This document shows positions 1-64,000 of a stretch of 64,000 nt of DNA, one piece after another. The position numbers and the translations under genes are program-made. Source of the DNA: Sulfurimonas indica (GTDB taxonomy: Bacteria > Campylobacterota > Campylobacteria > Campylobacterales > Sulfurimonadaceae); NCBI RefSeq assembly GCF_009192995.1, contig NZ_SDID01000002.1, positions 62,001-126,000 on the forward strand, written 5' to 3'. Numbering within the stretch: position 1 is the first letter of the stretch; every line of letters begins with the position of its first letter. The notes below the pieces were generated by a model. The model did no database searches. It had not been told where the DNA came from and worked only from the letters and a program-made list of their open reading frames with translations.

Positions 1-1
1 A

Positions 2-649
2 GTTGGAGCTAACTATTCAGGTTCAAACTTTACCTCTTTAAATCAAACTGATACTATGTCAAGTTCTTTGCAGGTTGATTATTATTATGAAAATTTTTCT
101 CTGCAGGCTTCTACTTCATACTATAAAACAGATGGAGATGGATATAGTGAAAATGGAATGAATGACTCTTTTGTCGGAGTTGCTTATAATATTAAGCCAA
201 ATAAAGATTTGTTAGTACGCGTAGGTATTGGTGCAATACTGCCCACTTATGATACGGGACTCAATAACAATAATACAGATTATACAGGTTCCCTTAATGT
301 GAGTTATACGCTTGGAAGGGTTAATATTTTCGGTGGCTATATTCATACAATGATAAATGATGATGACACAACTACCATAGTTAATGGAACAACTGTCAAT
401 TATAGTTATCAAAATACAGACGCTTTAAGTATAGGTGCAGGATATTACTTTACAGACAAACTCTATATGAGTGCATCTTACAATAGTGCAGACAGTATCT
501 ATAAAAATGTAGAAGATGTAGATACAGTTTCTCTTTATGGGTACAGAAGTATAGATAAAAACTGGTTCTTAACTTTTTTCTATGCCTATGGACTAAGTGA
601 CAGTGCAAGTGATCATGCAGCTTCTATAAAGCTTGGTTATTATTTCTAA
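2..649 (+). CDS. Outer-membrane beta-barrel protein, C-terminal part
   Basis: The reading frame is open from the first complete codon of the window, so the gene starts upstream and only its last 215 or so codons are present. The protein consists of alternating polar and aromatic strands separated by Asn/Asp/Gly turns, and ends in the tripeptide YYF. A terminal aromatic residue is typical of outer-membrane barrels that the Bam complex inserts. No family-specific motif is visible, so the substrate or role is unknown. A two-component response regulator begins 9 nt after the stop and may share its transcript. Confidence 0.75.
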   Translation, partial: VGANYSGSNFTSLNQTDTMSSSLQVDYYYENFSLQASTSYYKTDGDGYSENGMNDSFVGVAYNIKPNKDLLVRVGIGAILPTYDTGLNNNNTDYTGSLNVSYTLGRVNIFGGYIHTMINDDDTTTIVNGTTVNYSYQNTDALSIGAGYYFTDKLYMSASYNSADSIYKNVEDVDTVSLYGYRSIDKNWFLTFFYAYGLSDSASDHAASIKLGYYF

Positions 650-658
650 GAGTTAGCA

Positions 659-1297
659 ATGCAAAAACAGATACTTCTACTTGAAGATGATTATGAGTTG
701 GCAGAGACACTACAAGAACTTTTAGTGTCAAATGGTTATGGTGTTGATATGGTTCATACCGGAAATGATGCCATGGATGCCTCTTATGATAACAAGTATG
801 ATCTGTATGTTTTTGACATTAATGTTCCTAATCTCTCAGGAATAGAGCTTTTAGAAAGCCTACGTGAGGCTAATGATACAACGCCTACAATCTTTATCAG
901 TGCTTTGATAGATTTAAACACCATTGCAAAAGGTTTTGAAGTCGGTGCTGATGACTACATAAAAAAACCTTTTTTCCCAGAAGAGCTTCTTATCCGTGTA
1001 AAGGCAAAACTCTCTCAAACAAACAAAGATATAGAGTATAAAAATCTTCGTTATAAACCGGATAAAAAAGAGCTCTTCATTGATGGAAAAATTGTTTCGC
1101 TTGGAGAAGTACAAGAGTGCCTGTGTGAGATCTTTATGAATAACATCGGGAATGTTTTAGATAAGTCCATTTTGATGGATTGTCTGGTACATCCTTCTGA
1201 TACGGCACTTCGAGTTGCACTCAACAAGTTCAAACATATAACAAATTTACCGATAAAAAATGTTCGGGGTGTGGGGTATATTCTTGAAAAAAGTTGA
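659..1297 (+). CDS. OmpR-type response regulator
   Basis: A 212-residue DNA-binding response regulator. The receiver domain spans about residues 4-115, with acidic pocket E9-D10-D11, phosphoacceptor D53 in the strand YVFD, S81, and conserved Lys in IKKPF near 102. The C-terminal part (about 125-212) is short for an OmpR winged helix but ends with the typical GVGYIL wing hairpin. It partners the histidine kinase that overlaps its 3' end, and the pair follows an outer-membrane protein gene that could be a target. The input signal cannot be read from the sequence. Confidence 0.9.
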   Translation: MQKQILLLEDDYELAETLQELLVSNGYGVDMVHTGNDAMDASYDNKYDLYVFDINVPNLSGIELLESLREANDTTPTIFISALIDLNTIAKGFEVGADDYIKKPFFPEELLIRVKAKLSQTNKDIEYKNLRYKPDKKELFIDGKIVSLGEVQECLCEIFMNNIGNVLDKSILMDCLVHPSDTALRVALNKFKHITNLPIKNVRGVGYILEKS

Positions 1298-2333
1298 GAA
1301 AGAGTCTCTTCTTAAGAGTTTTTTACTCTTTTTCATCTCGCAATCATTGCTTGTGGGCGCACTCTTTGTTATCAACTACCAAAAAGAGCTCCAAACCCTG
1401 GATGAACAGATATTTTCCAAGATGCGAATCTGCTCTTTTGATCTGCGCTGTACAGAGTTCGGTATAGATTTTGTTCCAAAAAAAAGTCAAGAACTCTATA
1501 AGCTCTATAAAAAGAACAACGAACTCAGCTCCTACTTTACACTGCCTGGTTCCCAAAAAAATTATTTGAAAATTTACTTGCAAAAGAGTGCATATGATAA
1601 ACAAGTTGCAAACTTGCGTAAAAGTTTTGTTGTGGAGTTCTTGTTAGTGCTTGCTGTTATTGCGTTGCTCTCTTTTGTGTTTTCTGTTTACACACTCTCT
1701 CCACTTCGAAATGCGCTGCATCTCACAGAAGAGTTTATAAAAGATATCTTGCATGATTTTAATACACCACTCTCCACTCTGCGTCTCAATACCTCAATGT
1801 TGGTAGAAGAGTTGGGAGAAAATACCAAGATAAAAAGAGTACAAAATGCTGTACAAAATATCTTAAACCTACAGTCAAATCTACGAGCCTATCTCCATGC
1901 TCATGAAAGTCAGAAAGAGTCTTTTGATTTGAGTGAGTTTATACAAGAGAGGGTAGAACTGCTTGAGTTCAACTATAAAGATGTGAAATTTATGAGTGAA
2001 GTACCACAGATTCGTGTTGAGACAAATAGAGATGCGCTGAGTCGCATAGTTGACAATCTTCTCTCAAATGCTGGCAAATATAACATACAAGATGGAAAAG
2101 TATACATTCGCTTTGAGAATGAACAATTGATAATTAAAGATACAGGAAAAGGGATTAAAAATCCAAAAAGGGTCTTTGAACGTTTTTATAAAGAGCAGGA
2201 GCGTGGCATTGGTATAGGTCTGCATATCGTAAAAAAACTGTGTGATGAGTTGGGGATTACTATTGCCTTAGAGAGTGAACTAGGCCGTGGAAGTCTGCTG
2301 AGGCTCAATTTGCATAATATTTTAAAAAGATAA
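1284..2333 (+). CDS. Sensor histidine kinase
   Basis: A membrane histidine kinase paired with the preceding regulator. A first transmembrane segment (about residues 8-28) is followed by a periplasmic stretch of about 75 residues and a second membrane segment. Then come the H-box ILHDFNTPL, an N-box (DNLLSNAG), a G1 box (DTGKGI), an F-box (FERFYK) and a G2 box (GIGIGL). I chose the TTG start at 1284, which gives a normal lysine-rich N-terminus. An in-frame ATG at 1260 would add eight residues deeper inside the regulator gene. The periplasmic region has two Cys (CSFDLRC) that might form a disulfide. The signal is unknown. Confidence 0.88.
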   Translation: MKKVEKESLLKSFLLFFISQSLLVGALFVINYQKELQTLDEQIFSKMRICSFDLRCTEFGIDFVPKKSQELYKLYKKNNELSSYFTLPGSQKNYLKIYLQKSAYDKQVANLRKSFVVEFLLVLAVIALLSFVFSVYTLSPLRNALHLTEEFIKDILHDFNTPLSTLRLNTSMLVEELGENTKIKRVQNAVQNILNLQSNLRAYLHAHESQKESFDLSEFIQERVELLEFNYKDVKFMSEVPQIRVETNRDALSRIVDNLLSNAGKYNIQDGKVYIRFENEQLIIKDTGKGIKNPKRVFERFYKEQERGIGIGLHIVKKLCDELGITIALESELGRGSLLRLNLHNILKR

Positions 2334-2356
2334 CCGTTTTTTAACAACCATTATCT

Positions 2357-2362
2357 TATAAT
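2357..2362 (+). promoter_or_regulatory. -10 box of dnaG, probably leaderless
   Basis: A perfect TATAAT lies 7 nt before the dnaG ATG at 2370. There is no Shine-Dalgarno between them, so transcription would begin at or within a base of the start codon. The upstream sequence is T-rich without a clear -35 box. Confidence 0.6.
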
Positions 2363-2369
2363 CCTACTT

Positions 2370-4037
2370 ATGATTTCACAAGACTCCATAGAAGCCCTCA
2401 AGGCACGACTTGATATTGTTGATGTTGTTGGCTCTTATATTGAGTTGAAAAAAGCAGGTGGAAACTTTAAGGCTCCTTGCCCTTTTCATGATGAAAAGTC
2501 CCCCTCTTTTGTAGTCAGTCCGCAAAAGCAGATATTTCACTGTTTTGGATGTGGAGCGGGTGGTGATGCTGTTAAGTTTGTGATGGAGTATGAGAAACTT
2601 AACTACCCTGAAGCACTTGAAAAACTTGCAGCTACCTATAACTTCACACTGACATATACTGATAACAAACATAACAAACCACGTACAAAAGTTATAGAAA
2701 AACTCAATGAATGGTACCAGTCTCTGCTCTCACGTAACCAGACTGCGATGAGTTATTTGCGTGAGCGTGGGATTTATGAGAGTAGTATAGAGAAGTTTGG
2801 TATAGGCTACGCGCCGGCTTCTCATGAGACACTTAACTTCATAAAAGCTCAGCAATTTCCTATAAAAGAAGCAATTGATGTAGGTGTAGTTGGATATGAA
2901 CCCTCACGCAATCAAACCTATGCTCGTTTTATCGAACGTATTACTTTTCCAATTTACTCTGCAAATGGTACGGTTGTCGGTTTTGGTGGACGTACGATAA
3001 CAGGGCATCAGGCCAAGTATGTCAATTCTCCCGAGACGCCTCTTTTTAATAAGTCACGACTTTTGTATGCATATAACTTGGCAAAACAAGCACTTTATAA
3101 AAGGCAGGAGATTATCATTACAGAGGGATATCTTGATGTGATTATGCTGCATCAGGCCGGTTTTGACAATGCAGTTGCAACTCTTGGGACTGCTCTCACG
3201 CAAGAGCACCTGCCACTGCTTCGCAAAGGCACGCCTCGTGTTATTATGGCTTATGATGGAGATAAGGCAGGACGTGCTGCTGCACTCAAAGCTTCGAAAC
3301 TACTTTCTGCTTCTGGTTTTAACGGTGGAGTAGTTGTTTTTGATGGTGGACTTGACCCTGCTGATATGGTAAAAGAGGGACGAGTTGAAGAGCTGAGCAA
3401 TATGTTCCGAAATGCCAAGCCTTTTATTGAGTTTGTTATTGATGAGATACTCTCTTTGTTTAATCTGCGTGATCCCAAAGCAAAAGAAGCCTGTATGCAA
3501 GAGGGTGTGGCATATTTAAAAACACTCTCCCCGATTTTACAAGAGGAGTATAAAACTTACCTTGCTTCACGTCTTGGTGGATTGGGTGTTTCACCATCGC
3601 TTATTCGGCTCAATACAAATCAAAGAGATATGCAAAATGCACCTTTAGTGCAAAACAACAGACACAGAGATATGTGGGAGCTCTCCCTCATTAAAACTGT
3701 GTTGGAACATCCTCAGTTTATCGATCATATCTTAGATGTTATCGACCCTTCACTACTGCAGTTTCATGCAAGAGAGTTCTCTTTGGCACTTGCTGGGAAA
3801 AAAGATGCACCGGAGTTAATGGAGATTTTAATAGATGAGGCAATAACTGCTCTTAAAGATGAGGATGCTCTTAATGCGGAACTGATTACTTTTTTGATGA
3901 AATATTATGAGCGAGAGCTGAAAAAAATAAATTTTGCTACAAACATCTCTTTTGAGGAAAAAGCCTTTTATATTCGAAAATACCGAGATAAGATAGGCAA
4001 ATTAAAACGTGGCGAATTAGTAGGTTTTAATGATTAA
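2370..4037 (+). CDS. dnaG: DNA primase DnaG
   Basis: Bacterial primase, which lays down RNA primers for chromosome replication. The N-terminal CHC2 zinc finger reads CPFH...CFGC (residues 37-62). The Toprim catalytic core follows (EGYLDVI, then AYDGDKAG around 290-300), with the RNA-polymerase-like N-terminal half between them. At 555 residues it has a shorter C-terminal DnaB-interaction region than the E. coli enzyme, in line with other members of this phylum. The start at 2370 has no Shine-Dalgarno but sits just behind a TATAAT box. A CopD-like membrane gene follows after 15 nt. Confidence 0.97.
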   Translation: MISQDSIEALKARLDIVDVVGSYIELKKAGGNFKAPCPFHDEKSPSFVVSPQKQIFHCFGCGAGGDAVKFVMEYEKLNYPEALEKLAATYNFTLTYTDNKHNKPRTKVIEKLNEWYQSLLSRNQTAMSYLRERGIYESSIEKFGIGYAPASHETLNFIKAQQFPIKEAIDVGVVGYEPSRNQTYARFIERITFPIYSANGTVVGFGGRTITGHQAKYVNSPETPLFNKSRLLYAYNLAKQALYKRQEIIITEGYLDVIMLHQAGFDNAVATLGTALTQEHLPLLRKGTPRVIMAYDGDKAGRAAALKASKLLSASGFNGGVVVFDGGLDPADMVKEGRVEELSNMFRNAKPFIEFVIDEILSLFNLRDPKAKEACMQEGVAYLKTLSPILQEEYKTYLASRLGGLGVSPSLIRLNTNQRDMQNAPLVQNNRHRDMWELSLIKTVLEHPQFIDHILDVIDPSLLQFHAREFSLALAGKKDAPELMEILIDEAITALKDEDALNAELITFLMKYYERELKKINFATNISFEEKAFYIRKYRDKIGKLKRGELVGFND

Positions 4038-4052
4038 GATGAAAGCAAAAAA

Positions 4053-4502
4053 ATGAGTTATTTGATACATTTTCACCTCCTGGCAGCAATTGCTTGGATA
4101 GGAGGCTCGATATTTATGTTTGTTTTGGGTGTTACGCTGACAGATAAACAAAAACAGCGTGAGGTTTATCCTCATGTGGGACCAATCTTTGGGTATTTTG
4201 AGCTTGTCTCACTTTTTATTTTGTTAGTAAGTGGTACTTTGATGATTCAGAGTGATGGCTTGTGGGATCTGCTTTGGAACAATGATACAAGCAGAGTCAC
4301 GGAGCTCTTAAAGATGAAACTCTGGTTGGTGTTCTCTTTGATAATTGCAACAGTTCTTCACTTTTATGTTGCGTATCGGACAAATAACAAAAAGCGGACC
4401 AAATTACAAAATCTTCTCTCACGTGGATCATCACTCTTTATCTTTTTTGTTAATTTGTTTGTATTGCATTATGCAATTATGATTCGTAGTATAATGGCTT
4501 AA
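4053..4502 (+). CDS. CopD-like four-helix membrane protein
   Basis: A 149-residue integral membrane protein with about four transmembrane helices (residues 5-28, 48-66, 90-108 and 122-145). It has conserved His in the first helix (IHFHLLAA) and another before the third hydrophobic block (TVLHFYVAY). This pattern matches small CopD/DUF2269-type proteins, some of which bind heme or copper, but nothing here proves the ligand. It lies 15 nt downstream of dnaG and may be co-transcribed. The start has only a weak upstream purine tract. Confidence 0.7.
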   Translation: MSYLIHFHLLAAIAWIGGSIFMFVLGVTLTDKQKQREVYPHVGPIFGYFELVSLFILLVSGTLMIQSDGLWDLLWNNDTSRVTELLKMKLWLVFSLIIATVLHFYVAYRTNNKKRTKLQNLLSRGSSLFIFFVNLFVLHYAIMIRSIMA

Positions 4503-4621
4503 GGGCACCTCTAAAAAGTTACAGCTTTCTTAGCACTGCTTTGTTTGGTTTGGGAAATCTTATATAATTTTATAGATTTTTTGTTATACTGAGATCAATG
4601 CAATTTTTAAAAGGTTGATTT

Positions 4622-5041
4622 ATGGCAGGTATTCATTTCTCTTTTGACAACTTTGAGCAGCTTCTGCATTTAAATATAGGTATTTCAGACAGACTTGATG
4701 AAAATCGGGCTGAAAGTTTTACTCTCTTGTATTGTGATTTTTCTGGAATTGATGAAGAGATAATCAAAACCTCTCTGGAGTCAACGCTCCGTACATCAGA
4801 TTCTATCGTTAATTTAGAGGGAGATTATTTTTTTGTACTGCCATATACAGACAAATATGGTGCAGAGATAGTGAAGAAGATGTTTGACGAGTTCTTTGCA
4901 AAATACCTTAATGCCTTTTTACTTTCTTACCCTGCTGACGGAGAGACACCAAAAGAGTTAATGGAAGGAATGCAGGACAGTGTAAGTACATTTTTCAAAA
5001 GAGACCTGCATTGTCTGGACAGATTTACGCGAGACTATTAA
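4622..5041 (+). CDS. Small protein resembling a degenerate GGDEF domain
   Basis: A 139-residue soluble protein that I do not recognise as a named family. The spacing of its middle part, LRTSD-x4-LEGDYFFVLPYTDKYGA (residues 57-80), mirrors the core of diguanylate cyclase domains, where LR.SD precedes GGDEF and then LP.T. The catalytic GGDEF is replaced by LEGDY and the domain is short, so enzyme activity is unlikely. It could be a diverged regulatory relic. It is preceded by an AAAAGG ribosome-binding site and a TATACT -10 candidate near 4585. Confidence 0.6.
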   Translation: MAGIHFSFDNFEQLLHLNIGISDRLDENRAESFTLLYCDFSGIDEEIIKTSLESTLRTSDSIVNLEGDYFFVLPYTDKYGAEIVKKMFDEFFAKYLNAFLLSYPADGETPKELMEGMQDSVSTFFKRDLHCLDRFTRDY

Positions 5042-5044
5042 AAC

Positions 5045-5263
5045 TTAAAACTTTTTCGTATCAAACTTATAATATTTTGATTTCTTATAAAAAGAGATAG
5101 CTTCAGCTATCTTCTGCTCTTTATATATCTTCTTATCACATACCCATCGACATTTTATCTTCTCATTTTCCATAGCTGCACGATTCTCCACTGAGAGTTT
5201 TGTTTCATAAATCTTTTCACAAAACAATAGTGATGGCAAGAGTAAGAAGAGTACTTTTTTCAT
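5045..5263 (-). CDS. Small exported protein, unknown function
   Basis: A protein of about 72 residues with a lysine-started hydrophobic signal peptide (MKKVLFLLLPSLLFC). The Cys at its end could be a lipobox-like cysteine or the residue before cleavage. The mature part is basic and has two further Cys (KCRWVC). I chose the inner ATG at 5263, which gives a canonical signal peptide, over the ATG three codons upstream. It lies on the minus strand between two plus-strand genes. No family is recognised. Confidence 0.55.
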   Translation of the reverse strand: MKKVLFLLLPSLLFCEKIYETKLSVENRAAMENEKIKCRWVCDKKIYKEQKIAEAISFYKKSKYYKFDTKKF

Positions 5264-5302
5264 AAACAACATATCGGTATTATAGACGAATTATTTATCA
5301 AA

Positions 5303-5319
5303 TGGAACGATTTATGCTA
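5303..5319 (+). promoter_or_regulatory. Sigma-54 promoter of fliK-flgD-flgE
   Basis: TGGAAC, five bases, then ATGCTA matches the sigma-54 -24/-12 element used for hook genes in this phylum (GGAAC-N5-TTGCTT) with two changes in the -12 half. It lies 53 nt before the fliK ATG. The same layout occurs before the second hook gene at 8997. Confidence 0.75.
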
Positions 5320-5371
5320 TTTCTTTTATAAAAACTGCCAATTTTTTGGAGTAAATGTAAAGGAGCAGAGC

Positions 5372-6865
5372 ATGATAGCATTCGATCTCACGCAAGAAAC
5401 ACTCGCTTCTGCAACAGGAATCATTGTTGAGCCAAAAGGTGAGAAAAGTGAGGGGAGTCTCTCTTTTTCTGCTCTTTTGAAAGGTATTAAAGAGAGTGAT
5501 GAACTTGTACAAAATGGAGCACTTGTTTTATCTCTGAATGACGAAGAAGACAAACTGCCACTCAAAGGTTCCAAAGGTGATGTTCTGCTTTCACTTTTAG
5601 AAAAAGGCAGTAATATTGAAGATTTAGAACTTTTGGAAATAAATCCTGAGGTAAAATCATCGCTCTCATCGCAAGATCTCAAACAGCTGATAAAAGATGC
5701 AAAAGCATATCTCAAAGATCAAATTCTCTCTTCAGAAGGCTTTAAACGAGCAGAGATTGATATGCTGCCAAAAACATTAAAGGGTTTGGCTCAAGTTGCA
5801 AAAAAACTGGGTATTGATGTATCAAAAATTACTCTGGATGAAGTACGTTCATCAGTGAAAAACAGTACGTCTGCAATGCTTGATACAGATAATGAAGTAG
5901 TTGATTTAGATACAATTAAAAAAGAGACACGTTCGAGTAAACAAGAGAGTTATAATATAGATGCTGATGTTGCAATTGATATAAAAGCAAAAAACAGTAA
6001 AAAAACTGCGCAAAACAGAATAAATGCAGAGAATGATAATGCAAGAACAGAGGAGCAGTTAAAGTCAGAGCAAAAAAATGCCTTAAAAGATGTGAACTCA
6101 CCACTACTGTTTAAAGTACAAAAGCGTACAACAATCTCTACAGAACAGATTGTCCATGCCAAAGCAGTAAACAGTAATCCAACTGAGGTGCAAACACCAA
6201 AAAAACGTGCAGATGATACACTCAAACAGCTATTACAGGGTGAAAAAGTTGCAAAAAAAGAGGGATCTGTTTTAACGAGTGATTTTTCACGCAACAGTGC
6301 CAAAGTCATTGCCCCTAGTGCTAAAAGTGAAGTGCAAAAATCTTTAGAGGCACTTTTAAAACCAGAAACAGTAAATGATGATGAGAAAGCTGCTTCAAAA
6401 GTTGATGGGTTGAATGTTGCTAAAGCAGACAGTTTTGAGCTCAAGCTTAATGAAGCAAAGCAGATGATAAAGTATCTCTCATCTGATGTTAAACAGGCGA
6501 TAGAAAATTATAAAGCTCCATTTACAAGAGTAAAAGTACAGTTAAATCCGCAGCAACTTGGCGAGATAGAGGTAACTGTGGTCCAACGTGGAAAAAATAT
6601 TCATGTCAATCTCTCTTCAAACAACGCTGCCATCAATACTTTGGCCATGAATGCAAATGATTTGAAAATGCAGTTACAAAACAATGGAATAAATAATGCT
6701 TCCTTAAACTTTAGTAATAACTCCCAAGGGCAAGATCAGGCTGCATCACAGCAGCAACAACAAAATAGAGAACATGCTCAAAATGAGTACAACTATTTTG
6801 AAAATGAAGAGACAAATGAAGAAGTTTTAAGCTCTTTAGAAATTGTAGTTCCACACTACGCATAA
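5372..6865 (+). CDS. fliK: Flagellar hook-length control protein FliK
   Basis: A 497-residue FliK homologue, the secreted ruler that stops hook growth and switches the export apparatus to late substrates. The long middle (about 60-370) is low-complexity, Lys/Ser/Asn-rich and poorly conserved, as usual for this family. The conserved Flg_hook domain is at about 375-445 and includes VQLNPQQLGEIEV and LKMQLQNNGI. A glutamine run and an acidic tail follow. An AAGGAG ribosome-binding site sits 7 nt before the ATG. It is first in an operon with flgD and a hook gene, behind a sigma-54 promoter. Confidence 0.95.
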   Translation: MIAFDLTQETLASATGIIVEPKGEKSEGSLSFSALLKGIKESDELVQNGALVLSLNDEEDKLPLKGSKGDVLLSLLEKGSNIEDLELLEINPEVKSSLSSQDLKQLIKDAKAYLKDQILSSEGFKRAEIDMLPKTLKGLAQVAKKLGIDVSKITLDEVRSSVKNSTSAMLDTDNEVVDLDTIKKETRSSKQESYNIDADVAIDIKAKNSKKTAQNRINAENDNARTEEQLKSEQKNALKDVNSPLLFKVQKRTTISTEQIVHAKAVNSNPTEVQTPKKRADDTLKQLLQGEKVAKKEGSVLTSDFSRNSAKVIAPSAKSEVQKSLEALLKPETVNDDEKAASKVDGLNVAKADSFELKLNEAKQMIKYLSSDVKQAIENYKAPFTRVKVQLNPQQLGEIEVTVVQRGKNIHVNLSSNNAAINTLAMNANDLKMQLQNNGINNASLNFSNNSQGQDQAASQQQQQNREHAQNEYNYFENEETNEEVLSSLEIVVPHYA

Positions 6866-6875
6866 AGGATAAATT

Positions 6876-7544
6876 ATGGCAATTAATGCAGTAGGATTAG
6901 ACCAAGCCGTGTATGGTGATTATGCAACTTCAGCAGATGTTGTAGCAGATAAAACAAGTTTAAGTAATGATGATTTTATGACACTGCTTTTAGTTGAGTT
7001 GCAATATCAAGACCCAACTGAACCAACAGATACAGAACAGATCTTGACGCAAACTTCACAGCTTGCATCTTTAGAAGCGACAGATAAAACAAACCAGGCT
7101 CTAGAAGATTTAGCGGCTTCGTTGTCTGCGTCTAATGACTTTTCAACAATTTCAGCCATTGGAAAAACAGCTGATCTTGGAAGTAATGCTATATCGATTG
7201 ATGAGGGTAGCAGCTCAACATTTGAGATGTTTTTTCCTTCTGATGTAACACAAGGAAATGTTGAGATTACTGATGTCAATGGAAATATTATCAAAACTAT
7301 TGAAGTAGGTACAAATCCATCTGGCGTTTACCAATTCACGTGGGATGGAACAGACAATACAGATGCGAAAGTAGAAGGTGGTATATACTACGCAAGCGCA
7401 TCATATACCGATGCGAATAATGTTGCACAAACAACAAGAGTAGGTACATACCCTATTGAATCAGTTCGTTTTGACAGTGGAACAACACTTTTGAAACTTG
7501 GTTCCTCTTATGTTCCTTTAGAGAATATTACAGAGATTTATTAA
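6876..7544 (+). CDS. flgD: Flagellar hook assembly (capping) protein FlgD
   Basis: A 222-residue hook cap scaffold. The N-terminus has the FlgD signature DFMTLLLVELQYQDPTEPTDT (residues about 29-50), followed by a Tudor/FnIII-like C-terminal half with the typical WDGTDNTDAKVEGGIYY segment. It lies 10 nt after fliK and 11 nt before a hook protein gene, so the three are one operon. Length and motif positions are normal for the family. Confidence 0.96.
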   Translation: MAINAVGLDQAVYGDYATSADVVADKTSLSNDDFMTLLLVELQYQDPTEPTDTEQILTQTSQLASLEATDKTNQALEDLAASLSASNDFSTISAIGKTADLGSNAISIDEGSSSTFEMFFPSDVTQGNVEITDVNGNIIKTIEVGTNPSGVYQFTWDGTDNTDAKVEGGIYYASASYTDANNVAQTTRVGTYPIESVRFDSGTTLLKLGSSYVPLENITEIY

Positions 7545-7555
7545 GGAGTTTTGCT

Positions 7556-8827
7556 ATGATGACACAAGCTTTTTATACGGGTATATCAGGTTTAAAGGTA
7601 TACTCTAACGGTATTGATGTCGTCTCAGACAATCTTGCAAATATCTCTACACCGGGCTTTCGTGCTTACAATGCTGAATACTCAGCACTTTTTGAAGATA
7701 GTTTGGCAAGTGCATCAAGTAATCTTTTTCAGAGTAACAGTGTGGGAGTCGGTGTACAGATGCAAACGACTTCTATGTCTCTAGATCAAGGTTCTTTAAC
7801 ACTTTCAGACAGAAGTACAGATTTGGCTATTATGGGAGATGGCTGGTTTGGTATTCAGCAAGATGGAGCACCGCTTTATACACGAGCAGGTGATTTTACT
7901 TTTGATGCAAATGATGATCTGGTCACAAATGATGGTTACTATGTTCTTGGAACAATGGGCGGTAATATCAGTGCAGACAATATCCTAACCCAAACTCTTG
8001 CAGAAGTTCCACTTGGTGATATTAATGCTCAAGAGAAACTCCGTTTTCCAAAAACACTTACATATCCACCTGAACCTACAACAGAAGCGAAATTTATAGC
8101 TAATCTTGGCGTTGGAAAAGAAGGATATGAAGTCATTACGGTAGGTGCGAGTGTTATTGATAGGCAAAATGAACGCAATGAGTTAAAGTTGACATTTACT
8201 CGTTCTGCTGTGCAAACACCTCCTGGAACACAGTGGGACGTTGTTGCAACTGTAAAATCACTAGATGGACAGACAACATATGATACACAGACAGGTCAGG
8301 TTGCTTTTGATGAGAGTGGTGCGCTTGTTTCTTCAAGCCTAACAACTATCGATAACAATGGAACACCAGTAGCAATTGACTTGGGAAGTGGCTATGATGG
8401 TATTGTCTCTATTGATATTCCTGTAGTATCGGGTTCAAGTGTAGCCGATGGAACGATTGGTGGAGATCTGCGAGGTTACTCTATCAATAAAAATGGGGAA
8501 GTTATTGCTACATTTACCAATGGTCGACAGAGCAGCGTTGGTAGAATTGCAGTGTTTCATTTTCAAAATGACCAGGGTCTTGAACGAATTACCGGGACAC
8601 GTTTTGCAGAGAGTTCAAACAGTGGCCAAGCACTCTTTTTTAAAGATGCAACAGGACAAAATATCATCGGTACTGAGATTACAAACTTTAAATTAGAAGG
8701 TTCAAATGTTGAGATGAGTGCAGGACTTACTGAGCTTATCATCTTACAACGTGCTTATGATGCCAACTCAAAATCTGTAACAACGGCAGATGAGATGATT
8801 CAAAAAGCTCTCAATATGGATGCTTAA
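7556..8827 (+). CDS. flgE: Flagellar hook-basal body protein, FlgE family
   Basis: A 423-residue axial flagellar protein. It carries the N-terminal flagellar rod/hook motif (GLKVYSNGIDVVSDNLANISTPGF, positions 13-36), a central FlgE-type domain, and the C-terminal coiled segment ending near LIILQRAYDANSKSVTTADEMIQ that packs with the N-terminus. It ends the fliK-flgD operon. A much longer hook gene follows behind its own sigma-54 promoter, so this may be a minor or proximal hook component. Campylobacter likewise has flgE beside fliK/flgD plus a separate major hook gene. Confidence 0.9.
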   Translation: MMTQAFYTGISGLKVYSNGIDVVSDNLANISTPGFRAYNAEYSALFEDSLASASSNLFQSNSVGVGVQMQTTSMSLDQGSLTLSDRSTDLAIMGDGWFGIQQDGAPLYTRAGDFTFDANDDLVTNDGYYVLGTMGGNISADNILTQTLAEVPLGDINAQEKLRFPKTLTYPPEPTTEAKFIANLGVGKEGYEVITVGASVIDRQNERNELKLTFTRSAVQTPPGTQWDVVATVKSLDGQTTYDTQTGQVAFDESGALVSSSLTTIDNNGTPVAIDLGSGYDGIVSIDIPVVSGSSVADGTIGGDLRGYSINKNGEVIATFTNGRQSSVGRIAVFHFQNDQGLERITGTRFAESSNSGQALFFKDATGQNIIGTEITNFKLEGSNVEMSAGLTELIILQRAYDANSKSVTTADEMIQKALNMDA

Positions 8828-8889
8828 CCCAAATTATGCAATAAGAAATTAAAAACTTTAACCATCATTGCACATAATGCACATTCATT

Positions 8890-8926
8890 AAAAATTTACA
8901 CCACCAATAGGGTGGCTTAAAATTTT
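8890..8926 (+). terminator. Stem-loop after the fliK operon
   Basis: CCACC and GGTGG form a stem around the loop AATAG. Flanking AAAATTT and AAATTTT can extend it. It lies 62 nt after the upstream stop and before the next sigma-54 promoter, as expected for an intrinsic terminator. Confidence 0.55.
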
Positions 8927-8996
8927 CACTAAACATCCCTTATGCACAAGCATAGTCAAATTTTAGAAATCTCTATTGTATAATTTAGGTTAAAAC

Positions 8997-9013
8997 TGGA
9001 ACAGTTTATGCTT
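8997..9013 (+). promoter_or_regulatory. Sigma-54 promoter of the long hook gene
   Basis: TGGAAC-N5-ATGCTT differs from the GGAAC-N5-TTGCTT sigma-54 consensus of Campylobacterota by one base in the -12 part. It is 51 nt upstream of the hook gene ATG and almost identical to the site before fliK. Confidence 0.8.
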
Positions 9014-9064
9014 TAATTCTTTACTAATTATCTGCTTAACACGAGCAGAGGTAAAGGATTTCTT

Positions 9065-11206
9065 ATGTTAAAATCACTTTTTTCCGGTGTTTCCGGACTA
9101 CAGTCTCATCAAGTTGCGATGGATGTAGAATCAAATAACATTGCAAATGTAAATACGATAGGTTTTAAATACTCACGTGCAAATTTTTCTGATCTTTTAG
9201 CACAGACTAAAGCGATAGCTACTGCACCTCAAGGTCAGCTTGGCGGTAAAAACCCTGTTCAAGTTGGGCTTGGTTCAACGGTTTCTTCAATGACCCGTAT
9301 CTTCTCTCAAGGTTCCGTTCAAAATTCCGATAAAAATACAGATATGGCTATTCAGGGTGATGGTTTCTTTATTATCTCTCCAGATGGTGGGAATACATAT
9401 AAATATACACGTGCAGGGGATTTTAAATTTGATGCAGGTGGAAACTTCGTTGATAACAACGGCTTTATTGCTCAGGGTTGGCTGCGTGATCCGGTGACTG
9501 GAAAGGTTGATTCAACAGCTCCAATTACAGATATCAATATTCCACCAGGACTGACAACACCAGCATCTCCAACAACTGAAGTTGTGCTTAAAGCAAACTT
9601 GAACTCTGGTGCATTGGTTGAAAGTTTTTCACCAGCATACCAAGTTCCAAGTGGACCACCACCAGCAGCACCAACACCACCAGCACTTGATGAAAATGGA
9701 AATCCGATAGAGTCTGGTGATGTAGGTGTGATGTTCAATGAAGTTGGGGAAGCTTTTGCTTTACAAAAAGATCAAGGAATCTGGGCTTCATTTATAAATA
9801 CAACACTCAATGGAACGGTAGCAGTTGCGGGTGGTGCCGGAGAGTTAGATGTTACATTTACTTTGGATGACGGTACAACACAACAGATTACAACATCTGG
9901 TGGTGCGGCAGGAAATACTGCAGCAGATAATGCAAATAGATATGTAGCTGCGATTAATGCACAAAGTGCGATTACTGGTGTTTCAGCAAGTGTTCGTGTA
10001 ACAGCAGGGCCAAATTACTATATTGATCTTGTCAATACAAACTCGAATGCAGCAGCATCACATAATATCCGTTTTACAGATAACAATGGTAACAGTGGAG
10101 TGCCAACATCTACAGTAACAACAGCATACAGATATCAATATGATCCAAATGCAGCAGTAACAGCAGCAGGCTCTGATAAAAAATTTACAACACTGGCAGA
10201 CCTTCGTTATGCAATGGAGCAAGAAGCACAGGCAGTTGATGCAGATGGAGATGGTGTCACTCCAGAGAGTAATATTCAAATCAGTATCAATGAGCAGGGA
10301 AAATTCGAGATTATTAACCCGGGTGGTGCCGATGATGATTATGATATTGCACTAAATATTACAGGATTAACAGCAGCAGGTGTGACAGAAAATACACGCT
10401 TTACAAGAAATATGCAGGCACTGAATTCTGTTTTACCAGCAGGTACTACAGGAAAAGCATTTTCACAAAGTTTTAATGCAGCTACACATTCAAGCTCCAT
10501 TGATATTTATGATTCACTTGGTTCGAAACATACACTGAGAATGGAGTTCAGAAAAGTTGCAGTTGATACTTCAACAGGAAGTACATGGAATATGAAAATC
10601 TCTGTTCCTGCTCCTGCAACGATTGATACAGTAGCACCAACAAATGAAAAGACAGGTTCCGTTAGATTTAACAATGATGGTTCACTTGCAACATATAATC
10701 CGCCAAATATCTCTTTTTCAGGGAATAACGGCTCAGCACCAGACCAGCAGGTAAGCCTCTCTTTTGGTACGGCAAATAAATTTGATGGTATGACATCATT
10801 TGATAGTCGCTCAGCGACTTCCGGAATATCTCAAGATGGTTACACAGGTGGTGATCTGGTTGGTATTAGAATCGATCAGTCTGGTACTTTGGTTGGATCA
10901 TTTTCAAATGGTCGTTCATTTGGTCTAGCACAAATCGCTATGGCAAAATTTACAAATAATGAAGGACTCTCAACGGAGGGTGGCAATGTGTACAATCAAA
11001 CTGCCAACTCTGGGGATCCTATCATCGGTACAGCTGCAACTGCAGGACGTGGATTTATTCAGTCTGCGGCGTTAGAGGCATCAAATGTTGACCTCTCACG
11101 TGCACTTACGCAGCTTATTATCATTCAGCGTGGTTTCCAGGCAAATGGTAAAACGATTACAACATCTGACCAACTTTTACAGACACTCATTGGATTAAAA
11201 CAGTAA
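9065..11206 (+). CDS. flgE: Flagellar hook protein FlgE, long form
   Basis: A 713-residue hook subunit. The N-terminal axial motif (residues about 4-45, with NNIANVNTIGFK) and the C-terminal LIIIQRGFQANGKTITTSDQLLQ helix are conserved. The very long variable middle includes a proline/alanine-rich stretch near 200 and Thr/Ala/Asn-rich surface domains. Such length matches the major hook protein of Campylobacter and relatives. It has its own sigma-54 promoter and an AGGTAAAGGA ribosome-binding region, so its dosage can differ from the shorter hook gene upstream. Confidence 0.95.
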   Translation: MLKSLFSGVSGLQSHQVAMDVESNNIANVNTIGFKYSRANFSDLLAQTKAIATAPQGQLGGKNPVQVGLGSTVSSMTRIFSQGSVQNSDKNTDMAIQGDGFFIISPDGGNTYKYTRAGDFKFDAGGNFVDNNGFIAQGWLRDPVTGKVDSTAPITDINIPPGLTTPASPTTEVVLKANLNSGALVESFSPAYQVPSGPPPAAPTPPALDENGNPIESGDVGVMFNEVGEAFALQKDQGIWASFINTTLNGTVAVAGGAGELDVTFTLDDGTTQQITTSGGAAGNTAADNANRYVAAINAQSAITGVSASVRVTAGPNYYIDLVNTNSNAAASHNIRFTDNNGNSGVPTSTVTTAYRYQYDPNAAVTAAGSDKKFTTLADLRYAMEQEAQAVDADGDGVTPESNIQISINEQGKFEIINPGGADDDYDIALNITGLTAAGVTENTRFTRNMQALNSVLPAGTTGKAFSQSFNAATHSSSIDIYDSLGSKHTLRMEFRKVAVDTSTGSTWNMKISVPAPATIDTVAPTNEKTGSVRFNNDGSLATYNPPNISFSGNNGSAPDQQVSLSFGTANKFDGMTSFDSRSATSGISQDGYTGGDLVGIRIDQSGTLVGSFSNGRSFGLAQIAMAKFTNNEGLSTEGGNVYNQTANSGDPIIGTAATAGRGFIQSAALEASNVDLSRALTQLIIIQRGFQANGKTITTSDQLLQTLIGLKQ

Positions 11207-11221
11207 ATTTAATCCTATTTT

Positions 11222-11259
11222 GATATAATTCCTACAATAAAAACGTAAGGAATTATATC
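11222..11259 (+). promoter_or_regulatory. Inverted repeat covering the -10 box and RBS of purT
   Basis: A perfect 12-bp inverted repeat, GATATAATTCCT (11222-11233) and AGGAATTATATC (11248-11259). The left arm contains the TATAAT -10 box and the right arm the AAGGA ribosome-binding site of purT. A transcript that starts at this promoter would lack most of the left arm, while read-through RNA from the hook gene could fold and hide the ribosome-binding site. Confidence 0.6.
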
Positions 11260-11260
11260 C

Positions 11261-12424
11261 ATGAGATTTGCAGCTCCTCTTAAATCAAACTCCAAAAAAA
11301 TCATGTTACTCGGCTCTGGTGAGCTAGGAAAAGAAGTTATTATCGAAGCACAGCGACTTGGTCTTGAGACTATTGCTGTAGACAAGTATGAAAATGCTCC
11401 TGCACATCAAGTAGCACACAGAAGTCATGTTGTCGATATGCAAAACAAAGATGCTCTTTTAGAAGTCATCTACCGTGAAAAGCCTGATTATATTCTCCCG
11501 GAGATTGAGGCTATCAGCATTGATGCTCTTTTTGAAGCAGAAGACAAGGGCTACAATGTTATCCCAAATGCTAACGCTGTTAGTAAAACGATGAATAGAA
11601 AAAACATTCGTACTTTTGCAGCGGAGACATTGGGACTAAAAACGGGTCCTTATAAGTTTGTCACAACAAAAGAGGGACTGCTGGAGGCTGCGCGTGAGCT
11701 TGGTTTTCCATGTGTGATTAAACCTGTTATGAGCTCTTCTGGGCATGGGCAATCAGTAGCTCGTAGTGAAGATGATATTGACGCTTCATGGGAAGAGGCA
11801 AAAGAGGCACGTGGGGATGCAAGCGAGCTTATCGTTGAAGCATTTGTTGATTTTGATTATGAGATTACAATGCTTACGGCTCGTAATGGTAAAGAGACGG
11901 TTTTCTGTGAGCCGATAGGACATGAACAGCGTGATGGAGACTATGTATTTTCATGGCAACCGATGCAGATGAGTGAAGTAGCAAAACAAAAATCTCAAGA
12001 GATTGCAAAGGCTATTACGGATGGTCTTGGTGGACAGGGGCTTTTTGGTGTTGAACTATTTATCAAAGGAGATGAAGTTTATTTCTCAGAAGTAAGCCCT
12101 CGTCCACATGATACTGGGATGGTGACACTTATCACGCAGTCACAAAGTGAGTTTGCATTGCATTTAAGAGCTGTCCTTGGTCTTCCTTTAGGCTTTACGT
12201 TTTATGGTGATGGTGCATCGGCTGCATTTAAATCAGAGGCACATAACTATGCACCGGTAGTGGATGTTGATGATTCTCTCTTTAGTGAGAACTCATATGT
12301 TCGAGTCTTTGGAAAACCAGAGGCACATAAAGGTCGCCGTTTAGCAGTTGCTCTTGTATTTGACAAGGTAGAAGCAGCGTTAGAGAAAGCACGTGAGCTT
12401 ATTACAAAAGTAAAAGATTCTTAA
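11261..12424 (+). CDS. purT: Formate-dependent GAR transformylase PurT
   Basis: Phosphoribosylglycinamide formyltransferase 2, which uses ATP and formate to formylate GAR in purine synthesis without a folate cofactor. The 387-residue protein has an N-terminal PreATP-grasp nucleotide-binding segment ([11 protein letters not shown], residues 17-27) and an ATP-grasp core with [14 protein letters not shown] (about 152-165). It also has the metal-binding region [25 protein letters not shown] (about 262-286). Length and motifs are normal. A dehydrogenase gene begins 1 nt after the stop, so the two are probably co-transcribed. Confidence 0.97.
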
Positions 12425-12425
12425 A

Positions 12426-13349
12426 GTGAAGATTGTTCTTTTAGATGCCATAACATTTGGTGGTACAGATTTAAGCTGTTTTGAGAGCTTTGGTGAGGTC
12501 TATACTTTTGCTTCTACAGAGCCTTCTTTAACAGAAGTACGTATCAAAGATATGGATGTGGTCGTCACGAACAAGGTCGTTATTACAAAAGAGCATATGC
12601 AAAATACTCCTTCACTGAAACTCATTTGTGTGGCAGCTACAGGAATGAACAATGTTGATTTGGAGGCTGCCAAAGAGCTTGGGATTGAGGTGAAAAATGT
12701 AGCTGGATACTCAACAGATTCAGTAGTACAGCATACTTTCTCAATGCTTTTTTATCTAATAGGGCACTCACGCTATTATGATGAGGTAGTCAAATCCAAA
12801 GAGTACTCGCGCAGTGGAGTTTTTACTGATGTTAGTCATCCTTTTTATGAAGTCAAAGGCAAAACCTGGGGTATTATAGGCCTTGGTGCTATCGGGCGTG
12901 AGGTTGCTCGTATAGCCCGTGCTTTTGGTGCCAATGTCATCTATTACTCAACAAGTGGACGTAACAGTTCCGATGAGTTTGAGCAGGTGGTACTGCACAG
13001 ACTTTTAGAGAGCAGTGATATTATCTCTATTCATGCACCGCTCAATGAGAAGACAAAAAATCTTCTCAATTATGATAAATTGCAACATTTAAAAGAGGGT
13101 GCTGTTGTACTTAATCTTGGTCGTGGCGGTATTATTGATGAGAAGGCGGTAGCTGAGTTAGTTGATGAGCGTGAGCTTTATTTTGGTCTGGATGTCTTTG
13201 AAAAAGAGCCACTGCCGCAAGAGAGTCCACTTTTGGCTGTGAAAAATCCTGATCGACTCTATCTTACACCACACATTGCATGGACGAGTATTGAGGCGCG
13301 TGAGAAACTTATTGCCTCAGTCTGTCAAAATATACAAGAGAGTCTGTAG
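12426..13349 (+). CDS. D-2-hydroxyacid dehydrogenase
   Basis: A 307-residue NAD-dependent dehydrogenase of the D-glycerate/D-lactate/phosphoglycerate family. The Rossmann motif GIIGLGAIGREVARIA lies around residues 149-164. The catalytic residues appear as Arg in NLGRGGIID, Glu in VFEKEPL and His in LTPHIAW. It may act as a hydroxypyruvate/glycerate dehydrogenase, but the exact substrate is not determined. Translation starts with GTG one base after the purT stop. A YqaA-like gene follows after 6 nt. Confidence 0.9.
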   Translation: MKIVLLDAITFGGTDLSCFESFGEVYTFASTEPSLTEVRIKDMDVVVTNKVVITKEHMQNTPSLKLICVAATGMNNVDLEAAKELGIEVKNVAGYSTDSVVQHTFSMLFYLIGHSRYYDEVVKSKEYSRSGVFTDVSHPFYEVKGKTWGIIGLGAIGREVARIARAFGANVIYYSTSGRNSSDEFEQVVLHRLLESSDIISIHAPLNEKTKNLLNYDKLQHLKEGAVVLNLGRGGIIDEKAVAELVDERELYFGLDVFEKEPLPQESPLLAVKNPDRLYLTPHIAWTSIEAREKLIASVCQNIQESL

Positions 13350-13355
13350 CCTTTT

Positions 13356-13760
13356 ATGGCAGAATTGGCTCTCTTTTTCTCTGCATTTGTAGCAGCAACA
13401 ATCCTACCTTTTTCTTCTGAAGTAGCTTTTATGACAGCACTTAAAAGTGGAATGCCTCTCTCTCACGCAATGCTTGCAGCATCAAGTGGTAATATTTTAG
13501 CCATTGTTTTTAACTACTATCTGGGGTATTTTCTCTATGAGAAGACAAAACGCAAACTTTTTGGCTCTAAAATTGGCAAACGTGCTTTTCTTTGGGGACA
13601 TAAGTATGGCTATATTACTCTTTTTGCTTCCTGGCTTCCCATCATTGGTGATCCATTAACAATAGTTGCTGGACTTGTTAGGCTAAAGTTTGTTTGGTTT
13701 GTTATAATAGCAGGGCTTTTAAGAATAGGGAGATATTATCTTCTGGCAACATTTTTATAA
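13356..13760 (+). CDS. YqaA-like (SNARE-associated family) membrane protein
   Basis: A 134-residue inner-membrane protein with three to four hydrophobic segments. It has the family pattern FSSEVAFM near the N-terminus, a GN-x9-GY turn, and WLPIIGDPLTIVAG-x8-FV in the last third, which resembles DedA/YqaA proteins. It is the third gene of a tight run after purT and the dehydrogenase. Members of this superfamily act in lipid or ion movement across membranes, and the specific role here is unknown. Confidence 0.8.
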   Translation: MAELALFFSAFVAATILPFSSEVAFMTALKSGMPLSHAMLAASSGNILAIVFNYYLGYFLYEKTKRKLFGSKIGKRAFLWGHKYGYITLFASWLPIIGDPLTIVAGLVRLKFVWFVIIAGLLRIGRYYLLATFL

Positions 13761-13814
13761 GATAACTTTTAGAGGACAAATTCTCCTTGGCTCACGAGCC
13801 TCCAAAAGTCATCT
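13761..13814 (+). promoter_or_regulatory. Nested stem-loop before the Sdh/Frd-like operon
   Basis: GATAACTTTTAGAGG (13761-13775) can pair with CCTCCAAAAGTCATC (13799-13813) at 13 of 15 positions. Inside is the near-perfect hairpin GGCTC-AC-GAGCC. There is no T-tract after it. It could be an attenuator, an mRNA processing or stability element, or an imperfect bidirectional terminator. Confidence 0.45.
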
Positions 13815-13855
13815 CATAAAAATGTAAAAAGATAAAAAGCGTTAGGAGCGTGGAG

Positions 13856-15364
13856 ATGAAAACAGACGTACTGATAATCGGTGCAGGTGGTGCAGGGCTT
13901 ACAGCTGCGATAGCGGCAAAAGAAGAGGACGTGGATGTTGTAGTACTTACTAAAGAGTATCCAACTCGAAGTCAGACCTGTATGGCACAGGGTGGCATTA
14001 ATGCAGCACTTGGAAATGTTGAAGAAGACAGCATAGAGGCACATATTCAAAATACTTTAAAATCTGCTCATGGACTAGCTAACGAGGAGACGGTGCGGTA
14101 TATGTGTTCTGAAGCACCGGCAACGGTTGCATGGCTTGATAGTATTGGTGTCTGTTTTTCTCGCAGTGAGGATGCAAAAATCGCACAAAGACGACTTGGT
14201 GGTGCATCAGCAGCTAGGTCCTGTTATGCACAGGACTATACAGGTCTAAAAATTTTGCATACACTCTATGACAAAGCACTCTCTTTAGATATTGAGATAA
14301 AAAATGAGAAGATACTTTTAGAGCTTTTGAAAGATGAGAATGACATGGTGTGTGGTGCCTTGATGCTTGATCTTCGAAGCGGGCAAAAAGAGCGCTATTT
14401 TGCAAAGTCAGTCATCTTGGCAACAGGTGGATACTCACGCATCTATGGTAAAAACTCTACAAACTCAACAAAAGCAACGGGTGATGGCATAGCTGTTGCA
14501 AAACGAGCGGGAGCAAAACTACTACATATGGAGTTTGTACAGTTTCATCCAACAGGACTCAAAAACTCTTCTATTCTTATCAGTGAATCAGCTCGAGGGG
14601 AAGGTGGCTATATTCTCAACTCTAAAGGTGAGCGTTTTACTAATGAGTTAGCACCGCGTGATGAAGTGAGTCGTGCAATTGATGCGGAGATAAAAAAGGG
14701 CGAAGAGATCTTTTTGGATATTCGCCATCTTGGAGAGCAGTTCATTGATGAGGGTTTGCCGCAAGAGAGAAAACTCGCAAAACTGTATGAAAATGTAGAT
14801 CCTGTATATGATCTCATTCCCATTAAACCTGTTGCTCACTATACTATGGGTGGTATAGAGGTTGATAACAATTCACAAACAAATTTAGAAGGACTTTTTG
14901 CCTGTGGTGAGTGTTCTAACCACAGAGTCCACGGAGCAAATCGATTGGGAGGAAATTCACTTCTAGAGATTGCTGTTTTTGGAAAAGAGGCTGGAAAAAA
15001 TGCTGCAAAAAGAGCAAAGACAATGGAGTCTCACGTGGCAGCTTCACCAAAAGATGATTTTTTAGAACAGGAGTTTACTAAAGAGATAGATTTTTATGTT
15101 CTACGCCAGATGATGGGCGACCTGCTTTATAACAAAGTAGGAATTGTTAGACGTGAGAGTGAGTTGCGTGAGGCAGAGGCGTTTATAGAAGAGACAAAGA
15201 AAAAACTGCCACTAATGGGTGCAAAAGACAACTCACTAAGATATAATACAGATCTTGCAGAATTTTTGGAATTTCGAAATATGTTAGATGTGGCAGAAGT
15301 TGTCATCAAATCAGCACTCTCACGCAAAGAGAGTGTCGGTGCACATACGATGGAGCAGGAGTAG
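13856..15364 (+). CDS. Sdh/Frd-like flavoprotein subunit
   Basis: A flavoprotein of the succinate dehydrogenase/fumarate reductase/L-aspartate oxidase family, 502 residues from the ATG at 13856. That ATG has AGGAG 7 nt upstream, whereas the GTG at 13850 is too close to it. The FAD-binding motif GAGGAGLTAAIAA is at the N-terminus. Substrate-site motifs follow: HPTG, RGEGG, HYTMGG and NRLGGNSLLE. The usual flavin-linking His (RSHT) is replaced by Gln (RSQT), which predicts non-covalent FAD and argues against efficient succinate oxidation. The Fe-S subunit gene follows after 3 nt, and no membrane anchor gene is nearby. Confidence 0.88.
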   Translation: MKTDVLIIGAGGAGLTAAIAAKEEDVDVVVLTKEYPTRSQTCMAQGGINAALGNVEEDSIEAHIQNTLKSAHGLANEETVRYMCSEAPATVAWLDSIGVCFSRSEDAKIAQRRLGGASAARSCYAQDYTGLKILHTLYDKALSLDIEIKNEKILLELLKDENDMVCGALMLDLRSGQKERYFAKSVILATGGYSRIYGKNSTNSTKATGDGIAVAKRAGAKLLHMEFVQFHPTGLKNSSILISESARGEGGYILNSKGERFTNELAPRDEVSRAIDAEIKKGEEIFLDIRHLGEQFIDEGLPQERKLAKLYENVDPVYDLIPIKPVAHYTMGGIEVDNNSQTNLEGLFACGECSNHRVHGANRLGGNSLLEIAVFGKEAGKNAAKRAKTMESHVAASPKDDFLEQEFTKEIDFYVLRQMMGDLLYNKVGIVRRESELREAEAFIEETKKKLPLMGAKDNSLRYNTDLAEFLEFRNMLDVAEVVIKSALSRKESVGAHTMEQE

Positions 15365-15367
15365 AGT

Positions 15368-16084
15368 ATGAAGATAAGCATAAAAAGAGAGTTTGACTTT
15401 ATCGAGTATGATGTAGATATGCAAGATGTAACACTGCTTGAGATGTTAAATCACATTAAAAGTGAAGTAGACAGTTCCCTTGCTTACAGCAGTGGTTGTC
15501 GCAGTAGTGTTTGTGGTTCCTGCGGGGTTCGTGTCAATGAAAAAGAGGTTTTGGCATGTTCTTACAAAGTACAAGAGGGTGACAAGATAGAACCACTTAA
15601 AAATGTTCCTGTTATTCGTGACTTGGTTGTGAGTCTAGACAAAGCTTACGAGACAAATGCACGAGCCAAAGCATGGATAAGTGAGTATAACTCCCAAGCC
15701 AAGCAGACACATGAAGATGAGAAGATAAATGAAACACAGAGTGATTGTATCTTATGTGCTTCGTGCTATTCAGCTTGTCCTGTCTATGCAGTCAATGAAG
15801 AGTTTTTAGGACCGTTTGCACTGACACGTGTCTGGAAGGTTGTAAGTGACAAGCGTGAGGCAGAGCTTAAAGAAAAAATCGATACTATTCAGACAAATGG
15901 TGTCTGGGATTGTACTTTATGTAATGAGTGTACAGTTGTTTGTCCACAGGGAATATCAAGTAAAGCCGATATTGAAAAACTTCGAGCAAAATCTTCACAG
16001 TATGGTTATATGGATCCAAACTTCGGAAGTTTTGGCGGAGGATTTGATAGCGGTTTTGGTTTTGATGGAACTCCTAGTTTCTAG
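15368..16084 (+). CDS. Sdh/Frd-like iron-sulfur subunit
   Basis: A 238-residue partner of the flavoprotein upstream. The N-terminal plant-type [2Fe-2S] domain has CRSSVCGSC followed by a distant Cys in VLAC. The C-terminal part has CILCASCYSACP for a [4Fe-4S] cluster and CTLCNECTVVCP as the third set. That third set has four Cys in CxxCxxCxxxCP form, where the classical [3Fe-4S] motif has one fewer, so two [4Fe-4S] clusters are likely. The last 20 residues are Gly/Phe-rich. No anchor subunit (SdhC, FrdC or SdhE) follows, and the next gene is convergent. Confidence 0.88.
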   Translation: MKISIKREFDFIEYDVDMQDVTLLEMLNHIKSEVDSSLAYSSGCRSSVCGSCGVRVNEKEVLACSYKVQEGDKIEPLKNVPVIRDLVVSLDKAYETNARAKAWISEYNSQAKQTHEDEKINETQSDCILCASCYSACPVYAVNEEFLGPFALTRVWKVVSDKREAELKEKIDTIQTNGVWDCTLCNECTVVCPQGISSKADIEKLRAKSSQYGYMDPNFGSFGGGFDSGFGFDGTPSF

Positions 16085-16089
16085 GAGCT

Positions 16090-17805
16090 CTATCGAAAGT
16101 TCGTTCTCTCTATAGGTGGTTTGTAGTGGGGATCTTTTCCTGCTACTGTCCATAACTCTTTTGCAAGATGACTTACTGTTTTTTTCATATCATCTTCCAC
16201 TAACTCAAAATCACTAAAGTTCTCACGCAGAAGATTTAATTCTTCCTCTTGTGGGAGTATCTCTTTTTGTTTTTGTAGTGTGAGTGCTGTATTATTTTTA
16301 AGATTATAGAGGTGCCAGAGTGCGAGAAAATCTTCTGAATATCTGTTTAGGATATGGTGTGCATAGAGTTGAAAGTTTTGGTAACCGCTTTGCTCAAATA
16401 GACTAATAACAAGTGTTATCGTCTCTTTGAGATGCACATAGGGTACCATTGAAAAGAGTTGTCTTGCCACGCTTTGTCCGTTATCATGTTCCGCACCGAT
16501 AAAGACACGTGCTCCACCATCGGTATCTCCAAAGTTGTTTGTTTTAAGACCAATGAGTCCTATGTCGGTATGACGATGTCTTCCACACCCTTTTGCACAG
16601 CCAGAAAAACCGATTTTGATACGGTTAGTATAGATTTTCTCCAATGGAAGGTAGTCGTGTGCCTCATCTTTGATGCTCCAAACAGCATAAGGACAGAGGT
16701 TGCCGGCACAGGCAACGATAGTTGAACTGAGTGCCGGTGAGTTGAAAGGGACTTCTTTGTTTTGTAATCCTAAGATGTAGATATTCTGGTCAATACCTAC
16801 TCGAATTTCACCATCTATTTGCGTTACAAAGTCACTGATGTCACGCATCTCTTTTGGACTTAGGCGTCCAAAATCACTTTGATAACAAAAAGCAAAAGTC
16901 CCATCAGGTAGCTCTTCAAACTCTTCAAAGTCCACATGTTCAAGCTGTAATTCCCCTGCACTAACAAATTTTTTGTTATAAACAGACTCGATGAGCTCTT
17001 TGAGTTTTTCAAGCCCTATCTCTTCGATCATATAGAAAAGGCGTGTTTTTGAACGGGAAAATCGTGAGCCGTGCGTGTAAAACGTCTCTACAAATGCTTT
17101 GAAAAAGTCCAGTACTTCATCCTCACGCAAGAAGATATTGGCATCCTGAGCAATTTCAGTATTTTTCCCACCCATATAAACATTAAATCCATAGTCACCA
17201 TCTTTAAAGGCTAGTGCAAAGTAGAGATCATTTGCAAAAAAGGAGTTTACATTTGCGGAGTTTCCAGAGATGCCGATACTTACACGACGAGGAAGCATTC
17301 CGACATATTTTGGATTTTGAATGATGTAATCATTCATTGCTTTAATGATTGGATGTACTTCAATATGCCCGTATCTGCTGACACCGTCATAGACATCGGT
17401 GACAATATTTCTGATGTTGTCACCAAAACTCTGCCATGTCGTAAGGCCGTTATCGTTGAGTTTGTGCCAAATCTCTGCTACATCATCAGCATAGACATCA
17501 TGGAGTTGAAAGCCTGCACGGGCTGTAATAACCAAAGTAAGATCATACTCTTCAATCAAGTCCGCTAAAAATTTAAAAGCATTTGTACTGAAATGACCAC
17601 CATTACCATTACGAAGTCGGATGGTAAACTCATCTTCCAGGAAGTCGATATTAAAGATACCGAAGTCTTGAAGATAGTATCTGTCTCCCTCCCCAAGTGA
17701 CTCAAAATCAATAGTCTCAAACTCATTGACGTAATAGTCATACGGTTTTAGTCGTGCTTTGTACTGCTCACGTTTGTTTAACTTTTTCTCTAAATCTTCA
17801 GACAT
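16090..17805 (-). CDS. Siroheme-dependent nitrite/sulfite reductase
   Basis: A 571-residue hemoprotein with the duplicated ferredoxin-like half-domains of the nitrite/sulfite reductase family. The siroheme-[4Fe-4S] ligands appear as CAGNLC and GCAKGCG about 40 residues later. The first pair is C-x4-C, whereas CysI/NirA proteins usually have C-x5-C. It reduces nitrite or sulfite to ammonia or sulfide with six electrons, and the sequence alone does not settle which. It is convergent with the Sdh/Frd-like pair and divergent from yajQ, with an FNR-like site in the intergenic region. Confidence 0.88.
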   Translation of the reverse strand: MSEDLEKKLNKREQYKARLKPYDYYVNEFETIDFESLGEGDRYYLQDFGIFNIDFLEDEFTIRLRNGNGGHFSTNAFKFLADLIEEYDLTLVITARAGFQLHDVYADDVAEIWHKLNDNGLTTWQSFGDNIRNIVTDVYDGVSRYGHIEVHPIIKAMNDYIIQNPKYVGMLPRRVSIGISGNSANVNSFFANDLYFALAFKDGDYGFNVYMGGKNTEIAQDANIFLREDEVLDFFKAFVETFYTHGSRFSRSKTRLFYMIEEIGLEKLKELIESVYNKKFVSAGELQLEHVDFEEFEELPDGTFAFCYQSDFGRLSPKEMRDISDFVTQIDGEIRVGIDQNIYILGLQNKEVPFNSPALSSTIVACAGNLCPYAVWSIKDEAHDYLPLEKIYTNRIKIGFSGCAKGCGRHRHTDIGLIGLKTNNFGDTDGGARVFIGAEHDNGQSVARQLFSMVPYVHLKETITLVISLFEQSGYQNFQLYAHHILNRYSEDFLALWHLYNLKNNTALTLQKQKEILPQEEELNLLRENFSDFELVEDDMKKTVSHLAKELWTVAGKDPHYKPPIERTNFR

Positions 17806-17856
17806 AAAAACTCCATAATAATTGCGATAATACTAACAAAAAAATCCTGAAAATTC

Positions 17857-17870
17857 TTGATATAGGTCAA
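17857..17870. promoter_or_regulatory. CRP/FNR-family operator candidate
   Basis: TTGAT-ATAG-GTCAA departs from the TTGAT-N4-ATCAA consensus by one base and lies in the 119-bp divergent region between the reductase and yajQ genes. It is 52-65 nt upstream of the reductase start. A 6-bp hairpin, TCTTGA/TCAAGA, covers the same bases. Confidence 0.4.
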
Positions 17871-17924
17871 GATTTTTTTCCACTAACAAACTGTGCTATA
17901 ATTAAAACAAAAAAAAGGTTCGTT

Positions 17925-18422
17925 ATGGCAAAAGAGCATTCATTTGATATCAGCGCAAAAATAGATATGCAGCTTTTTAAAAATGCAATCAATTTGGTTG
18001 AGAGAGAAATCTCTAACCGTTATGATTTTAAAGGGACAACATACGAGATTACTTACAAAGAGAAAGAGAATATTTTAGTGTTAGTGGCATCTTCTGATAA
18101 CAAACTTGATGCGATTAAAGACATTGTCATCACAAAACTTTTAAAACAGGGCCTCTCTTCTAAAGTACTTGATGAGTTGCGTGTTGAAGATGCAAGCGGG
18201 GGAACACGAAAAGCGACCTTTAAAGTGGTGGATTATATAGAGTCCAAAGAGGCTAAAAAAATAGTAGCGGACATTAAAAAGATGAAGTTAAAAGTCAATG
18301 CCCAGATAGAGGGAGATCATATCCGTGTCAAAGGTGCAAAACTCGATGACTTGCAAAAAGTGATGAAGATGGTGCGTGAGGGTGACTGGGAAGCACCTAT
18401 TGTTTTTGAAAATATGAGATAA
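17925..18422 (+). CDS. yajQ: YajQ family nucleotide-binding protein
   Basis: A 165-residue UPF0234/YajQ protein with two RRM-like ferredoxin folds. Diagnostic segments are MAKEHSFDISAKID at the N-terminus, ISNRYDFKGT near residue 30 and QIEGDHIRVKGAKLDDLQ in the second half. Some YajQ homologues bind cyclic di-GMP and act with transcription factors, but whether this one does is unknown. It has its own TATAAT and an AAAAGG ribosome-binding site. An HTH coiled-coil gene follows after 11 nt. Confidence 0.93.
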   Translation: MAKEHSFDISAKIDMQLFKNAINLVEREISNRYDFKGTTYEITYKEKENILVLVASSDNKLDAIKDIVITKLLKQGLSSKVLDELRVEDASGGTRKATFKVVDYIESKEAKKIVADIKKMKLKVNAQIEGDHIRVKGAKLDDLQKVMKMVREGDWEAPIVFENMR

Positions 18423-18433
18423 AAGGCAAACAG

Positions 18434-19069
18434 ATGAAAAAGATGAGTGTAGCAGAGGCAGCTGAGTTTTTTGGTGTATCCAAAGAGGCGGTACATAATC
18501 GTATAAGACGTGGTTCCTTGCAGAGTGTGATGGAAAATGATGTCAAAATGGTCTTTGTTGATGAGACAAAAACTATAAAAAAACCAGTTGCAAAAAGAGC
18601 AACAAAAAGTGCTTCTAATGATGAGCGTTACTATAAACTGCTTGAAGCACAAAATGCAAAACTTCAGGAACGGGTAGAGGTACTTGAAAATGAGACAAGA
18701 ACGCTGCGTGACCAAAAAGAGCAGATGCTTATTGAAGAGCGTAAAAAAATAGAACGTATTTATAAAGAAAAAGATGAACAACTTAAAAATATTCTCCAAA
18801 CAATATCTTCGAAATTTATGCTTGGTGCTCCGTTAGAGGAAAATGAGGAGACCTTTGAAGCTGAGATGGTAGAAATCGAAGAAGAGATAGAGAGTAATGT
18901 GATTTCTCTAAAAAAATATCTAAAAAAATCTGGTTTATCAGAGAAAAAGATGAAAAAAATCAAAAAAAGATTTAAAGAAAATGCAGATAGTGATGAAAGA
19001 GTCATAAAAATAGGTTCAAAATACTATCTTGACACTGCCAAATATGATTATAGTGATTTAGTGAAGTAA
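18434..19069 (+). CDS. HTH and coiled-coil DNA-binding protein
   Basis: A 211-residue protein with an N-terminal MerR/excisionase-like helix-turn-helix (MSVAEAAEFFGVSKEAVHNRI, residues 4-24). A basic linker and a long coiled coil (about 65-125) follow, then an acidic segment and a Lys-rich C-terminal region. It fits a sequence-specific DNA-binding dimer, but I do not recognise a named regulator. It lies between yajQ and trkA in a co-directional run, with trkA starting 5 nt after its stop. Confidence 0.7.
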   Translation: MKKMSVAEAAEFFGVSKEAVHNRIRRGSLQSVMENDVKMVFVDETKTIKKPVAKRATKSASNDERYYKLLEAQNAKLQERVEVLENETRTLRDQKEQMLIEERKKIERIYKEKDEQLKNILQTISSKFMLGAPLEENEETFEAEMVEIEEEIESNVISLKKYLKKSGLSEKKMKKIKKRFKENADSDERVIKIGSKYYLDTAKYDYSDLVK

Positions 19070-19074
19070 AGTAA

Positions 19075-20391
19075 ATGAATATTATTATTGCCGGAGCTGG
19101 GAAAGTTGGCTTTAATCTGGCGAAAACACTTAGTATTGGTCATAATGTAACCATTATAGATAAAAATTCAGAAGCACTGCACCGTATTCAAGAGAGTCTT
19201 GATATCATGCCGCATGGTGGAGATGTGGAAGATGCAAAAACATATGAGAGTTTTACAGATAAGAACATAGATCTTTTCATTGCTGTAACAAACCTGGACA
19301 ATGTCAATCTTATCTCTGTTTTGGTTGCCGATACGGTTCTTAATATAAAGCGAAAATTTGTTCGTCTGCAAAAAGAGTTTTTTGATGGAAGCAAGATAAA
19401 AAACAGACTTGATATTGACAGACTTATTTTTCCCATCGCTCTGGCTTCCCAAGCGATAGCATCGCTGTTGGAATATCCAAAAGCAAATAATGTAAAATTC
19501 TTTAAATATACGGAACATAAACTTATATCAGTTATGGTCTCTGCTCATTTTATACCAAAAGTGTTTGATTTGCAGCAGTATAAAATAGTAGGTATTGAGA
19601 GAAAAAAAGAGTTTTTTATTCCCCAAGAAGAGCGCATTGAGATTCTTCCAAATGATCTGGTCTATTTTTTTGGTCCAGAGGATGTTATACGACCGTTGTG
19701 TAGTCAGCTGGAACTGGATGCAAAGAACAATATTCAGCGATGTGTCGTTTTTGGAGGAGAGGAGCTTGGTATTGCAATTTCACAGGAGTTACTGGAGAGT
19801 GGACGGGATGTTAAACTTGTTGAAAAAGATTTAGAGCTTTGTGAGAAAGCTGATGAGATACTCAAAGGAAAAGCTTCTATTATAAACTCAAAATACTCTT
19901 CGCATGATATTTTTGAGCAAGAGGCTCTGGAGAGTGCCGATATCTTTGTTGCTGCAACCAATAACGACGAGTATAACATCATCAAATGTCTTGAAGCAAA
20001 AGAGAGTGGTATAAAAAAAGTCGTGGCCATTAACAATGAGATGGAGTACTATAATCTGATGCATTCGCTTGGTATCATAGTCGTACGTGGACCGAAGATA
20101 AGCGCCTATAATGAGATAATGGAGGAGATAAGCTCTACAGGTGTTGTCATTCAAAAAAGTTTTTGTGGTGCAAAAGCTGTTGTTTTAATGCGAAAGATTT
20201 TTGCCGACTCAAAACTTTTAGGCAAACGGATAAAACCACTCTCGACGAAAAGTTCAAGACTCTTTTTCATAAGAGATGAAAAAGTATTTCATTTTGATGA
20301 GAAGATTGTTTTACAGGAAAATGATTTGATAGTAGTTTTTTCTCCAAGTAAAGAGAGCCCGAAAGTAAAACAGTGGATTTATGAACTATAA
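19075..20391 (+). CDS. trkA: Trk potassium uptake regulatory protein TrkA
   Basis: A 438-residue cytosolic gating subunit of the Trk K+ system with two RCK (KTN plus TrkA-C) halves. The first Rossmann motif is complete (IIAGAGKVGFNLA). The second (VVFGGEELGIAI) has lost the standard GxGxxG, so only the first half may bind NAD(H) normally. The TrkA-C domains are at about 140-215 and 355-438. It overlaps trkH by 11 nt, so the channel and its regulator are translationally coupled. Confidence 0.95.
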   Translation: MNIIIAGAGKVGFNLAKTLSIGHNVTIIDKNSEALHRIQESLDIMPHGGDVEDAKTYESFTDKNIDLFIAVTNLDNVNLISVLVADTVLNIKRKFVRLQKEFFDGSKIKNRLDIDRLIFPIALASQAIASLLEYPKANNVKFFKYTEHKLISVMVSAHFIPKVFDLQQYKIVGIERKKEFFIPQEERIEILPNDLVYFFGPEDVIRPLCSQLELDAKNNIQRCVVFGGEELGIAISQELLESGRDVKLVEKDLELCEKADEILKGKASIINSKYSSHDIFEQEALESADIFVAATNNDEYNIIKCLEAKESGIKKVVAINNEMEYYNLMHSLGIIVVRGPKISAYNEIMEEISSTGVVIQKSFCGAKAVVLMRKIFADSKLLGKRIKPLSTKSSRLFFIRDEKVFHFDEKIVLQENDLIVVFSPSKESPKVKQWIYEL

Positions 20392-21823
20392 AAATATATT
20401 TAAGATTTTATCATTAATCGGTATAACTGTTTCTGTTATCTTTTTGCTTGATATTGCTGTTGGAGTGATTTATAAAGAGCATTTTGAGAAGTTCTTACTC
20501 TATGATGGACTCTTTTTTGTTATAAATCTGTTTGTTTGGCTTTTATTGAAAAACCATGAACTTAATCTCAAAATAAAAGAGAGCATCTTGGTGGTAAACC
20601 TGCTCTGGATACTTTTGGGAGTTGCCGGAGCGATTCCTCTTGTACTCTATACGGATGTATCGCTGGCTTCTGCATTTTTTGAAGCTGTAAGTGGATTTAC
20701 AACGACAGGTGCTACGGTTTTTAATGACATCGAGTCTCTGTCTCATATAATCTTGTTTCATCGAAGTTTGATGCACTGGCTTGGCGGGCTTGGTGTGATT
20801 GTCTTAGGTGTTGGACTGCTCTCTGTGATAAATCCGACAGGAAGTCTCTCCCTTTTTAAAGCAGAGTCAACAGGTGTGCAGCTTGAGAAACTAACACCAA
20901 AGATTAAAGATACGGCACTCAGCCTTTGGGTGGTCTATTTTGTTTTGACTATAACAGATATGCTACTTTTAAAGTTTTTTGGAATGGATTGGTTTGATGC
21001 GATTAACCATGCTTTTTCAACTATTTCAACAGGTGGGTTTTCAACAAAGAACAGCTCTCTAGGATATTTTACAGATGATGGAATTGTCTGGGTGACAACA
21101 GTTTTTATGATGCTATCGGGTATCAACTTTTTAGCGCATTTAAAGATGTATCACAAAGATCTTTCCGGCTATAGAAGTGAAGAGGTGCGATGGTATTTTC
21201 TCATTTTTCTGGCTTTGAGTTTGGCATTAACAGTTGTTCATATTGACATTAGTAGAGACACATTTTATGATGCGCTCAAACACTCCAGTTTTACTATTGC
21301 CTCTGTTATAACAACAACGGGTTTTGCTACGATTGATTATGGTTCATGGTCCCATCTAGCTATTGCTATCATCTTTATAGGCCTTTTGATGGGTGGTAAT
21401 GCAGGCTCAACGGCAGGGGGTATCAAAATTATTCGCCATGTGATTATCTTTAAAACACTCTCATCAGAGATGAAACGTATCCTACACCCAAATACCATCA
21501 TCTCTGTTTTTGTTGATGGTGTAAAACAAAAAGAGCGCATACTTTCATCTACTTTTGGTTTTTTTACACTCTTTATGATGACTGTGGCGATTGTAACTAT
21601 CTACATTTATGCACGAGGATATGATGCAATGAGTGCAATCTCAGGTGCTTTTGCTCTGGTTGGTAATGTTGGACCTGGTTTTTCTCTTGTCGGCCCATCA
21701 GATAACTTTGCATTTTTTAGTGATTTTGACAAACTTTTTTTCTCCTTTGCAATGATCGTTGGAAGACTGGAGTGCTATACTGTTTTTGTGCTACTCAGTA
21801 GTGCTTTTTGGAAAAAATTTTAA
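20381..21823 (+). CDS. trkH: Trk potassium uptake channel TrkH
   Basis: A 480-residue K+ translocating subunit of the SKT superfamily. Four pore-loop repeats are visible: TTTGATV (about 107), STGGFST (about 216), TTGFATIDYG (about 308) and GNVGPGF (about 426). The intramembrane loop motif GGNAGSTAGGIK is also present. Eight to ten transmembrane helices surround them. It overlaps trkA and is followed by a short stem-loop. Potassium import would support osmotic and pH balance. Confidence 0.95.
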   Translation: MNYKNIFKILSLIGITVSVIFLLDIAVGVIYKEHFEKFLLYDGLFFVINLFVWLLLKNHELNLKIKESILVVNLLWILLGVAGAIPLVLYTDVSLASAFFEAVSGFTTTGATVFNDIESLSHIILFHRSLMHWLGGLGVIVLGVGLLSVINPTGSLSLFKAESTGVQLEKLTPKIKDTALSLWVVYFVLTITDMLLLKFFGMDWFDAINHAFSTISTGGFSTKNSSLGYFTDDGIVWVTTVFMMLSGINFLAHLKMYHKDLSGYRSEEVRWYFLIFLALSLALTVVHIDISRDTFYDALKHSSFTIASVITTTGFATIDYGSWSHLAIAIIFIGLLMGGNAGSTAGGIKIIRHVIIFKTLSSEMKRILHPNTIISVFVDGVKQKERILSSTFGFFTLFMMTVAIVTIYIYARGYDAMSAISGAFALVGNVGPGFSLVGPSDNFAFFSDFDKLFFSFAMIVGRLECYTVFVLLSSAFWKKF

Positions 21824-21836
21824 AACTCTTAAAATA

Positions 21837-21860
21837 AGTAGAGATAATTTCTACTATTTG
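21837..21860 (+). terminator. Possible terminator after trkH
   Basis: AGTAGA and TCTACT form a 6-bp stem (21837-21842 and 21850-21855) 13 nt after the trkH stop, followed by ATTTG. The stem is weak and AT-rich, so termination is only plausible. Confidence 0.35.
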
Positions 21861-21901
21861 TGTCATAATTATAAAAAATCTCTCAACAAGCAGATAAACA
21901 G

Positions 21902-23272
21902 ATGATTCACAAACATATAACAGAACAGACTGCTATCTTTTTCAGTGTTGCAAAATGGGTGTTTTTATCATCAATGGTAGGGGTGGTTATCGGTGCAACG
22001 GTTACTGCTTTTTTGAAGATTTTAGCCCATAGTGAAAGCTCACGTGCACTTTTACCTTTTGATTTTTACTATCTGCTTCCCTTTGCACTTATTTTAACGG
22101 TCTGGCTGACAAAAACATTTGCTCCCTCTGCTGAAGGACATGGAACAGAAAAGGTCATCTCCGCTGTGCATAAAGCAGATGGAAAAATTGATGTTTCTGT
22201 TATTCCTGTAAAAACCCTGACAACGGTTTTAACAATTTTTGCAGGTGGTTCTGTCGGTAAAGAGGGCCCGGGTGCGCAAATAGGTGCAGGAGTGGCATCA
22301 CTACTTTCCAATCTTTTGAAATTCCGAAAACAAGATAGAAAAAAACTGGTTATCTGTGGAATCAGTGCCGGTTTTGCAACGGTTTTTGGTACACCTATTG
22401 CGGGAGCGATTTTTGGTGTAGAAGTGCTTATTATCGGTGTAATTATGTATGATGTACTGCTTCCATCCTTCATTGCCGGTTTTGCTGCTTTTACAACAGC
22501 GCAGTTTTTAGGTATTGAGTACACATATTATGATTTGCACTTTTTTCAAGATGTATCACTTGACCTTGTGCTGATTGCAAAAGTTGTTTTTGCAGGTCTA
22601 TTTTTTGGTTTTGTTTCAGATATTGTTATCACTTCCATTGCACATACACACTCTTTTATCAAGAAGATAAAAGTCAGCATGTACATCAAAGCTTTTGTAG
22701 GAGGGAGTTTGATTGTTGGGCTTACACTGCTTTTTGGAGAACAGTATATAGGCCTTGGTCTAGGGACCATTGAAGATGCACTCAGTCAAAATCCTGCTGC
22801 ATATCAAGAGATTCACTGGTACACTTTTGTTCTTAAGACCATCTTTACGTCTCTCTCTTTAGGTGCAGGAGGTAGTGGTGGTGTTATTACACCAATATTT
22901 TACATCGGAGCAACAAGTGGTAACTTTTTTGGCTCTATTATATCGCCAGAGAATATTCCGCTTTTTGCAGCACTTGGATTTGTAAGTGTTGTAGCGGCTA
23001 CGACAAACACACCAATTGCCTCAACGATTATGGCCGTAGAGCTTTTTGGTATTGATATTGCACATTATGCGGCGCTTGCAGCAGTTATCAGTTTTTTGAT
23101 TTCAGGGCACAGAAGTATCTTCTCTTCACAGATTTTAGCGATGCGAAAATCTGAGATGCTGAGTGTAAAAATCGGTGAAGAGGTTGAAAATATCAACATC
23201 TCACTGGAAGAACATGAGATGAATAAAATAGAAAAGCTTAAAAGAAAACTACATAAAAAGCGTAAAAAATAG
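21902..23272 (+). CDS. ClC-type chloride channel or transporter
   Basis: A 456-residue ClC protein with about ten hydrophobic helices. The gating glutamate sits in GKEGPGAQIG (the GREGP motif), with GTPIAGAIFGVE and GAGGSGGVITPIFYIGAT providing the other selectivity elements. There are no C-terminal CBS domains, only a Lys-rich tail. The gating Glu is present. The internal Glu that couples proton exchange in CLC-ec1 was not traced, so channel versus antiporter is undecided. It lies between trkAH and a convergent DUF1538 gene, suggesting an ion-homeostasis neighbourhood. Confidence 0.92.
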   Translation: MIHKHITEQTAIFFSVAKWVFLSSMVGVVIGATVTAFLKILAHSESSRALLPFDFYYLLPFALILTVWLTKTFAPSAEGHGTEKVISAVHKADGKIDVSVIPVKTLTTVLTIFAGGSVGKEGPGAQIGAGVASLLSNLLKFRKQDRKKLVICGISAGFATVFGTPIAGAIFGVEVLIIGVIMYDVLLPSFIAGFAAFTTAQFLGIEYTYYDLHFFQDVSLDLVLIAKVVFAGLFFGFVSDIVITSIAHTHSFIKKIKVSMYIKAFVGGSLIVGLTLLFGEQYIGLGLGTIEDALSQNPAAYQEIHWYTFVLKTIFTSLSLGAGGSGGVITPIFYIGATSGNFFGSIISPENIPLFAALGFVSVVAATTNTPIASTIMAVELFGIDIAHYAALAAVISFLISGHRSIFSSQILAMRKSEMLSVKIGEEVENINISLEEHEMNKIEKLKRKLHKKRKK

Positions 23273-23284
23273 CTTGTTTATCTC

Positions 23285-25225
23285 TTAAATATCATTTACT
23301 TTCAGACGTAGCCCTTTGATATGTGATACAGGATAAGCGAAAGTGAGTCCTTGTCCTTCACCTGTAATGTCAAGTTCTGTCAGTATTGCTTTTATAATTC
23401 TATCAACATTTTTTGTTTTGGTGATAAACATCAGATTTGAGTCTGTAGCCTCTACATGGAGGCGATGGTAAAAGTTGTCCATTTCAGCAAGCCCCATACC
23501 GTGAGCTTCCATGATCGTAACACCTCTCGCGCCCGCTTCTTTTGCAGCCAAAAGTGCCTCTTCTGTTTTCTCTTTTGGTACAACAACGTGTACAGCAGAA
23601 AATGCCATATCATAAGAGTGAGACTTGTTTGTTCCTTCAACATTGATTGTTGAGAGCTTCATATTGTGTACATCTTCAAGTGCATGACGCAGTTCATTAA
23701 GATGCATCTGCTCTTTCTCTTGTTCGCCTTTAACACCGATTTTTTCAGTTATCAGTCCATAGAGCATGACTGTAAGCATTGGAAAGAGTGAAGCAAAAGC
23801 GATAAGTCCAAAGCCGTCAATTAGTGGATCACGCCCGGGAATATTTGTAGCAAGACCTAGCCCGATAGCAGCGACAAGAGGTACAGTTACTGTTGAGGTC
23901 GTAACCCCTCCACTGTCATAAGCAATAGGAATGATGTATTTTGGTGCCAAGAATGTAAGTACAATTACAAAAAGATACCCTGCCATAATGTAATAGACTA
24001 TCTCACCACCTACAACGATTCTGTAAGCTCCCAAAGAGATACCAATGGCAACACCAAGAGCAACAAAGAGGCGTAGCACAAAGTCATTTATTTTACCATC
24101 ACTGATCTCTTTTGCTTTTCTTGCAATAGCTGTCAGGGAGGGTTCTGCCATCGTTGTTGAAAAACCGATAAGAAAACCAAAAGAGTAAATAATAATGTTG
24201 TTATCATACTGCGTGAGCTCATACGCCATCATCTCACCGACAGAGAAGAGCCCCATCTCCAAACCAACGATGAATGCATCAAGCCCTAAGATAACAAGTG
24301 CAAAACCAATGATTACCTGTTTTAAATTCTCTAAGGGTTTTTTTAAGATAATGTACTGAAAAAAGAGAATGACTGCAAGAATAGGTGCAACATCCAACAC
24401 AACACCAAAGAGATCTTTGAGGATATCAAGAAAATTAAGATTAAAAGCATATGCATTGTCTACTGCAACTGCTTCAGAAAGAGGAGCAAGGGGTAGCTCT
24501 ATATGTGCAGAAGGTTCAAAGAACTCATAAACGGCGATACCGTAAATCTGTACAAAAATCATAGGAGTAAGAGATGCAAAAGCGATAAGTCCAAAACCAT
24601 CTAAAACAGGGTTTCTTCCTTTGATAGTAGATGCAAGTCCTATTCCTAGAGCTGCAACAAGTGGAACGGTAACTGTTGAGGTTGTTACACCTCCAAGGTC
24701 ATAGGCAAGTCCTACAATCTCTTGGGGAGCAAAGGCAGTTGCAGCTACAACCAGAATATATCCACTGATAATATAGTAGTGGATGGGATGTCCTTTAATG
24801 ATACGCCAAACACCTAAAACAATGGCAAAGCCTACTGAAAAAGCAACCACCATTCTCAGTGTAGTTGCATCAATACGTTCGGAGCTGATACTTGCTGCTT
24901 TTTGAGCGATGACAATGAGAGCAGGTTCAGCTACAGTAGTACCAAAGCCTATCATAAAACCAAAAACAATGATCCAAAAAGTTGATTCTTTGTGCGCAAA
25001 CTCACTAGCAAGTCCCTCACCGACAGGGAAGATTCCAATTTCAAGACCTAGTAAAAAAAGAGCGAGGCCAACACCTACAATTGCCAGACCTATTGCTGTA
25101 CTTAGCCAATTATCAGGGATGTTTTGAATAATGGCAAGCTGAAAAAACATGATAACAAGTACAATCGGTAAAAGGTCACGAAAAGACTCTTTTAAAAGTT
25201 GTAAAAAAGTTTTAATACTTAACAA
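23285..25225 (-). CDS. DUF1538 membrane protein with P-II-like C-terminus
   Basis: A 646-residue protein made of two homologous DUF1538 membrane units (about 1-240 and 255-500). Each has the repeated motifs [29 protein letters not shown] and [16 protein letters not shown]. The C-terminal 120 residues have the alternating pattern of a P-II/DUF190-like regulatory domain. The family is predicted to transport an unknown substrate. Translation appears to begin with TTG behind GAGGG. The gene is convergent with the ClC gene and divergent from cobU. Confidence 0.85.
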
Positions 25226-25280
25226 ATATTACCCTCATATATTTTTTTGTAATAATAGCAAAAGTTGCTGTATTTATTGC

Positions 25281-25286
25281 TATACT
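25281..25286 (+). promoter_or_regulatory. -10 box of cobU, probably leaderless
   Basis: TATACT ends 6 nt before the ATG of cobU at 25293, and there is no Shine-Dalgarno between them. The transcript should start at the ATG. Confidence 0.55.
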
Positions 25287-25292
25287 TACGAG

Positions 25293-25790
25293 ATGAAAGT
25301 TTTATTTATAGGCGGAATTAAGAGTGGAAAATCTCTTAATGCAGAAAAGTATGTTCAGACACTCTCAAAAACAAAACCTCTTTATCTTGCAACTACTGAG
25401 TTTATCGATGATGAAATGCAAGAGAGAATTAAGCAGCATAAAGTACAACGTGAAGATAGATTCATTACCGTTGAAGAGGCTTTAGCACTTGCAAAAGAGA
25501 TACAAAAACATGAAAAAACTCCTATTTTGGTAGAGTGTTTAAGCATTTGGGTCAACAACATGCTCTATCATGAAAAGAGTGTAGAAGATATGATAGCAGA
25601 GATAAATCAAGTGATGATGCAAGAAAAAGATATTGTCTTTGTTATCAATGATGTTAGTTGTGGTGTTATACCTGAGAACAAACTGGCCCGTGATTTTGTC
25701 GATGCCAATGGCAAAATCGCACAACTTGTTGCAAATGAATGTGATGAGATCTATCATGTTGTAGCTGGAATTGCTACGAGGATCAAATGA
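25293..25790 (+). CDS. cobU: Adenosylcobinamide kinase/guanylyltransferase CobU
   Basis: A 165-residue enzyme that phosphorylates adenosylcobinamide and transfers GMP to it in cobalamin nucleotide-loop assembly. The P-loop GGIKSGKS is at residues 6-13, and VECLSIWVNNML matches the conserved VDCLTLWLTN(L) segment. I chose the ATG at 25293, which puts the P-loop at the normal distance from the N-terminus. The open frame extends upstream to 25149, into the divergent DUF1538 gene. The gene overlaps cobS by 4 nt. Confidence 0.95.
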   Translation: MKVLFIGGIKSGKSLNAEKYVQTLSKTKPLYLATTEFIDDEMQERIKQHKVQREDRFITVEEALALAKEIQKHEKTPILVECLSIWVNNMLYHEKSVEDMIAEINQVMMQEKDIVFVINDVSCGVIPENKLARDFVDANGKIAQLVANECDEIYHVVAGIATRIK

Positions 25791-26509
25791 GTAGAATTTT
25801 TAAAGGCTTTGCACTGGCTCTCTCGATGCTGACAACTCTACCTTTTTTCAAAGTCCACGATTTTTATAAAGGCATTAACGGTTATGCTGTAATGTTTTAC
25901 CCTTTAGTCGGCTTGATTCTAGGTTTCATTCTTTACGTGGCATCTCTTCTTTTAGAGCCATATGTGCCGCATTTTCATCTGGGAGTCATTCTCTTTGCTT
26001 TGTGGGTTCTACTTACCGGTGCACTGCATCTTGATGGTTTTGCAGATACTGTTGATGGGCTTTTTGTTCCAAGAGAGAAAGCTTTAGAAGTGATGAAAGA
26101 TCCTCATAACGGTGGCATGGGTATGCTCTTTGGGGGTACATTTTTGATCTTGAAAGCATCATCTATTATGGCTTTGGAAAGTTATACTTTGTTACCATTG
26201 GTACTGCTTTTACCTCGCCTGATGATTGTATTACTTATCTATTTTTATTCCTATGTTTCGGGTGGGATGAGTAGTCTGGCAAAAGAGGAGTTGGAATCAA
26301 AACAGGTTTTTATAGCAATACTGTATAGTTTACTATTTGTTTTTTTATATAATAGTTGGTCTTTACTGGTTGGAGCACTGTTTATCATGCTGCTTGTCAA
26401 ACGATTTTTTATAAAACGTTATGATGGTTTTACAGGAGATATATACGGATTTACTATTGAGATAATGGAACTTCTTTTACTCAATCTGATCATAGTGGGG
26501 CTTGCGTGA
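25787..26509 (+). CDS. cobS: Cobalamin synthase CobS
   Basis: A 240-residue membrane enzyme that joins adenosyl-GDP-cobinamide to alpha-ribazole (phosphate). The conserved acidic motif GALHLDGFADTVDGLF is at about residues 78-93, and DPHNGGMG follows at about 106. About five to six transmembrane helices are visible. It overlaps cobU at its start and the cobC GTG start at its end by 4 nt each, so the three genes form a tightly coupled operon. Confidence 0.95.
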   Translation: MSRIFKGFALALSMLTTLPFFKVHDFYKGINGYAVMFYPLVGLILGFILYVASLLLEPYVPHFHLGVILFALWVLLTGALHLDGFADTVDGLFVPREKALEVMKDPHNGGMGMLFGGTFLILKASSIMALESYTLLPLVLLLPRLMIVLLIYFYSYVSGGMSSLAKEELESKQVFIAILYSLLFVFLYNSWSLLVGALFIMLLVKRFFIKRYDGFTGDIYGFTIEIMELLLLNLIIVGLA

Positions 26510-27069
26510 GGATAATACTTGTTCGCCACTGTGAAGTGGATGTTGCTTACCATAAGCGATATAACGGACATATTGATATAGGACTCTCACGCAGAGGCAA
26601 AGAACAGGCAAAAGCTTTGGCAAAACGATTTGAAGATGAAAAGTTTGACCTTGTTTATTGCTCAGATCTTCTGCGTGCAAAGGAGACACTCAAGCCATTC
26701 AAACAAGCAAAAGAAGCAATCTACACTGACAAACTACGGGAAAAATCATGGGGAAAACATGAAGGAAAAAGTTTTGATGAGATAATGGCTGAAGGTGAGA
26801 TAGTGTATGAACATTTTGAACAGTGGATAGATGCCCTTGATGGTGAACCGTATGAAGCTTACATAAAAAGAGTAAAAGAGTTCTTTTTAGAGTATCTAGC
26901 CTCACATAAGGCGGAAAACATCTTGGTCATAACACATGCAGGTGTTATTCGTGTTTTAATCGCAATAGTGCAAAAACTTTCATTAGAAGAGGCTTTTTGT
27001 ATAGATGTGTCGTACTCTTCTTATATAGTTTTTGATACAAAAGAGCAGACTTTTAGCACTATTAAATAA
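26506..27069 (+). CDS. cobC: Histidine phosphatase, probable alpha-ribazole phosphatase CobC
   Basis: A 187-residue phosphoglycerate-mutase-like phosphatase. The phosphohistidine motif is LVRHCEVD (His9), with Arg in SRRGKEQA, SDLLRAKET and a second catalytic His in ITHAG. Its place as third gene after cobU and cobS supports removal of the 5'-phosphate from alpha-ribazole 5'-phosphate or cobalamin 5'-phosphate. The start is GTG, overlapping the cobS stop. A tRNA gene follows after 31 nt. Confidence 0.88.
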   Translation: MRIILVRHCEVDVAYHKRYNGHIDIGLSRRGKEQAKALAKRFEDEKFDLVYCSDLLRAKETLKPFKQAKEAIYTDKLREKSWGKHEGKSFDEIMAEGEIVYEHFEQWIDALDGEPYEAYIKRVKEFFLEYLASHKAENILVITHAGVIRVLIAIVQKLSLEEAFCIDVSYSSYIVFDTKEQTFSTIK

Positions 27070-27100
27070 AAGCTTAGCTAAAATGTCACTCTTCTTTAAT

Positions 27101-27188
27101 GGACAGCTGGCCGAGTGGTCGAAGGCGCTCGCCTGGAACGCGGGTGTAGGGCAACCTACCGTGGGTTCGAATCCCACGCTGTCCACCA
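27101..27188 (+). tRNA. tRNA-Ser (GGA) with encoded CCA
   Basis: A class II tRNA. The acceptor stem GGACAGC (27101-27107) pairs with GCTGTCC (27178-27184), and CCA is encoded at 27186-27188. The long variable arm TGTAGGGCAACCTACC and the T-arm GTGGGTTCGAATCCCAC are intact. The anticodon GGA sits in CTGGAAC, for UCC/UCU serine codons. Its last 11 bases are repeated at 35466-35476, which shows that it is the integration site of the element that follows. Confidence 0.95.
27178..27188. repeat. Left attachment site copy
   Basis: GCTGTCCACCA, the last 11 bases of tRNA-Ser including CCA, is identical to 35466-35476. The integrase gene begins 165 bp to the right. This copy keeps the tRNA functional. 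Confidence 0.85.
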
Positions 27189-27291
27189 CTGAACTACATA
27201 TCATCTATATCAATTTACAATCATATATGCCTATGTTTAGGTGTTTGCATAATAATATACAATCAGTTATAATACTTTTAAAACACTCTTA

Positions 27292-27315
27292 GTGTTACCT
27301 ATTTGTTACCTTTTT
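27292..27315 (+). repeat. Left arm-type repeat of the element
   Basis: GTGTTACC-TATT-TGTTACC-TTTTT is repeated with one mismatch at 35383-35406, just inside the other end. A further GTGTTACC lies at 27326-27333. Position and pairing fit integrase arm-binding sites or regulator operators. Confidence 0.65.
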
Positions 27316-27353
27316 ATTGAAAATAGTGTTACCTTTTTTTTAGGATATATATT

Positions 27354-28520
27354 GTGGCAGCTAACAAAGAACCGATAAGATATGATAAAGATTACTCAAC
27401 AAAGTATGATGGAGTATATTTTCGCTATTCTAAAAAGCGTAGATACAATGGTAAGCCTGATAAATCATATAAAATTCGCTATAGAGTCAATGGTCGTTCT
27501 AAGAATGAACGCATAGGTTGGCAGTCCGATGGTATAACAGCAGAGTTCGCACGAAATATAAGAGCACAGAGAATAGTATCCATACAGCATGGAGATGATT
27601 TGCCAGACAGTAAAAAGCTTACTTTTGGTGAAGCTGCTAAAAGATATTTTGAAGATCATGCCACTAAAAAATCAATCAAAGAAGATATATATCGGTATAA
27701 TGATTTAAAACATCTTGATGCTGTTGAAATATCGAAGATTACTATTAGTGACTTAAAAAAAGTACACCAGGTAATGAGAGATAGAGGCGTAAAACATGTG
27801 ACATACATCAAGGTGGAAGAGTTTTACAATAAAGTTGTAAAGTATGCCAGCGAGATAAATCTTATAAAACAGCAGACTCCTCTTAAAATTCCATCTATTC
27901 CTCGTTCATATGATAAAGTAACAGAGATATATACGGATGAAATGCTAGAGAATTATATCGCAGTCATAAAAGCATATCCATATAGAGTTGTATCTGATAT
28001 TGTCGAGTTTATTCTCCTTACTGGTATGCGTCGTTCGGAGCCATTGAAATTAAAGTGGAGTGACTATAATGAATTGGAAAGTCATGTGATAATTCGGGAT
28101 GCAAAGAGCGGAAGAGATGAGAAAAAAGTGCTTTCTTCTGAAAGTAAAGCTATAATAGAGAGACAAAAAGGGAAAACTTCCGTTTATATATTCGAGCATG
28201 ACGGAGAAGCTGTGCGGGCGCAATACCTTAGTTATCATTCCCGTAGAATGGCAGATATGGCCGGAATCCCCCATAACTATAGACCATTGCATAGTTTACG
28301 GCATAATTATGGAACTAGAATGGCTATGCAAGGAACACCGGCAATCGTTATAAAAGAGGCATTAAATCATAAAAACCTCGAGACAACACAAAGATATCTT
28401 GATGTTGCAAGTTCGCAGTTACAAGAGCATATAGATAAAGTTGAAAATGGTATGCGAACTAATAAAATTCGTGTAGATATAAATTTAAAAAAAGTTCAAG
28501 TAAAGGGTAAAAATGATTAA
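27354..28520 (+). CDS. int: Tyrosine recombinase, element integrase
   Basis: A 388-residue phage-type integrase. The N-terminal 90 residues resemble an arm-binding region, with a core-binding domain at about 90-190. All catalytic residues are present: R226 (TGMRRSE), K251, H313 and R316 (HSLRH), H339 and Y348. Translation starts with GTG at 27354, 8 nt after TAGGA. The gene sits next to the tRNA it targets and reads away from it. It overlaps the next gene by 8 nt. It should catalyse integration and, with a helper, excision. Confidence 0.93.
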   Translation: MAANKEPIRYDKDYSTKYDGVYFRYSKKRRYNGKPDKSYKIRYRVNGRSKNERIGWQSDGITAEFARNIRAQRIVSIQHGDDLPDSKKLTFGEAAKRYFEDHATKKSIKEDIYRYNDLKHLDAVEISKITISDLKKVHQVMRDRGVKHVTYIKVEEFYNKVVKYASEINLIKQQTPLKIPSIPRSYDKVTEIYTDEMLENYIAVIKAYPYRVVSDIVEFILLTGMRRSEPLKLKWSDYNELESHVIIRDAKSGRDEKKVLSSESKAIIERQKGKTSVYIFEHDGEAVRAQYLSYHSRRMADMAGIPHNYRPLHSLRHNYGTRMAMQGTPAIVIKEALNHKNLETTQRYLDVASSQLQEHIDKVENGMRTNKIRVDINLKKVQVKGKND

Positions 28521-29235
28521 TTACATTGTAGACGAATATGGAAATAAAACCCATGCAATAGTGCCTATTGATGAATGGCTAAAGATAATGCATGAACAAA
28601 AAATAAGTGGCTTATCAGTTCATAATTATGATTTATCACAAAGTAGTTACCATATTGTACACTTACGAAAAATTTTACATTTATTAACTGCAATGGAAAA
28701 AATTCCAGTAGAAGAATGGCAAGAACAATTTAAAAAATATTTTAGTTATTATCATTATTTAAAATCAGCAGATATAGGGCTTTTATATTTATTAAGAAAT
28801 AAAGATTTTATTCATTTATTATCGAATTATTCAGATGAAAATGCCCAAGAATTATATTCTACATATTTTATTAGTTCTAAGAAAAAAAAGCCATTATCAG
28901 AAATAGAATTTAAGACTTTACATGACAAAATTTTTATACTAGATGAGGCACCTTTTTTGCTATATTTTCATGATAATTATAAATATGTTTTTGAGGTACA
29001 AAAGAAGATTAGATACAATGCTGAAGCAAAACGACTATTTGTATATGACATTATGGAAGTATTTCCAATTTATATGACTAGTTATTACAATATAACAAAA
29101 GAGGATGCTCAAAATAAATTAATGCAATATTTATATAATAATAAAAATGGAGCCAAAACACAACTCCAAAGAGCATTAAGGGAAGCAGATGATAGAATTA
29201 ATCATGATGGTTGGAAATCTTATTTTTTCATGTAG
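28513..29235 (+). CDS. AT-rich hypothetical protein coupled to the integrase
   Basis: A 240-residue protein of unknown function, overlapping the integrase gene by 8 nt. The first 25 residues (YIVDEYGNKTHAIVPIDEWLKI) resemble the short beta-strand start seen on several antitoxin-type proteins (YIVDE.G...AV.PIEEY). The rest is helical and rich in Tyr, Leu and Lys with no motif that I recognise. Codon usage is extremely AT-rich even for the element, which suggests a separate origin. It could be a cargo defence gene or an integrase modulator, but neither is shown. Confidence 0.7.
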   Translation: MINYIVDEYGNKTHAIVPIDEWLKIMHEQKISGLSVHNYDLSQSSYHIVHLRKILHLLTAMEKIPVEEWQEQFKKYFSYYHYLKSADIGLLYLLRNKDFIHLLSNYSDENAQELYSTYFISSKKKKPLSEIEFKTLHDKIFILDEAPFLLYFHDNYKYVFEVQKKIRYNAEAKRLFVYDIMEVFPIYMTSYYNITKEDAQNKLMQYLYNNKNGAKTQLQRALREADDRINHDGWKSYFFM

Positions 29236-29317
29236 ATACTTGATAACTATGAAATGCTAAAACTTTCTCAATAATATCGACAAACAATCAAAATGTTTTA
29301 AAATGTTTTAAAGAGTA

Positions 29318-29347
29318 TTGACAAATATAAAATAATCTCGCTATACT
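29318..29347 (+). promoter_or_regulatory. Sigma-70 promoter of the alpA operon, with repeats
   Basis: TTGACA (29318-29323), an 18-bp spacer, then TATACT (29342-29347). It is flanked by two AAATGTTTTA repeats (29291-29310) and, at the start site, two GTTTCAAA repeats (29354-29361 and 29364-29371), which look like operators. It is the clearest -35/-10 pair in the window. Confidence 0.65.
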
Positions 29348-29398
29348 TCTAAAGTTTCAAACTGTTTCAAAGTGATTCAGTCTTAAAAGGAGTATAGT

Positions 29399-29590
29399 AT
29401 GAATGATTTTATTACACCGGATAAAGTTTCAGAACTAACCGGCTATAGTAAAGGTGTCCTCTCTAATATGAGGATGAAAAAAGAAGGTTTTCCATTCTAT
29501 AAGTTTGGAAGAAAAGTTTTCTATAAAGAGTCTGAGATTTTAGAGGCTATAGAAAAGTCAAGAGTAGAAACGACTCCAAAGGCTTCATAA
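29399..29590 (+). CDS. AlpA/excisionase-like helix-turn-helix protein
   Basis: A 63-residue MerR-type winged helix protein. ITPDKVSELTGYSKGVLSNMR forms the helix-turn-helix, and FPFYKFGRKVFYKESEILEAI is the wing and recognition tail typical of AlpA and Xis proteins. An AAGGAGT ribosome-binding site precedes it. In P4-like elements such proteins switch on or assist excision. It overlaps the second recombinase gene by one base (TAATG), so both are co-translated. Confidence 0.85.
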   Translation: MNDFITPDKVSELTGYSKGVLSNMRMKKEGFPFYKFGRKVFYKESEILEAIEKSRVETTPKAS

Positions 29591-30450
29591 TGGAAGCCAA
29601 AAAACAAAGCATATATGATACATATGCGCAACACTTACTTATAAGAGGTCTTGTTAAATCTACTGTAGATTTATATCTCAAAGAAGCAAAGCAGTTTTTA
29701 GAGTCTATAGATAGTGTTGAATCTATCAATAGAGCTACAGTTTTAGCATATCTTTCAAAATATAATGATATGTCCGCAGGTACAAAAAATCTTCGCTATG
29801 GTTCTTTGAGGGCATTTATAAAGCATTTAGATAAAAATGTCACTCCTGGTGCCTATCAAATAAAAATCCCCTATGTAAAATCTAGCCGTAAACTTCCAAA
29901 TATATTATCAGTTGAGAGATTTATGGAGCGTTTAGAGCGTGTGCAGCACAAAGCACAAGAAAGCTCCAAATGGTTAGATAAGAGGAACTATGCTTTTGTC
30001 ATGCTCTTATATGCTACAGGAATGAGGGTGTCGGAAGCATTGAAATTTCGTATGTCAGATATAGAAAATGGATGGATTCGCATAGAAAATGCAAAAGGAT
30101 CTAAAGATAGATATGTACCTATTGCGGATGATGCGATTAGGGCACTTGAAGAGTATATTAAAGTGTCTCCTTTTTCAACGCTGAAAGCCACTTTTATCAA
30201 TTATCAAGGTAAAGCATTAAACAGAGTCACTGCTTATAAAATTGTTGAGGATGCAATGGGTATGAATCCACACAGCTTGAGACACCATTTCGCAACACAT
30301 ATGATTATAGGTGGAGCGGATATAAGTGTAGTATCTGAATTATTGGGACACTCAAATCTGGTTACAACACAGATATATACACATATCCAAAGACCACAGC
30401 TAGCAGATACGGTAAATAAATATCATCCGATGAAACAGGAGGTAATTTAG
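29590..30450 (+). CDS. Second tyrosine recombinase, XerC-like
   Basis: A compact 286-residue recombinase without an arm-binding domain. The SAM-like core-binding domain is at about 8-85. The catalytic residues are complete: R146 (ATGMRVSE), K169 (NAKGSK), H228 and R231 (HSLRH), H254 and Y263. It differs clearly from the integrase at the left end. It could resolve multimers of the excised, replicating form or be a second insertion/excision enzyme. It is translated from an ATG overlapping the alpA stop. The next gene starts 1 nt after its stop. Confidence 0.9.
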   Translation: MEAKKQSIYDTYAQHLLIRGLVKSTVDLYLKEAKQFLESIDSVESINRATVLAYLSKYNDMSAGTKNLRYGSLRAFIKHLDKNVTPGAYQIKIPYVKSSRKLPNILSVERFMERLERVQHKAQESSKWLDKRNYAFVMLLYATGMRVSEALKFRMSDIENGWIRIENAKGSKDRYVPIADDAIRALEEYIKVSPFSTLKATFINYQGKALNRVTAYKIVEDAMGMNPHSLRHHFATHMIIGGADISVVSELLGHSNLVTTQIYTHIQRPQLADTVNKYHPMKQEVI

Positions 30451-30451
30451 T

Positions 30452-30976
30452 ATGCAAAATTATAAAGATCCTTATTTAAAAGAAGAAACATATGAAGATG
30501 TGTATCGGTTTGTAAAAAAACAGTTAGAGCTTGGCAGTACAGTTGGCAGTATTGCAAATGCGATGCTAGGGAACCGCAAAGGGGAGTTGATTATCACGAA
30601 GTGGTATGGAACTTCGCTAATGGGTTTAAATCGTGAAGAGCAGATATGTATTTTTACAAGATTTATAAATGAAGAATTAGGAGAATATATTCCAAAAATT
30701 TGTTTAAGTAAAGATGTTCAAGAAAGGGTAATGCAAATATTAAATGATATAGATTTAGATGCGTATGGGGATTATTTAACAGAACTTATGAGTAAGGTTG
30801 GATACCGGGAAGTAAATAATCATATTACGGAGATTATTGCATCTTTTCATCCATATATGATGGAAAACAGAAAAGAAGAATTTGAGGCAATGAGCGGAAA
30901 AGAGTTACAAGTGGCTTTGGTTAATTACATTAAAGAAAATTTGCAAATTTGCAGTAAAGAAGACGAAACAATTTAA
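30452..30976 (+). CDS. Hypothetical protein of the element
   Basis: A 174-residue, mainly helical and acidic protein. AGGAGGT lies 8 nt before its ATG, an exceptionally strong ribosome-binding site for this window. The N-terminus (about 10-60, with GSIANAMLGNRKGELIITKWYG) is the most structured part. No family or catalytic motif is recognised. Being between the recombinase and the replication gene in one operon, it may be a regulator or accessory replication factor, but that is only contextual. Confidence 0.7.
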   Translation: MQNYKDPYLKEETYEDVYRFVKKQLELGSTVGSIANAMLGNRKGELIITKWYGTSLMGLNREEQICIFTRFINEELGEYIPKICLSKDVQERVMQILNDIDLDAYGDYLTELMSKVGYREVNNHITEIIASFHPYMMENRKEEFEAMSGKELQVALVNYIKENLQICSKEDETI

Positions 30977-30988
30977 AAAGGGAGAAAG

Positions 30989-31016
30989 CAGGGGGGATAG
31001 AGAATAGTACCCCCTG
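30989..31016 (+). promoter_or_regulatory. GC-rich hairpin in the leader of the replication gene
   Basis: CAGGGGG (30989-30995) pairs with CCCCCTG (31010-31016) around a 14-nt loop, 11 nt before the ATG at 31028. There is no T-tract. The only purine-rich RBS-like sequence (GGAG, 30981-30984) lies upstream of the hairpin, so the hairpin may control translation. Confidence 0.5.
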
Positions 31017-31027
31017 TAAATAAAACC

Positions 31028-32773
31028 ATGAATGAGAATTATAACATAAATGCAGAACAAGCAGTTTTAAGCTCGCTGTTGTATGCACCTGAAAGATTTA
31101 CAGAGTATAGTAAAGAGCTGAATAAAGATATATTTTTTCCTATAGGGCATAAAAATATCTATGAGGCAATGTTGGCACTAAATGAGCGGAACTTGCCTAT
31201 AGAAGAGGAGTTCATTAAAAAAGAGTTGTCCAAGAATGGCAATTTTGATGAAAATGTACTTATCCAAATTATGGTGAAAACGCCAAGTAACTATATAGTG
31301 AACTATATAAAAGAACTTCAAGAGTTACATATAAAACGAGAGATATATGAAGCTACTATAAAGTTTCAACATGGGGAGATAGACCATATAAAGCTTTCCT
31401 CGTTGATTACAAAAGCAAACAGCTTATATAAAAAAGAGGAAGAATCAAAGCTGCCAAAAAGGGAGTATGAGCATTTAACTCCTTTCATGAAGAGCTTATT
31501 TTATGATTTGAAATCAATAAATGAATATCCAGATGGAATGGTGTTTTCTGTCATGCTAGCATCAATGGCCGGACTCATAGGAGCAAGAGCAAAGATTACT
31601 AATACAAAGAACATTACCGTATTTCCGGTTATATGGTCTATGATAGTTGCCCCGTCATCTTTAGCCGCTAAATCAACACTCTATAAGTTCGCAAAAGAGT
31701 GTGTTTTTGGAGATATTCAAAATAGATACTATGATGAGTATGAAGAAGAAAAGATAAATTATAAAACTTTGTATAAAGGGTATATGGCATTGCCAAAAGA
31801 AGAAAAGCTACAAACAGATGAGCCAGAAGAACCGGTGTTAAAGCAACTTATCTTTCACGCTGGCGGAACACCCGAAGCAAAGATTAAAAGTTTACATCAC
31901 AATCCAAAGGGCGGTGTTGTATTTTATGATGAAATGAAGTCGGAGCTTGAAAAAGGAAATAGTAACGAAGAGTATAAAGCATTGAAAACATCACTATTTG
32001 ATGGGAGTGTCTTTCATAAGGAACTCGTTAAGGGTGGGACAATGATATTGCGAACTCCAATTTTAAGTGAAGTCGGTTTGATTACGGAAAAATGGCTTTT
32101 GGATGCTACACATAAAAATGACATAGCAAGCGGATATATGGCACGGTATCTATTTAGTGTGCATCCAAAATTAGATTTTAAACCATTACAGATTAAAGAT
32201 ATTCATATAGACAAAAAGAAATATGCGGAAGTTGGTGAGTTTATTTTAGATATGTTTGAAAAATATGATGAGCCGGTAGAATTTAGATTGTCAAAAAATG
32301 TTGTGCACAAATACATAGAGTGGTTTAATGCATATTCAAGTGATGCATTTTATACGGAGACAGAAGAGGAGATAGCATCATCTGTGAGACTTGGAACATA
32401 TGTGCTTAAGTTTATGCTCATTAGCTATATTTTTAATAATGCATATAAAAAGATAGATATTTTGGCAAGTGATAATATGCTTGAAATACCAGAAGAGTAT
32501 TTTTATGAAGCGCTTGAAATCATGCAGATTTTTAGAGAGGGAAGTGATAAGTTACTAAGTCTCTTTGATAAAGCAGATAAATTGAACTATAAAATAGATG
32601 ATTATGTGCAAAAACTTTATAAGAAAATAGACAAATCACCAAATGGAAAAATAAAGAGATCTGCGGCAGTCAATACAAGAGGATTAAATAGGGAAAAAAT
32701 AGACCATCTCATAGCAACAGGGATGTTAATATCGACAAAAATCGATAGAACGGAATATTTGAGTAAACCATAG
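31028..32773 (+). CDS. DnaB-N/DUF3987-like replication protein
   Basis: A 581-residue protein. Residues 1-105 match the DnaB helicase N-terminal domain (INAEQAVLSSLL, then DIFFPIGHKNIYEAM). The larger part (about 140-480) resembles DUF3987 primase-helicase proteins of mobile elements, with a degenerate P-loop APSSLAAKST and an acidic Walker-B-like FYDEMKSEL. The C-terminal 80 residues look like a winged helix. It probably initiates or drives replication of the excised element, and the iteron-like field lies about 1 kb downstream. No Shine-Dalgarno precedes the ATG. Confidence 0.75.
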   Translation: MNENYNINAEQAVLSSLLYAPERFTEYSKELNKDIFFPIGHKNIYEAMLALNERNLPIEEEFIKKELSKNGNFDENVLIQIMVKTPSNYIVNYIKELQELHIKREIYEATIKFQHGEIDHIKLSSLITKANSLYKKEEESKLPKREYEHLTPFMKSLFYDLKSINEYPDGMVFSVMLASMAGLIGARAKITNTKNITVFPVIWSMIVAPSSLAAKSTLYKFAKECVFGDIQNRYYDEYEEEKINYKTLYKGYMALPKEEKLQTDEPEEPVLKQLIFHAGGTPEAKIKSLHHNPKGGVVFYDEMKSELEKGNSNEEYKALKTSLFDGSVFHKELVKGGTMILRTPILSEVGLITEKWLLDATHKNDIASGYMARYLFSVHPKLDFKPLQIKDIHIDKKKYAEVGEFILDMFEKYDEPVEFRLSKNVVHKYIEWFNAYSSDAFYTETEEEIASSVRLGTYVLKFMLISYIFNNAYKKIDILASDNMLEIPEEYFYEALEIMQIFREGSDKLLSLFDKADKLNYKIDDYVQKLYKKIDKSPNGKIKRSAAVNTRGLNREKIDHLIATGMLISTKIDRTEYLSKP

Positions 32774-32776
32774 ATG

Positions 32777-32836
32777 CGCTAGAAGCGTTTTTATGGGTAT
32801 AAGTACACGCAAGAAAAGAGAAAAGCGTTTCTAGCG
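32777..32836. repeat. Imperfect inverted repeat after the replication gene
   Basis: CGCTAGAAGCGTTTTT (32777-32792) and AAAAGCGTTTCTAGCG (32821-32836) pair at 14 of 16 positions around a 28-nt loop. The loop contains TATAAGT, the core of the iteron-like repeats found 1 kb downstream. It could be part of the replication origin or an RNA hairpin. Confidence 0.5.
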
Positions 32837-32850
32837 TAAATATAGAAAAT

Positions 32851-32875
32851 AAAAAATAAGTAAACTTACTTTTTT
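32851..32875 (+). terminator. Terminator of the replication operon
   Basis: An A-tract, the hairpin AAGTAA-AC-TTACTT, then TTTTTT. This is a compact intrinsic-terminator layout about 80 nt after the stop of the replication gene. It would also work on the minus strand. Confidence 0.5.
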
Positions 32876-33130
32876 CATACTTCCAATATGAAGAGAAGGC
32901 GACAGATTAAAGGACAAGGAATATTTACAATAATTATGGCTTGGATAAATAGTAGAAGTGAATGTGAATATGATTTAATATTTTTAGGAACTTTTATTTT
33001 GGATATGACATGTATTGAATTTATGATGGGAGGTGCACAGTAGAAAACTATAAACGGATTTAAAAATTTAGTCGTCGAGTTCCAGCTCGACAACCAATTT
33101 ACATTTAAACATAGATACAGGGAGGTAAGC
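32876..33130. other. Non-coding stretch before the toxin pseudogene
   Basis: No convincing gene. A 51-codon plus-strand frame (32888-33043) has no ribosome-binding site and no recognisable protein pattern. A 6-bp inverted repeat, GTCGAG/CTCGAC (33074-33091), lies upstream of the broken toxin and may be its operator. No antitoxin gene is apparent here. Confidence 0.5.
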
Positions 33131-33406
33131 ATGTTTAAATATTTTAAGACACGGAAGTATAGCAAAAGTTATAATAAAGTAAGATTAGCAAGTAAACAGT
33201 TACAAAGGTTGCAAACTTACATCAAGTTACTTTTACAAGGGGAACAGCTGCCAAAAGAGGCTAGAGACCATAAGCTCTTAAAAGAACATATTGGATGCAG
33301 GTAGTTTCATATTGCCGGTGACCTAATTGTTGTATATAAAAGAGTTCAAGGTGTACTAGTCTTTGTTGATATTGGAAAGCATACCAAAATTTTTAATAGC
33401 ATGTAG
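33131..33406 (+). pseudogene. YafQ/RelE-family toxin interrupted by an amber codon
   Basis: A 91-codon frame with GGGAGG ahead of its ATG and one in-frame TAG at 33302-33304. The read-through product matches the YafQ/RelE mRNA-interferase pattern: LPKEARDHKL, then HIGCR*FHIAGDLIVVYK, then DIGKHTKIF. The family has Glu in GCREFHI exactly where the stop occurs, so one GAG-to-TAG change explains it. The truncated 57-residue product would lack the catalytic C-terminus. No antitoxin partner remains nearby. Confidence 0.85.
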
Positions 33407-33408
33407 AT

Positions 33409-33440
33409 TATATACCTGGTGTAATCATACCAGGTATATA
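33409..33440 (+). terminator. Hairpin after the toxin pseudogene
   Basis: TATATACCTGG (33409-33419) and CCAGGTATATA (33430-33440) form a perfect 11-bp stem with a 10-nt loop, followed by TTTTAG. It starts 3 nt after the toxin stop, consistent with a terminator. Confidence 0.65.
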
Positions 33441-33451
33441 TTTTAGTACCT

Positions 33452-33490
33452 TGCCGACATGGAGGTTGGCAGTACAGGACAAGGATGTCC
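33452..33490 (+). ncRNA. Tandem hairpins with CsrA/RsmA-type GGA loops
   Basis: Hairpin A (33452-33471) has a 7-bp stem and the loop ATGGAG in the context ACATGGAGGT. Hairpin B (33477-33490) is GGACA-AGGA-TGTCC, containing ACAAGGATGT. Both fit the CsrA-binding consensus ACANGGANGU presented in a loop. They lie between convergent genes. I see no dedicated promoter or strong terminator, so whether this is a separate RNA or part of a 3' UTR is open. Confidence 0.4.
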
Positions 33491-33495
33491 GAAAG

Positions 33496-33669
33496 TTAAA
33501 AGAGATTTTTTATGTATGCAAATACATCTGCCCAGTAGTAAACTTTATATTCTCCTGCAATCATTATCCCGCCATTGTATAGCTCATAACTGATAGCAAT
33601 CAGTAAACCTAAAATCAAGCCTGCAAAAGCTGAAAATAATCCTCTCGTGATACTTAATGATTTAGTCAT
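33496..33669 (-). CDS. Small single-span membrane protein
   Basis: A 57-residue protein with one long hydrophobic segment (residues about 9-29, GLFSAFAGLILGLLIAISYEL) and an aromatic-rich C-terminal tail (YKVYYWADVFAYI). The ATG at 33669 has GAGGA 6 nt upstream, so it is preferred over the ATG five codons earlier. The hydrophobic, GxxxG-like helix recalls small membrane proteins of mobile elements, but no family is recognised. Confidence 0.55.
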   Translation of the reverse strand: MTKSLSITRGLFSAFAGLILGLLIAISYELYNGGIMIAGEYKVYYWADVFAYIKNLF

Positions 33670-33750
33670 AATAATTCCTCGCATTTTAAAAATTATAACA
33701 AGTTTTTAGTGAATCTGCTAAAGGGATATAAAAAGAAGACATGTAAAAGG

Positions 33751-34007
33751 GTGTATAAGTGTATAAGTTGTATAAATATATTTATATATATCCCTATATA
33801 TAGGACTTTAAAGCATCTTCTTACTCCATTTAGAGTTATACAAGACTTATACAACTTATACATTTTGTATAACTCTCATCTTCCTACACTTCCAGACTTA
33901 TACACTTTTGTATAACTCTTATACGCTAGTGTATAAGTCTAAATAGCCTTGAAACATCGTAATTTAGGGATTTTTTATCTAAAAAAACGAAAGTTATACA
34001 CTTATAC
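33751..34007. repeat. Iteron-like repeat field, candidate element origin
   Basis: About a dozen copies of the core GTATAA/TTATAC, mostly extended to GTATAAGT or ACTTATAC, in both orientations. Clusters lie at 33751-33776, 33834-33875, 33895-33940 and 33992-34007. CTTATAC-GCTAGT-GTATAAG (33919-33937) is a nearly perfect palindrome. The region is very AT-rich and gene-free. With a replication gene upstream, an origin or regulator-binding array is the best guess. Confidence 0.55.
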
Positions 34008-34247
34008 GCTCTTCCAGAGAGGGAAAAATAAAAAGACAAGGTTTTTAATGCAAAAGAGGCTTATGGTAGTTAAATTATTTTCCTTTGTTCCAGTGTAAAA
34101 ATATATTGAATATGCAATTTGTAAAAAATCGCCCTAAATACCTATCCTAAGTGATTGGGGAGTAATATTTCTGTGTAGCGGGTTGGACATAGGAACGGAT
34201 AACGGATGTAATATTGGAGTTGTTTCGGAAAAATTCGGTAAATAAAT
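34008..34247. other. Gene-free stretch after the repeat field
   Basis: No coding frame, tRNA or clear hairpin is supported here. Short AT-rich runs and GGAACGGATAACGGATG near 34193 are present, but I cannot assign a function. Confidence 0.4.
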
Positions 34248-34643
34248 TTAATGTTGTTTGCACATTTGAAAAGTATTGTTTTTGTTCCTTTTATCTACGG
34301 CAAGGTAGCAGTTCTTATTTAATTGATGTAGTTTAAAAGTTTTATTACTGGATGAATGATTTAGGAAAAAATTTGGCAGCATTCCTATTTGTTTATTATC
34401 TAAAAATATGTTTAGATCATGCTTTTTAAGTGTATATTTTTTCTTTGTTCCAGTAACATTTATTCCATGCTTATTTATTATATTGATAGTTTTATCTGTA
34501 TTGAATCTGATAGTTGTTCCATATGCAACGAGTGCGCAACATTTAAAAGGACGGTTTTTTACATTACTTGAGAGTTTCCATGTGCCTGTGATTTCAATAG
34601 CATATGTTGAAGTGATGAGAATAAAAATAAGAAAAGATTTCAT
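34248..34643 (-). CDS. Small secreted protein, lipocalin-like start
   Basis: A 131-residue protein with a clear signal peptide (MKSFLIFILITSTYA, cleavage before IEITG). The mature N-terminus ITGTWKLSS resembles the GxW start of lipocalin-type barrels, and the rest alternates short strands with Lys/Asn-rich turns. There are four Cys, two adjacent. AAGGA lies 6 nt before the ATG. It is cargo of the integrated element, and its function is unknown. Confidence 0.6.
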   Translation of the reverse strand: MKSFLIFILITSTYAIEITGTWKLSSNVKNRPFKCCALVAYGTTIRFNTDKTINIINKHGINVTGTKKKYTLKKHDLNIFLDNKQIGMLPNFFLNHSSSNKTFKLHQLNKNCYLAVDKRNKNNTFQMCKQH

Positions 34644-34713
34644 AAAGATCCTTTTTGTGCGACAGGTATTTTAGCATACAATAGAAGAAATTTTTCTTGA
34701 GTGTGCAGTATGA

Positions 34714-34719
34714 TATAAT
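34714..34719 (+). promoter_or_regulatory. -10 box of mntA, probably leaderless
   Basis: TATAAT ends exactly 6 nt before the mntA ATG at 34726, with no Shine-Dalgarno. This predicts a leaderless antitoxin-toxin mRNA. Confidence 0.6.
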
Positions 34720-34725
34720 ACCCAT

Positions 34726-35034
34726 ATGAAAAAAGAACAAATACTCAACTATCTTAGCAGTGTTAAAACGAAGTACCAAAAAGAGGGTTTTATGATTAAG
34801 GCTCTTTTTGGTTCCTATTCTCGTGGTGAGGCAGATGAAAAGAGTGATGTTGATATTCTTGTAGAAGCTACTCCAGAGTTTGCAGCGCGCTATGGATTTG
34901 GAGCGATAGAGCGTATCTGTGAGATAGAAAAAGAACTCAGTGTTGCACTGGGTACAAAAGTAGACCTGGCAGACAGTACAGGCATGGGAAAAACTGCCAA
35001 AAAGTTCATTATAGACAGAGCGATATATGTCTAA
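34726..35034 (+). CDS. mntA: MntA nucleotidyltransferase antitoxin
   Basis: A 102-residue minimal nucleotidyltransferase. The active-site motif is FGSYSRGEADEKSDVDILVE (residues 28-47): G29-S30 and the metal-binding D41 and D43. In HepT/MntA (type VII) pairs the enzyme adds AMP to a Tyr of the HEPN toxin and silences it. The gene overlaps hepT by 8 nt. It is the last cargo before the right end of the element and would help keep the element in the population. Confidence 0.92.
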   Translation: MKKEQILNYLSSVKTKYQKEGFMIKALFGSYSRGEADEKSDVDILVEATPEFAARYGFGAIERICEIEKELSVALGTKVDLADSTGMGKTAKKFIIDRAIYV

Positions 35035-35380
35035 AGAATCCATTGCAAAAGTACATCTCATAATTGAGAAAATCGAATACATAGAGCAGATAGTACAAGA
35101 AGCTGGAAGCATTACCGGTGCACTTGAGGATGCAGTTATCAACAGGCCGGCAATTCTTATGCATCTTACAGCAATAGCTGAACAGTTTAACAAGCTCAAA
35201 CAGTCTCATGCAGATGATATTTTGAGTGCTTTTGATGACAAAGACATTAAGGGAATGTATGATGTACGAACATATATTGCTCATGATTATGAAGGCGTTA
35301 ACCTTGCCATTGTAGAATGGATCATAAGAAACGGACTTCCAAAGTTTAAAACACAGTGCAAAAGAGTGATAAATAGATAA
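35027..35380 (+). CDS. hepT: HepT HEPN-family toxin RNase
   Basis: A 117-residue DUF86/HEPN protein. The catalytic motif Rx4HxY is intact as R81-TYIA-H86-D-Y88, and Y88 is the expected AMP-acceptor. Upstream helices carry the conserved NRPAILMHLTAIAEQ segment. It should form RNase dimers that MntA neutralises. It overlaps mntA and ends 3 nt before the right arm-type repeat of the integrated element. Confidence 0.92.
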   Translation: MSKESIAKVHLIIEKIEYIEQIVQEAGSITGALEDAVINRPAILMHLTAIAEQFNKLKQSHADDILSAFDDKDIKGMYDVRTYIAHDYEGVNLAIVEWIIRNGLPKFKTQCKRVINR

Positions 35381-35382
35381 TT

Positions 35383-35406
35383 GTGTTACCTATATGTTAC
35401 CTTTTT
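35383..35406 (+). repeat. Right arm-type repeat of the element
   Basis: GTGTTACC-TATA-TGTTACC-TTTTT, 23 of 24 identical to 27292-27315 and in the same orientation. It lies 60 bp inside the right attachment site. Confidence 0.65.
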
Positions 35407-35465
35407 TAAAGAAGATATGGATAAAGCACCTATATATAGGGATTTTGAGCATATATAGAACTGGT

Positions 35466-35476
35466 GCTGTCCACCA
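35466..35476. repeat. Right attachment site copy
   Basis: GCTGTCCACCA, an exact copy of the tRNA-Ser 3' end. The sequence to its left does not continue as tRNA, so this is the duplicated end created by integration. Confidence 0.85.
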
Positions 35477-35513
35477 TTCTTCTCTTTTATACCAATTATG
35501 TTAACATTTCATT

Positions 35514-35789
35514 ATGATAAGTAGATTTCTTAGAAAATATCTTAGTATTGTTTTCGTACTTGCAACACTTATGGGTACGATGCATCATCATAATGATCTC
35601 AAGCAGCATAGTGATTGTCAGATATGTACGATTCAGTCTAGCATTGCGCATGCAGATACACCTGTTGATGTTGTATATCTCACGCAGCTTGATATTTACA
35701 GAGAATCTATCGTCACACAACTCACAACACTTCATGATAAGCAGTCTGAAAATCCACTTCACGCAAGAGCTCCTCCTTTTTTCTCCTAA
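35514..35789 (+). CDS. Small exported His/Cys protein before a metal-uptake operon
   Basis: A 91-residue protein with an uncleaved or cleavable hydrophobic N-terminus (LSIVFVLATLMG). A metal-ligand-like cluster follows: MHHHNDLKQHSDCQIC, with five His and a CxxC within residues 23-38. The C-terminal half is polar. It lies just before an outer-membrane protein and znuAB-like genes, so it may bind or sense the metal in the periplasm. It does not match a named family that I can identify. Confidence 0.6.
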   Translation: MISRFLRKYLSIVFVLATLMGTMHHHNDLKQHSDCQICTIQSSIAHADTPVDVVYLTQLDIYRESIVTQLTTLHDKQSENPLHARAPPFFS

Positions 35790-35832
35790 ACTTTACAATT
35801 AAACAACTATTTTTATAACGGAGAAACAGACA

Positions 35833-37056
35833 ATGAAAAAAATATTAGCTTTGTCTCTTTTTGCCTCTGCAATACTTATGGCAGAGAGTGAAATTGATGC
35901 TATAAAAGCAGAATTGCAAGCACAAAAAGAGACGACACAAAAACTAGAAGAGAAGCTTGATGCATTGAGCCGACAACAAGAGAGTACTTCTGTAAATAGA
36001 AGTGCAAGTTTTTCACAAAATGCTTATCTGCCAGATATTGCGTTTATCTTAAATATGTCTGCTGTTGGCAGAGATGTAGCAAATGGAGACTATGAAAACT
36101 TTGCAATTCCGGGCTTTATTGATGCCTCAGGTGCAACGATGCCATTTAACAAAGAGAGAGGTTTTAATCTTAACTATGCAGAGGTTGCTTTACATTCTGT
36201 AGTCGATCCATATTTTGAGGCAGTAGTCTATTTCCACTTGCAGCCAAATGAGTTTGAGATAGGTGAGGCTTATGTACAGACAACATCGCTTCCATATTAT
36301 CTAAGAGTAAAAGCTGGAAAATTTAAGAGCTCTTTCGGTCGTATAAACTCCAAGCACCACCACTCCTGGTATTTTGATGCACAGCCCATCATCTATAAAG
36401 CTCTTTTTGGACCAGATGGCATCAGTGACCCTGGTGTACAACTGCAGTGGATAGCCCCAACTGATGCTTATTTGATGTTTGGAGCAGAAGCACTTCAAGG
36501 GACAAATGCGAGAAGTTTTGGCGACAATGAGAGTAATAATCTCTATGTAGGCTATGTTAAGTCAAGTCTTGATGTAACAGATGAGCTCTCCATTCTTGGT
36601 GGTATCAGTTATGCGCACGGAAAAAATACAACTACAAATGCGACAGACGTTTATGGCCTTGACTTGACACTGCGCCAAGAGCTTGGGAGTTACTCGTTTC
36701 TTCTTTGGCAGAGTGAATATCTTCACAGAGAAAAAGAGCTAGCTACAAGGAGTGATACGCAGGCAGGTCTCTATAGTGAGCTTATCTATCAGTATGATAA
36801 AAACTATGCGGCAGGCTTTCGCTATGACGCCATTACAAAGAATGAAGCAGATTTGACTTCTTACAATGGTGTCGATACGAGTGGTTTGGATAAGTACAGT
36901 GTAATGGTAGAATATAAACCCTTTCCTATGTCACGACTGCGATTTTCTTACTCTTATGACAGAACAAAAGTCATTAATGATGAAAGACGTAACATCAATG
37001 AAGTGATGCTTAGTTTAAACATCGCAGCCGGTGCACATAGTGCACATGATTATTAG
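35833..37056 (+). CDS. Outer-membrane barrel of the metal-uptake operon
   Basis: A 407-residue exported protein with signal peptide MKKILALSLFASAILMA. A short coiled coil at about 20-50 (EIDAIKAELQAQKETTQKLEEKL) is followed by a beta-barrel domain of alternating strands. His-rich segments occur (SKHHHSWYF near 175, and a C-terminal AHSAHDY). No TonB box or plug is evident. Together with the znuA gene 9 nt downstream, this suggests an outer-membrane channel for zinc or another divalent metal. Confidence 0.7.
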   Translation: MKKILALSLFASAILMAESEIDAIKAELQAQKETTQKLEEKLDALSRQQESTSVNRSASFSQNAYLPDIAFILNMSAVGRDVANGDYENFAIPGFIDASGATMPFNKERGFNLNYAEVALHSVVDPYFEAVVYFHLQPNEFEIGEAYVQTTSLPYYLRVKAGKFKSSFGRINSKHHHSWYFDAQPIIYKALFGPDGISDPGVQLQWIAPTDAYLMFGAEALQGTNARSFGDNESNNLYVGYVKSSLDVTDELSILGGISYAHGKNTTTNATDVYGLDLTLRQELGSYSFLLWQSEYLHREKELATRSDTQAGLYSELIYQYDKNYAAGFRYDAITKNEADLTSYNGVDTSGLDKYSVMVEYKPFPMSRLRFSYSYDRTKVINDERRNINEVMLSLNIAAGAHSAHDY

Positions 37057-37065
37057 GAGAGTAAA

Positions 37066-37944
37066 ATGAAAAAGATATTACTAACACTATTACTAACATC
37101 TGTACTATTTGCTTCGCTAAAAGTAGATACAACATATGCGACACTTGGTGCAGTAGCAAAAAAGATAGGCGGTGATGCTATCGAGGTGACTGTTTTAGCT
37201 TCGCCTCAGTACGATCCACACTTTATTACACCAAAACCATCACTGATAGCCAAACTTCGCCGAGCTGATCTACTCATTATCAATGGTGGAGGTTTGGAGA
37301 TAGGTTGGTTGCCCCCACTGCTGAGAAATGCCAACAACCCAAAAATTCGTAACGGCGCAAAAGGATTTTTAGATATATCACACGCTATTGCGATGATTGA
37401 AGTACCGACTTCTGTTTCTCGTGCTTATGGGGATGTGCATGCACAAGGTAATCCGCATTACTTTACTGATCCGTATAATATCTTACTCATTGCAAAAGCG
37501 ATAGAGCAAAAACTCATAGAACTTGACCCAAAAAAAGAACAGTTTTATAGCAAAAATTTTGAGCAGTTTGAAAAAGAGTGGCAAGCCTATCTCAAGAGTT
37601 TTGATGCAAAAATGACAGTGTGTACAACAAAAAAAGTGATAGAGTACCATGAATTATATGACTACTTTTTAAAGCGTTATAGCATTAAAAGCTATGGCAA
37701 CATCGAACCGCTTCCGGGAATTGCACCAAGTTCAAAACATACTGTTGCACTCATTAACACTATAAAAGAAAATGGCATAAAAAAGATTTTACAGGATGTT
37801 TATCATGAGCAAAAAACGGCAAAGTTTATTGCTGCAAAAACCGGCGTAAAAGTCGTTGTTATCCCGCATGATGTCGGAGCAGTAGAAGAGAGTGATACTT
37901 TAGAGAAGTTTTACGACACAATAGCGAAACGAATATGTCACTGA
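37066..37944 (+). CDS. znuA: Metal ABC transporter substrate-binding protein
   Basis: A 292-residue cluster A-I periplasmic binding protein with signal peptide MKKILLTLLLTSVLFA. Family motifs are the metal-site DPHFITPKPS, HAQGNPHYFTDP and VIPHDVGAVEESDTLEKFYD, plus a second-lobe VIEYHELYDYF. The His-rich loop typical of ZnuA is short, so zinc is likely but manganese or iron is not excluded. It overlaps the permease gene by 10 nt. Confidence 0.88.
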   Translation: MKKILLTLLLTSVLFASLKVDTTYATLGAVAKKIGGDAIEVTVLASPQYDPHFITPKPSLIAKLRRADLLIINGGGLEIGWLPPLLRNANNPKIRNGAKGFLDISHAIAMIEVPTSVSRAYGDVHAQGNPHYFTDPYNILLIAKAIEQKLIELDPKKEQFYSKNFEQFEKEWQAYLKSFDAKMTVCTTKKVIEYHELYDYFLKRYSIKSYGNIEPLPGIAPSSKHTVALINTIKENGIKKILQDVYHEQKTAKFIAAKTGVKVVVIPHDVGAVEESDTLEKFYDTIAKRICH

Positions 37945-38690
37945 TAGAACTTTTTTGGCCGGCATTTTTGCTGGCCTTTATACTTGTCTTTATTCACACA
38001 CTTTTTGGTTTGGAGATTATCAGACGAGGTGTGATTTTTACAGACCTGGCGATAGGGCAGTTCGCTGCTATTGGGATGGCTCTTAGTATTGCATTTATGG
38101 ATGGAAGCTATCAGACGATACTGAGCTTTTCTTTTGCCATTCTTGCAGCACTTATTATCACATGGGCAACGAAAAATGTTGAAAAGATTGAGGCTTTCAT
38201 TGGTCTTTTGTATGCTTTTGGGATTGCTGTGATAATGTTGGTTTTGGCACAAAGCTCAGAAGGAACCGAACTCTATTCAAAACTGAGTGCGGCTGATATT
38301 TTATTTACATCACCGAATGATTTTTACAAAAGCATGGCTCTTTACAGTGCTGTTAGTCTTGTTATGTTTGTTCTTTATCCAAGACTGCAGGGGATAAAAA
38401 AAGAGTTTTTGTTCTTTGTGATGCTAGCTGTAACTGTAACCTCTTCAGTACAGTCTGCTGGAGTTTTGGTTGTTTTTGCACTGCTTATAGCGCCCTCTTA
38501 TGCAGGAGTGATGCAAAAACGATTTAACTCTTTTGCTTTTGCAACACTTTTTGGATCTTTTGCCCTCGTTATTGCCCTTGTGGCATCTTACTTTTTAGAT
38601 TTGCCAACCGGTTATGCAATCATTTTCGTAACAGTTACCTTTTCACTGCTCTTTGTGGTATTATTGAGCATTATAAAAGGAAAGAGATGA
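37935..38690 (+). CDS. znuB: Metal ABC transporter permease
   Basis: A 251-residue ABC-3 family permease with about eight transmembrane helices. It carries the family segments TDLAIGQFAAIGMALS (around 35) and SAGVLVVFALLIAPSYAG (around 175). It overlaps znuA at its start and the next gene by 4 nt. No ATP-binding subunit gene is present in this operon, so ZnuC must come from elsewhere. Confidence 0.88.
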   Translation: MSLIELFWPAFLLAFILVFIHTLFGLEIIRRGVIFTDLAIGQFAAIGMALSIAFMDGSYQTILSFSFAILAALIITWATKNVEKIEAFIGLLYAFGIAVIMLVLAQSSEGTELYSKLSAADILFTSPNDFYKSMALYSAVSLVMFVLYPRLQGIKKEFLFFVMLAVTVTSSVQSAGVLVVFALLIAPSYAGVMQKRFNSFAFATLFGSFALVIALVASYFLDLPTGYAIIFVTVTFSLLFVVLLSIIKGKR

Positions 38691-39118
38691 AAAGTAAAAT
38701 ATTGGTTTTTTTACAGTTCTTTATTATATTTTTGATGCTTTTGCCCCTTGGAGAAAAGATGCATTATCTTTATGCAGGTATGTTTTTCTCTGTAGCTGGT
38801 GTAATCATAGGCTTGCTCGCGATCAATACACATGAAAGAGGAAATTTCAATATTCGCCCAGATATCAAAGAGGAGTGTGAGCTCGTTACTCATGGTATCT
38901 ATACCTATATCAGACATCCGATGTACCTTTCTGTTCTTACTATAATGTTAGGTGTAGTGCTTATCTATTTTAGTTTTTATGAAATTGTTCTCTATATAGT
39001 TTTAGTGAGTGTTATGCTTACAAAACTTTTTTATGAAGAACATCTGTGGCAGTACCACAGCCAAGAGTACGAAGTCTATAAAAAACATACAAAAAGGCTT
39101 GTTCCTTTTATATTTTAA
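38687..39118 (+). CDS. Isoprenylcysteine methyltransferase-like membrane protein
   Basis: A 143-residue membrane protein with four hydrophobic segments. The ICMT/PEMT signature is present: NIRPDIKEECELVTHGIYTYIRHPMY-like (residues 56-83), then YEEHLWQYHSQEYEVYKKHTKRLVPF at the C-terminus. Such proteins methylate small hydrophobic or lipid substrates with S-adenosylmethionine. The substrate is unknown. Its ATG overlaps the znuB stop, though it may be functionally unrelated to metal uptake. Confidence 0.82.
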   Translation: MKSKILVFLQFFIIFLMLLPLGEKMHYLYAGMFFSVAGVIIGLLAINTHERGNFNIRPDIKEECELVTHGIYTYIRHPMYLSVLTIMLGVVLIYFSFYEIVLYIVLVSVMLTKLFYEEHLWQYHSQEYEVYKKHTKRLVPFIF

Positions 39119-39152
39119 CAATTCGATATAATAAGATAGACACAAAGGGCAG

Positions 39153-39263
39153 GTGTATACGATTTTATCTCTCGTTCAGACAAAGAGTTTTGAAGAAGAG
39201 CCAATTCAAGCCGGTTTGTATGATCTAAATCGTTATGCCAGAAGACCATGGAATAAGGAGTAG
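39153..39263 (+). CDS. Possible 36-residue protein in the leader of the next gene
   Basis: A GTG-started frame that would encode a polar peptide ending LYDLNRYARRPWNKE. It follows a TATAAT box (39127-39132) and stops 3 nt before the next gene's ATG. The composition looks protein-like but the ribosome-binding site is weak, so it may be non-coding leader. Confidence 0.25.
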   Translation: MYTILSLVQTKSFEEEPIQAGLYDLNRYARRPWNKE

Positions 39264-39266
39264 GTG

Positions 39267-39713
39267 ATGGATATTGTTCTTCTTATAAAATCCATAATGG
39301 GTCTGGTCGTAATTTTAGGGATTTTAATAGCATTTTTTCTCTATACTCCAAGTGGAAAGAAAAAAGAAAAAAAAGAGAAAAAAAGTTATATACAACCGAG
39401 TAAGCCAAAGCCAAAACATGAACTAAAGGACCTGCTTGCAGTTATTCGCAATAAGCATGCAACAACTGAAGAACTAGCGGAGGCACTGGAGCTAATCATC
39501 AAATATCATGGGCATATTCATCCAAAACTTGGAATCCGGACACATTCTGATTTTGATATCTATTCAGAGGTACTTTTGCGTATTTGTCGCCATCCCAACA
39601 CAAACAAAGGTATCATCATAAAGTTTGATAAAGAGTTGGAGAAATTAAATCCAGACTATGTCAGGGAGATAAACGACTCTCTGACAAAGGGGCTCAATTC
39701 AAGAGGAATATAG
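39267..39713 (+). CDS. Single-span membrane protein with basic linker
   Basis: A 148-residue protein. An N-terminal transmembrane helix (about 5-27) is followed by an extremely Lys-rich linker (KKKEKKEKKSY) and a compact soluble domain of about 95 residues. That domain contains ELAEALELIIKYHG and DFDIYSEVLLRICRHP. AAGGAG lies 6 nt before the ATG at 39267, so the GTG three bases upstream is less likely. No known family is recognised. It is convergent with lapD. Confidence 0.65.
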   Translation: MDIVLLIKSIMGLVVILGILIAFFLYTPSGKKKEKKEKKSYIQPSKPKPKHELKDLLAVIRNKHATTEELAEALELIIKYHGHIHPKLGIRTHSDFDIYSEVLLRICRHPNTNKGIIIKFDKELEKLNPDYVREINDSLTKGLNSRGI

Positions 39714-39715
39714 TT

Positions 39716-41632
39716 CTAAAAACTGTCTGTAATCGGACCTTGTACTTTATAGATATGAAGTTTTTGCAGTGCTGCGAGTTCTTCTTGGTCTTTTACAAAA
39801 CTTGCAATGATTTCTATGCCAAGTGATTTTGTTACAACTTCAAGCGCATTCATAGACTCCTCTGTCTGGTCAAGCAGGAATGTGACATCTGCTTTGATAA
39901 ACTCAGGATTAAGCTCTTTGAGATAGTTAAAATCACTGCTCTCACCTGTGAAAGCATTAATACCGAAACCAAAATTATATTTTCTAAAAAGATCAACAAA
40001 ACCTTTGACTGTTGCGGTGTTATGTAATGCAAAACTGTCAGAGACCTCAAAATAGAGTTTGAAGTTCAATTTTTTCGCATAGAGATAAAAGAGTGTAGAG
40101 AGTTCATCAAATGCTTTTGTATCTTTTAAAAACTCATTAGAGAGACGAATGGAACAGATACTGTCTTTGAGCTCAGGATGATCGATGGTAAGTAGATTTT
40201 TGAGGGCTACAAGGTACATTTTACCAACAAGTCCAAGGTTGATAGCCGGTGCGATAAAGTCACCATAGTAGAAGTGTTTATCTTTCCCGCCATCAATAGT
40301 AAAGGTCATGACTTTATGATTAATTTCTTTGGTCTGTGTATCCATTGTTGCCCAAAACTTCAGACTAAAGTAGTTTTTCTCTATGGACTCTTCTAAAATA
40401 GCACGCCACTCTTCTTTTGGAAGGGCATTATGATTGTTCTCTTCATATACATAGATATTTTTTTGCTCATCCGCTTTGGCTTTTATCAGTGCATCATCAG
40501 CACGTGTAAGCAGATCACTGATGCTAACATCCGGTCTGTATCGATAGATACCGATGTTTATATAGACCTCTTTAGTGTTGATATCATATTCATCCGCAAG
40601 TTCCAGAAAACTCTCAAAGATATTTCTTGAGATTGATTCAGAGAGAAAAGATTCACAGTCTGGTAACATAAGCGTAAATTCGGTTCCATTCACACGAGCA
40701 ATGAGATGTTCGTCAATGCTTTTTGATTCCTCTTTAAAGATATCTGCAAGAGAGCAAAAAAATGCATCGGCTTCTTTTCGTCCGAGCTGTTTGTTGAGAA
40801 TCTCTGCACCGCTAAGGGCGATAAGCATAATACATCCACCATCATTTTTTGTCTCAAGTTGTAGTAGTTCAGGAAGTTTGAGCATAAGATAGCGGCGATT
40901 GAAGAGTTTTGTAACAGGGTCATTATAGAGGAGTTCACGGTTTCTTTGTGCTGCTTCATTTGCTTTATTGAAGATCTCTTCAACTTTTTTCACCATTGCG
41001 TTCATTGCGTGAGAGACCTCTTTAAACTCTGTAGTATAGGGTTCTTTTGTCTCTATAACAAACTCATTGTTGAGGATTGCTTCAGCTTGATGCTGAATGC
41101 GTTTGAGCGGTTTGAGGATGAAGTGCAGCATAATGCTTAAAAGGCTTAAAGAGATAGTAGCGAAAATCACAAACAGATAAAGCAGTTTTGTAAATGTTTG
41201 ATAGAGTGCTTCATAAACGATTGCAGTGTCTGCTTCAACGGTGACTTTTCCGATAATATTCCATCCTGATGTTACATCAGATTTAACAGGCTTTAAGTGG
41301 ATATCTGCAAAATCGATAAACCATGCAGGAACACCTTCTATTGGGTCGTTATCCTCTTGTTTGTAGCTGAAGCTTGCATCATTGGAGGTGAACTCTATGC
41401 GTTTGTAGTAGCCACTGTCAAATTCTGAGTCAATGACACTCGTAATCATAACAGGCTCTCCCCCGGTTTGGGCTATTTTGTTGGTTAGTGAGGAGATGTT
41501 GTTAACAGTAGTCTGGTAGAGACTCTCAACCATATCCTCTTTGGCTGTTTTATAGTTAATGACCATAACAGAGCCTAAAATTGTTATTATCATCAGTGAG
41601 AGTGCCAATGCCATCTGTTTAAATAGTGTCAT
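39716..41632 (-). CDS. lapD: LapD-like cyclic-di-GMP receptor with degenerate GGDEF-EAL
   Basis: A 638-residue inner-membrane protein. TM1 is at about 8-28, followed by a periplasmic LapD/MoxY-type domain, TM2 near 150, a HAMP segment and a GGDEF-like domain whose signature reads NGTEF. The EAL-like domain has EAL replaced by KFW and other catalytic acids missing. Loss of both active sites fits LapD, which binds c-di-GMP and sequesters the protease LapG. The ATG at 41632 overlaps the lapG stop (ATGA) and has AAGGA upstream. Confidence 0.88.
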   Translation of the reverse strand: MTLFKQMALALSLMIITILGSVMVINYKTAKEDMVESLYQTTVNNISSLTNKIAQTGGEPVMITSVIDSEFDSGYYKRIEFTSNDASFSYKQEDNDPIEGVPAWFIDFADIHLKPVKSDVTSGWNIIGKVTVEADTAIVYEALYQTFTKLLYLFVIFATISLSLLSIMLHFILKPLKRIQHQAEAILNNEFVIETKEPYTTEFKEVSHAMNAMVKKVEEIFNKANEAAQRNRELLYNDPVTKLFNRRYLMLKLPELLQLETKNDGGCIMLIALSGAEILNKQLGRKEADAFFCSLADIFKEESKSIDEHLIARVNGTEFTLMLPDCESFLSESISRNIFESFLELADEYDINTKEVYINIGIYRYRPDVSISDLLTRADDALIKAKADEQKNIYVYEENNHNALPKEEWRAILEESIEKNYFSLKFWATMDTQTKEINHKVMTFTIDGGKDKHFYYGDFIAPAINLGLVGKMYLVALKNLLTIDHPELKDSICSIRLSNEFLKDTKAFDELSTLFYLYAKKLNFKLYFEVSDSFALHNTATVKGFVDLFRKYNFGFGINAFTGESSDFNYLKELNPEFIKADVTFLLDQTEESMNALEVVTKSLGIEIIASFVKDQEELAALQKLHIYKVQGPITDSF

Positions 41633-42252
41633 AGTTTTTTCCTTTTCATATTGGCTTCGAGTTTCTTCCATTTTTTAGATTTTGGTCCGGTGTCTCCGTT
41701 TATCATCTTTATAACCTTGATAAGGTCAGGACGTTTAGATACCGGAAGAACAAGTCTGTTGTTGTTTCCTAAAATAAGAATGTCATTTTTAGATTTTGGA
41801 TTTGGCACTTTAAAATAGGCCAAAACCATATGTGAACTCTTTTTCCCTCGTCTGCTTTTGTAGATTACATAAGCAAATTTCATTCTATGTGGGTCAATAC
41901 CGAGTTCTTTGAGAATATAATACTTTGCAATAGTATAATCTTCACAGTCCCCTTTGTTTTTGCCGATAAACTCATAAAGCGTTGCCCAGTAGTCACTGAC
42001 ACCGTAAACTTTTTTATCACTTGCATACTTTATGAAGTTGACCCATGTGTTTACAGTGTTGAGCTTTTTCATAGTAGAAGCATTTTTTAGTTTCTGCAGT
42101 AAAGATGTGTTTATATCGGCAAAACGATTTTTTGCAAAAACGCCATATTTTTTCAGCGCACGCTCTTCTAGTTTTTTATCTATAAGCTGATCTGCATGCA
42201 GCACGGAAGAAGATATGATAAAAATCACGAGAAGCTTTGTCAAAAAATTCAT
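41629..42252 (-). CDS. lapG: LapG-like periplasmic cysteine protease
   Basis: A 207-residue bacterial transglutaminase-like cysteine proteinase with a signal peptide (to about residue 20). The catalytic triad is visible as Cys in GDCEDYTIAKYY, His in SSHMVLAYF and Asp in NDILILGNNN. LapG cleaves large surface adhesins unless LapD captures it at high c-di-GMP. It lies directly upstream of lapD and is translationally coupled to it. No large RTX-type adhesin gene is in the window, so the substrate lies elsewhere. Confidence 0.9.
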   Translation of the reverse strand: MNFLTKLLVIFIISSSVLHADQLIDKKLEERALKKYGVFAKNRFADINTSLLQKLKNASTMKKLNTVNTWVNFIKYASDKKVYGVSDYWATLYEFIGKNKGDCEDYTIAKYYILKELGIDPHRMKFAYVIYKSRRGKKSSHMVLAYFKVPNPKSKNDILILGNNNRLVLPVSKRPDLIKVIKMINGDTGPKSKKWKKLEANMKRKKL

Positions 42253-42299
42253 GCTTTATTATACTATAGACTTCTTGCATAACTAAGATATATCTATTT

Positions 42300-43796
42300 T
42301 TACTGCTGTCTTTTATTAAATCCTGAAGTTCCAAGTTTGGCTTCAATTTGAAAGTTTTTTGCATAAGCTTTGAGATAAGTTGGGATGGCTCTGCCTTTGA
42401 GTTTCATCATATCTTGCAGCATTCGTTTGGCGACATCTTCTTCGCAGAGCTCTTTTACCTGCGTGAGATAGCTAAAGAGCAACTCGCCTTGGCGAGGCAG
42501 GGAGATTTTGTATGTGGAGTCTGTTTTGGCATATATCCAAAGTGAAAAAGCATAAAAGTTTTCATAAACGCTTGCATCTTGCCAAAGAAGCGGGAGTGAT
42601 TTTTTGAAATTACCCGAGTTGTAGTAGAGGTCCCAAAAGCGTGCAAAACGCTTCATAATCTGAATATCTTTGAAAGAGAGCTGATTGTTTTTTAAGATAT
42701 CATAAGGTGGAATGTCACTGTAGACCATACCGTGCTTGATATCATGACGGTTAATGTGTGTGCCTGATAGTTTTTTGAGTATGCCGATTTGAATCTCACA
42801 AGAGCTCAGACGCATTAGCCCATCAAGGTTGTGTCCAAAACTCTCCAGCGATTCTCCCGGAAGACCGACAATCAAATCCAAATGGATATGCGCTGTTGTC
42901 TCATTTTCCAAAAAGGCGATATTGCTTTTGATTTTATCAAGCTTGAGTTGGCGTGAGATATTGTCTGCAACCTCAAGATTGAGTGTCTGTATACCGATCT
43001 CAAGCTGCAGGGCTCCATGGGGAAAGCGTTTTATCTTCTGGCGCAGACTCTCTGGAAAATGGTCTGGAATGACTTCAAAATGAGCAAAATAGGGTGGTTC
43101 TTTGGCTAAAAAGAAGTCCAAGATGCTGTTGGCCGTTTTCATGTTGAGGTTAAAAGTTCTGTCGACAAATTTAAAGTTTCTCGCTCCCCTTTGCCACAGT
43201 TTTTCAAACTCCTCTAAAACTTTCTCCAAATCAAATGCACGGACCTTTTCATCCATGGAAGAGAGACAGAACTCACACTCAAAAGGGCATCCACGTGAGA
43301 CCTCTACATAGATATATCGGTTTTGGATATCATGGTCGCTGTAGTGCTCATACGGGAGATTTATTGCTTTGAGGTTGGGTATGCTCATACGGATGATACG
43401 CTCATGGGCAGTACCGTTTTTGATATCTTTGCAGAGTTGATAGAATGCTAAATCACCTTCACCCTGGATAATATAATCAGCCAGATCAAAGTTCACACGG
43501 AAGGGCAGGTAGGTTACTTCCGGACCACCTAAGATGATGGTAGTATAGGGTGCAACTTTCTTTAAGATATGAATGAGTTCATGGATTTGGCTTGCATTCC
43601 AGATGTAGACACCAAGTCCGATGATGTCAGGATTGTTATCAAGAAGCTTCTCTGCCACACTTTGGAGGGCATCATTGATGCTAAACTCTAAAATCTCTGT
43701 ATGCTCACGCAACTCCTGCATATTTGCATAGAGATAACGAAGACCGATTGCTGAATGCGTATAGCGTGAGTTTAGCGTGCTTAAAATGATTTTCAT
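42300..43796 (-). CDS. B12-binding-domain radical SAM protein
   Basis: A 498-residue protein. The N-terminal cobalamin-binding-like Rossmann domain spans about 1-130 (GLGVYIWNASQ, ILGGPEVTYLP). The radical SAM core follows with the cluster motif SRGCPFECEFC near residue 172, and then a DUF4080-type C-terminal region. Such enzymes perform difficult methylations or rearrangements, and the substrate is unknown. Many homologues lack real cobalamin ligands, and no clear DxHxxG is seen here. The gene stands alone on the minus strand. Confidence 0.85.
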   Translation of the reverse strand: MKIILSTLNSRYTHSAIGLRYLYANMQELREHTEILEFSINDALQSVAEKLLDNNPDIIGLGVYIWNASQIHELIHILKKVAPYTTIILGGPEVTYLPFRVNFDLADYIIQGEGDLAFYQLCKDIKNGTAHERIIRMSIPNLKAINLPYEHYSDHDIQNRYIYVEVSRGCPFECEFCLSSMDEKVRAFDLEKVLEEFEKLWQRGARNFKFVDRTFNLNMKTANSILDFFLAKEPPYFAHFEVIPDHFPESLRQKIKRFPHGALQLEIGIQTLNLEVADNISRQLKLDKIKSNIAFLENETTAHIHLDLIVGLPGESLESFGHNLDGLMRLSSCEIQIGILKKLSGTHINRHDIKHGMVYSDIPPYDILKNNQLSFKDIQIMKRFARFWDLYYNSGNFKKSLPLLWQDASVYENFYAFSLWIYAKTDSTYKISLPRQGELLFSYLTQVKELCEEDVAKRMLQDMMKLKGRAIPTYLKAYAKNFQIEAKLGTSGFNKRQQ

Positions 43797-43832
43797 AAAG
43801 GAAGTGTAACATAAAAAGAGAGATTAAAAGAA

Positions 43833-43873
43833 AAACAGCCAAGAGAAATAAAAGGGGAAAAACTCGGCTGTTT
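43833..43873 (-). terminator. Terminator of the PAS-chemoreceptor operon
   Basis: On the minus strand AAACAGCC pairs with GGCTGTTT (8 bp) and is followed by a T-rich TTTTCTTTTAA run. It lies 100 nt after the chemoreceptor stop. Confidence 0.6.
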
Positions 43874-43972
43874 GAAAAATTTATAGGAGTATATGTGTCT
43901 CGCTTATGAAAGGGGGAAAACATAATTGAGATGTGAAATTATAATAATTATAAGTAAATATTAGGTAAATAT

Positions 43973-45418
43973 CTAAACTTTCCCTTTTTTCTCTTTGTAT
44001 TCCACTAACATTTGGTCAAGTTTGGCAAATAACAGAGCGGATGCATCTTCCATTGTAGCAAAGTTTTGTATGATTTTCTCTGGATTGTCATACTTGATCA
44101 CAGTTCCATTATGAACAAATTCCATATTTTTAAAAGCCATTTCATGTACTTGAGCATGTGGTGCATCCATCTCTTTAAAGGCTTTGGTATGACCGAATCT
44201 CTCTTTACCGACACCCTCATACCATTTCCCCATACGGCAGTTGTGATGGTCAGGGAAGATTTTACTTGTATCATCATCGAGTACTGCTGAATATGCATTA
44301 GATTTAAAGAGAATATGGTCTACTTTTACAAGCGTTGTAAAGAGTCTGTTTTGGATGTTAATTGCTGTATTTGAAGCATCTTCTGCAAGATGATTTAAAT
44401 CTTTGAAAGTTGTTTCAAACTCATTGATAACCGTACTGGACTCTTGAGCGATATTACTGATCTCATCAGAGTTGCTACGCATATCGTTTGCTTCTTGTTG
44501 GAGTGTTGAGATAGTAATTTCTATCTCATTTGTCGCTTTTTGTGTGCGTTCTGCAAGTTTTCTTACCTCATCGGCAACAACAGCGAATCCGCGTCCATGC
44601 TCCCCTGCACGGGCAGCTTCGATTGCCGCATTCAGTGCAAGAAGATTTGTCTGGTCGGCGATATCTTTTATAAGACCGATAACTTCGGAGATTTCACGGC
44701 TTCTGCCTTCAAGAGAGACAATACCTTCATGGGATGAGGCAATAAGTTCTACAAGTAAGTTCAGATGCTCGCCAATTTCCAAGACACTGCTGAGTGATTC
44801 TGCAGACTCCTTTGCAGTTTTTTGGGATACATCAACAATTTCACTTGCATCTTCCGATGAGCTTGTCAAATCTTGCTGAATAATGCCAAGACCTCTTGCG
44901 ACACCACCCCCAAGAGAAGTAAACTTTTCGGACATCTCTCCTCGGATTTTTGTCTCATAGCCATCGGCAATAGATGCAATCGCCTTGTTGACGTTTACGG
45001 CAGTTGTTTTAAAGATACCTTGGAGCCCCTGTGGATAGGTATGACGATATGTTTTCCCTTTGGAAGCCGCTTCAATGGTTGTTGCAATGTCACGCATAAA
45101 AGCTTCGAGCTGGTCAATGGTATCGTTGAGAGCCCATGCGATTTTTGCATTTTTAGAGTTGTCGTTTGGAATGTTTGTAATACGATCTTCGAGTTCTCCT
45201 TTGGCTGCGTGAGCAAGAACCCTTTGAATATCTAATATGATTTTAGATGTTGAACTTGAAGAGTTCTGTGTCGGTATGAAAAGAGATGCGACCAAAACAA
45301 GAAGCAGAAGCGCAGCTAAAATATAGTTGCTTGCAACAAGAGCATAGAGGGTAACAACAGTTAAAGCGACAAACAATACAAGGGACTGTTTATTTTTGAA
45401 TAGAGATGATAAATTCAT
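43973..45418 (-). CDS. Chemoreceptor with C-terminal CZB domain
   Basis: A 481-residue methyl-accepting protein with two adjacent hydrophobic segments at the N-terminus (about 13-50) and no sizeable periplasmic domain. A HAMP-like region and a signalling domain follow (hairpin [31 protein letters not shown]-type core, about 265-295). A C-terminal chemoreceptor zinc-binding (CZB) domain contains CRMGKWYEG and His residues. It overlaps an upstream PAS protein gene by 29 nt, which recalls the two-part CetA/CetB energy-taxis receptor of Campylobacter. Confidence 0.9.
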
Positions 45419-45875
45419 CGTAACTTACTCCTTCTTTATGTAATAGATCATCAAGGATCTTCTCACCGGCAGCTATACCACCACTTCTTTCTGCTTGAAC
45501 CATCTGTTCATAAAGCGGTTTAATAAGAGCAAGTGCTTCAGGATTTGGTTTTCGTCTTACCGAATAATAGCCAATAATGTTACCTCTTGTATCAAAAGAA
45601 GCCGTTACATTGGCATAGACCCAGTAGGCATTGTCATTTTTTGTTTTGTTGATAACATAGGCAAAAATCTCCTGCTTGTTTTGGATACGTTCCCATAGAA
45701 GTTTAAATACTGTTTTTGGCATATCAGGATGACGCACAATATTATGTGGTTTTCCAAGAAGTTCAGCTTCTGTATACTCTGCCATCTCTATAAAAATTTT
45801 ATTGACATAGGTAAGGCGACCTTTGGCATCTGTTTTAGATACGATGAAGTCATTTTCACTCATCTCTCGTAACAT
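45390..45875 (-). CDS. CetB/Aer-like PAS sensor protein
   Basis: A soluble protein of about 161 residues. Its PAS domain (about 8-115) has the Aer/CetB-type signature [13 protein letters not shown] and the FAD-pocket-like YWVYANV segment. The C-terminal helix would contact the partner receptor. It probably senses redox state through FAD and signals through the chemoreceptor encoded immediately downstream. The ATG at 45875 has AAGGTGG 5 nt upstream. The in-frame GTG three codons earlier lies inside that ribosome-binding site. Confidence 0.85.
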
Positions 45876-45936
45876 AATTTCCACCTTGTTTTTAGTGATA
45901 GGAAGTATTTTATCATAAAAGTATTACAAATGCGGT

Positions 45937-45942
45937 TATAAT
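45937..45942 (+). promoter_or_regulatory. -10 box of the MFS gene, probably leaderless
   Basis: TATAAT ends 6 nt before the ATG at 45949, and no Shine-Dalgarno is present. Confidence 0.6.
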
Positions 45943-45948
45943 TTTAGA

Positions 45949-47073
45949 ATGATTTTACTACTAGGCATCTTTTACTATTTTTATTTTTCTGTTGTCGGTA
46001 TCTATATTATCTTTTTACCAAAGGTTTTAAGCGGCGTGGGCTACAGTGCCAGTGAGATAGGGATTATCTTCGCTGCTGCACCGCTTATTCGTTTTATATT
46101 GCCGTTTTTGTTTATGCGTGGATTGCAGTTAAACTCCAAGATATTTAATGGCTCTTTGGTTTTAGTCGCTGTGAGTGCATTCTCTTTTTATCTCTCGCTA
46201 GAGCATTTTTATTTTCTGTTGCTTTCAAACATTGGCCTTGGAGTGGGGCTTAGTCTGATACTCCCTTATGTTGAGCTTATCTCTTTGGACTCGATTGGTA
46301 AAGAGCGTTATGGGAAAGTGCGACTCTTTGGCTCGCTTGGTTTTATCATCGTGGCACTTGTGCTTGTGAAGTTTTTGTCATCTGCTTATGTCGCTTTAAA
46401 TTTTTTATTTGTTTTGACACTAATCATGACAGCAGTTGCCTACTTTGTACAAAGCACTGCGGTGGCCAAGGAATCACAAAGCCAAGAGAACTATCAAAAT
46501 GACATCCATCTTCTGCGTGATTATAAACTCTGGTTAGGACTGCTGTTGATGCAGATGAGTTTTGGTTCTTTTTATAACTTTTTTACAATCTATGAGACAG
46601 ACAGAGGTATTTCGCTTGATATGACAATATATCTCTGGAGTTTTGGTGTTATCGTTGAGGTGGCAATGCTCTATTTTCAGGGAAGGTTTCTTCGCGCTAA
46701 TCTTTTGAGCGTTCTGCAGATAACCATCTTTGCAACAATCATTCGATGGTTTTTGATTTTTGCATATCCGACAAACTTGAGCGTGCTCTTTTTTGCTCAA
46801 TCTCTGCATGCACTGAGCTTTGCACTTTTTCACTCTGCAGCAATTTCTTACCTTTTTGCTAATTACAGGCACAAAAGTCTTGCACAGCAGTTTTTTTCAG
46901 GTATTACATATGGTTTGGGTGGGCTTCTTGGAGCACTGTTAGCGGGCTTTATCTATGAGTATTATGCCCAGCAGCTATTTCTAAGCTCTTCATTGATTGC
47001 ATTCATGGCATTTGCAATGATCTCTTGGTATAAGCAGGAAAAAGAGAGAGGTGTCAAAGAGAGACTTTTTTGA
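45949..47073 (+). CDS. Major facilitator superfamily transporter
   Basis: A 374-residue membrane protein with about eleven to twelve helices. It resembles the MFS_1-like/nucleoside-permease subgroup, with KERYGKVRLFGSLGFI between helices 4 and 5 (about 118-133). This matches the R.WGSIGF-type segment of sugar and 3-phenylpropionate permease relatives. The substrate cannot be predicted. It is divergent from the PAS-chemoreceptor pair. The PAS-HD-GYP gene follows after 39 nt with its own TATAAT and ribosome-binding site. Confidence 0.85.
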   Translation: MILLLGIFYYFYFSVVGIYIIFLPKVLSGVGYSASEIGIIFAAAPLIRFILPFLFMRGLQLNSKIFNGSLVLVAVSAFSFYLSLEHFYFLLLSNIGLGVGLSLILPYVELISLDSIGKERYGKVRLFGSLGFIIVALVLVKFLSSAYVALNFLFVLTLIMTAVAYFVQSTAVAKESQSQENYQNDIHLLRDYKLWLGLLLMQMSFGSFYNFFTIYETDRGISLDMTIYLWSFGVIVEVAMLYFQGRFLRANLLSVLQITIFATIIRWFLIFAYPTNLSVLFFAQSLHALSFALFHSAAISYLFANYRHKSLAQQFFSGITYGLGGLLGALLAGFIYEYYAQQLFLSSSLIAFMAFAMISWYKQEKERGVKERLF

Positions 47074-47112
47074 TATATTTGATATAATAGAATAGATGTA
47101 AAAAGGAAGAGT

Positions 47113-48192
47113 ATGCAGGATGATTTTTTAAGCAGTGCTATCGATTTAAAATATATACTTGATTCTTTTAATAAAAATGTTATTTTTTCAGCTACTGATT
47201 TGAGTGGAAAAATTCTCTATGTAAGTGATGCATTTTGTGAGATAAGTAAATACAATGCAGATGAACTTATTGGAAAAAATCACAATATCGTACGCCATCC
47301 AGATGTTCCGGACACACTATTTGAAGAGTTGTGGCGTACAATAAAAGCAGGAAAAAGATGGGTTGGTGAGATAAAAAACAGAGCAAAGGATGGGAGTGAC
47401 TATTGGGTTCTTGCTCATATTGAGCCCTATTTTGATGCAAAGGGTAAACATATAGGCTATCATGCTCTACGACACAATATTACAAACCAAAAGAAGATAG
47501 AGAAGCTCAAAGAAGAGATAGAGAGTATTAATGAGTATTTGGAAGTAGAGGTAGAAAAAAGAGTTGTAGAGGTTGTAGCGCTTAATAAAGAGATACGTGA
47601 AACACAAAAAGAGATTATATTTACCATGGGAGCCATCGGTGAGATTCGCTCAAAAGAGACAGGTAATCATGTCAAAAGAGTTGCTGAGTATTCAAAACTT
47701 TTAGCAAAATACTGTGGTATTGACAACTATTATGCAGAGATGTTAAAAGAGGCAAGTCCAATGCATGATATTGGCAAAATCGGTATTGCTGACAGTATTT
47801 TAAACAAACCCTCGAAGTTAACTTTTGAAGAAAAAGAGATAATGAATACACACACAACGTTGGGTTATGATATGTTACGACACTCTGATAAGGAACTTTT
47901 GCAAATTGCTGCAACAATTGCTTATGAGCATCATGAAAAATATGATGGAAGTGGATATCCGAGAGGTCTGCAAGGTGAAGAGATTAGTATATACGCAAGG
48001 ATTACGGCCATTGCAGATGTTTTTGATGCCCTTGGAAGTAGTCGAGTCTATAAAAAAGCTTGGAGAGATGAAGATATTTTTAAAATGTTTGAAGAAGAGA
48101 AGGGAAAACATTTTGACCCGACTTTGATTGATATATTTCTTAATAATAGAGATGATTTTTTAAAGATAAGAGATAGATTTAGTGACTGTTAA
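47113..48192 (+). CDS. PAS and HD-GYP cyclic-di-GMP phosphodiesterase
   Basis: A 359-residue protein. Residues 10-125 form a CetB/Aer-like PAS domain with [13 protein letters not shown], closely resembling the PAS protein encoded nearby. A coiled linker follows to about 165. The HD-GYP domain carries HDIGKIGI, then HHEKYDGSGYPRGL and ITAIADVFDAL, so the catalytic residues are complete. It should hydrolyse c-di-GMP in response to a redox or oxygen cue. AAGGA precedes the ATG. Confidence 0.92.
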   Translation: MQDDFLSSAIDLKYILDSFNKNVIFSATDLSGKILYVSDAFCEISKYNADELIGKNHNIVRHPDVPDTLFEELWRTIKAGKRWVGEIKNRAKDGSDYWVLAHIEPYFDAKGKHIGYHALRHNITNQKKIEKLKEEIESINEYLEVEVEKRVVEVVALNKEIRETQKEIIFTMGAIGEIRSKETGNHVKRVAEYSKLLAKYCGIDNYYAEMLKEASPMHDIGKIGIADSILNKPSKLTFEEKEIMNTHTTLGYDMLRHSDKELLQIAATIAYEHHEKYDGSGYPRGLQGEEISIYARITAIADVFDALGSSRVYKKAWRDEDIFKMFEEEKGKHFDPTLIDIFLNNRDDFLKIRDRFSDC

Positions 48193-48214
48193 ATGAGAAA
48201 ATTAATTGACTCTC

Positions 48215-48532
48215 TCACTGATTTAATTCCCTTTGAATGTGTTCGAGTGTACGTGAGAGTTTATAGTACTCATTGAGATAAGGAGAGTCTATAGAGAAGA
48301 GAAGTTGTCTGTATTTGAGGTAGTTCAGCCATACTTTTTTGCTCTGTTTTACTCTTCCGCGTTTGATAAGCTCCAAACTTACAGCAGCATTGATAAAGCC
48401 TTTGAGGAGTTTTGTCTCATTTGTCGCCTCAAAACGTTGAGGGAACCAGAGTACTTCAAGTGCCTCATGCGCATCATAAAAGCGTTCCTCACGCAGGCAC
48501 GCTTTGAATTCGTCAATTTTACTCTGTGTCAT
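48215..48532 (-). CDS. DUF309 domain protein
   Basis: A 105-residue helical protein with the DUF309 signature: FYDAHEALEVLWFP near residue 15 and LLKGFINAAVSLELIKRG in the middle. The family has no firm function, and a metal site has been suggested from the His/Glu pattern. I use the ATG at 48532 (another at 48538), which overlaps the upstream rhodanese gene by 14 nt. The longer open frame upstream is unlikely to be translated. Confidence 0.8.
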   Translation of the reverse strand: MTQSKIDEFKACLREERFYDAHEALEVLWFPQRFEATNETKLLKGFINAAVSLELIKRGRVKQSKKVWLNYLKYRQLLFSIDSPYLNEYYKLSRTLEHIQRELNQ

Positions 48533-48842
48533 TGTCATCCAACAGCTGCATATTTTTACGCCAGTAGCCACGTCCGCCTTTGAGTGAGATACAGTGGTGC
48601 TTTGGAAACTTCTCTTTATACTCTTGAAGTCTCTCCAGTGTAGCTTTCCCTGTATCACAGTAAAAGACAAAAACACTTCCCTCTGGGTACTCTTTCAGCT
48701 CATAAGGATTGTATGTAACGGTATCGGCTTTTTCTATAGGAGAGAGAACTGTGTCAACAAGAACTACTTTTTTTCCCTCTTTTTCAAAACGCTTTTTGTT
48801 TTCTAAAAACTCTTTTTGAGTCCATTCATTTGGGTAATTCAT
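48519..48842 (-). CDS. Rhodanese-like protein
   Basis: A 107-residue single rhodanese-fold protein. It has VVLVDTVLSP at the second strand, VFVFYCDTGKATLERLQEY as the active-site loop with Cys, and a final helix. The loop CDTGKAT fits a rhodanese/phosphatase-like anion cradle, so sulfur-transfer chemistry is plausible. The ATG at 48842 is preferred because a TATAAT box lies 6 nt upstream. The DUF309 gene overlaps its end. Confidence 0.75.
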   Translation of the reverse strand: MNYPNEWTQKEFLENKKRFEKEGKKVVLVDTVLSPIEKADTVTYNPYELKEYPEGSVFVFYCDTGKATLERLQEYKEKFPKHHCISLKGGRGYWRKNMQLLDDNDTE

Positions 48843-48848
48843 AGTGTA

Positions 48849-48854
48849 ATTATA
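48849..48854 (-). promoter_or_regulatory. -10 box of the rhodanese gene, probably leaderless
   Basis: On the minus strand TATAAT is followed by TACACT and then the ATG at 48842, a 6-nt gap without a Shine-Dalgarno. It lies 26 bp from the divergent -10 box of the helicase gene. Confidence 0.55.
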
Positions 48855-48880
48855 TTGTGGCACTTTTAAGTTAAGATAAG

Positions 48881-48886
48881 TACAAT
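48881..48886 (+). promoter_or_regulatory. -10 box of the SUV3-like helicase gene, probably leaderless
   Basis: TACAAT ends 6 nt before the ATG at 48893, with no ribosome-binding site between. Confidence 0.5.
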
Positions 48887-48892
48887 AACATA

Positions 48893-51685
48893 ATGGCAAA
48901 GAAAAATAAGAAAAACAGCAAAATCAATCAGCGGATACGAAAATTTTTTGATGGAGATCCTTTTGATGTAGGGATAGAGCGTGTTGAGAGTAAAACACTC
49001 AGCGAGCTTTTTAGTGCACTTGGTATCTATGATATCGAGCATAACAAAAAACTGATGGTCAAAACACTTCGTATGATATGGTCAGAAGCCGAGAGTGCGA
49101 TGCGTCAGGATATCTTGCACTTTTTTGAAGCAGACGGAAAAGTTTATAAGTCCCAAAAGCCAAAAGATGAACCACACTTTAATCGCCAAGAGAAGATTGA
49201 AGCTATCTTGGCAGAGTTAGATGTCAATGATGAAGAGGCACTGCGTCTGCGTGAGGTGTTTTCTACAGTGCGCTCTAAGAAGATAACGATTGAGAAGATG
49301 GAGTCAAAGCTCCGATATATTCGTTTTGAGTTGAAAAAAGAGAAGCTCGAGCGTGAGCTGGAGGGTTTTTTTGATCTTGATAACAGTTTTGAGTTTAATG
49401 CTTCACTCAAATACGAACTGTATGAGCAGAGTTTTCATAAGATCTTAACACTGCATACAAAACCCTACTTCTATGAGTTCATAGAAGACAATCCCTATGA
49501 AGAGATAGTTGCAATCATAGGCAGGGACAAAGTAGCAGTCGTAGAACAAAAACAGCAGCAAATAGATGCCTTTTTACAAGGGCTTAAATATCCTCACGCA
49601 TATCTCTCTACAAAAGAGATTTTGGATTCCCTGCGAGCTTCACCTCCTAAAACAACACTAACATATCCCTTAATGAGTGCGAAAGTTTTAAAGCGTATCG
49701 TCGCCCAGAAGATTGATGCCAAAGAGATAGAGCTGCACAGTGAAGAGGTACTTATTGTTGTAGATGAGCGTCTTACACTGCCATATTCGGAGCTGGAAGT
49801 TGCTTACAATCTGGAACTGCATATAGAACTTGATGGACTTTTAGAAGAGATATGGGAGTCCAAGCGTTTTAATTTTGATGCAGTCCATATTGAAGTAAAA
49901 AAAGAGTATGAGGATGAGTTTTTAGAAGAGCTGTGTGAGCTGGTAGAGGAGTGCAGAGGATATGCCGAATTGCTTCACTTTAGTGAGGAGGAGCTTCACG
50001 CAAGAGTCTATGAGTTCGTTTTGGAGTTATTACCAGGAACACTTCATCTCACGGAGAAGATCAAGCGAAAGATTACCCGAAGGTTTCTACACTCCATCCA
50101 AGGTGAGTTGATTAAAAAACAACGTCAGGAACTGCTTGCACGAACGATTCGTGATTTTAAAAACCTTTTTCCTGTTGCACGGGGAATGCAACGAAAACTG
50201 ACACTGCATATAGGTCCGACGAACAGCGGTAAAACATATACGGCAATGCAGCAACTTCAAGAGGCAGATACCGGTTACTATCTTGCACCATTACGACTGC
50301 TTGCTCTAGAGGGGTATGAGACACTTAAATCAAAGGGAATAGATGCTTCTTTGATAACAGGAGAAGAGCAGATACTTGATGATGATGCGACACATATCAG
50401 TTCAACGATTGAGATGATGAACTATGATGTGGATGTGGATGTCTGTGTTATCGATGAGGTGCAGATGATAGATGACCGTGATCGTGGCTGGGCATGGGCA
50501 AATGCCATTATTGGAGCACCCGCATCTGAGGTGATAATGACAGGCTCACCAAATGTTAAAGATGCCATTATAGCCCTTGCAGAGTATCTTGGAGAAGAGC
50601 TTGAGATCATAGAGTTTGAGCGAAAAAATCCGCTTGAACTCTTAGAAAAACCGTGTGATTTTAAAGAGATAGAGGCAGGGAGCGCTGTGATAGCTTTTAG
50701 TCGTAAAGATGTGCTTGGTCTCAAACAGCGTCTCTCTGCAGAGTTTAGTGTGAGTGTTGTTTATGGAAATCTTTCCCCAGAGGTCAGACGTGAAGAGGCT
50801 CGACGTTTTCGTGAAGGAGAGACACAGATCCTTGTTGCCACAGATGCTATTGCCATGGGGATGAACCTGCCGATTAAGACTATACTCTTCTCAAAGGCTG
50901 AGAAATTTGACGGCATTGCGCAACGTAATCTTTTTGCTTCAGAGATTCAACAAATCGCCGGTCGGGCAGGGCGATACGGTCTACATGAAAACGGCTATGT
51001 GGGAGCACTCAATAAAGAAGCTCTTTCAATTATAAAGAAAAATTTTGCAAAAGAGCCAAAAAAGATAAAAACACCGTTTAAAGTGATGGCCTCGCTTGAC
51101 CATATCAGGCTTGTCAGCTCTATTTTGGAAGAGAACTCGCTCGAGGAGATTTTACGCTTTTTTATTAAAAACATGGAATTTAACGGTCCATTTTATGCGG
51201 CAAGTTTGGATGATATGCTTGAGGCCTCACGTATAGTGGATTCATATGATTTGGATATCGCTACGAAGTATCATTTGGCATGTGCACCACTGACACTGAA
51301 ATCTGCCTATATTATAGAGGCCTATGAGAGTTATATCCATGCGTTGGAGAAAAAGGAACCTGTTTACTACCATCCACCACGCCTGCAGGGTTCACATGCA
51401 CAAACTTCTGATGAACTTTTGCGTGCAGAAGATATGGTCAAAGAGATATCTCTTTATCTTTGGCTCTCTTACAGGTTTGGTGAGAATTTTGTAGATGAAG
51501 AAAAAGCACGGCGTTATCGAGGTGTGTTGAATAAGTACATAGAAAATACTTTGCAACAGACACAGCTTGCACAGGTTTGTAAACTCTGTTCAGCTCCACT
51601 GCCGCTCAATTCAAAGTATGCGATCTGCCAGTCCTGTTTTCGAAAAAACTACACGCATAGACGGGGACCAAGACGCCCCCATTAA
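48893..51685 (+). CDS. SUV3-like DEAD/DEAH-box RNA helicase
   Basis: A 930-residue helicase. The long N-terminal region (about 1-430) is helical and charged with no motif that I know. The ATPase core has Walker A IGPTNSGKTYTA (about 440), DEVQ instead of DEAH (VIDEVQMIDD), and motif VI QIAGRAGR. A SUV3-type C-terminal region follows. The last 35 residues contain CKLC-x13-CQSC, a probable zinc ribbon, before a basic tail. SUV3 relatives work in RNA turnover with exoribonucleases, and a partner is not seen here. Confidence 0.88.
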   Translation: MAKKNKKNSKINQRIRKFFDGDPFDVGIERVESKTLSELFSALGIYDIEHNKKLMVKTLRMIWSEAESAMRQDILHFFEADGKVYKSQKPKDEPHFNRQEKIEAILAELDVNDEEALRLREVFSTVRSKKITIEKMESKLRYIRFELKKEKLERELEGFFDLDNSFEFNASLKYELYEQSFHKILTLHTKPYFYEFIEDNPYEEIVAIIGRDKVAVVEQKQQQIDAFLQGLKYPHAYLSTKEILDSLRASPPKTTLTYPLMSAKVLKRIVAQKIDAKEIELHSEEVLIVVDERLTLPYSELEVAYNLELHIELDGLLEEIWESKRFNFDAVHIEVKKEYEDEFLEELCELVEECRGYAELLHFSEEELHARVYEFVLELLPGTLHLTEKIKRKITRRFLHSIQGELIKKQRQELLARTIRDFKNLFPVARGMQRKLTLHIGPTNSGKTYTAMQQLQEADTGYYLAPLRLLALEGYETLKSKGIDASLITGEEQILDDDATHISSTIEMMNYDVDVDVCVIDEVQMIDDRDRGWAWANAIIGAPASEVIMTGSPNVKDAIIALAEYLGEELEIIEFERKNPLELLEKPCDFKEIEAGSAVIAFSRKDVLGLKQRLSAEFSVSVVYGNLSPEVRREEARRFREGETQILVATDAIAMGMNLPIKTILFSKAEKFDGIAQRNLFASEIQQIAGRAGRYGLHENGYVGALNKEALSIIKKNFAKEPKKIKTPFKVMASLDHIRLVSSILEENSLEEILRFFIKNMEFNGPFYAASLDDMLEASRIVDSYDLDIATKYHLACAPLTLKSAYIIEAYESYIHALEKKEPVYYHPPRLQGSHAQTSDELLRAEDMVKEISLYLWLSYRFGENFVDEEKARRYRGVLNKYIENTLQQTQLAQVCKLCSAPLPLNSKYAICQSCFRKNYTHRRGPRRPH

Positions 51686-51691
51686 AAATTT

Positions 51692-53281
51692 CTAGCTTTT
51701 GAACTCATTGATGGTTGCCTGTAAAGAGGAGGCAACATCAACAAGTTTCTGCAGATCACTCTCAATACTCTCTACACTTGTTTTATTTGCAGTAGAGAGG
51801 GTCTCTATGTCGGTAATATATTGAATAATCTCTTTGAGATTTTCACTCATCTTAAGACTATCCTCTTTTGATTTGTTTGCAACTTGTGTCGAGTTGTCCA
51901 TCGCATCGGTTGTGATGTTGATTTTTGCTTCGACATCTGCAGAGATATCAGCAAGTGCTTCAATGTTTTTGGTATTATGTGCCATTTTATCGCTGACATC
52001 ATTAATGGCTTGAACAATTGTATTGACACTGATATCTATCTCACTGAGTCCTTTTTGTGTTCTCTCCGCCAGTTTTCTTACTTCATCGGCAACAACGGCA
52101 AAACCACGTCCGTGCTCTCCCGCACGTGCCGCTTCTATGGCAGCATTGAGTGCGAGCAGGTTTGTCTGTTCTGCAATTTCACGGATGATGTTGAGTACAT
52201 CTTTTACCTGATCGGCATCAGTTTTAAGAGAAGAGAGCTCTTGATGCAGTTCAGCTTCTGTCTCTACAAAGCTGGTAACTTCAGAGCTTAAAGTATCTAG
52301 AGACTCTTTGGCACTGGAGAGTTCCTCTTCTGCTGCGAGAATTTTTGCTTGGGTTTCAGTAGCAGCTTCTATTGTCTCTCGTAAGATATCTTGAATAGCT
52401 GCACTTTTTTGACTAGTTTTTTCAACGAGTGCCTGTTCTTGTTGTGTTCCTTTGCGAATAACATGTGATGCCATCTCTATCTCATTGGCAATAGCTTTGT
52501 TTTGGTGACCTAATGATTTGACACTGTTTACAGTAGTCTGAATCATCTCTATAAAGTTGTTGACCTCATTGGCAGCCGCACCGAACTCATTTCCTTTTTT
52601 ATAGGCAAGTCTTTTTGTCAAATCTTTATCACCACTGACGAGATTGGCGATTTTTGCTTTGAGTCGTTCAAGTGGTGAAAAGATCTCTTTGACAAAGAAG
52701 ATAGAAGCAAGAATGGCAAAAAGAATACCTGCTACAACAAGAGAGATGAGTAGCATCATATTTGTGTTTTGAATTTCTGCATCGTTTTTATCAAGGGAGA
52801 TAACAAGATCCATTGCTCCGAGTGCATCACCTACATTTACGTTATAGTGACACTGCAGACATCGTTTTTCTGCTATCATCGGTTTTATCATACGAATGGT
52901 ATGATGGTTGTTTATATCCTTCTCCAAAATTTTTGTTGTTTTGTTGGTAAGCGCATCTATAAGAAGTGGATCATTTGTAAATTTTTCTGCAGGGGCATAA
53001 ACTTCGATAACTGCTTTTGATTTGCCTATATCCAAATATTCGATACCATCAATTTTTCTGGCATGTTTAAAAGCATCCTGAACGATTTCTGGATCACCCA
53101 TCATCATACTTGTTGTCATGGTTTGAAAGATGGATTCACTGAGCATTTTGAGTGATTTTTTAGCAGTTGTATTGGAGAGTTCATGAAGCGTAGATGATAG
53201 ATAGTAGCTGATAGAGACAAGTCCGGCAATACTAAGCCCCAAAATAGAAATGATTACTTTTGATTTTACTGAATGAAACAT
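51692..53281 (-). CDS. Chemoreceptor with periplasmic CxxCH heme motif
   Basis: A methyl-accepting protein of 529 residues from the ATG at 53281, which has AGGG upstream. A GTG at 53341 would add 20 residues. TM1 is at about 10-30. The periplasmic domain (about 31-175) contains CLQCH, C141/C144/H145, a c-type heme-binding motif as in DUF3365-type sensors. TM2, HAMP and the signalling domain (hairpin [17 protein letters not shown]) follow. It likely senses redox or a gas such as NO or O2 through heme. It ends 7 nt from the helicase gene, convergently. Confidence 0.85.
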
Positions 53282-53337
53282 GACAAGCCCTGTGAAAAAT
53301 TTTTCTACCATTGTAGCTAAAGATTGTCTTTGAATTG

Positions 53338-54393
53338 TCACATAGTGTAGATTAAATACTCAATTTGTTCCAAAACTTTTTGATTCTCAAGATCGTTTTT
53401 TAGCATATAAGCCAGTGCTGCACCTGCTCCGACTCCCTCTTTTGCTTCTCCCTCATCATATTTGTGTAAAACAGGGATTTGGGACTCTGCAAATGAGAAA
53501 GTTGTGTAAACTGCGTGAGGTTTGTAGCTGAGCTGCTCTAAAATACGAGCAATATTTGAGTTTTTATCATGTGTGACCCACGCTGTTGTGGCTAGGGTAA
53601 TATTTTCATCTTTAACACGCATCAAAACATCCTCACGCAGGGCATCAGCGATAAGCAGACAGGCTGCCATCTGTGTCCCACCAGCGAGTACTACATGAAA
53701 ACGACGACTTGCCTCTAAGATAAATCCGGCACAAAAAAGCAGCATATTATCACTTACAATATCTAATTTTTCAAAGTTTGACATATCTTCACGCAAAAGT
53801 GAAAGAGCCTGCTTTATCGTCTCCTTTTTTATGTTGTCTGGAACATGTAAAAAGCTTGATGAGAAGTCATTGGCAACATCATATCCAAGTGCAAGGGCTG
53901 AAGCAGTAGCTGTTGTTGTACCTGCTGGAGTACTCTCCGCTAAGATAAGATAGTTGCCTTTTAGTTCATATGTTTTACCTGCTTGGCGACCTTTGTTGAA
54001 AATCTCCTTGGCATTTATATTGGCACCTTTGTTAATTGCCTCAGAGGGTTTTATATCAAAGTTATGGAGTGTAGAGTTTTGCGGTTTTTTTACAAGTCCC
54101 AGATCAAAAATCTCAATGCTTGAAAAGGGTGTAAGATTATGTGCTGCTCGGGTAATAAGTGCCGGAGTTGGTACACCTGTCGGTGTTTCTGCCAATTCAC
54201 CAAGAGAGAAAACTTTTTGGGTAGAGATAAATTCGGCATCAAGAGTTGGCGTAAGAGGAATCATCCCTGGAATACCGGCTTGTGTAATGCCTTCTATCTC
54301 ACAGGTTTTTGTTACACTTGCAGATAAAATAAAGTCGGCTTTCCCTTCTGGAAGTGTATCTGTTTCATTTGTAAAAATATTAAATGTTTGCAT
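53338..54393 (-). CDS. cobT: Nicotinate-nucleotide-dimethylbenzimidazole phosphoribosyltransferase-like CobT
   Basis: A 351-residue protein of the CobT-like branch found in cyanobacteria, archaea and Campylobacterota. Its Gly/Thr-rich phosphate-binding loop is [20 protein letters not shown] (about 152-171), and [19 protein letters not shown] is near 230. It activates the lower-ligand base of cobalamin to alpha-ribazole phosphate. It follows a SYLF gene and the cbiB-cobQ genes on the same strand. Its stop lies 57 nt upstream of the chosen chemoreceptor start. Confidence 0.88.
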
Positions 54394-54394
54394 T

Positions 54395-54958
54395 TTAGTT
54401 TAAATCACCATCTTTCCAATATTTTGTTCCCTGAATCGTAGCTTGGAGCGCCAAACCGCTTTTTGTCAGTTTATAGAGGCGAATCCCCGGTGCTACTGTG
54501 ATAGCAGCTCCGAGCGCACCACCTTTGTCATCTGCTTTGGCCGCGGCATCTGCCTGTGCATTGGCCTCCCAACCGTTATTGACAAAATCATCAAAGACTT
54601 TTTTATTGGCAAAGATAAAAATAGCTCGGAAATCTTTTATGCCAAGTCCAAGACCAATACCACCTGAGGCCATATTCATATAAATATTTTTTCCGGTTCT
54701 GTTATTGTGAGCCATTCCGTAACCACCTTCGGCAGAAAAAAGAATAAGGTTGACACCGACATTACTAAATGTAGCGTATCCATAGGCCCTTTTTATCATT
54801 GCTTTTGCCTCTGGTGCATATTTATAGAGATATTGGAGAGTCTCTTTATTCATCGTTTGACGCTCTTTGCGAAGATCATCTTTAGATTCCCCGGACCACA
54901 TTCCAGAGAAAAGAAAAGCTGCCAAGAACAGTGTGAGTAAAACATTTAGTTTTTTCAT
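54395..54958 (-). CDS. SYLF/YSC84 domain exported protein
   Basis: A 187-residue protein with an N-terminal signal peptide (MKKLNVLLTLFLAAFLFSG). A SYLF domain covers the rest: AKAMIKRAYGYATFSNVGVN, SGGIGLGLGIKDFRAIFIF, then a C-terminal GLALQATIQGTKYWKD. SYLF proteins bind lipids, and the bacterial role is unclear. It sits inside the cobalamin cluster, 1 nt before cobT and 9 nt after cbiB, although no link to B12 is known. Confidence 0.88.
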   Translation of the reverse strand: MKKLNVLLTLFLAAFLFSGMWSGESKDDLRKERQTMNKETLQYLYKYAPEAKAMIKRAYGYATFSNVGVNLILFSAEGGYGMAHNNRTGKNIYMNMASGGIGLGLGIKDFRAIFIFANKKVFDDFVNNGWEANAQADAAAKADDKGGALGAAITVAPGIRLYKLTKSGLALQATIQGTKYWKDGDLN

Positions 54959-54967
54959 TCTCTCTCC

Positions 54968-55882
54968 TTAAGGTATAGATAGTGTAATGATAACTAAAAG
55001 TAGCAAAAAACAAAAAATAAGAAAATCAATCTTTTTTTTAAGTAACAGCATTTTTTGCAGGTCATCAGCCTGTATATTTTCTCTTCCTTGTCCAAAAAAA
55101 GCTTTCTCTTTGAGCTCTCCAAAATAGGAAGTGGGGCCTCCTAGTTTTACTTTTAAAAACAGAGCCATTGCAGTAATGGGATGTCCGGCATTGGGACTTT
55201 CATGTTTTGAACCCTCCTTATAAAAGGAGAGAACTCTTTTTTGTTGCGTTATAAGCATCAGCAGGAGAGCAGTAAGGCGGGCGGGAATGTAGTTTACAAA
55301 ATCATCTAAGCGTGCAGCGGCTTTACCGAACTTTTCATATTTTTCATTTCGGTACCCTACCATAGAGTCCATCGTGTTGATGGTTTTGTAGATGATAATC
55401 CCGGGAAGTCCAAAAAGAGAGAGATAAAAAAGAGGTGCAATAACACCATCACTCAGATTTTCTGCATAGGTCTCAATGGCAGCTTTATAGATTTCACTCT
55501 CACTAAGATTCTCTGTGTCACGTGAGACTAACATTTGAAGGAGCTCTTTTTTGTTAGTTGCGTAGAGAATCTCTGCTACAGAGTCATAGAGCATTTTGTG
55601 CGCTATGAAAATAGAGGCAATAAACCCACTTATGATGATATTGACAAGTGAATTAAGCAGTTGCAGGTAGGTGGCTATTGCAAAACTAACAAGTGAGATA
55701 ACAGTTAAAACAGCAACGACAAGCAAGACTCCTCGAACAACTGAGTCTTTGTAGAGTTTTGTCTCAAAAAAGGAGATGACATCCCCAATGAGAATAATAG
55801 GATGTTTGATAAAAGTAAATTCGCCAAATAGCTTATCGATAAGATAGGCCAAAAGAGCGATAAGAAGGTTACTCAGTATCAT
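54968..55882 (-). CDS. cbiB: Adenosylcobinamide-phosphate synthase CbiB
   Basis: A 304-residue membrane enzyme that attaches aminopropanol (phosphate) to adenosylcobyric acid. Family motifs are LLAYLIDKLFGE at the N-terminus, YAENLSDGVIAPLFYLSLFGLPG near 135, TINTMDSMVGYRNEKYEKFG near 170 and SPNAGHPITAMALFLKVKLGG near 225. Four to five membrane segments are visible. It overlaps cobQ by 14 nt. Confidence 0.93.
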   Translation of the reverse strand: MILSNLLIALLAYLIDKLFGEFTFIKHPIILIGDVISFFETKLYKDSVVRGVLLVVAVLTVISLVSFAIATYLQLLNSLVNIIISGFIASIFIAHKMLYDSVAEILYATNKKELLQMLVSRDTENLSESEIYKAAIETYAENLSDGVIAPLFYLSLFGLPGIIIYKTINTMDSMVGYRNEKYEKFGKAAARLDDFVNYIPARLTALLLMLITQQKRVLSFYKEGSKHESPNAGHPITAMALFLKVKLGGPTSYFGELKEKAFFGQGRENIQADDLQKMLLLKKKIDFLIFCFLLLLVIITLSIP

Positions 55883-57266
55883 GCAGTTTCTCTAAAATAT
55901 AATCTAGGTCTATATGCTTGTTAATATGTTGTGCAAACTCTGCAATGGTATCTTTTTTATAGCTTTGAAAATCATAGCCTTGATAGTGAGGGTTTATCTC
56001 AGAAAAGATTCTCTTACGCAATGTATTGTTCTCAAAAAATCCATGAACAAAAGTACCATAAAAGTTTTTTGCTTTTGTGGCTCTTTTCTTTGCTATGCCG
56101 TAATGGATTTCATACCCGCTGCACATAGATCCAAAAAGATTGTAGCAACCCTTTGTTAGCACTTTGTTAGTCTGGAACACTACGTCACCTCTTAGTCGTC
56201 CAAAACCTTCTATACTTTTTTTATCAGATTCCACACTTTCCTTATCAAAGAGTCGCTCAAACATCATCTCATAGCCGCCACAGATAGCAAGCAGTTTTCT
56301 CTCTTTATCTTGCAGTAGTTCTTCAAAGCCTCTCTTTCGCAGCCACTCCAAGTCATCAAAGACACGTTTGCTTCCGGGGACTATTAAGAGTTCACAGTGC
56401 TGGGCTTCACTTGGATTTGTAATGAAGCTGAGTTCGATTTCCTTGTCTGCTACTAAAGGTTCAAAATCTGTAAAGTTAGAGATATGCGGGAGTTTGATAA
56501 CGGCTACTTTAATGATAGCTTTGTGTGTATCTTGTTTGTAATGCATCAAGGATGCCCCATCTTCAAAGCCTAAGTTAAACGGTAGATAAGGGACAACTCC
56601 TAAGGCCTTGATGCCAAAATCTTTCTCTATGATATCTACGCCTTTATCAAAAAGGCTCATATCTCCCCGGAACTTATTGATGATGACACCGATGACATTC
56701 TTACGCAGTTTTTTGGGCAGGAGTTTATAAACTCCATAGATAGAAGCAAAAACGCCACCTCTCTCGATGTCAGCTACGAGGATGATTTTTGTATTGAACT
56801 TCTTGGCGATGTAGAGATTAGAGAGATCTTTATCCATTAGATTGAGCTCAACTGGACTTCCAGCACCTTCGGCTACAATGCATTCATACTCTTTTTGCAA
56901 AGTTTTAAAAGCCTTTTTAGCAACAGGTTTGAGCTTGTCAAGATCTTTATAGTACTCTTTGACATCGGTATCTTTAAGGCTTTGCCCATTGATGATAAGA
57001 TGAGCTTTGTTCTCTCCTCCGGACTTGAGTAAAACAGGGTTAAAAAGTGGTGTCGTTTGCAGCCCAATGGACTCTGCTGCAAAGGCTTGAGGAATAGCGA
57101 TCTCACCTCTGTCGATATCAGTAACACTAGAGTTGTTAGAGACATTTTGTGCTTTAAAGGGAGCGACTTTTATACCACGTCTATGAAGCAGGTAGGTAAT
57201 GGCAAAAGAGAGTGTCGATTTACCGGCGTCACTGCTTGAGCCAAATATGCTAAGCGAATGCACCAA
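55869..57266 (-). CDS. cobQ: Cobyric acid synthase CobQ/CbiP
   Basis: A 465-residue glutamine amidotransferase that amidates four side chains of the corrin ring. The N-terminal P-loop is GSSSDAGKSTLSF (residues 9-21), with VAEGAGSPVELNL further on. The C-terminal class I GATase domain has the nucleophile in LLAICGGYEMMF and the partner His in GTFVHGFFENN. It overlaps both cbiB (14 nt) and the aminotransferase gene (17 nt), so all three are translationally linked. It is slightly shorter than typical CobQ. Confidence 0.94.
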   Translation of the reverse strand: MVHSLSIFGSSSDAGKSTLSFAITYLLHRRGIKVAPFKAQNVSNNSSVTDIDRGEIAIPQAFAAESIGLQTTPLFNPVLLKSGGENKAHLIINGQSLKDTDVKEYYKDLDKLKPVAKKAFKTLQKEYECIVAEGAGSPVELNLMDKDLSNLYIAKKFNTKIILVADIERGGVFASIYGVYKLLPKKLRKNVIGVIINKFRGDMSLFDKGVDIIEKDFGIKALGVVPYLPFNLGFEDGASLMHYKQDTHKAIIKVAVIKLPHISNFTDFEPLVADKEIELSFITNPSEAQHCELLIVPGSKRVFDDLEWLRKRGFEELLQDKERKLLAICGGYEMMFERLFDKESVESDKKSIEGFGRLRGDVVFQTNKVLTKGCYNLFGSMCSGYEIHYGIAKKRATKAKNFYGTFVHGFFENNTLRKRIFSEINPHYQGYDFQSYKKDTIAEFAQHINKHIDLDYILEKLHDTE

Positions 57267-58248
57267 GTGCCTCTTGGAGCTTTGCGTGAGCCTCTTTGTC
57301 TTTTACAGCAAATCGCAGCCATGAGTCATTAAGATAGTCAAAACTCTCACAGCTTCTTACAAGGATTTTATGTGCCAAAAGGTGTTCAAAAAGCTCTTTT
57401 GCGTGAGATGATTGCGTGAGGATGAAGTTCGCTTCACTCTCTACAATAATATCAAAAAGTTTTGAGGCTTTTAAGATGCTTTGCAACTGCTCTTTTTGCT
57501 CTTGATGCATTAAGTAAGACGCTTCTTTAAAACTTGTATCATGTAGGCGCTCTTCTAAAAAAAGAGCATCAAGTGAAGAGATATTCCAAAGTGGAGTGTT
57601 GAGCGCTTTGATGTTTTTTTTATGAGCAAAAACTGCACCGATTCTAAGACCTGGACATGCATAGAACTTTGTAAAAGATTGAATGATATAGAGTTTTTTG
57701 TAATCATTTATTTGGTTTCTCAAAGATTTATGTTTTTCAAATTCTATGAAGCTTTCATCTATAATTATTGTACATTTTTTAGCTTTCCACTCTAAAAAGA
57801 GCTCCTCCAAATCATAAAAACTTCCTTCAGGAGTCGATGGATTGACAAAGACTACGATAGATTTTTTCTCTACTTCTGCATCGATGCTTTCGATGCGATT
57901 TATCTTATAGATATTTTTTTTACTTGCAAGGGCTGCTTTTTCATACTCACCATACAGAGGTGCATAGAGATAGACTTTTTTGCCTTTGAGTGCATTCATA
58001 AGCTCGTAGATGGCAGCTGTAGCACCATTGTAAAGCGCGATGTTTTGTGTTTGGATTTTATAATTTTGTGCAATGCTCTCTTTGAGATCTGGATAGTCGC
58101 TGTTTGCATATTTTGTAATGATATTTTGAGATATATTACAGCTGATATCAGGCTGATAGCAGTTGATATTGGAAGAAAAGTCAATAATTTCATCAGCTAA
58201 ACAGTCGAGCTCTTTTGCATATTTGTAAATATTACCGCCGTGTTGCAT
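57250..58248 (-). CDS. cobD: Threonine-phosphate decarboxylase-like aminotransferase
   Basis: A 332-residue fold-type I PLP protein. The PLP-lysine is in SFTKFYACPGLRIGA (about 193-207), preceded by IIIDESFIEF. The N-terminus MQHGGNIYKYAKELDCLADEIIDFSSNIN matches CobD/CobC-type enzymes. In Salmonella CobD makes (R)-1-amino-2-propanol phosphate for the nucleotide loop. The context with cobQ and cbiB supports that role. Its AAGGA ribosome-binding site is supplied by the end of the palindromic element that abuts its start. Confidence 0.88.
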   Translation of the reverse strand: MQHGGNIYKYAKELDCLADEIIDFSSNINCYQPDISCNISQNIITKYANSDYPDLKESIAQNYKIQTQNIALYNGATAAIYELMNALKGKKVYLYAPLYGEYEKAALASKKNIYKINRIESIDAEVEKKSIVVFVNPSTPEGSFYDLEELFLEWKAKKCTIIIDESFIEFEKHKSLRNQINDYKKLYIIQSFTKFYACPGLRIGAVFAHKKNIKALNTPLWNISSLDALFLEERLHDTSFKEASYLMHQEQKEQLQSILKASKLFDIIVESEANFILTQSSHAKELFEHLLAHKILVRSCESFDYLNDSWLRFAVKDKEAHAKLQEALGAFA

Positions 58249-58250
58249 AT

Positions 58251-58521
58251 TAAGTCCTTAGTCAAGTAGAAGCCCAAATTTCAGTGCTAAGCAAATGCTT
58301 CTAGTGCTAGGCACATTTTTGCAGGACTAGCCATAGCTAATTCAAGAAAATGTAACGACGCAATAGTGGCATTTGCTTAGCACCCGAAGGGAACTTCAAA
58401 AAGAGAGCTACTGCTTCGTTGAAAACCCTTGAAGCTACTAGTAGCTGCTACGAATTTTCGCCTTGCATTAGTCCTCTTTTTGAGGTTCTGAAAATTAGGC
58501 TTCTACTTGATTAAGGACTTA
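58251..58521. repeat. Palindromic MITE-like or structured element, 271 bp
   Basis: The ends are 34-nt inverted repeats (58251-58284 and 58488-58521) with three mismatches, starting TAAGTCCTTA. Nested inside is a perfect 15-bp inverted repeat, GTGCTAAGCAAATGC/GCATTTGCTTAGCAC (58284-58298 and 58369-58383), plus further short palindromes. It has no coding frame. The termini supply the stop codon of the gene on one side and the ribosome-binding site of cobD on the other. It is probably a non-autonomous mobile repeat. Confidence 0.65.
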
Positions 58522-58725
58522 TATCTCCACATCATCCCAAAACTCATCAAAGTCCAGATTTGTCATGGCATTTTCATCTGCTAGATTCTTCTCTAGGAGC
58601 TTTTTCTCTTCATTGATAAAGTACTCTTCAAGGGCTTCGTTGATAAGCTCAGAAATCTCTTTTTTCTTCAGCTCGCTAAAGGCTTCAAGATTTTGCATAT
58701 TGTATTCGTTGATTGTTATTTGCAT
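58519..58725 (-). CDS. Small RHH antitoxin-like protein
   Basis: A 68-residue protein. The N-terminus MQITINEY plus LKKKEISELINEALEEYF resembles a ribbon-helix-helix DNA-binding fold as in CopG-type antitoxins. A Lys/Glu linker and an acidic C-terminal tail (FDEFWDDVEI) follow, the kind of tail that binds a toxin. No toxin gene is adjacent. Its stop codon lies inside the terminal repeat of the palindromic element, so the native C-terminus may have been altered. Confidence 0.6.
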   Translation of the reverse strand: MQITINEYNMQNLEAFSELKKKEISELINEALEEYFINEEKKLLEKNLADENAMTNLDFDEFWDDVEI

Positions 58726-58734
58726 AGAGGAATT

Positions 58735-59535
58735 TTACCAAAGTTTTGCTAACTCTTTTGCTTTGTTAGTGTTAGAGTGGTGTGAAATGCGTAAAAGTGC
58801 ATAAAGTTTTGCAGCGTTTTGTATTTCTCTCTCAATCTCACGCAGAGTTATCTTTTTTGGTGCTGTTTGATTATAGGTACTCAGAAGCAGTGTTGTATAA
58901 CTTTTGCGTGCGTGAGGATTAAAAGAGAGCAGGCTTACTCCAAGTTCAAAAGCAAAACTGCCACATCCTCCGTCTATAAAGTCAAAAACAGCGATTTTAT
59001 TACCATCAAAGAGAGTGTTGTCTTTAAAGATATCCCCATGAATAAAGCCTTCACAAACTTGCGTGAGTGAAGTAAGACAGGAGAGTCTTTTATAATAAAA
59101 GTAGTGCTTTGTTTTGATCTCACGCAAGACTTTTTTTAAGGAATAGTTTTTGATAAAGAGTTTTTGGTTTTTTATATGGCGTGAGTGTTGATGAAAACGT
59201 GCTAAAAATCTTCCTAGCGTTTGGAGATGTATGAGCTGTATCTTTTTTGGCTGCTCTCCTTTGAGCTTTTTATAAAGATACCACTCTTTGTTTTGTGCAA
59301 GTAAAAGAGGGACATTGAGACCAGCAGCGTTGAGTTTTTGTAAAAGTTCCGTATCAAAGAGGATTTTTTCTTTGATATCTCGTTCATACTTTTTTAAAAT
59401 ATATGCTTCTTTGTGATTGTGTACAATGTAGGTGGTATCCATAATGCCATCTTGTGTCTCAAGAAGTTCTGTAAATTTAAAAGAGGGAAAAAGATGTTGT
59501 GCCTGCGTGAGCGTAAGTGGAGTTTTAATGCCCAT
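58735..59535 (-). CDS. Aminoglycoside/homoserine-kinase-like phosphotransferase
   Basis: A 266-residue small-molecule kinase of the APH/ThrB2 fold. The catalytic loop is FIHGDIFKDNTLF (about 165), with the metal-binding AVFDFIDGG following. The N-lobe is reduced, with Lys in EAYILKKYE. The substrate is unknown. Because it lies in the cobalamin cluster near the threonine-phosphate decarboxylase-like gene, phosphorylation of threonine or a related amino alcohol is an attractive but untested guess. The upstream Cys-rich gene abuts it. Confidence 0.75.
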   Translation of the reverse strand: MGIKTPLTLTQAQHLFPSFKFTELLETQDGIMDTTYIVHNHKEAYILKKYERDIKEKILFDTELLQKLNAAGLNVPLLLAQNKEWYLYKKLKGEQPKKIQLIHLQTLGRFLARFHQHSRHIKNQKLFIKNYSLKKVLREIKTKHYFYYKRLSCLTSLTQVCEGFIHGDIFKDNTLFDGNKIAVFDFIDGGCGSFAFELGVSLLSFNPHARKSYTTLLLSTYNQTAPKKITLREIEREIQNAAKLYALLRISHHSNTNKAKELAKLW

Positions 59536-59967
59536 CTACGATGAAAGCTCACAAACAGACATGATCTTCTTCCACTCCAAGTCAAAGTGTTTTGTTACAT
59601 ACTCTTTTGTATGCGGAACTATGCAGCGTGAGCAATCTTGATGGATTTTATCACCGTAGGCTGCTTGGCGTCCATCTTTTGAATTGATGTTGCAGTAGCT
59701 GCAGAGTAGTTTGTCATCTACTTCTTTTATACCCTTGTCACTAAATCGAAAGTTTGGACAGGAGCAGAGGTAACAGTTAAGCTGTTTAATCTCATGGCAT
59801 TTTTTGTTTTGTGCATAGAGTGGACAGAAATCCGGCTCTTTTTCTTTCATATTTTCAAAGTTAAAGTAGTCGATTATCTCACTTTTTGTCAGATTCTTAG
59901 CTATCAACTTATCAATGATTGTTTTATGCTTTTTAGCATGCTCTGCTAACCATTTACTGTAACCCAT
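59536..59967 (-). CDS. Cys-rich protein, possible metal or Fe-S binder
   Basis: A 143-residue soluble protein with an N-terminal helical part and twelve Cys, including CPLYAQNKKC, CYLCSC, CSYC and CSRC. These could hold two metal or Fe-S centres. It is immediately followed by the kinase-like gene (adjacent stop and start) and is first in the minus-strand cobalamin run. I do not recognise a named function. A role in cobalt or corrinoid chemistry would be inference from context only. Confidence 0.7.
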   Translation of the reverse strand: MGYSKWLAEHAKKHKTIIDKLIAKNLTKSEIIDYFNFENMKEKEPDFCPLYAQNKKCHEIKQLNCYLCSCPNFRFSDKGIKEVDDKLLCSYCNINSKDGRQAAYGDKIHQDCSRCIVPHTKEYVTKHFDLEWKKIMSVCELSS

Positions 59968-60020
59968 CTTCTCTCTTTTGCTGAATATGGAATTATAGTA
60001 TAGTTTAAATAATATAAATT

Positions 60021-60039
60021 GATAAATATTATCATTTTC
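60021..60039. promoter_or_regulatory. Fur-box-like site 1
   Basis: GATAAATATTATCATTTTC resembles the Fur consensus GATAATGATAATCATTATC. It lies in the divergent region between the Cys-rich cobalamin-cluster gene and the porin gene. Confidence 0.5.
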
Positions 60040-60072
60040 AAGAATTTTTAAACTTTTTCACTGTAGTATTAC

Positions 60073-60085
60073 GATAATAATTATC
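60073..60085. promoter_or_regulatory. Fur-box-like site 2
   Basis: GATAATAATTATC is a perfect 13-bp palindrome in Fur-box style, 24 nt before the porin ATG. It would overlap the transcript start, consistent with iron repression. Confidence 0.55.
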
Positions 60086-60108
60086 AAGATTGATAGAGAA
60101 GGAAGAAA

Positions 60109-61410
60109 ATGCGGAAAATTCTTTTAATCAATATAGGCTTTACAGTGCTATTTAGCAGTTGTCTTTATGCAGTAAATGAGAATAGAAACAGAGTACACTC
60201 TGTAAACAAGGCAATTCAGAAGATTACAAAAGTAAAAGAGAAAGAACCTTCTATTGTAGAGAAACTTCACAGTGTTGTAAAAGATGGCAAAGTTATAGGA
60301 CAGTTTAGAACACTTTACTCAGGTTTCGAAAATAAAAACAGTGTCAATAATTATGCAACGGCAGTTGGTGGAATGCTTAAGTATGAAACAGCACAGTATC
60401 ATGGGGTAAGTGCAGCGGCAGCAATGGTAACAACAAATGATATTAGAGCACTCTCAGGTGAGAATCAGAAGTATAATGAAGAGCTCTCAGGTACGAGCAG
60501 AAGTTATACGCAGCTTAGTGAAGCATATCTTAATTACAGTTATAAAACATTGGAATTGCGTGCCGGTCGTCAGATAATTGATACACCTTTGGCGGACAGT
60601 GATGATATTCGTATGGTTGGCAATAGTTTTGAGGCATATACAGCACAATATCTTTATAATCATTGGAACTTTATGTTTGGTCATCTACAGCGTTGGCAGG
60701 GAAATGATGCAGGTTTAGACAAGGGATGGGTTAAAACAGGAAAAAATGGAAGTCAATATATGGGGATTTCTTTTTCCAATAAAGTTTTAGATATCTCTGC
60801 ATGGTATTATAATTTTTCCAATCCTTCCGTAGAAGATATAGCACAGGGTGATGATAAGGTTGCCAACAGAAGTTTTTACACTGATATCAGTGCGCATATC
60901 AACGTAAAGAAAGAACTTTTTTTACACTTCAATGGTCAATATCTTAAGCAAAAAGAGCTGGATAATTCACAAATAGCTGCAGATATCTATGGAGTAATGG
61001 GTGAGATAGTATATAACAAACTTGGATTACGTTTGGCTTATAACAGTTCTAACAAAAAGAGTGCTAAACAAAGTTTTAGCGGTTATGGTGGAGGAACGCT
61101 TTTTACAAGTATGGACAGTATGATACTTGATGAGATTACAGCAGACAGGAAAGCAGATGCAATTATGGCAGCGGTGAGTTATTATTATAAACGATTGAAA
61201 TTCTTATATGCTTATGGTGACTTTAAAGGAGAAGCAGATACAAGTGGAGTAAAAGCACATATCATCGAACAGAATATCGCTGCGAAATACAAATATAATA
61301 AGGCCCTTACAATAGGTGCAATTTATGTAATAGAACGCAACAAAGAATATAGCCAAAGTCTAGAGTTCAATAATGACAACTTTAGACTTCTGTTTGCTTA
61401 TAACTTCTAG
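60109..61410 (+). CDS. OprD-family outer-membrane porin
   Basis: A 433-residue porin with a signal peptide ending around CLYA (residue 20). OprD-type features include FRTLYSGFENKNS near 66, the segment LRAGRQIIDTPLADSDDIRMVGNSFEAY (about 145-172), and a C-terminal RLLFAYNF strand ending in Phe. Two Fur-like sites precede it, so it is probably induced under iron limitation. It could pass iron chelates or small organic compounds. It overlaps the phosphoesterase gene by 4 nt, convergently. Confidence 0.85.
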   Translation: MRKILLINIGFTVLFSSCLYAVNENRNRVHSVNKAIQKITKVKEKEPSIVEKLHSVVKDGKVIGQFRTLYSGFENKNSVNNYATAVGGMLKYETAQYHGVSAAAAMVTTNDIRALSGENQKYNEELSGTSRSYTQLSEAYLNYSYKTLELRAGRQIIDTPLADSDDIRMVGNSFEAYTAQYLYNHWNFMFGHLQRWQGNDAGLDKGWVKTGKNGSQYMGISFSNKVLDISAWYYNFSNPSVEDIAQGDDKVANRSFYTDISAHINVKKELFLHFNGQYLKQKELDNSQIAADIYGVMGEIVYNKLGLRLAYNSSNKKSAKQSFSGYGGGTLFTSMDSMILDEITADRKADAIMAAVSYYYKRLKFLYAYGDFKGEADTSGVKAHIIEQNIAAKYKYNKALTIGAIYVIERNKEYSQSLEFNNDNFRLLFAYNF

Positions 61411-62255
61411 GCAGTATAGATAAGTTTCTGATTGGCAGTGTTACCTGAGAGCTCAACATAGCGCATTGGATACATATCGAGATCTTGCGGACGAATAAAA
61501 CCACGTGTGACAATTACTGTAACATTATCTATCTTTGTTACAGAGTCGATGTGTTTATGACCTGAGAGAGTAAGAAGAAGATTTTTGTATCCAAAGAGTC
61601 TTTTTTGTATCTCTTTTGTATTGTTAAGCACATACTTGTGAATATCTTTTTCTTCACTCCCTCCCCAGTAGTTAGTATAGGGGTGATGGTTTAAAATAAG
61701 AGTAGGTTTGCCGTTTTTAAGAGTTTTCTCTGCAAAAGCGAGAGTCTCTTCAGTGTAGCGCCCATTGTTTTGATGCTCATTGCAGCTGTCAAGCCCAAGA
61801 ATGTTATAACCTTTTTTCTCCAAAAGCCAATCTTTTCCTGATATAGTAAGACCTCTATCCTCTACAAACATCTTTTGAAATGCTGCAAGGTTTATCTCAT
61901 CATCTCCTTTTGGAGAGGACTCTTTGTTCCCGCGTACTGTGTAGTATGGCATTTTGAGATTGTCACATATCTTTTTATAAACTATGGCATCTTTATCACC
62001 TGCAATATTGTTGTTAAAGTTGTCACCGCCAAAGAGTACAAAATCCAAATCAGGATGATTCTTGTTGATATATGCAACTGCAAGTTTGAGTGCATCGACA
62101 GAATCGCTGTCACTGAGGTCCATATGGGAGTCGGTAATATGAATAAACTTCAGACTCTCTGTTGTAGCCTCCTTTTGTGTTGCATTAGCAACAAGTGGCA
62201 GTGTACCAAGTGCTACAGCACCTTTTAAAAATCCACGTCTTGATATCTCTGGCAT
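61407..62255 (-). CDS. Tat-exported metallophosphoesterase
   Basis: A 282-residue calcineurin-like phosphoesterase with a Tat signal (SRRGFLKGAVALGTLPLVANA). Metal-ligand motifs in order are ITDSHMD, FGGDNFNNN, RGNKES (usually GNHE), LNHHPY and SGHKHID. GNHE has become GNKE, so one usual metal or catalytic His is replaced. The ATG at 62255 has AAAGG 8 nt upstream. A TTG eight codons earlier is less likely. It may act on cyclic nucleotides or phosphodiesters in the periplasm. Confidence 0.87.
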   Translation of the reverse strand: MPEISRRGFLKGAVALGTLPLVANATQKEATTESLKFIHITDSHMDLSDSDSVDALKLAVAYINKNHPDLDFVLFGGDNFNNNIAGDKDAIVYKKICDNLKMPYYTVRGNKESSPKGDDEINLAAFQKMFVEDRGLTISGKDWLLEKKGYNILGLDSCNEHQNNGRYTEETLAFAEKTLKNGKPTLILNHHPYTNYWGGSEEKDIHKYVLNNTKEIQKRLFGYKNLLLTLSGHKHIDSVTKIDNVTVIVTRGFIRPQDLDMYPMRYVELSGNTANQKLIYTA

Positions 62256-62305
62256 AAGTAAACCTTTTTGTTTTTTCAATTATTACATAATTTTAGTTAA
62301 TAATT

Positions 62306-63268
62306 TTACCGTACTCGTGAGATAATAAGATAGATAAAAAACGGTCCACCAATGAGTGCTGTGATGATGCCAATAGGCAGCTCACTTTGTGTTGGCAGTG
62401 CACGTGTAATAGTATCACACAGTACAAGAAAAAACCCACCAAAAAGGGCTGTTTTTATGATGCGTTTCTCTACCGTAAGTGGGTAAAGTTTTGTAACGAT
62501 ATGAGGGACAATAAGTCCGATAAAACCGATAGGCCCAGAGATACTCACAAGCAGACCGATAGCCAAAGAGGCGATAAGCAGAAGCCAAAGTGTGACTTTT
62601 TTACTCTCTACCCCTTTGAGCTTTGCACCCTCTTGGGAGACACCGAGAAGTTGCAGTTCAAAACGATAAGCATAGATAGTAAGCGTTAGTAAAAGAGCGA
62701 TAATACCTAAAAGAAGAGGGTTATTCCAGCCAATGATAGAAAGAGAGCCCATCGTAAAACGAATCAGCATATCGTTTTGAATGGTGTTACCAAGATAAAA
62801 AACAAGCATCAATGCCGAGGTGTAAAAAAGTGAAAGGGCAATACCCAAAAGCAGAAGTGAGCTCTGCTGCGAGCCTCGTAAAAACTGTGAAAGGTAAAGC
62901 AGTAAAAATATTGTCAATATAGCTCCAAAAAATCCAAAAAGGCTTACAGCCCCGATGCCAAACAAAACAGTACTAAGCCCTAATTTAATGGCAATTCCCG
63001 CTCCAAGTGTTGCCCCACTTGAAACTCCAAGAGTATAAGGAGTCATCAATGGGTTCCGAAAGAGCGTTTGAAAAAGCAGACCACTCAGGGCTAAGATACT
63101 TCCGGCAAAAAAGCTAAAAAGTACTCGAGGAAGTCGTAAATCATAAAAGATCTGCGCACTGAGTGACTCTGTGTGAACAAGATCCCAAAAATGTAAATCG
63201 ACCGCACCAAGAAAGGGAGAGACTATGAGTATAGAAAGAAGTGCGAACCAGATCAGAGCTCTAATCAT
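62306..63268 (-). CDS. FecCD/BtuC-type ABC transporter permease
   Basis: A 320-residue permease with nine to ten transmembrane helices. Family segments are GSILALSGLLFQTLFRNPLMTPYTLGVSSGAT (about 56-87) and GPIGFIGLIVPHIVTKL (about 245-261), followed by TQSELPIGIITALIGGPFFIYLI at the C-terminus. It imports iron-siderophore, heme or corrinoid with the ATPase whose gene overlaps it by 8 nt. Nearby cobalamin genes and Fur-like sites make both vitamin B12 and iron chelates possible. Confidence 0.92.
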   Translation of the reverse strand: MIRALIWFALLSILIVSPFLGAVDLHFWDLVHTESLSAQIFYDLRLPRVLFSFFAGSILALSGLLFQTLFRNPLMTPYTLGVSSGATLGAGIAIKLGLSTVLFGIGAVSLFGFFGAILTIFLLLYLSQFLRGSQQSSLLLLGIALSLFYTSALMLVFYLGNTIQNDMLIRFTMGSLSIIGWNNPLLLGIIALLLTLTIYAYRFELQLLGVSQEGAKLKGVESKKVTLWLLLIASLAIGLLVSISGPIGFIGLIVPHIVTKLYPLTVEKRIIKTALFGGFFLVLCDTITRALPTQSELPIGIITALIGGPFFIYLIISRVR

Positions 63269-63986
63269 ACTGCACCGCCAGAGATTTTATGCTTACATCA
63301 TAGAGTTTGCTGAGGTTTTCATCAGTGAAGAAGTCTGTTTCAAAATAGTGGGCATTTTGATTTTTTAAAAAAAGTACAGGATTGTTCATAAAATGAGCCA
63401 GATGAATATCATGTGTTATTAAAACTGTTTGGTGTGTTTGTTGTAACTGTTTGATGTGTCTGGCGATGATTTTTGCATTTTTTGGGTCAAGGTTTGCTGT
63501 TGGCTCATCAAAGATAATGATCTGGCTCTCCTGAGTAAGTGCTTGAGCAATCAATACAAGAGCAGTTTCACCGGAACTAAGCGAACTGAGTGTCTGATGG
63601 GAAAGGTGTGCAATATGTAAAAGTCCCATATACTGTTTTGCAAGACTCCTGTCTTTGTCAGAGTAGTCAAAAAAGCTCTTCTTATGGGCAAATCTTCCAA
63701 GCAGAACAAACTCTTCAACTGTTAAAAACTCATCATAAAACTCGAGTTTTGTAGGGATGTAGGCGATTTTTTTTGCACGCTCTTTTGCAGTGTAGCTCCC
63801 GATATTTGTACCATCAAGTGAAATTTCTCCGTGATGAGGGGTCAGTGCACAGATCGCTTTTGCAAGCGTACTCTTGCCAGAACCGTTTGGACCCAATATA
63901 CTGAGATGTTTTGGAAATTCCTGTGTGATATTTTCTAAAATTATCTGCTCTTCATAAAAACAGTAAAGGTTTTGCAATTTAATCAT
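63261..63986 (-). CDS. FecE/BtuD-type ABC transporter ATPase
   Basis: A 241-residue ATPase. Walker A is GPNGSGKST, the signature is LSSGE, and Walker B is IIFDEPTANLD with a later His in ITHDIHL. It pairs with the overlapping permease gene. I chose the ATG at 63986. A GTG at 63998 would add four residues, and the gene lies near the window edge, so upstream signals are cut off. A substrate-binding protein gene may lie beyond the edge. Confidence 0.9.
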   Translation of the reverse strand: MIKLQNLYCFYEEQIILENITQEFPKHLSILGPNGSGKSTLAKAICALTPHHGEISLDGTNIGSYTAKERAKKIAYIPTKLEFYDEFLTVEEFVLLGRFAHKKSFFDYSDKDRSLAKQYMGLLHIAHLSHQTLSSLSSGETALVLIAQALTQESQIIIFDEPTANLDPKNAKIIARHIKQLQQTHQTVLITHDIHLAHFMNNPVLFLKNQNAHYFETDFFTDENLSKLYDVSIKSLAVQYD

Positions 63987-64000
63987 TATGCATCTCACGT

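Follow-up and report, generated by a model that had tools for sequence, protein, structure and literature searches.

A Conserved Two-Subunit Member of the Complex II Superfamily without a Membrane Anchor Gene in Sulfurimonas indica: A Putative Soluble Fumarate Reductase of Campylobacteria

Two-subunit enzymes of the fumarate reductase/succinate dehydrogenase (FRD/SDH) type have already been reported. The relevant passage of PMC4674564, a paper from 2015, tells of another epsilonproteobacterium that has both a two-subunit and a three-subunit FRD/SDH. It also recounts that Sievert et al. (2008) had found a similar two-subunit FRD/SDH in S. denitrificans, for which they proposed a cytoplasmic location and a role in the reductive tricarboxylic acid (rTCA) cycle. 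An excerpt of PMC2628731 states that S. denitrificans and Nautilia encode two complexes each, and a passage of a review (PMC6682613) assigns the fumarate step of the rTCA cycle to the quinone-linked FrdABC. Like the pair of proteins analyzed here, A and B, the enzyme of Sievert et al. is presented in the passage of PMC4674564 as FrdA- and FrdB-like genes only, with no third subunit, in a genome that also carries a three-subunit copy; judging from the genus, it probably belongs to the same family. That passage describes no flavin site, clusters, clade or co-occurrence for it. The term novel oxidoreductase, offered as one possibility when the locus was read from its sequence alone, is too strong because of the earlier report of a two-subunit FRD/SDH, as related there. 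A literature search by titles and the first lines of abstracts recognized no biochemical study of such a two-subunit pair. The flavin chemistry of the superfamily is better documented. According to the portion of PMC9557727 at hand, covalently bound FAD has a raised potential and is reported as necessary for succinate oxidation, and homologues with non-covalent FAD reduce fumarate and do not oxidize succinate. The loss of the flavin-linking His is already known from the 8-methylmenaquinol:fumarate reductase (MFR), which, in the excerpt of PMC2680327, has Ala at this place and non-covalent FAD, and reduces fumarate with undetectable succinate oxidation. In its A86H variant the FAD became covalent and succinate was still not oxidized (PMC2680327, same excerpt), so the residue at the flavin place does not set the direction by itself.

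The genes lie in a 64,000-nucleotide stretch of Sulfurimonas indica DNA (contig NZ_SDID01000002.1, hereafter the window), part of a 2.09 Mb genome in 52 contigs. Subunit A, an SdhA/FrdA-like flavoprotein of 502 amino acids, is encoded at positions 13856-15364, as assigned from its open reading frame, domain, alignment, tree and structure model. Subunit B, an Fe-S protein of 238 amino acids recognized by its reading frame, domain and alignment, is encoded at 15368-16084. Both genes are on the plus strand, 3 bases apart, in an operon that includes no membrane anchor gene. The list of open reading frames also held a GTG start for subunit A (13850-15364). The ATG at 13856, which the sequence-only reading had used, is the better choice because a likely ribosome-binding site, TAGGAG (13843-13848, plus strand), is located 7 bases before it, a spacing that suits this start. 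Upstream of the pair are purT, a D-2-hydroxyacid dehydrogenase gene (PRK08410; 12426-13349, plus strand) and a gene for a small VTT-domain-like membrane protein (13356-13760, plus strand; 31.4 bits, cut-off 33.9). The latter is also a neighbor in some relatives and is no complex II anchor. Downstream, a nitrite/sulfite-reductase-like gene on the minus strand (16090-17805) is followed by yajQ on the plus strand. The 571-amino-acid product of the reductase-like gene scored far under every NCBIfam cut-off (194 of 594 bits for the NirA type), and this gene adjoins the pair at two other loci as well (L150 and L152). Predicted promoters and terminators showed no excess over shuffled sequence. In many relatives assembled in one or two contigs (G001, G016, G030, G047, G071 and others) the pair is found on the plus strand about 30-51 kb from the contig start, a place that may be near the origin.

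The limits of the family were defined in a class-level sample of 298 Campylobacteria genomes. A score of 565 bits was the threshold for orthologs of subunit A. Next in rank, at 534-556 bits, were proteins from seven genomes of family f5, three of which were placed in a tree and formed a separate His-bearing clade; the other four (G174, G185, G230 and G357) were excluded by score, length and family alone. The cut for subunit B fell in a clear gap, 277 versus 205 bits. Orthologs of A were found in 70 genomes and those of B in the identical 70. Since A and B are unlinked in four of these genomes (on different contigs in G314, G331 and G344, and about 94 kb apart in G367), their co-occurrence is not a by-product of linkage. 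The flavoprotein phylogeny that had been proposed as a check showed no clustering with SdhA, FrdA or MfrA: in two quick trees without bootstrap, with 39 and 37 ortholog rows, respectively, the A orthologs formed one clade (SH-aLRT 99-100) apart from SdhA, FrdA, MfrA and NadB. The references were SdhA, FrdA, NadB and E. coli sequences, with MfrA in the second tree and TfrA in neither. Three further SdhA/FrdA-like proteins (L155, L156 and L157, from genomes G260, G184 and G305 of families f6, f5 and f2), which have Asn instead of the flavin His and Phe at the substrate position, fell outside all named clades and were treated as another lineage, not as members of the pair. A peptide-pattern scan of one genome per species, a method that may overlook distant relatives, gave 76 loci, seven of them from Campylobacterota at 51-93% identity and all others at 37% or less. 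Within the window's own family, subunit A was present in 143 of 151 genomes, the three weakest matches being partial; the eight genomes lacking it include one that is 99% complete (G064), two at 93% (G035 and G100) and others at 72-81%.

The pair largely coincides with ATP-citrate lyase (PF16114), which was found in 75 of the 298 genomes. It is present in 61 of the 70 pair-bearing genomes and in 14 of the remaining 228. The Wolinella-type FrdA (NF006383) was found in 236 genomes, 22 with the pair and 214 without it. Of the 61 genomes in which the pair and ATP-citrate lyase occur together, 48 have no such FrdA, and these are all the genomes that carry the pair without it; FrdA is present in each of the nine pair-bearing genomes that lack ATP-citrate lyase. 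The 14 ATP-citrate-lyase genomes that lack the pair comprise five with FrdA, seven (f5) with another SdhA-type complex as their second, and two, G064 and G249, with a single SdhB-type gene each. These counts follow lineages and are presented without a claim of significance, as the Fisher value for the association takes no account of relatedness. With exceptions in both directions (14 and nine genomes), the pair is typical of rTCA autotrophs, yet neither required for the cycle nor confined to it. The D-2-hydroxyacid dehydrogenase, present in the fetched stretch at 22 of 38 ortholog loci, was considered as a functional partner and rejected: its family is found in 280 of 298 genomes, and is absent from 12 of the 70 with the pair and from 6 of the 228 without it, so it was dropped as an obligate partner.

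Subunit A matched PF00890 with 350 bits and fell narrowly below the cut-off of the NCBIfam model sdhA_frdA_Gneg (TIGR01812; 550.4 bits, cut-off 567.3). Its structure model, built from a 40-row alignment that included NadB and SdhA rows, had a pLDDT of 93.3 and replaced a poor one made from seven close orthologs (pLDDT 64.8). The best PDB match of the model was E. coli FrdA, with 498 residues aligned at an rmsd of 1.5 and a Z score of 54.6. The fold, the site residues and the Fe-S subunit place A-B in the complex II superfamily, in which SdhA/FrdA and SdhB/FrdB form the catalytic pair. The motif RSQT where covalent-FAD enzymes have RSHT, noticed in the initial reading, was confirmed by alignment: Gln40 (numbered from the ATG at 13856) occupies the place of the flavin-linking His, which is His in E. 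coli FrdA and SdhA and in the SdhA of the same genome. Of the 70 class-level orthologs, 64 have Gln at this place and 3 have Asn; Ala, Gly and His occur once each. Loss of the His in 69 of 70, the exception being G240, supports the earlier suggestion that the flavin is probably not bound covalently.

His231, Glu244, Arg268, His328 and Arg363 align with the His/Glu/Arg/His/Arg set of the FrdA fumarate site, which we take to be the catalytic set, and these five residues are kept in 70 of 70 A orthologs. Leu114 stands where FrdA has a Phe, a residue that presumably contacts the substrate in FrdA and SdhA. The same place is Leu in 55 of the A orthologs, Met in 8 and Phe in 7; the reference rows have Phe in SdhA and FrdA (23 of 23), Glu in NadB (7 of 7), and Ala or Met in MfrA (13 of 13). 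Leu or Met occurs in all 61 genomes with the pair and ATP-citrate lyase, and Phe in seven of the nine with the pair and no ATP-citrate lyase; all seven Phe orthologs (L131, L134, L141, L158, L159, L213 and L215) come from the latter. This association comprises only three independent contrasts, of which about two agree and none oppose, and for this reason it cannot reach significance.

The change of the active-site Phe could mean another substrate. Because the Phe over the substrate in FrdA and SdhA is replaced by Leu or Met, A-B might reduce a different unsaturated dicarboxylate, e.g., a substituted fumarate. The Leu/Met/Phe distribution of 55, 8 and 7 against a uniform Phe in the 23 SdhA and FrdA rows fits this idea, and the title of a reference in PMC6682613 names fumarate, mesaconate and crotonate as substrates of C. 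jejuni Mfr. A D-2-hydroxyacid dehydrogenase is also a frequent neighbor of the pair, but the wide occurrence of its family (280/298) and its absence from 12 of the 70 genomes with the pair speak against an obligate partnership. All 70 orthologs retain the five residues that align with the catalytic set of FrdA, which argues against a changed substrate too, and the contact between Phe and substrate is itself presumed. We consider this explanation unlikely.

Subunit B scored 186.6 bits with the dhsB model TIGR00384 (cut-off 88), and C44, C49, C52 and C64 are its predicted [2Fe-2S] ligands. The motif CxxCxxCxxxCP appears twice, at C127/C130/C133/C137 and at C182/C185/C188/C192. The first motif is of the ordinary kind (E. 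coli FrdB has CINCGLCYAACP). The second, CTLCNECTVVCP, has an extra Cys among C182, C185, C188 and C192; its E. coli counterparts in FrdB and SdhB, CTFVGYCSEVCP or CHSIMNCVSVCP, have no fourth Cys. The extra Cys in the Fe-S subunit had been pointed out before, and both four-Cys motifs were found in 60 of 60 collected B orthologs. The fourth Cys supports the accompanying proposal of a second [4Fe-4S] cluster, which is predicted here instead of a [3Fe-4S] cluster. The C-terminus of subunit B is a stretch rich in Gly, Phe, Asn and Pro, variable in length, followed by a terminal Phe. This Phe is present in 57 of 60 B orthologs and in 10 of 64 other SdhB-type hits, which sorting by eye divided into eight SdhABE-type proteins, an f5 orphan and a Bacteroidales protein. 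As a guess, the Phe-ending tail might be a docking site. In f5, an orphan gene close to that of a His-bearing SdhA encodes an SdhB-like protein of 236-238 amino acids whose tail also ends in Phe (L128:5113-5823 and L129:2794-3510); this may be another way of meeting the same need.

The view that no SdhE or membrane subunit is nearby was borne out: no SdhE or anchor gene was found beside the pair in the 64-kb window, and none was seen beside its orthologs in the 38 loci examined. The neighboring proteins were also considered as hidden anchors and discarded, as none of 14 clusters was SdhC-, SdhD- or SdhE-like by eye. A distant anchor, suggested as worth searching for, did not appear either; the CCG and Sdh_cyt searches of the whole genome revealed no anchor of the pair's own. 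Sdh_cyt (PF01127) gave no match in a search whose control was positive in 7 of 14. CCG (SdhE-type) domains were found in two genes, one of which is sdhE, part of a complete sdhABE operon that lies on a different contig (C1). The second CCG gene (G000:C5:45100-45759; L010, L011) belongs to a 435-amino-acid protein with two CCG domains. Strong FAD_binding_2 matches were limited to three genes, namely subunit A, the sdhA of sdhABE, whose product has the flavin His (C1), and nadB (C34), and only two genes in the genome have the SdhB N-terminal domain. Since the genome also has a complete SdhABE with the His kept and a NadB, and no Sdh_cyt, the A-B pair is an additional enzyme without its own anchor.

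The pair could borrow the SdhE of SdhABE and use menaquinol, acting as an alternative catalytic head of the E-type enzyme. The single SdhE of the genome and the four-Cys second motif shared by both B subunits are consistent with such an arrangement. However, B and SdhB are only 30% identical and differ in their C-terminal tails, A and SdhA belong to separate clades, and genomes that lack the pair likewise have SdhABE-type SdhA and SdhB (L182 from G064 and L168 from G249), all of which makes a borrowed SdhE quite improbable to us. An ordinary succinate dehydrogenase/fumarate reductase with anchor genes elsewhere would agree with the superfamily membership, but with no Sdh_cyt match genome-wide and the sole SdhE-type operon belonging to SdhABE we regard it as very improbable. 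A variant of L-aspartate dehydrogenase/oxidase feeding NAD synthesis, suggested by the NadB-like AQGG segment, the non-covalent FAD and a nadB model score of 399.7 bits, has hardly any probability left, given that this score is under the cut-off (452.75), that subunit A has Leu where NadB has Glu (7 of 7 rows), lies outside the NadB clade and has an Fe-S partner, and that the genome has a separate NadB.

The reading that we favor, with moderate confidence, is that A-B is a cytoplasmic, soluble, two-subunit fumarate reductase of the complex II superfamily, biased toward reduction and serving mainly the rTCA cycle. Subunit A would hold FAD non-covalently, and a low flavin potential and the direction from fumarate to succinate would be expected from this. 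The bias to reduction, also put forward in the sequence-only reading, is supported by analogy with the non-covalent homologues and with MFR, which reduces fumarate without the His and without succinate oxidation. Electrons would reach the FAD by way of three clusters in subunit B, two [4Fe-4S] and one [2Fe-2S]. Because the pair is without an anchor or quinone site, a soluble donor is expected; it may be a low-potential carrier (ferredoxin, flavodoxin or a reductase) whose docking on B might involve the flexible Phe-ending tail. The succinate formed would feed the rTCA cycle in most carriers, and the separate SdhABE, with its flavin His, would serve the quinone-linked succinate/fumarate chemistry. 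The domains, catalytic residues, cluster ligands, His loss, separate clade, co-retention of A and B and overlap with ATP-citrate lyase are evident from the sequences; reduction only, the soluble donor, the role of the tail and the role in the rTCA cycle are what we infer for the pair. No donor gene was linked to the pair, and we count this against the favored reading together with the ATP-citrate-lyase exceptions, the His of G240 and the A86H result. More tentatively, and with less chance of being right in full, the pair may be a membrane-free fumarate reductase specific to Campylobacteria that drives the rTCA fumarate step, with a soluble low-potential carrier docking on the conserved Phe-ending tail and with the active-site Phe changed to Leu or Met in autotrophs, most FrdABC-bearing relatives without ATP-citrate lyase having Phe.

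What is at stake is how electrons enter fumarate in the rTCA cycle of Campylobacterota from vents and sulfidic waters. If the pair is the working enzyme, the step would be fed by a soluble donor and not be directly tied to the quinone pool, which would alter the energy balance of one of the major routes of CO2 fixation. The pair makes the electron source of this step testable on one defined enzyme. The limits of the family, the variation of flavin site and clusters, the strict co-retention of A and B and the Phe-ending tail are new here, as is the presence of Leu or Met for the active-site Phe in every ATP-citrate-lyase genome with the pair.

Quinone-linked SQR and QFR have the covalent-FAD His and an Sdh_cyt anchor; A-B has neither. 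MFR (the SdhABE of W. succinogenes and C. jejuni) resembles A-B in the lost flavin His and the second [4Fe-4S] motif, but it has SdhE and a Tat leader, is periplasmic, carries Ala at the His place and belongs to a separate clade. Subunit A begins directly with the FAD-binding segment, the MfrA rows begin with RREFLQSA-type leaders, and the score of subunit A with the MFR equivalog was 417.7 bits (cut-off 1100). The kinship with E-type/methylmenaquinol enzymes first suggested for the locus thus holds for the four-Cys motif and is otherwise not supported, because SdhE, Tat leader, MFR score and MFR clade are missing. The E-type SdhABE of the same genome (C1) shares with A-B the four-Cys second motif and the lack of an export leader, and differs in its flavin His (RSHS), its SdhE and its separate clade. 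TfrAB, the thiol:fumarate reductase of methanogens, is a soluble two-subunit fumarate reductase, as A-B is predicted to be. Its TfrB carries a fused CCG part, unlike the 238-amino-acid subunit B, which has no CCG domain among its domain matches, and the scores of A and B reached 419 of 718 bits for TfrA and 167 of 385 bits for TfrB. Flavocytochrome c3 fumarate reductase, which is heme-fed, and L-aspartate oxidase have non-covalent FAD and reduce fumarate, as predicted for A-B, but have no SdhB-type partner. Judged by its sequence against these systems, A-B is a real, conserved enzyme that probably represents a variant among the soluble fumarate reductases; it does not constitute a new type of system.
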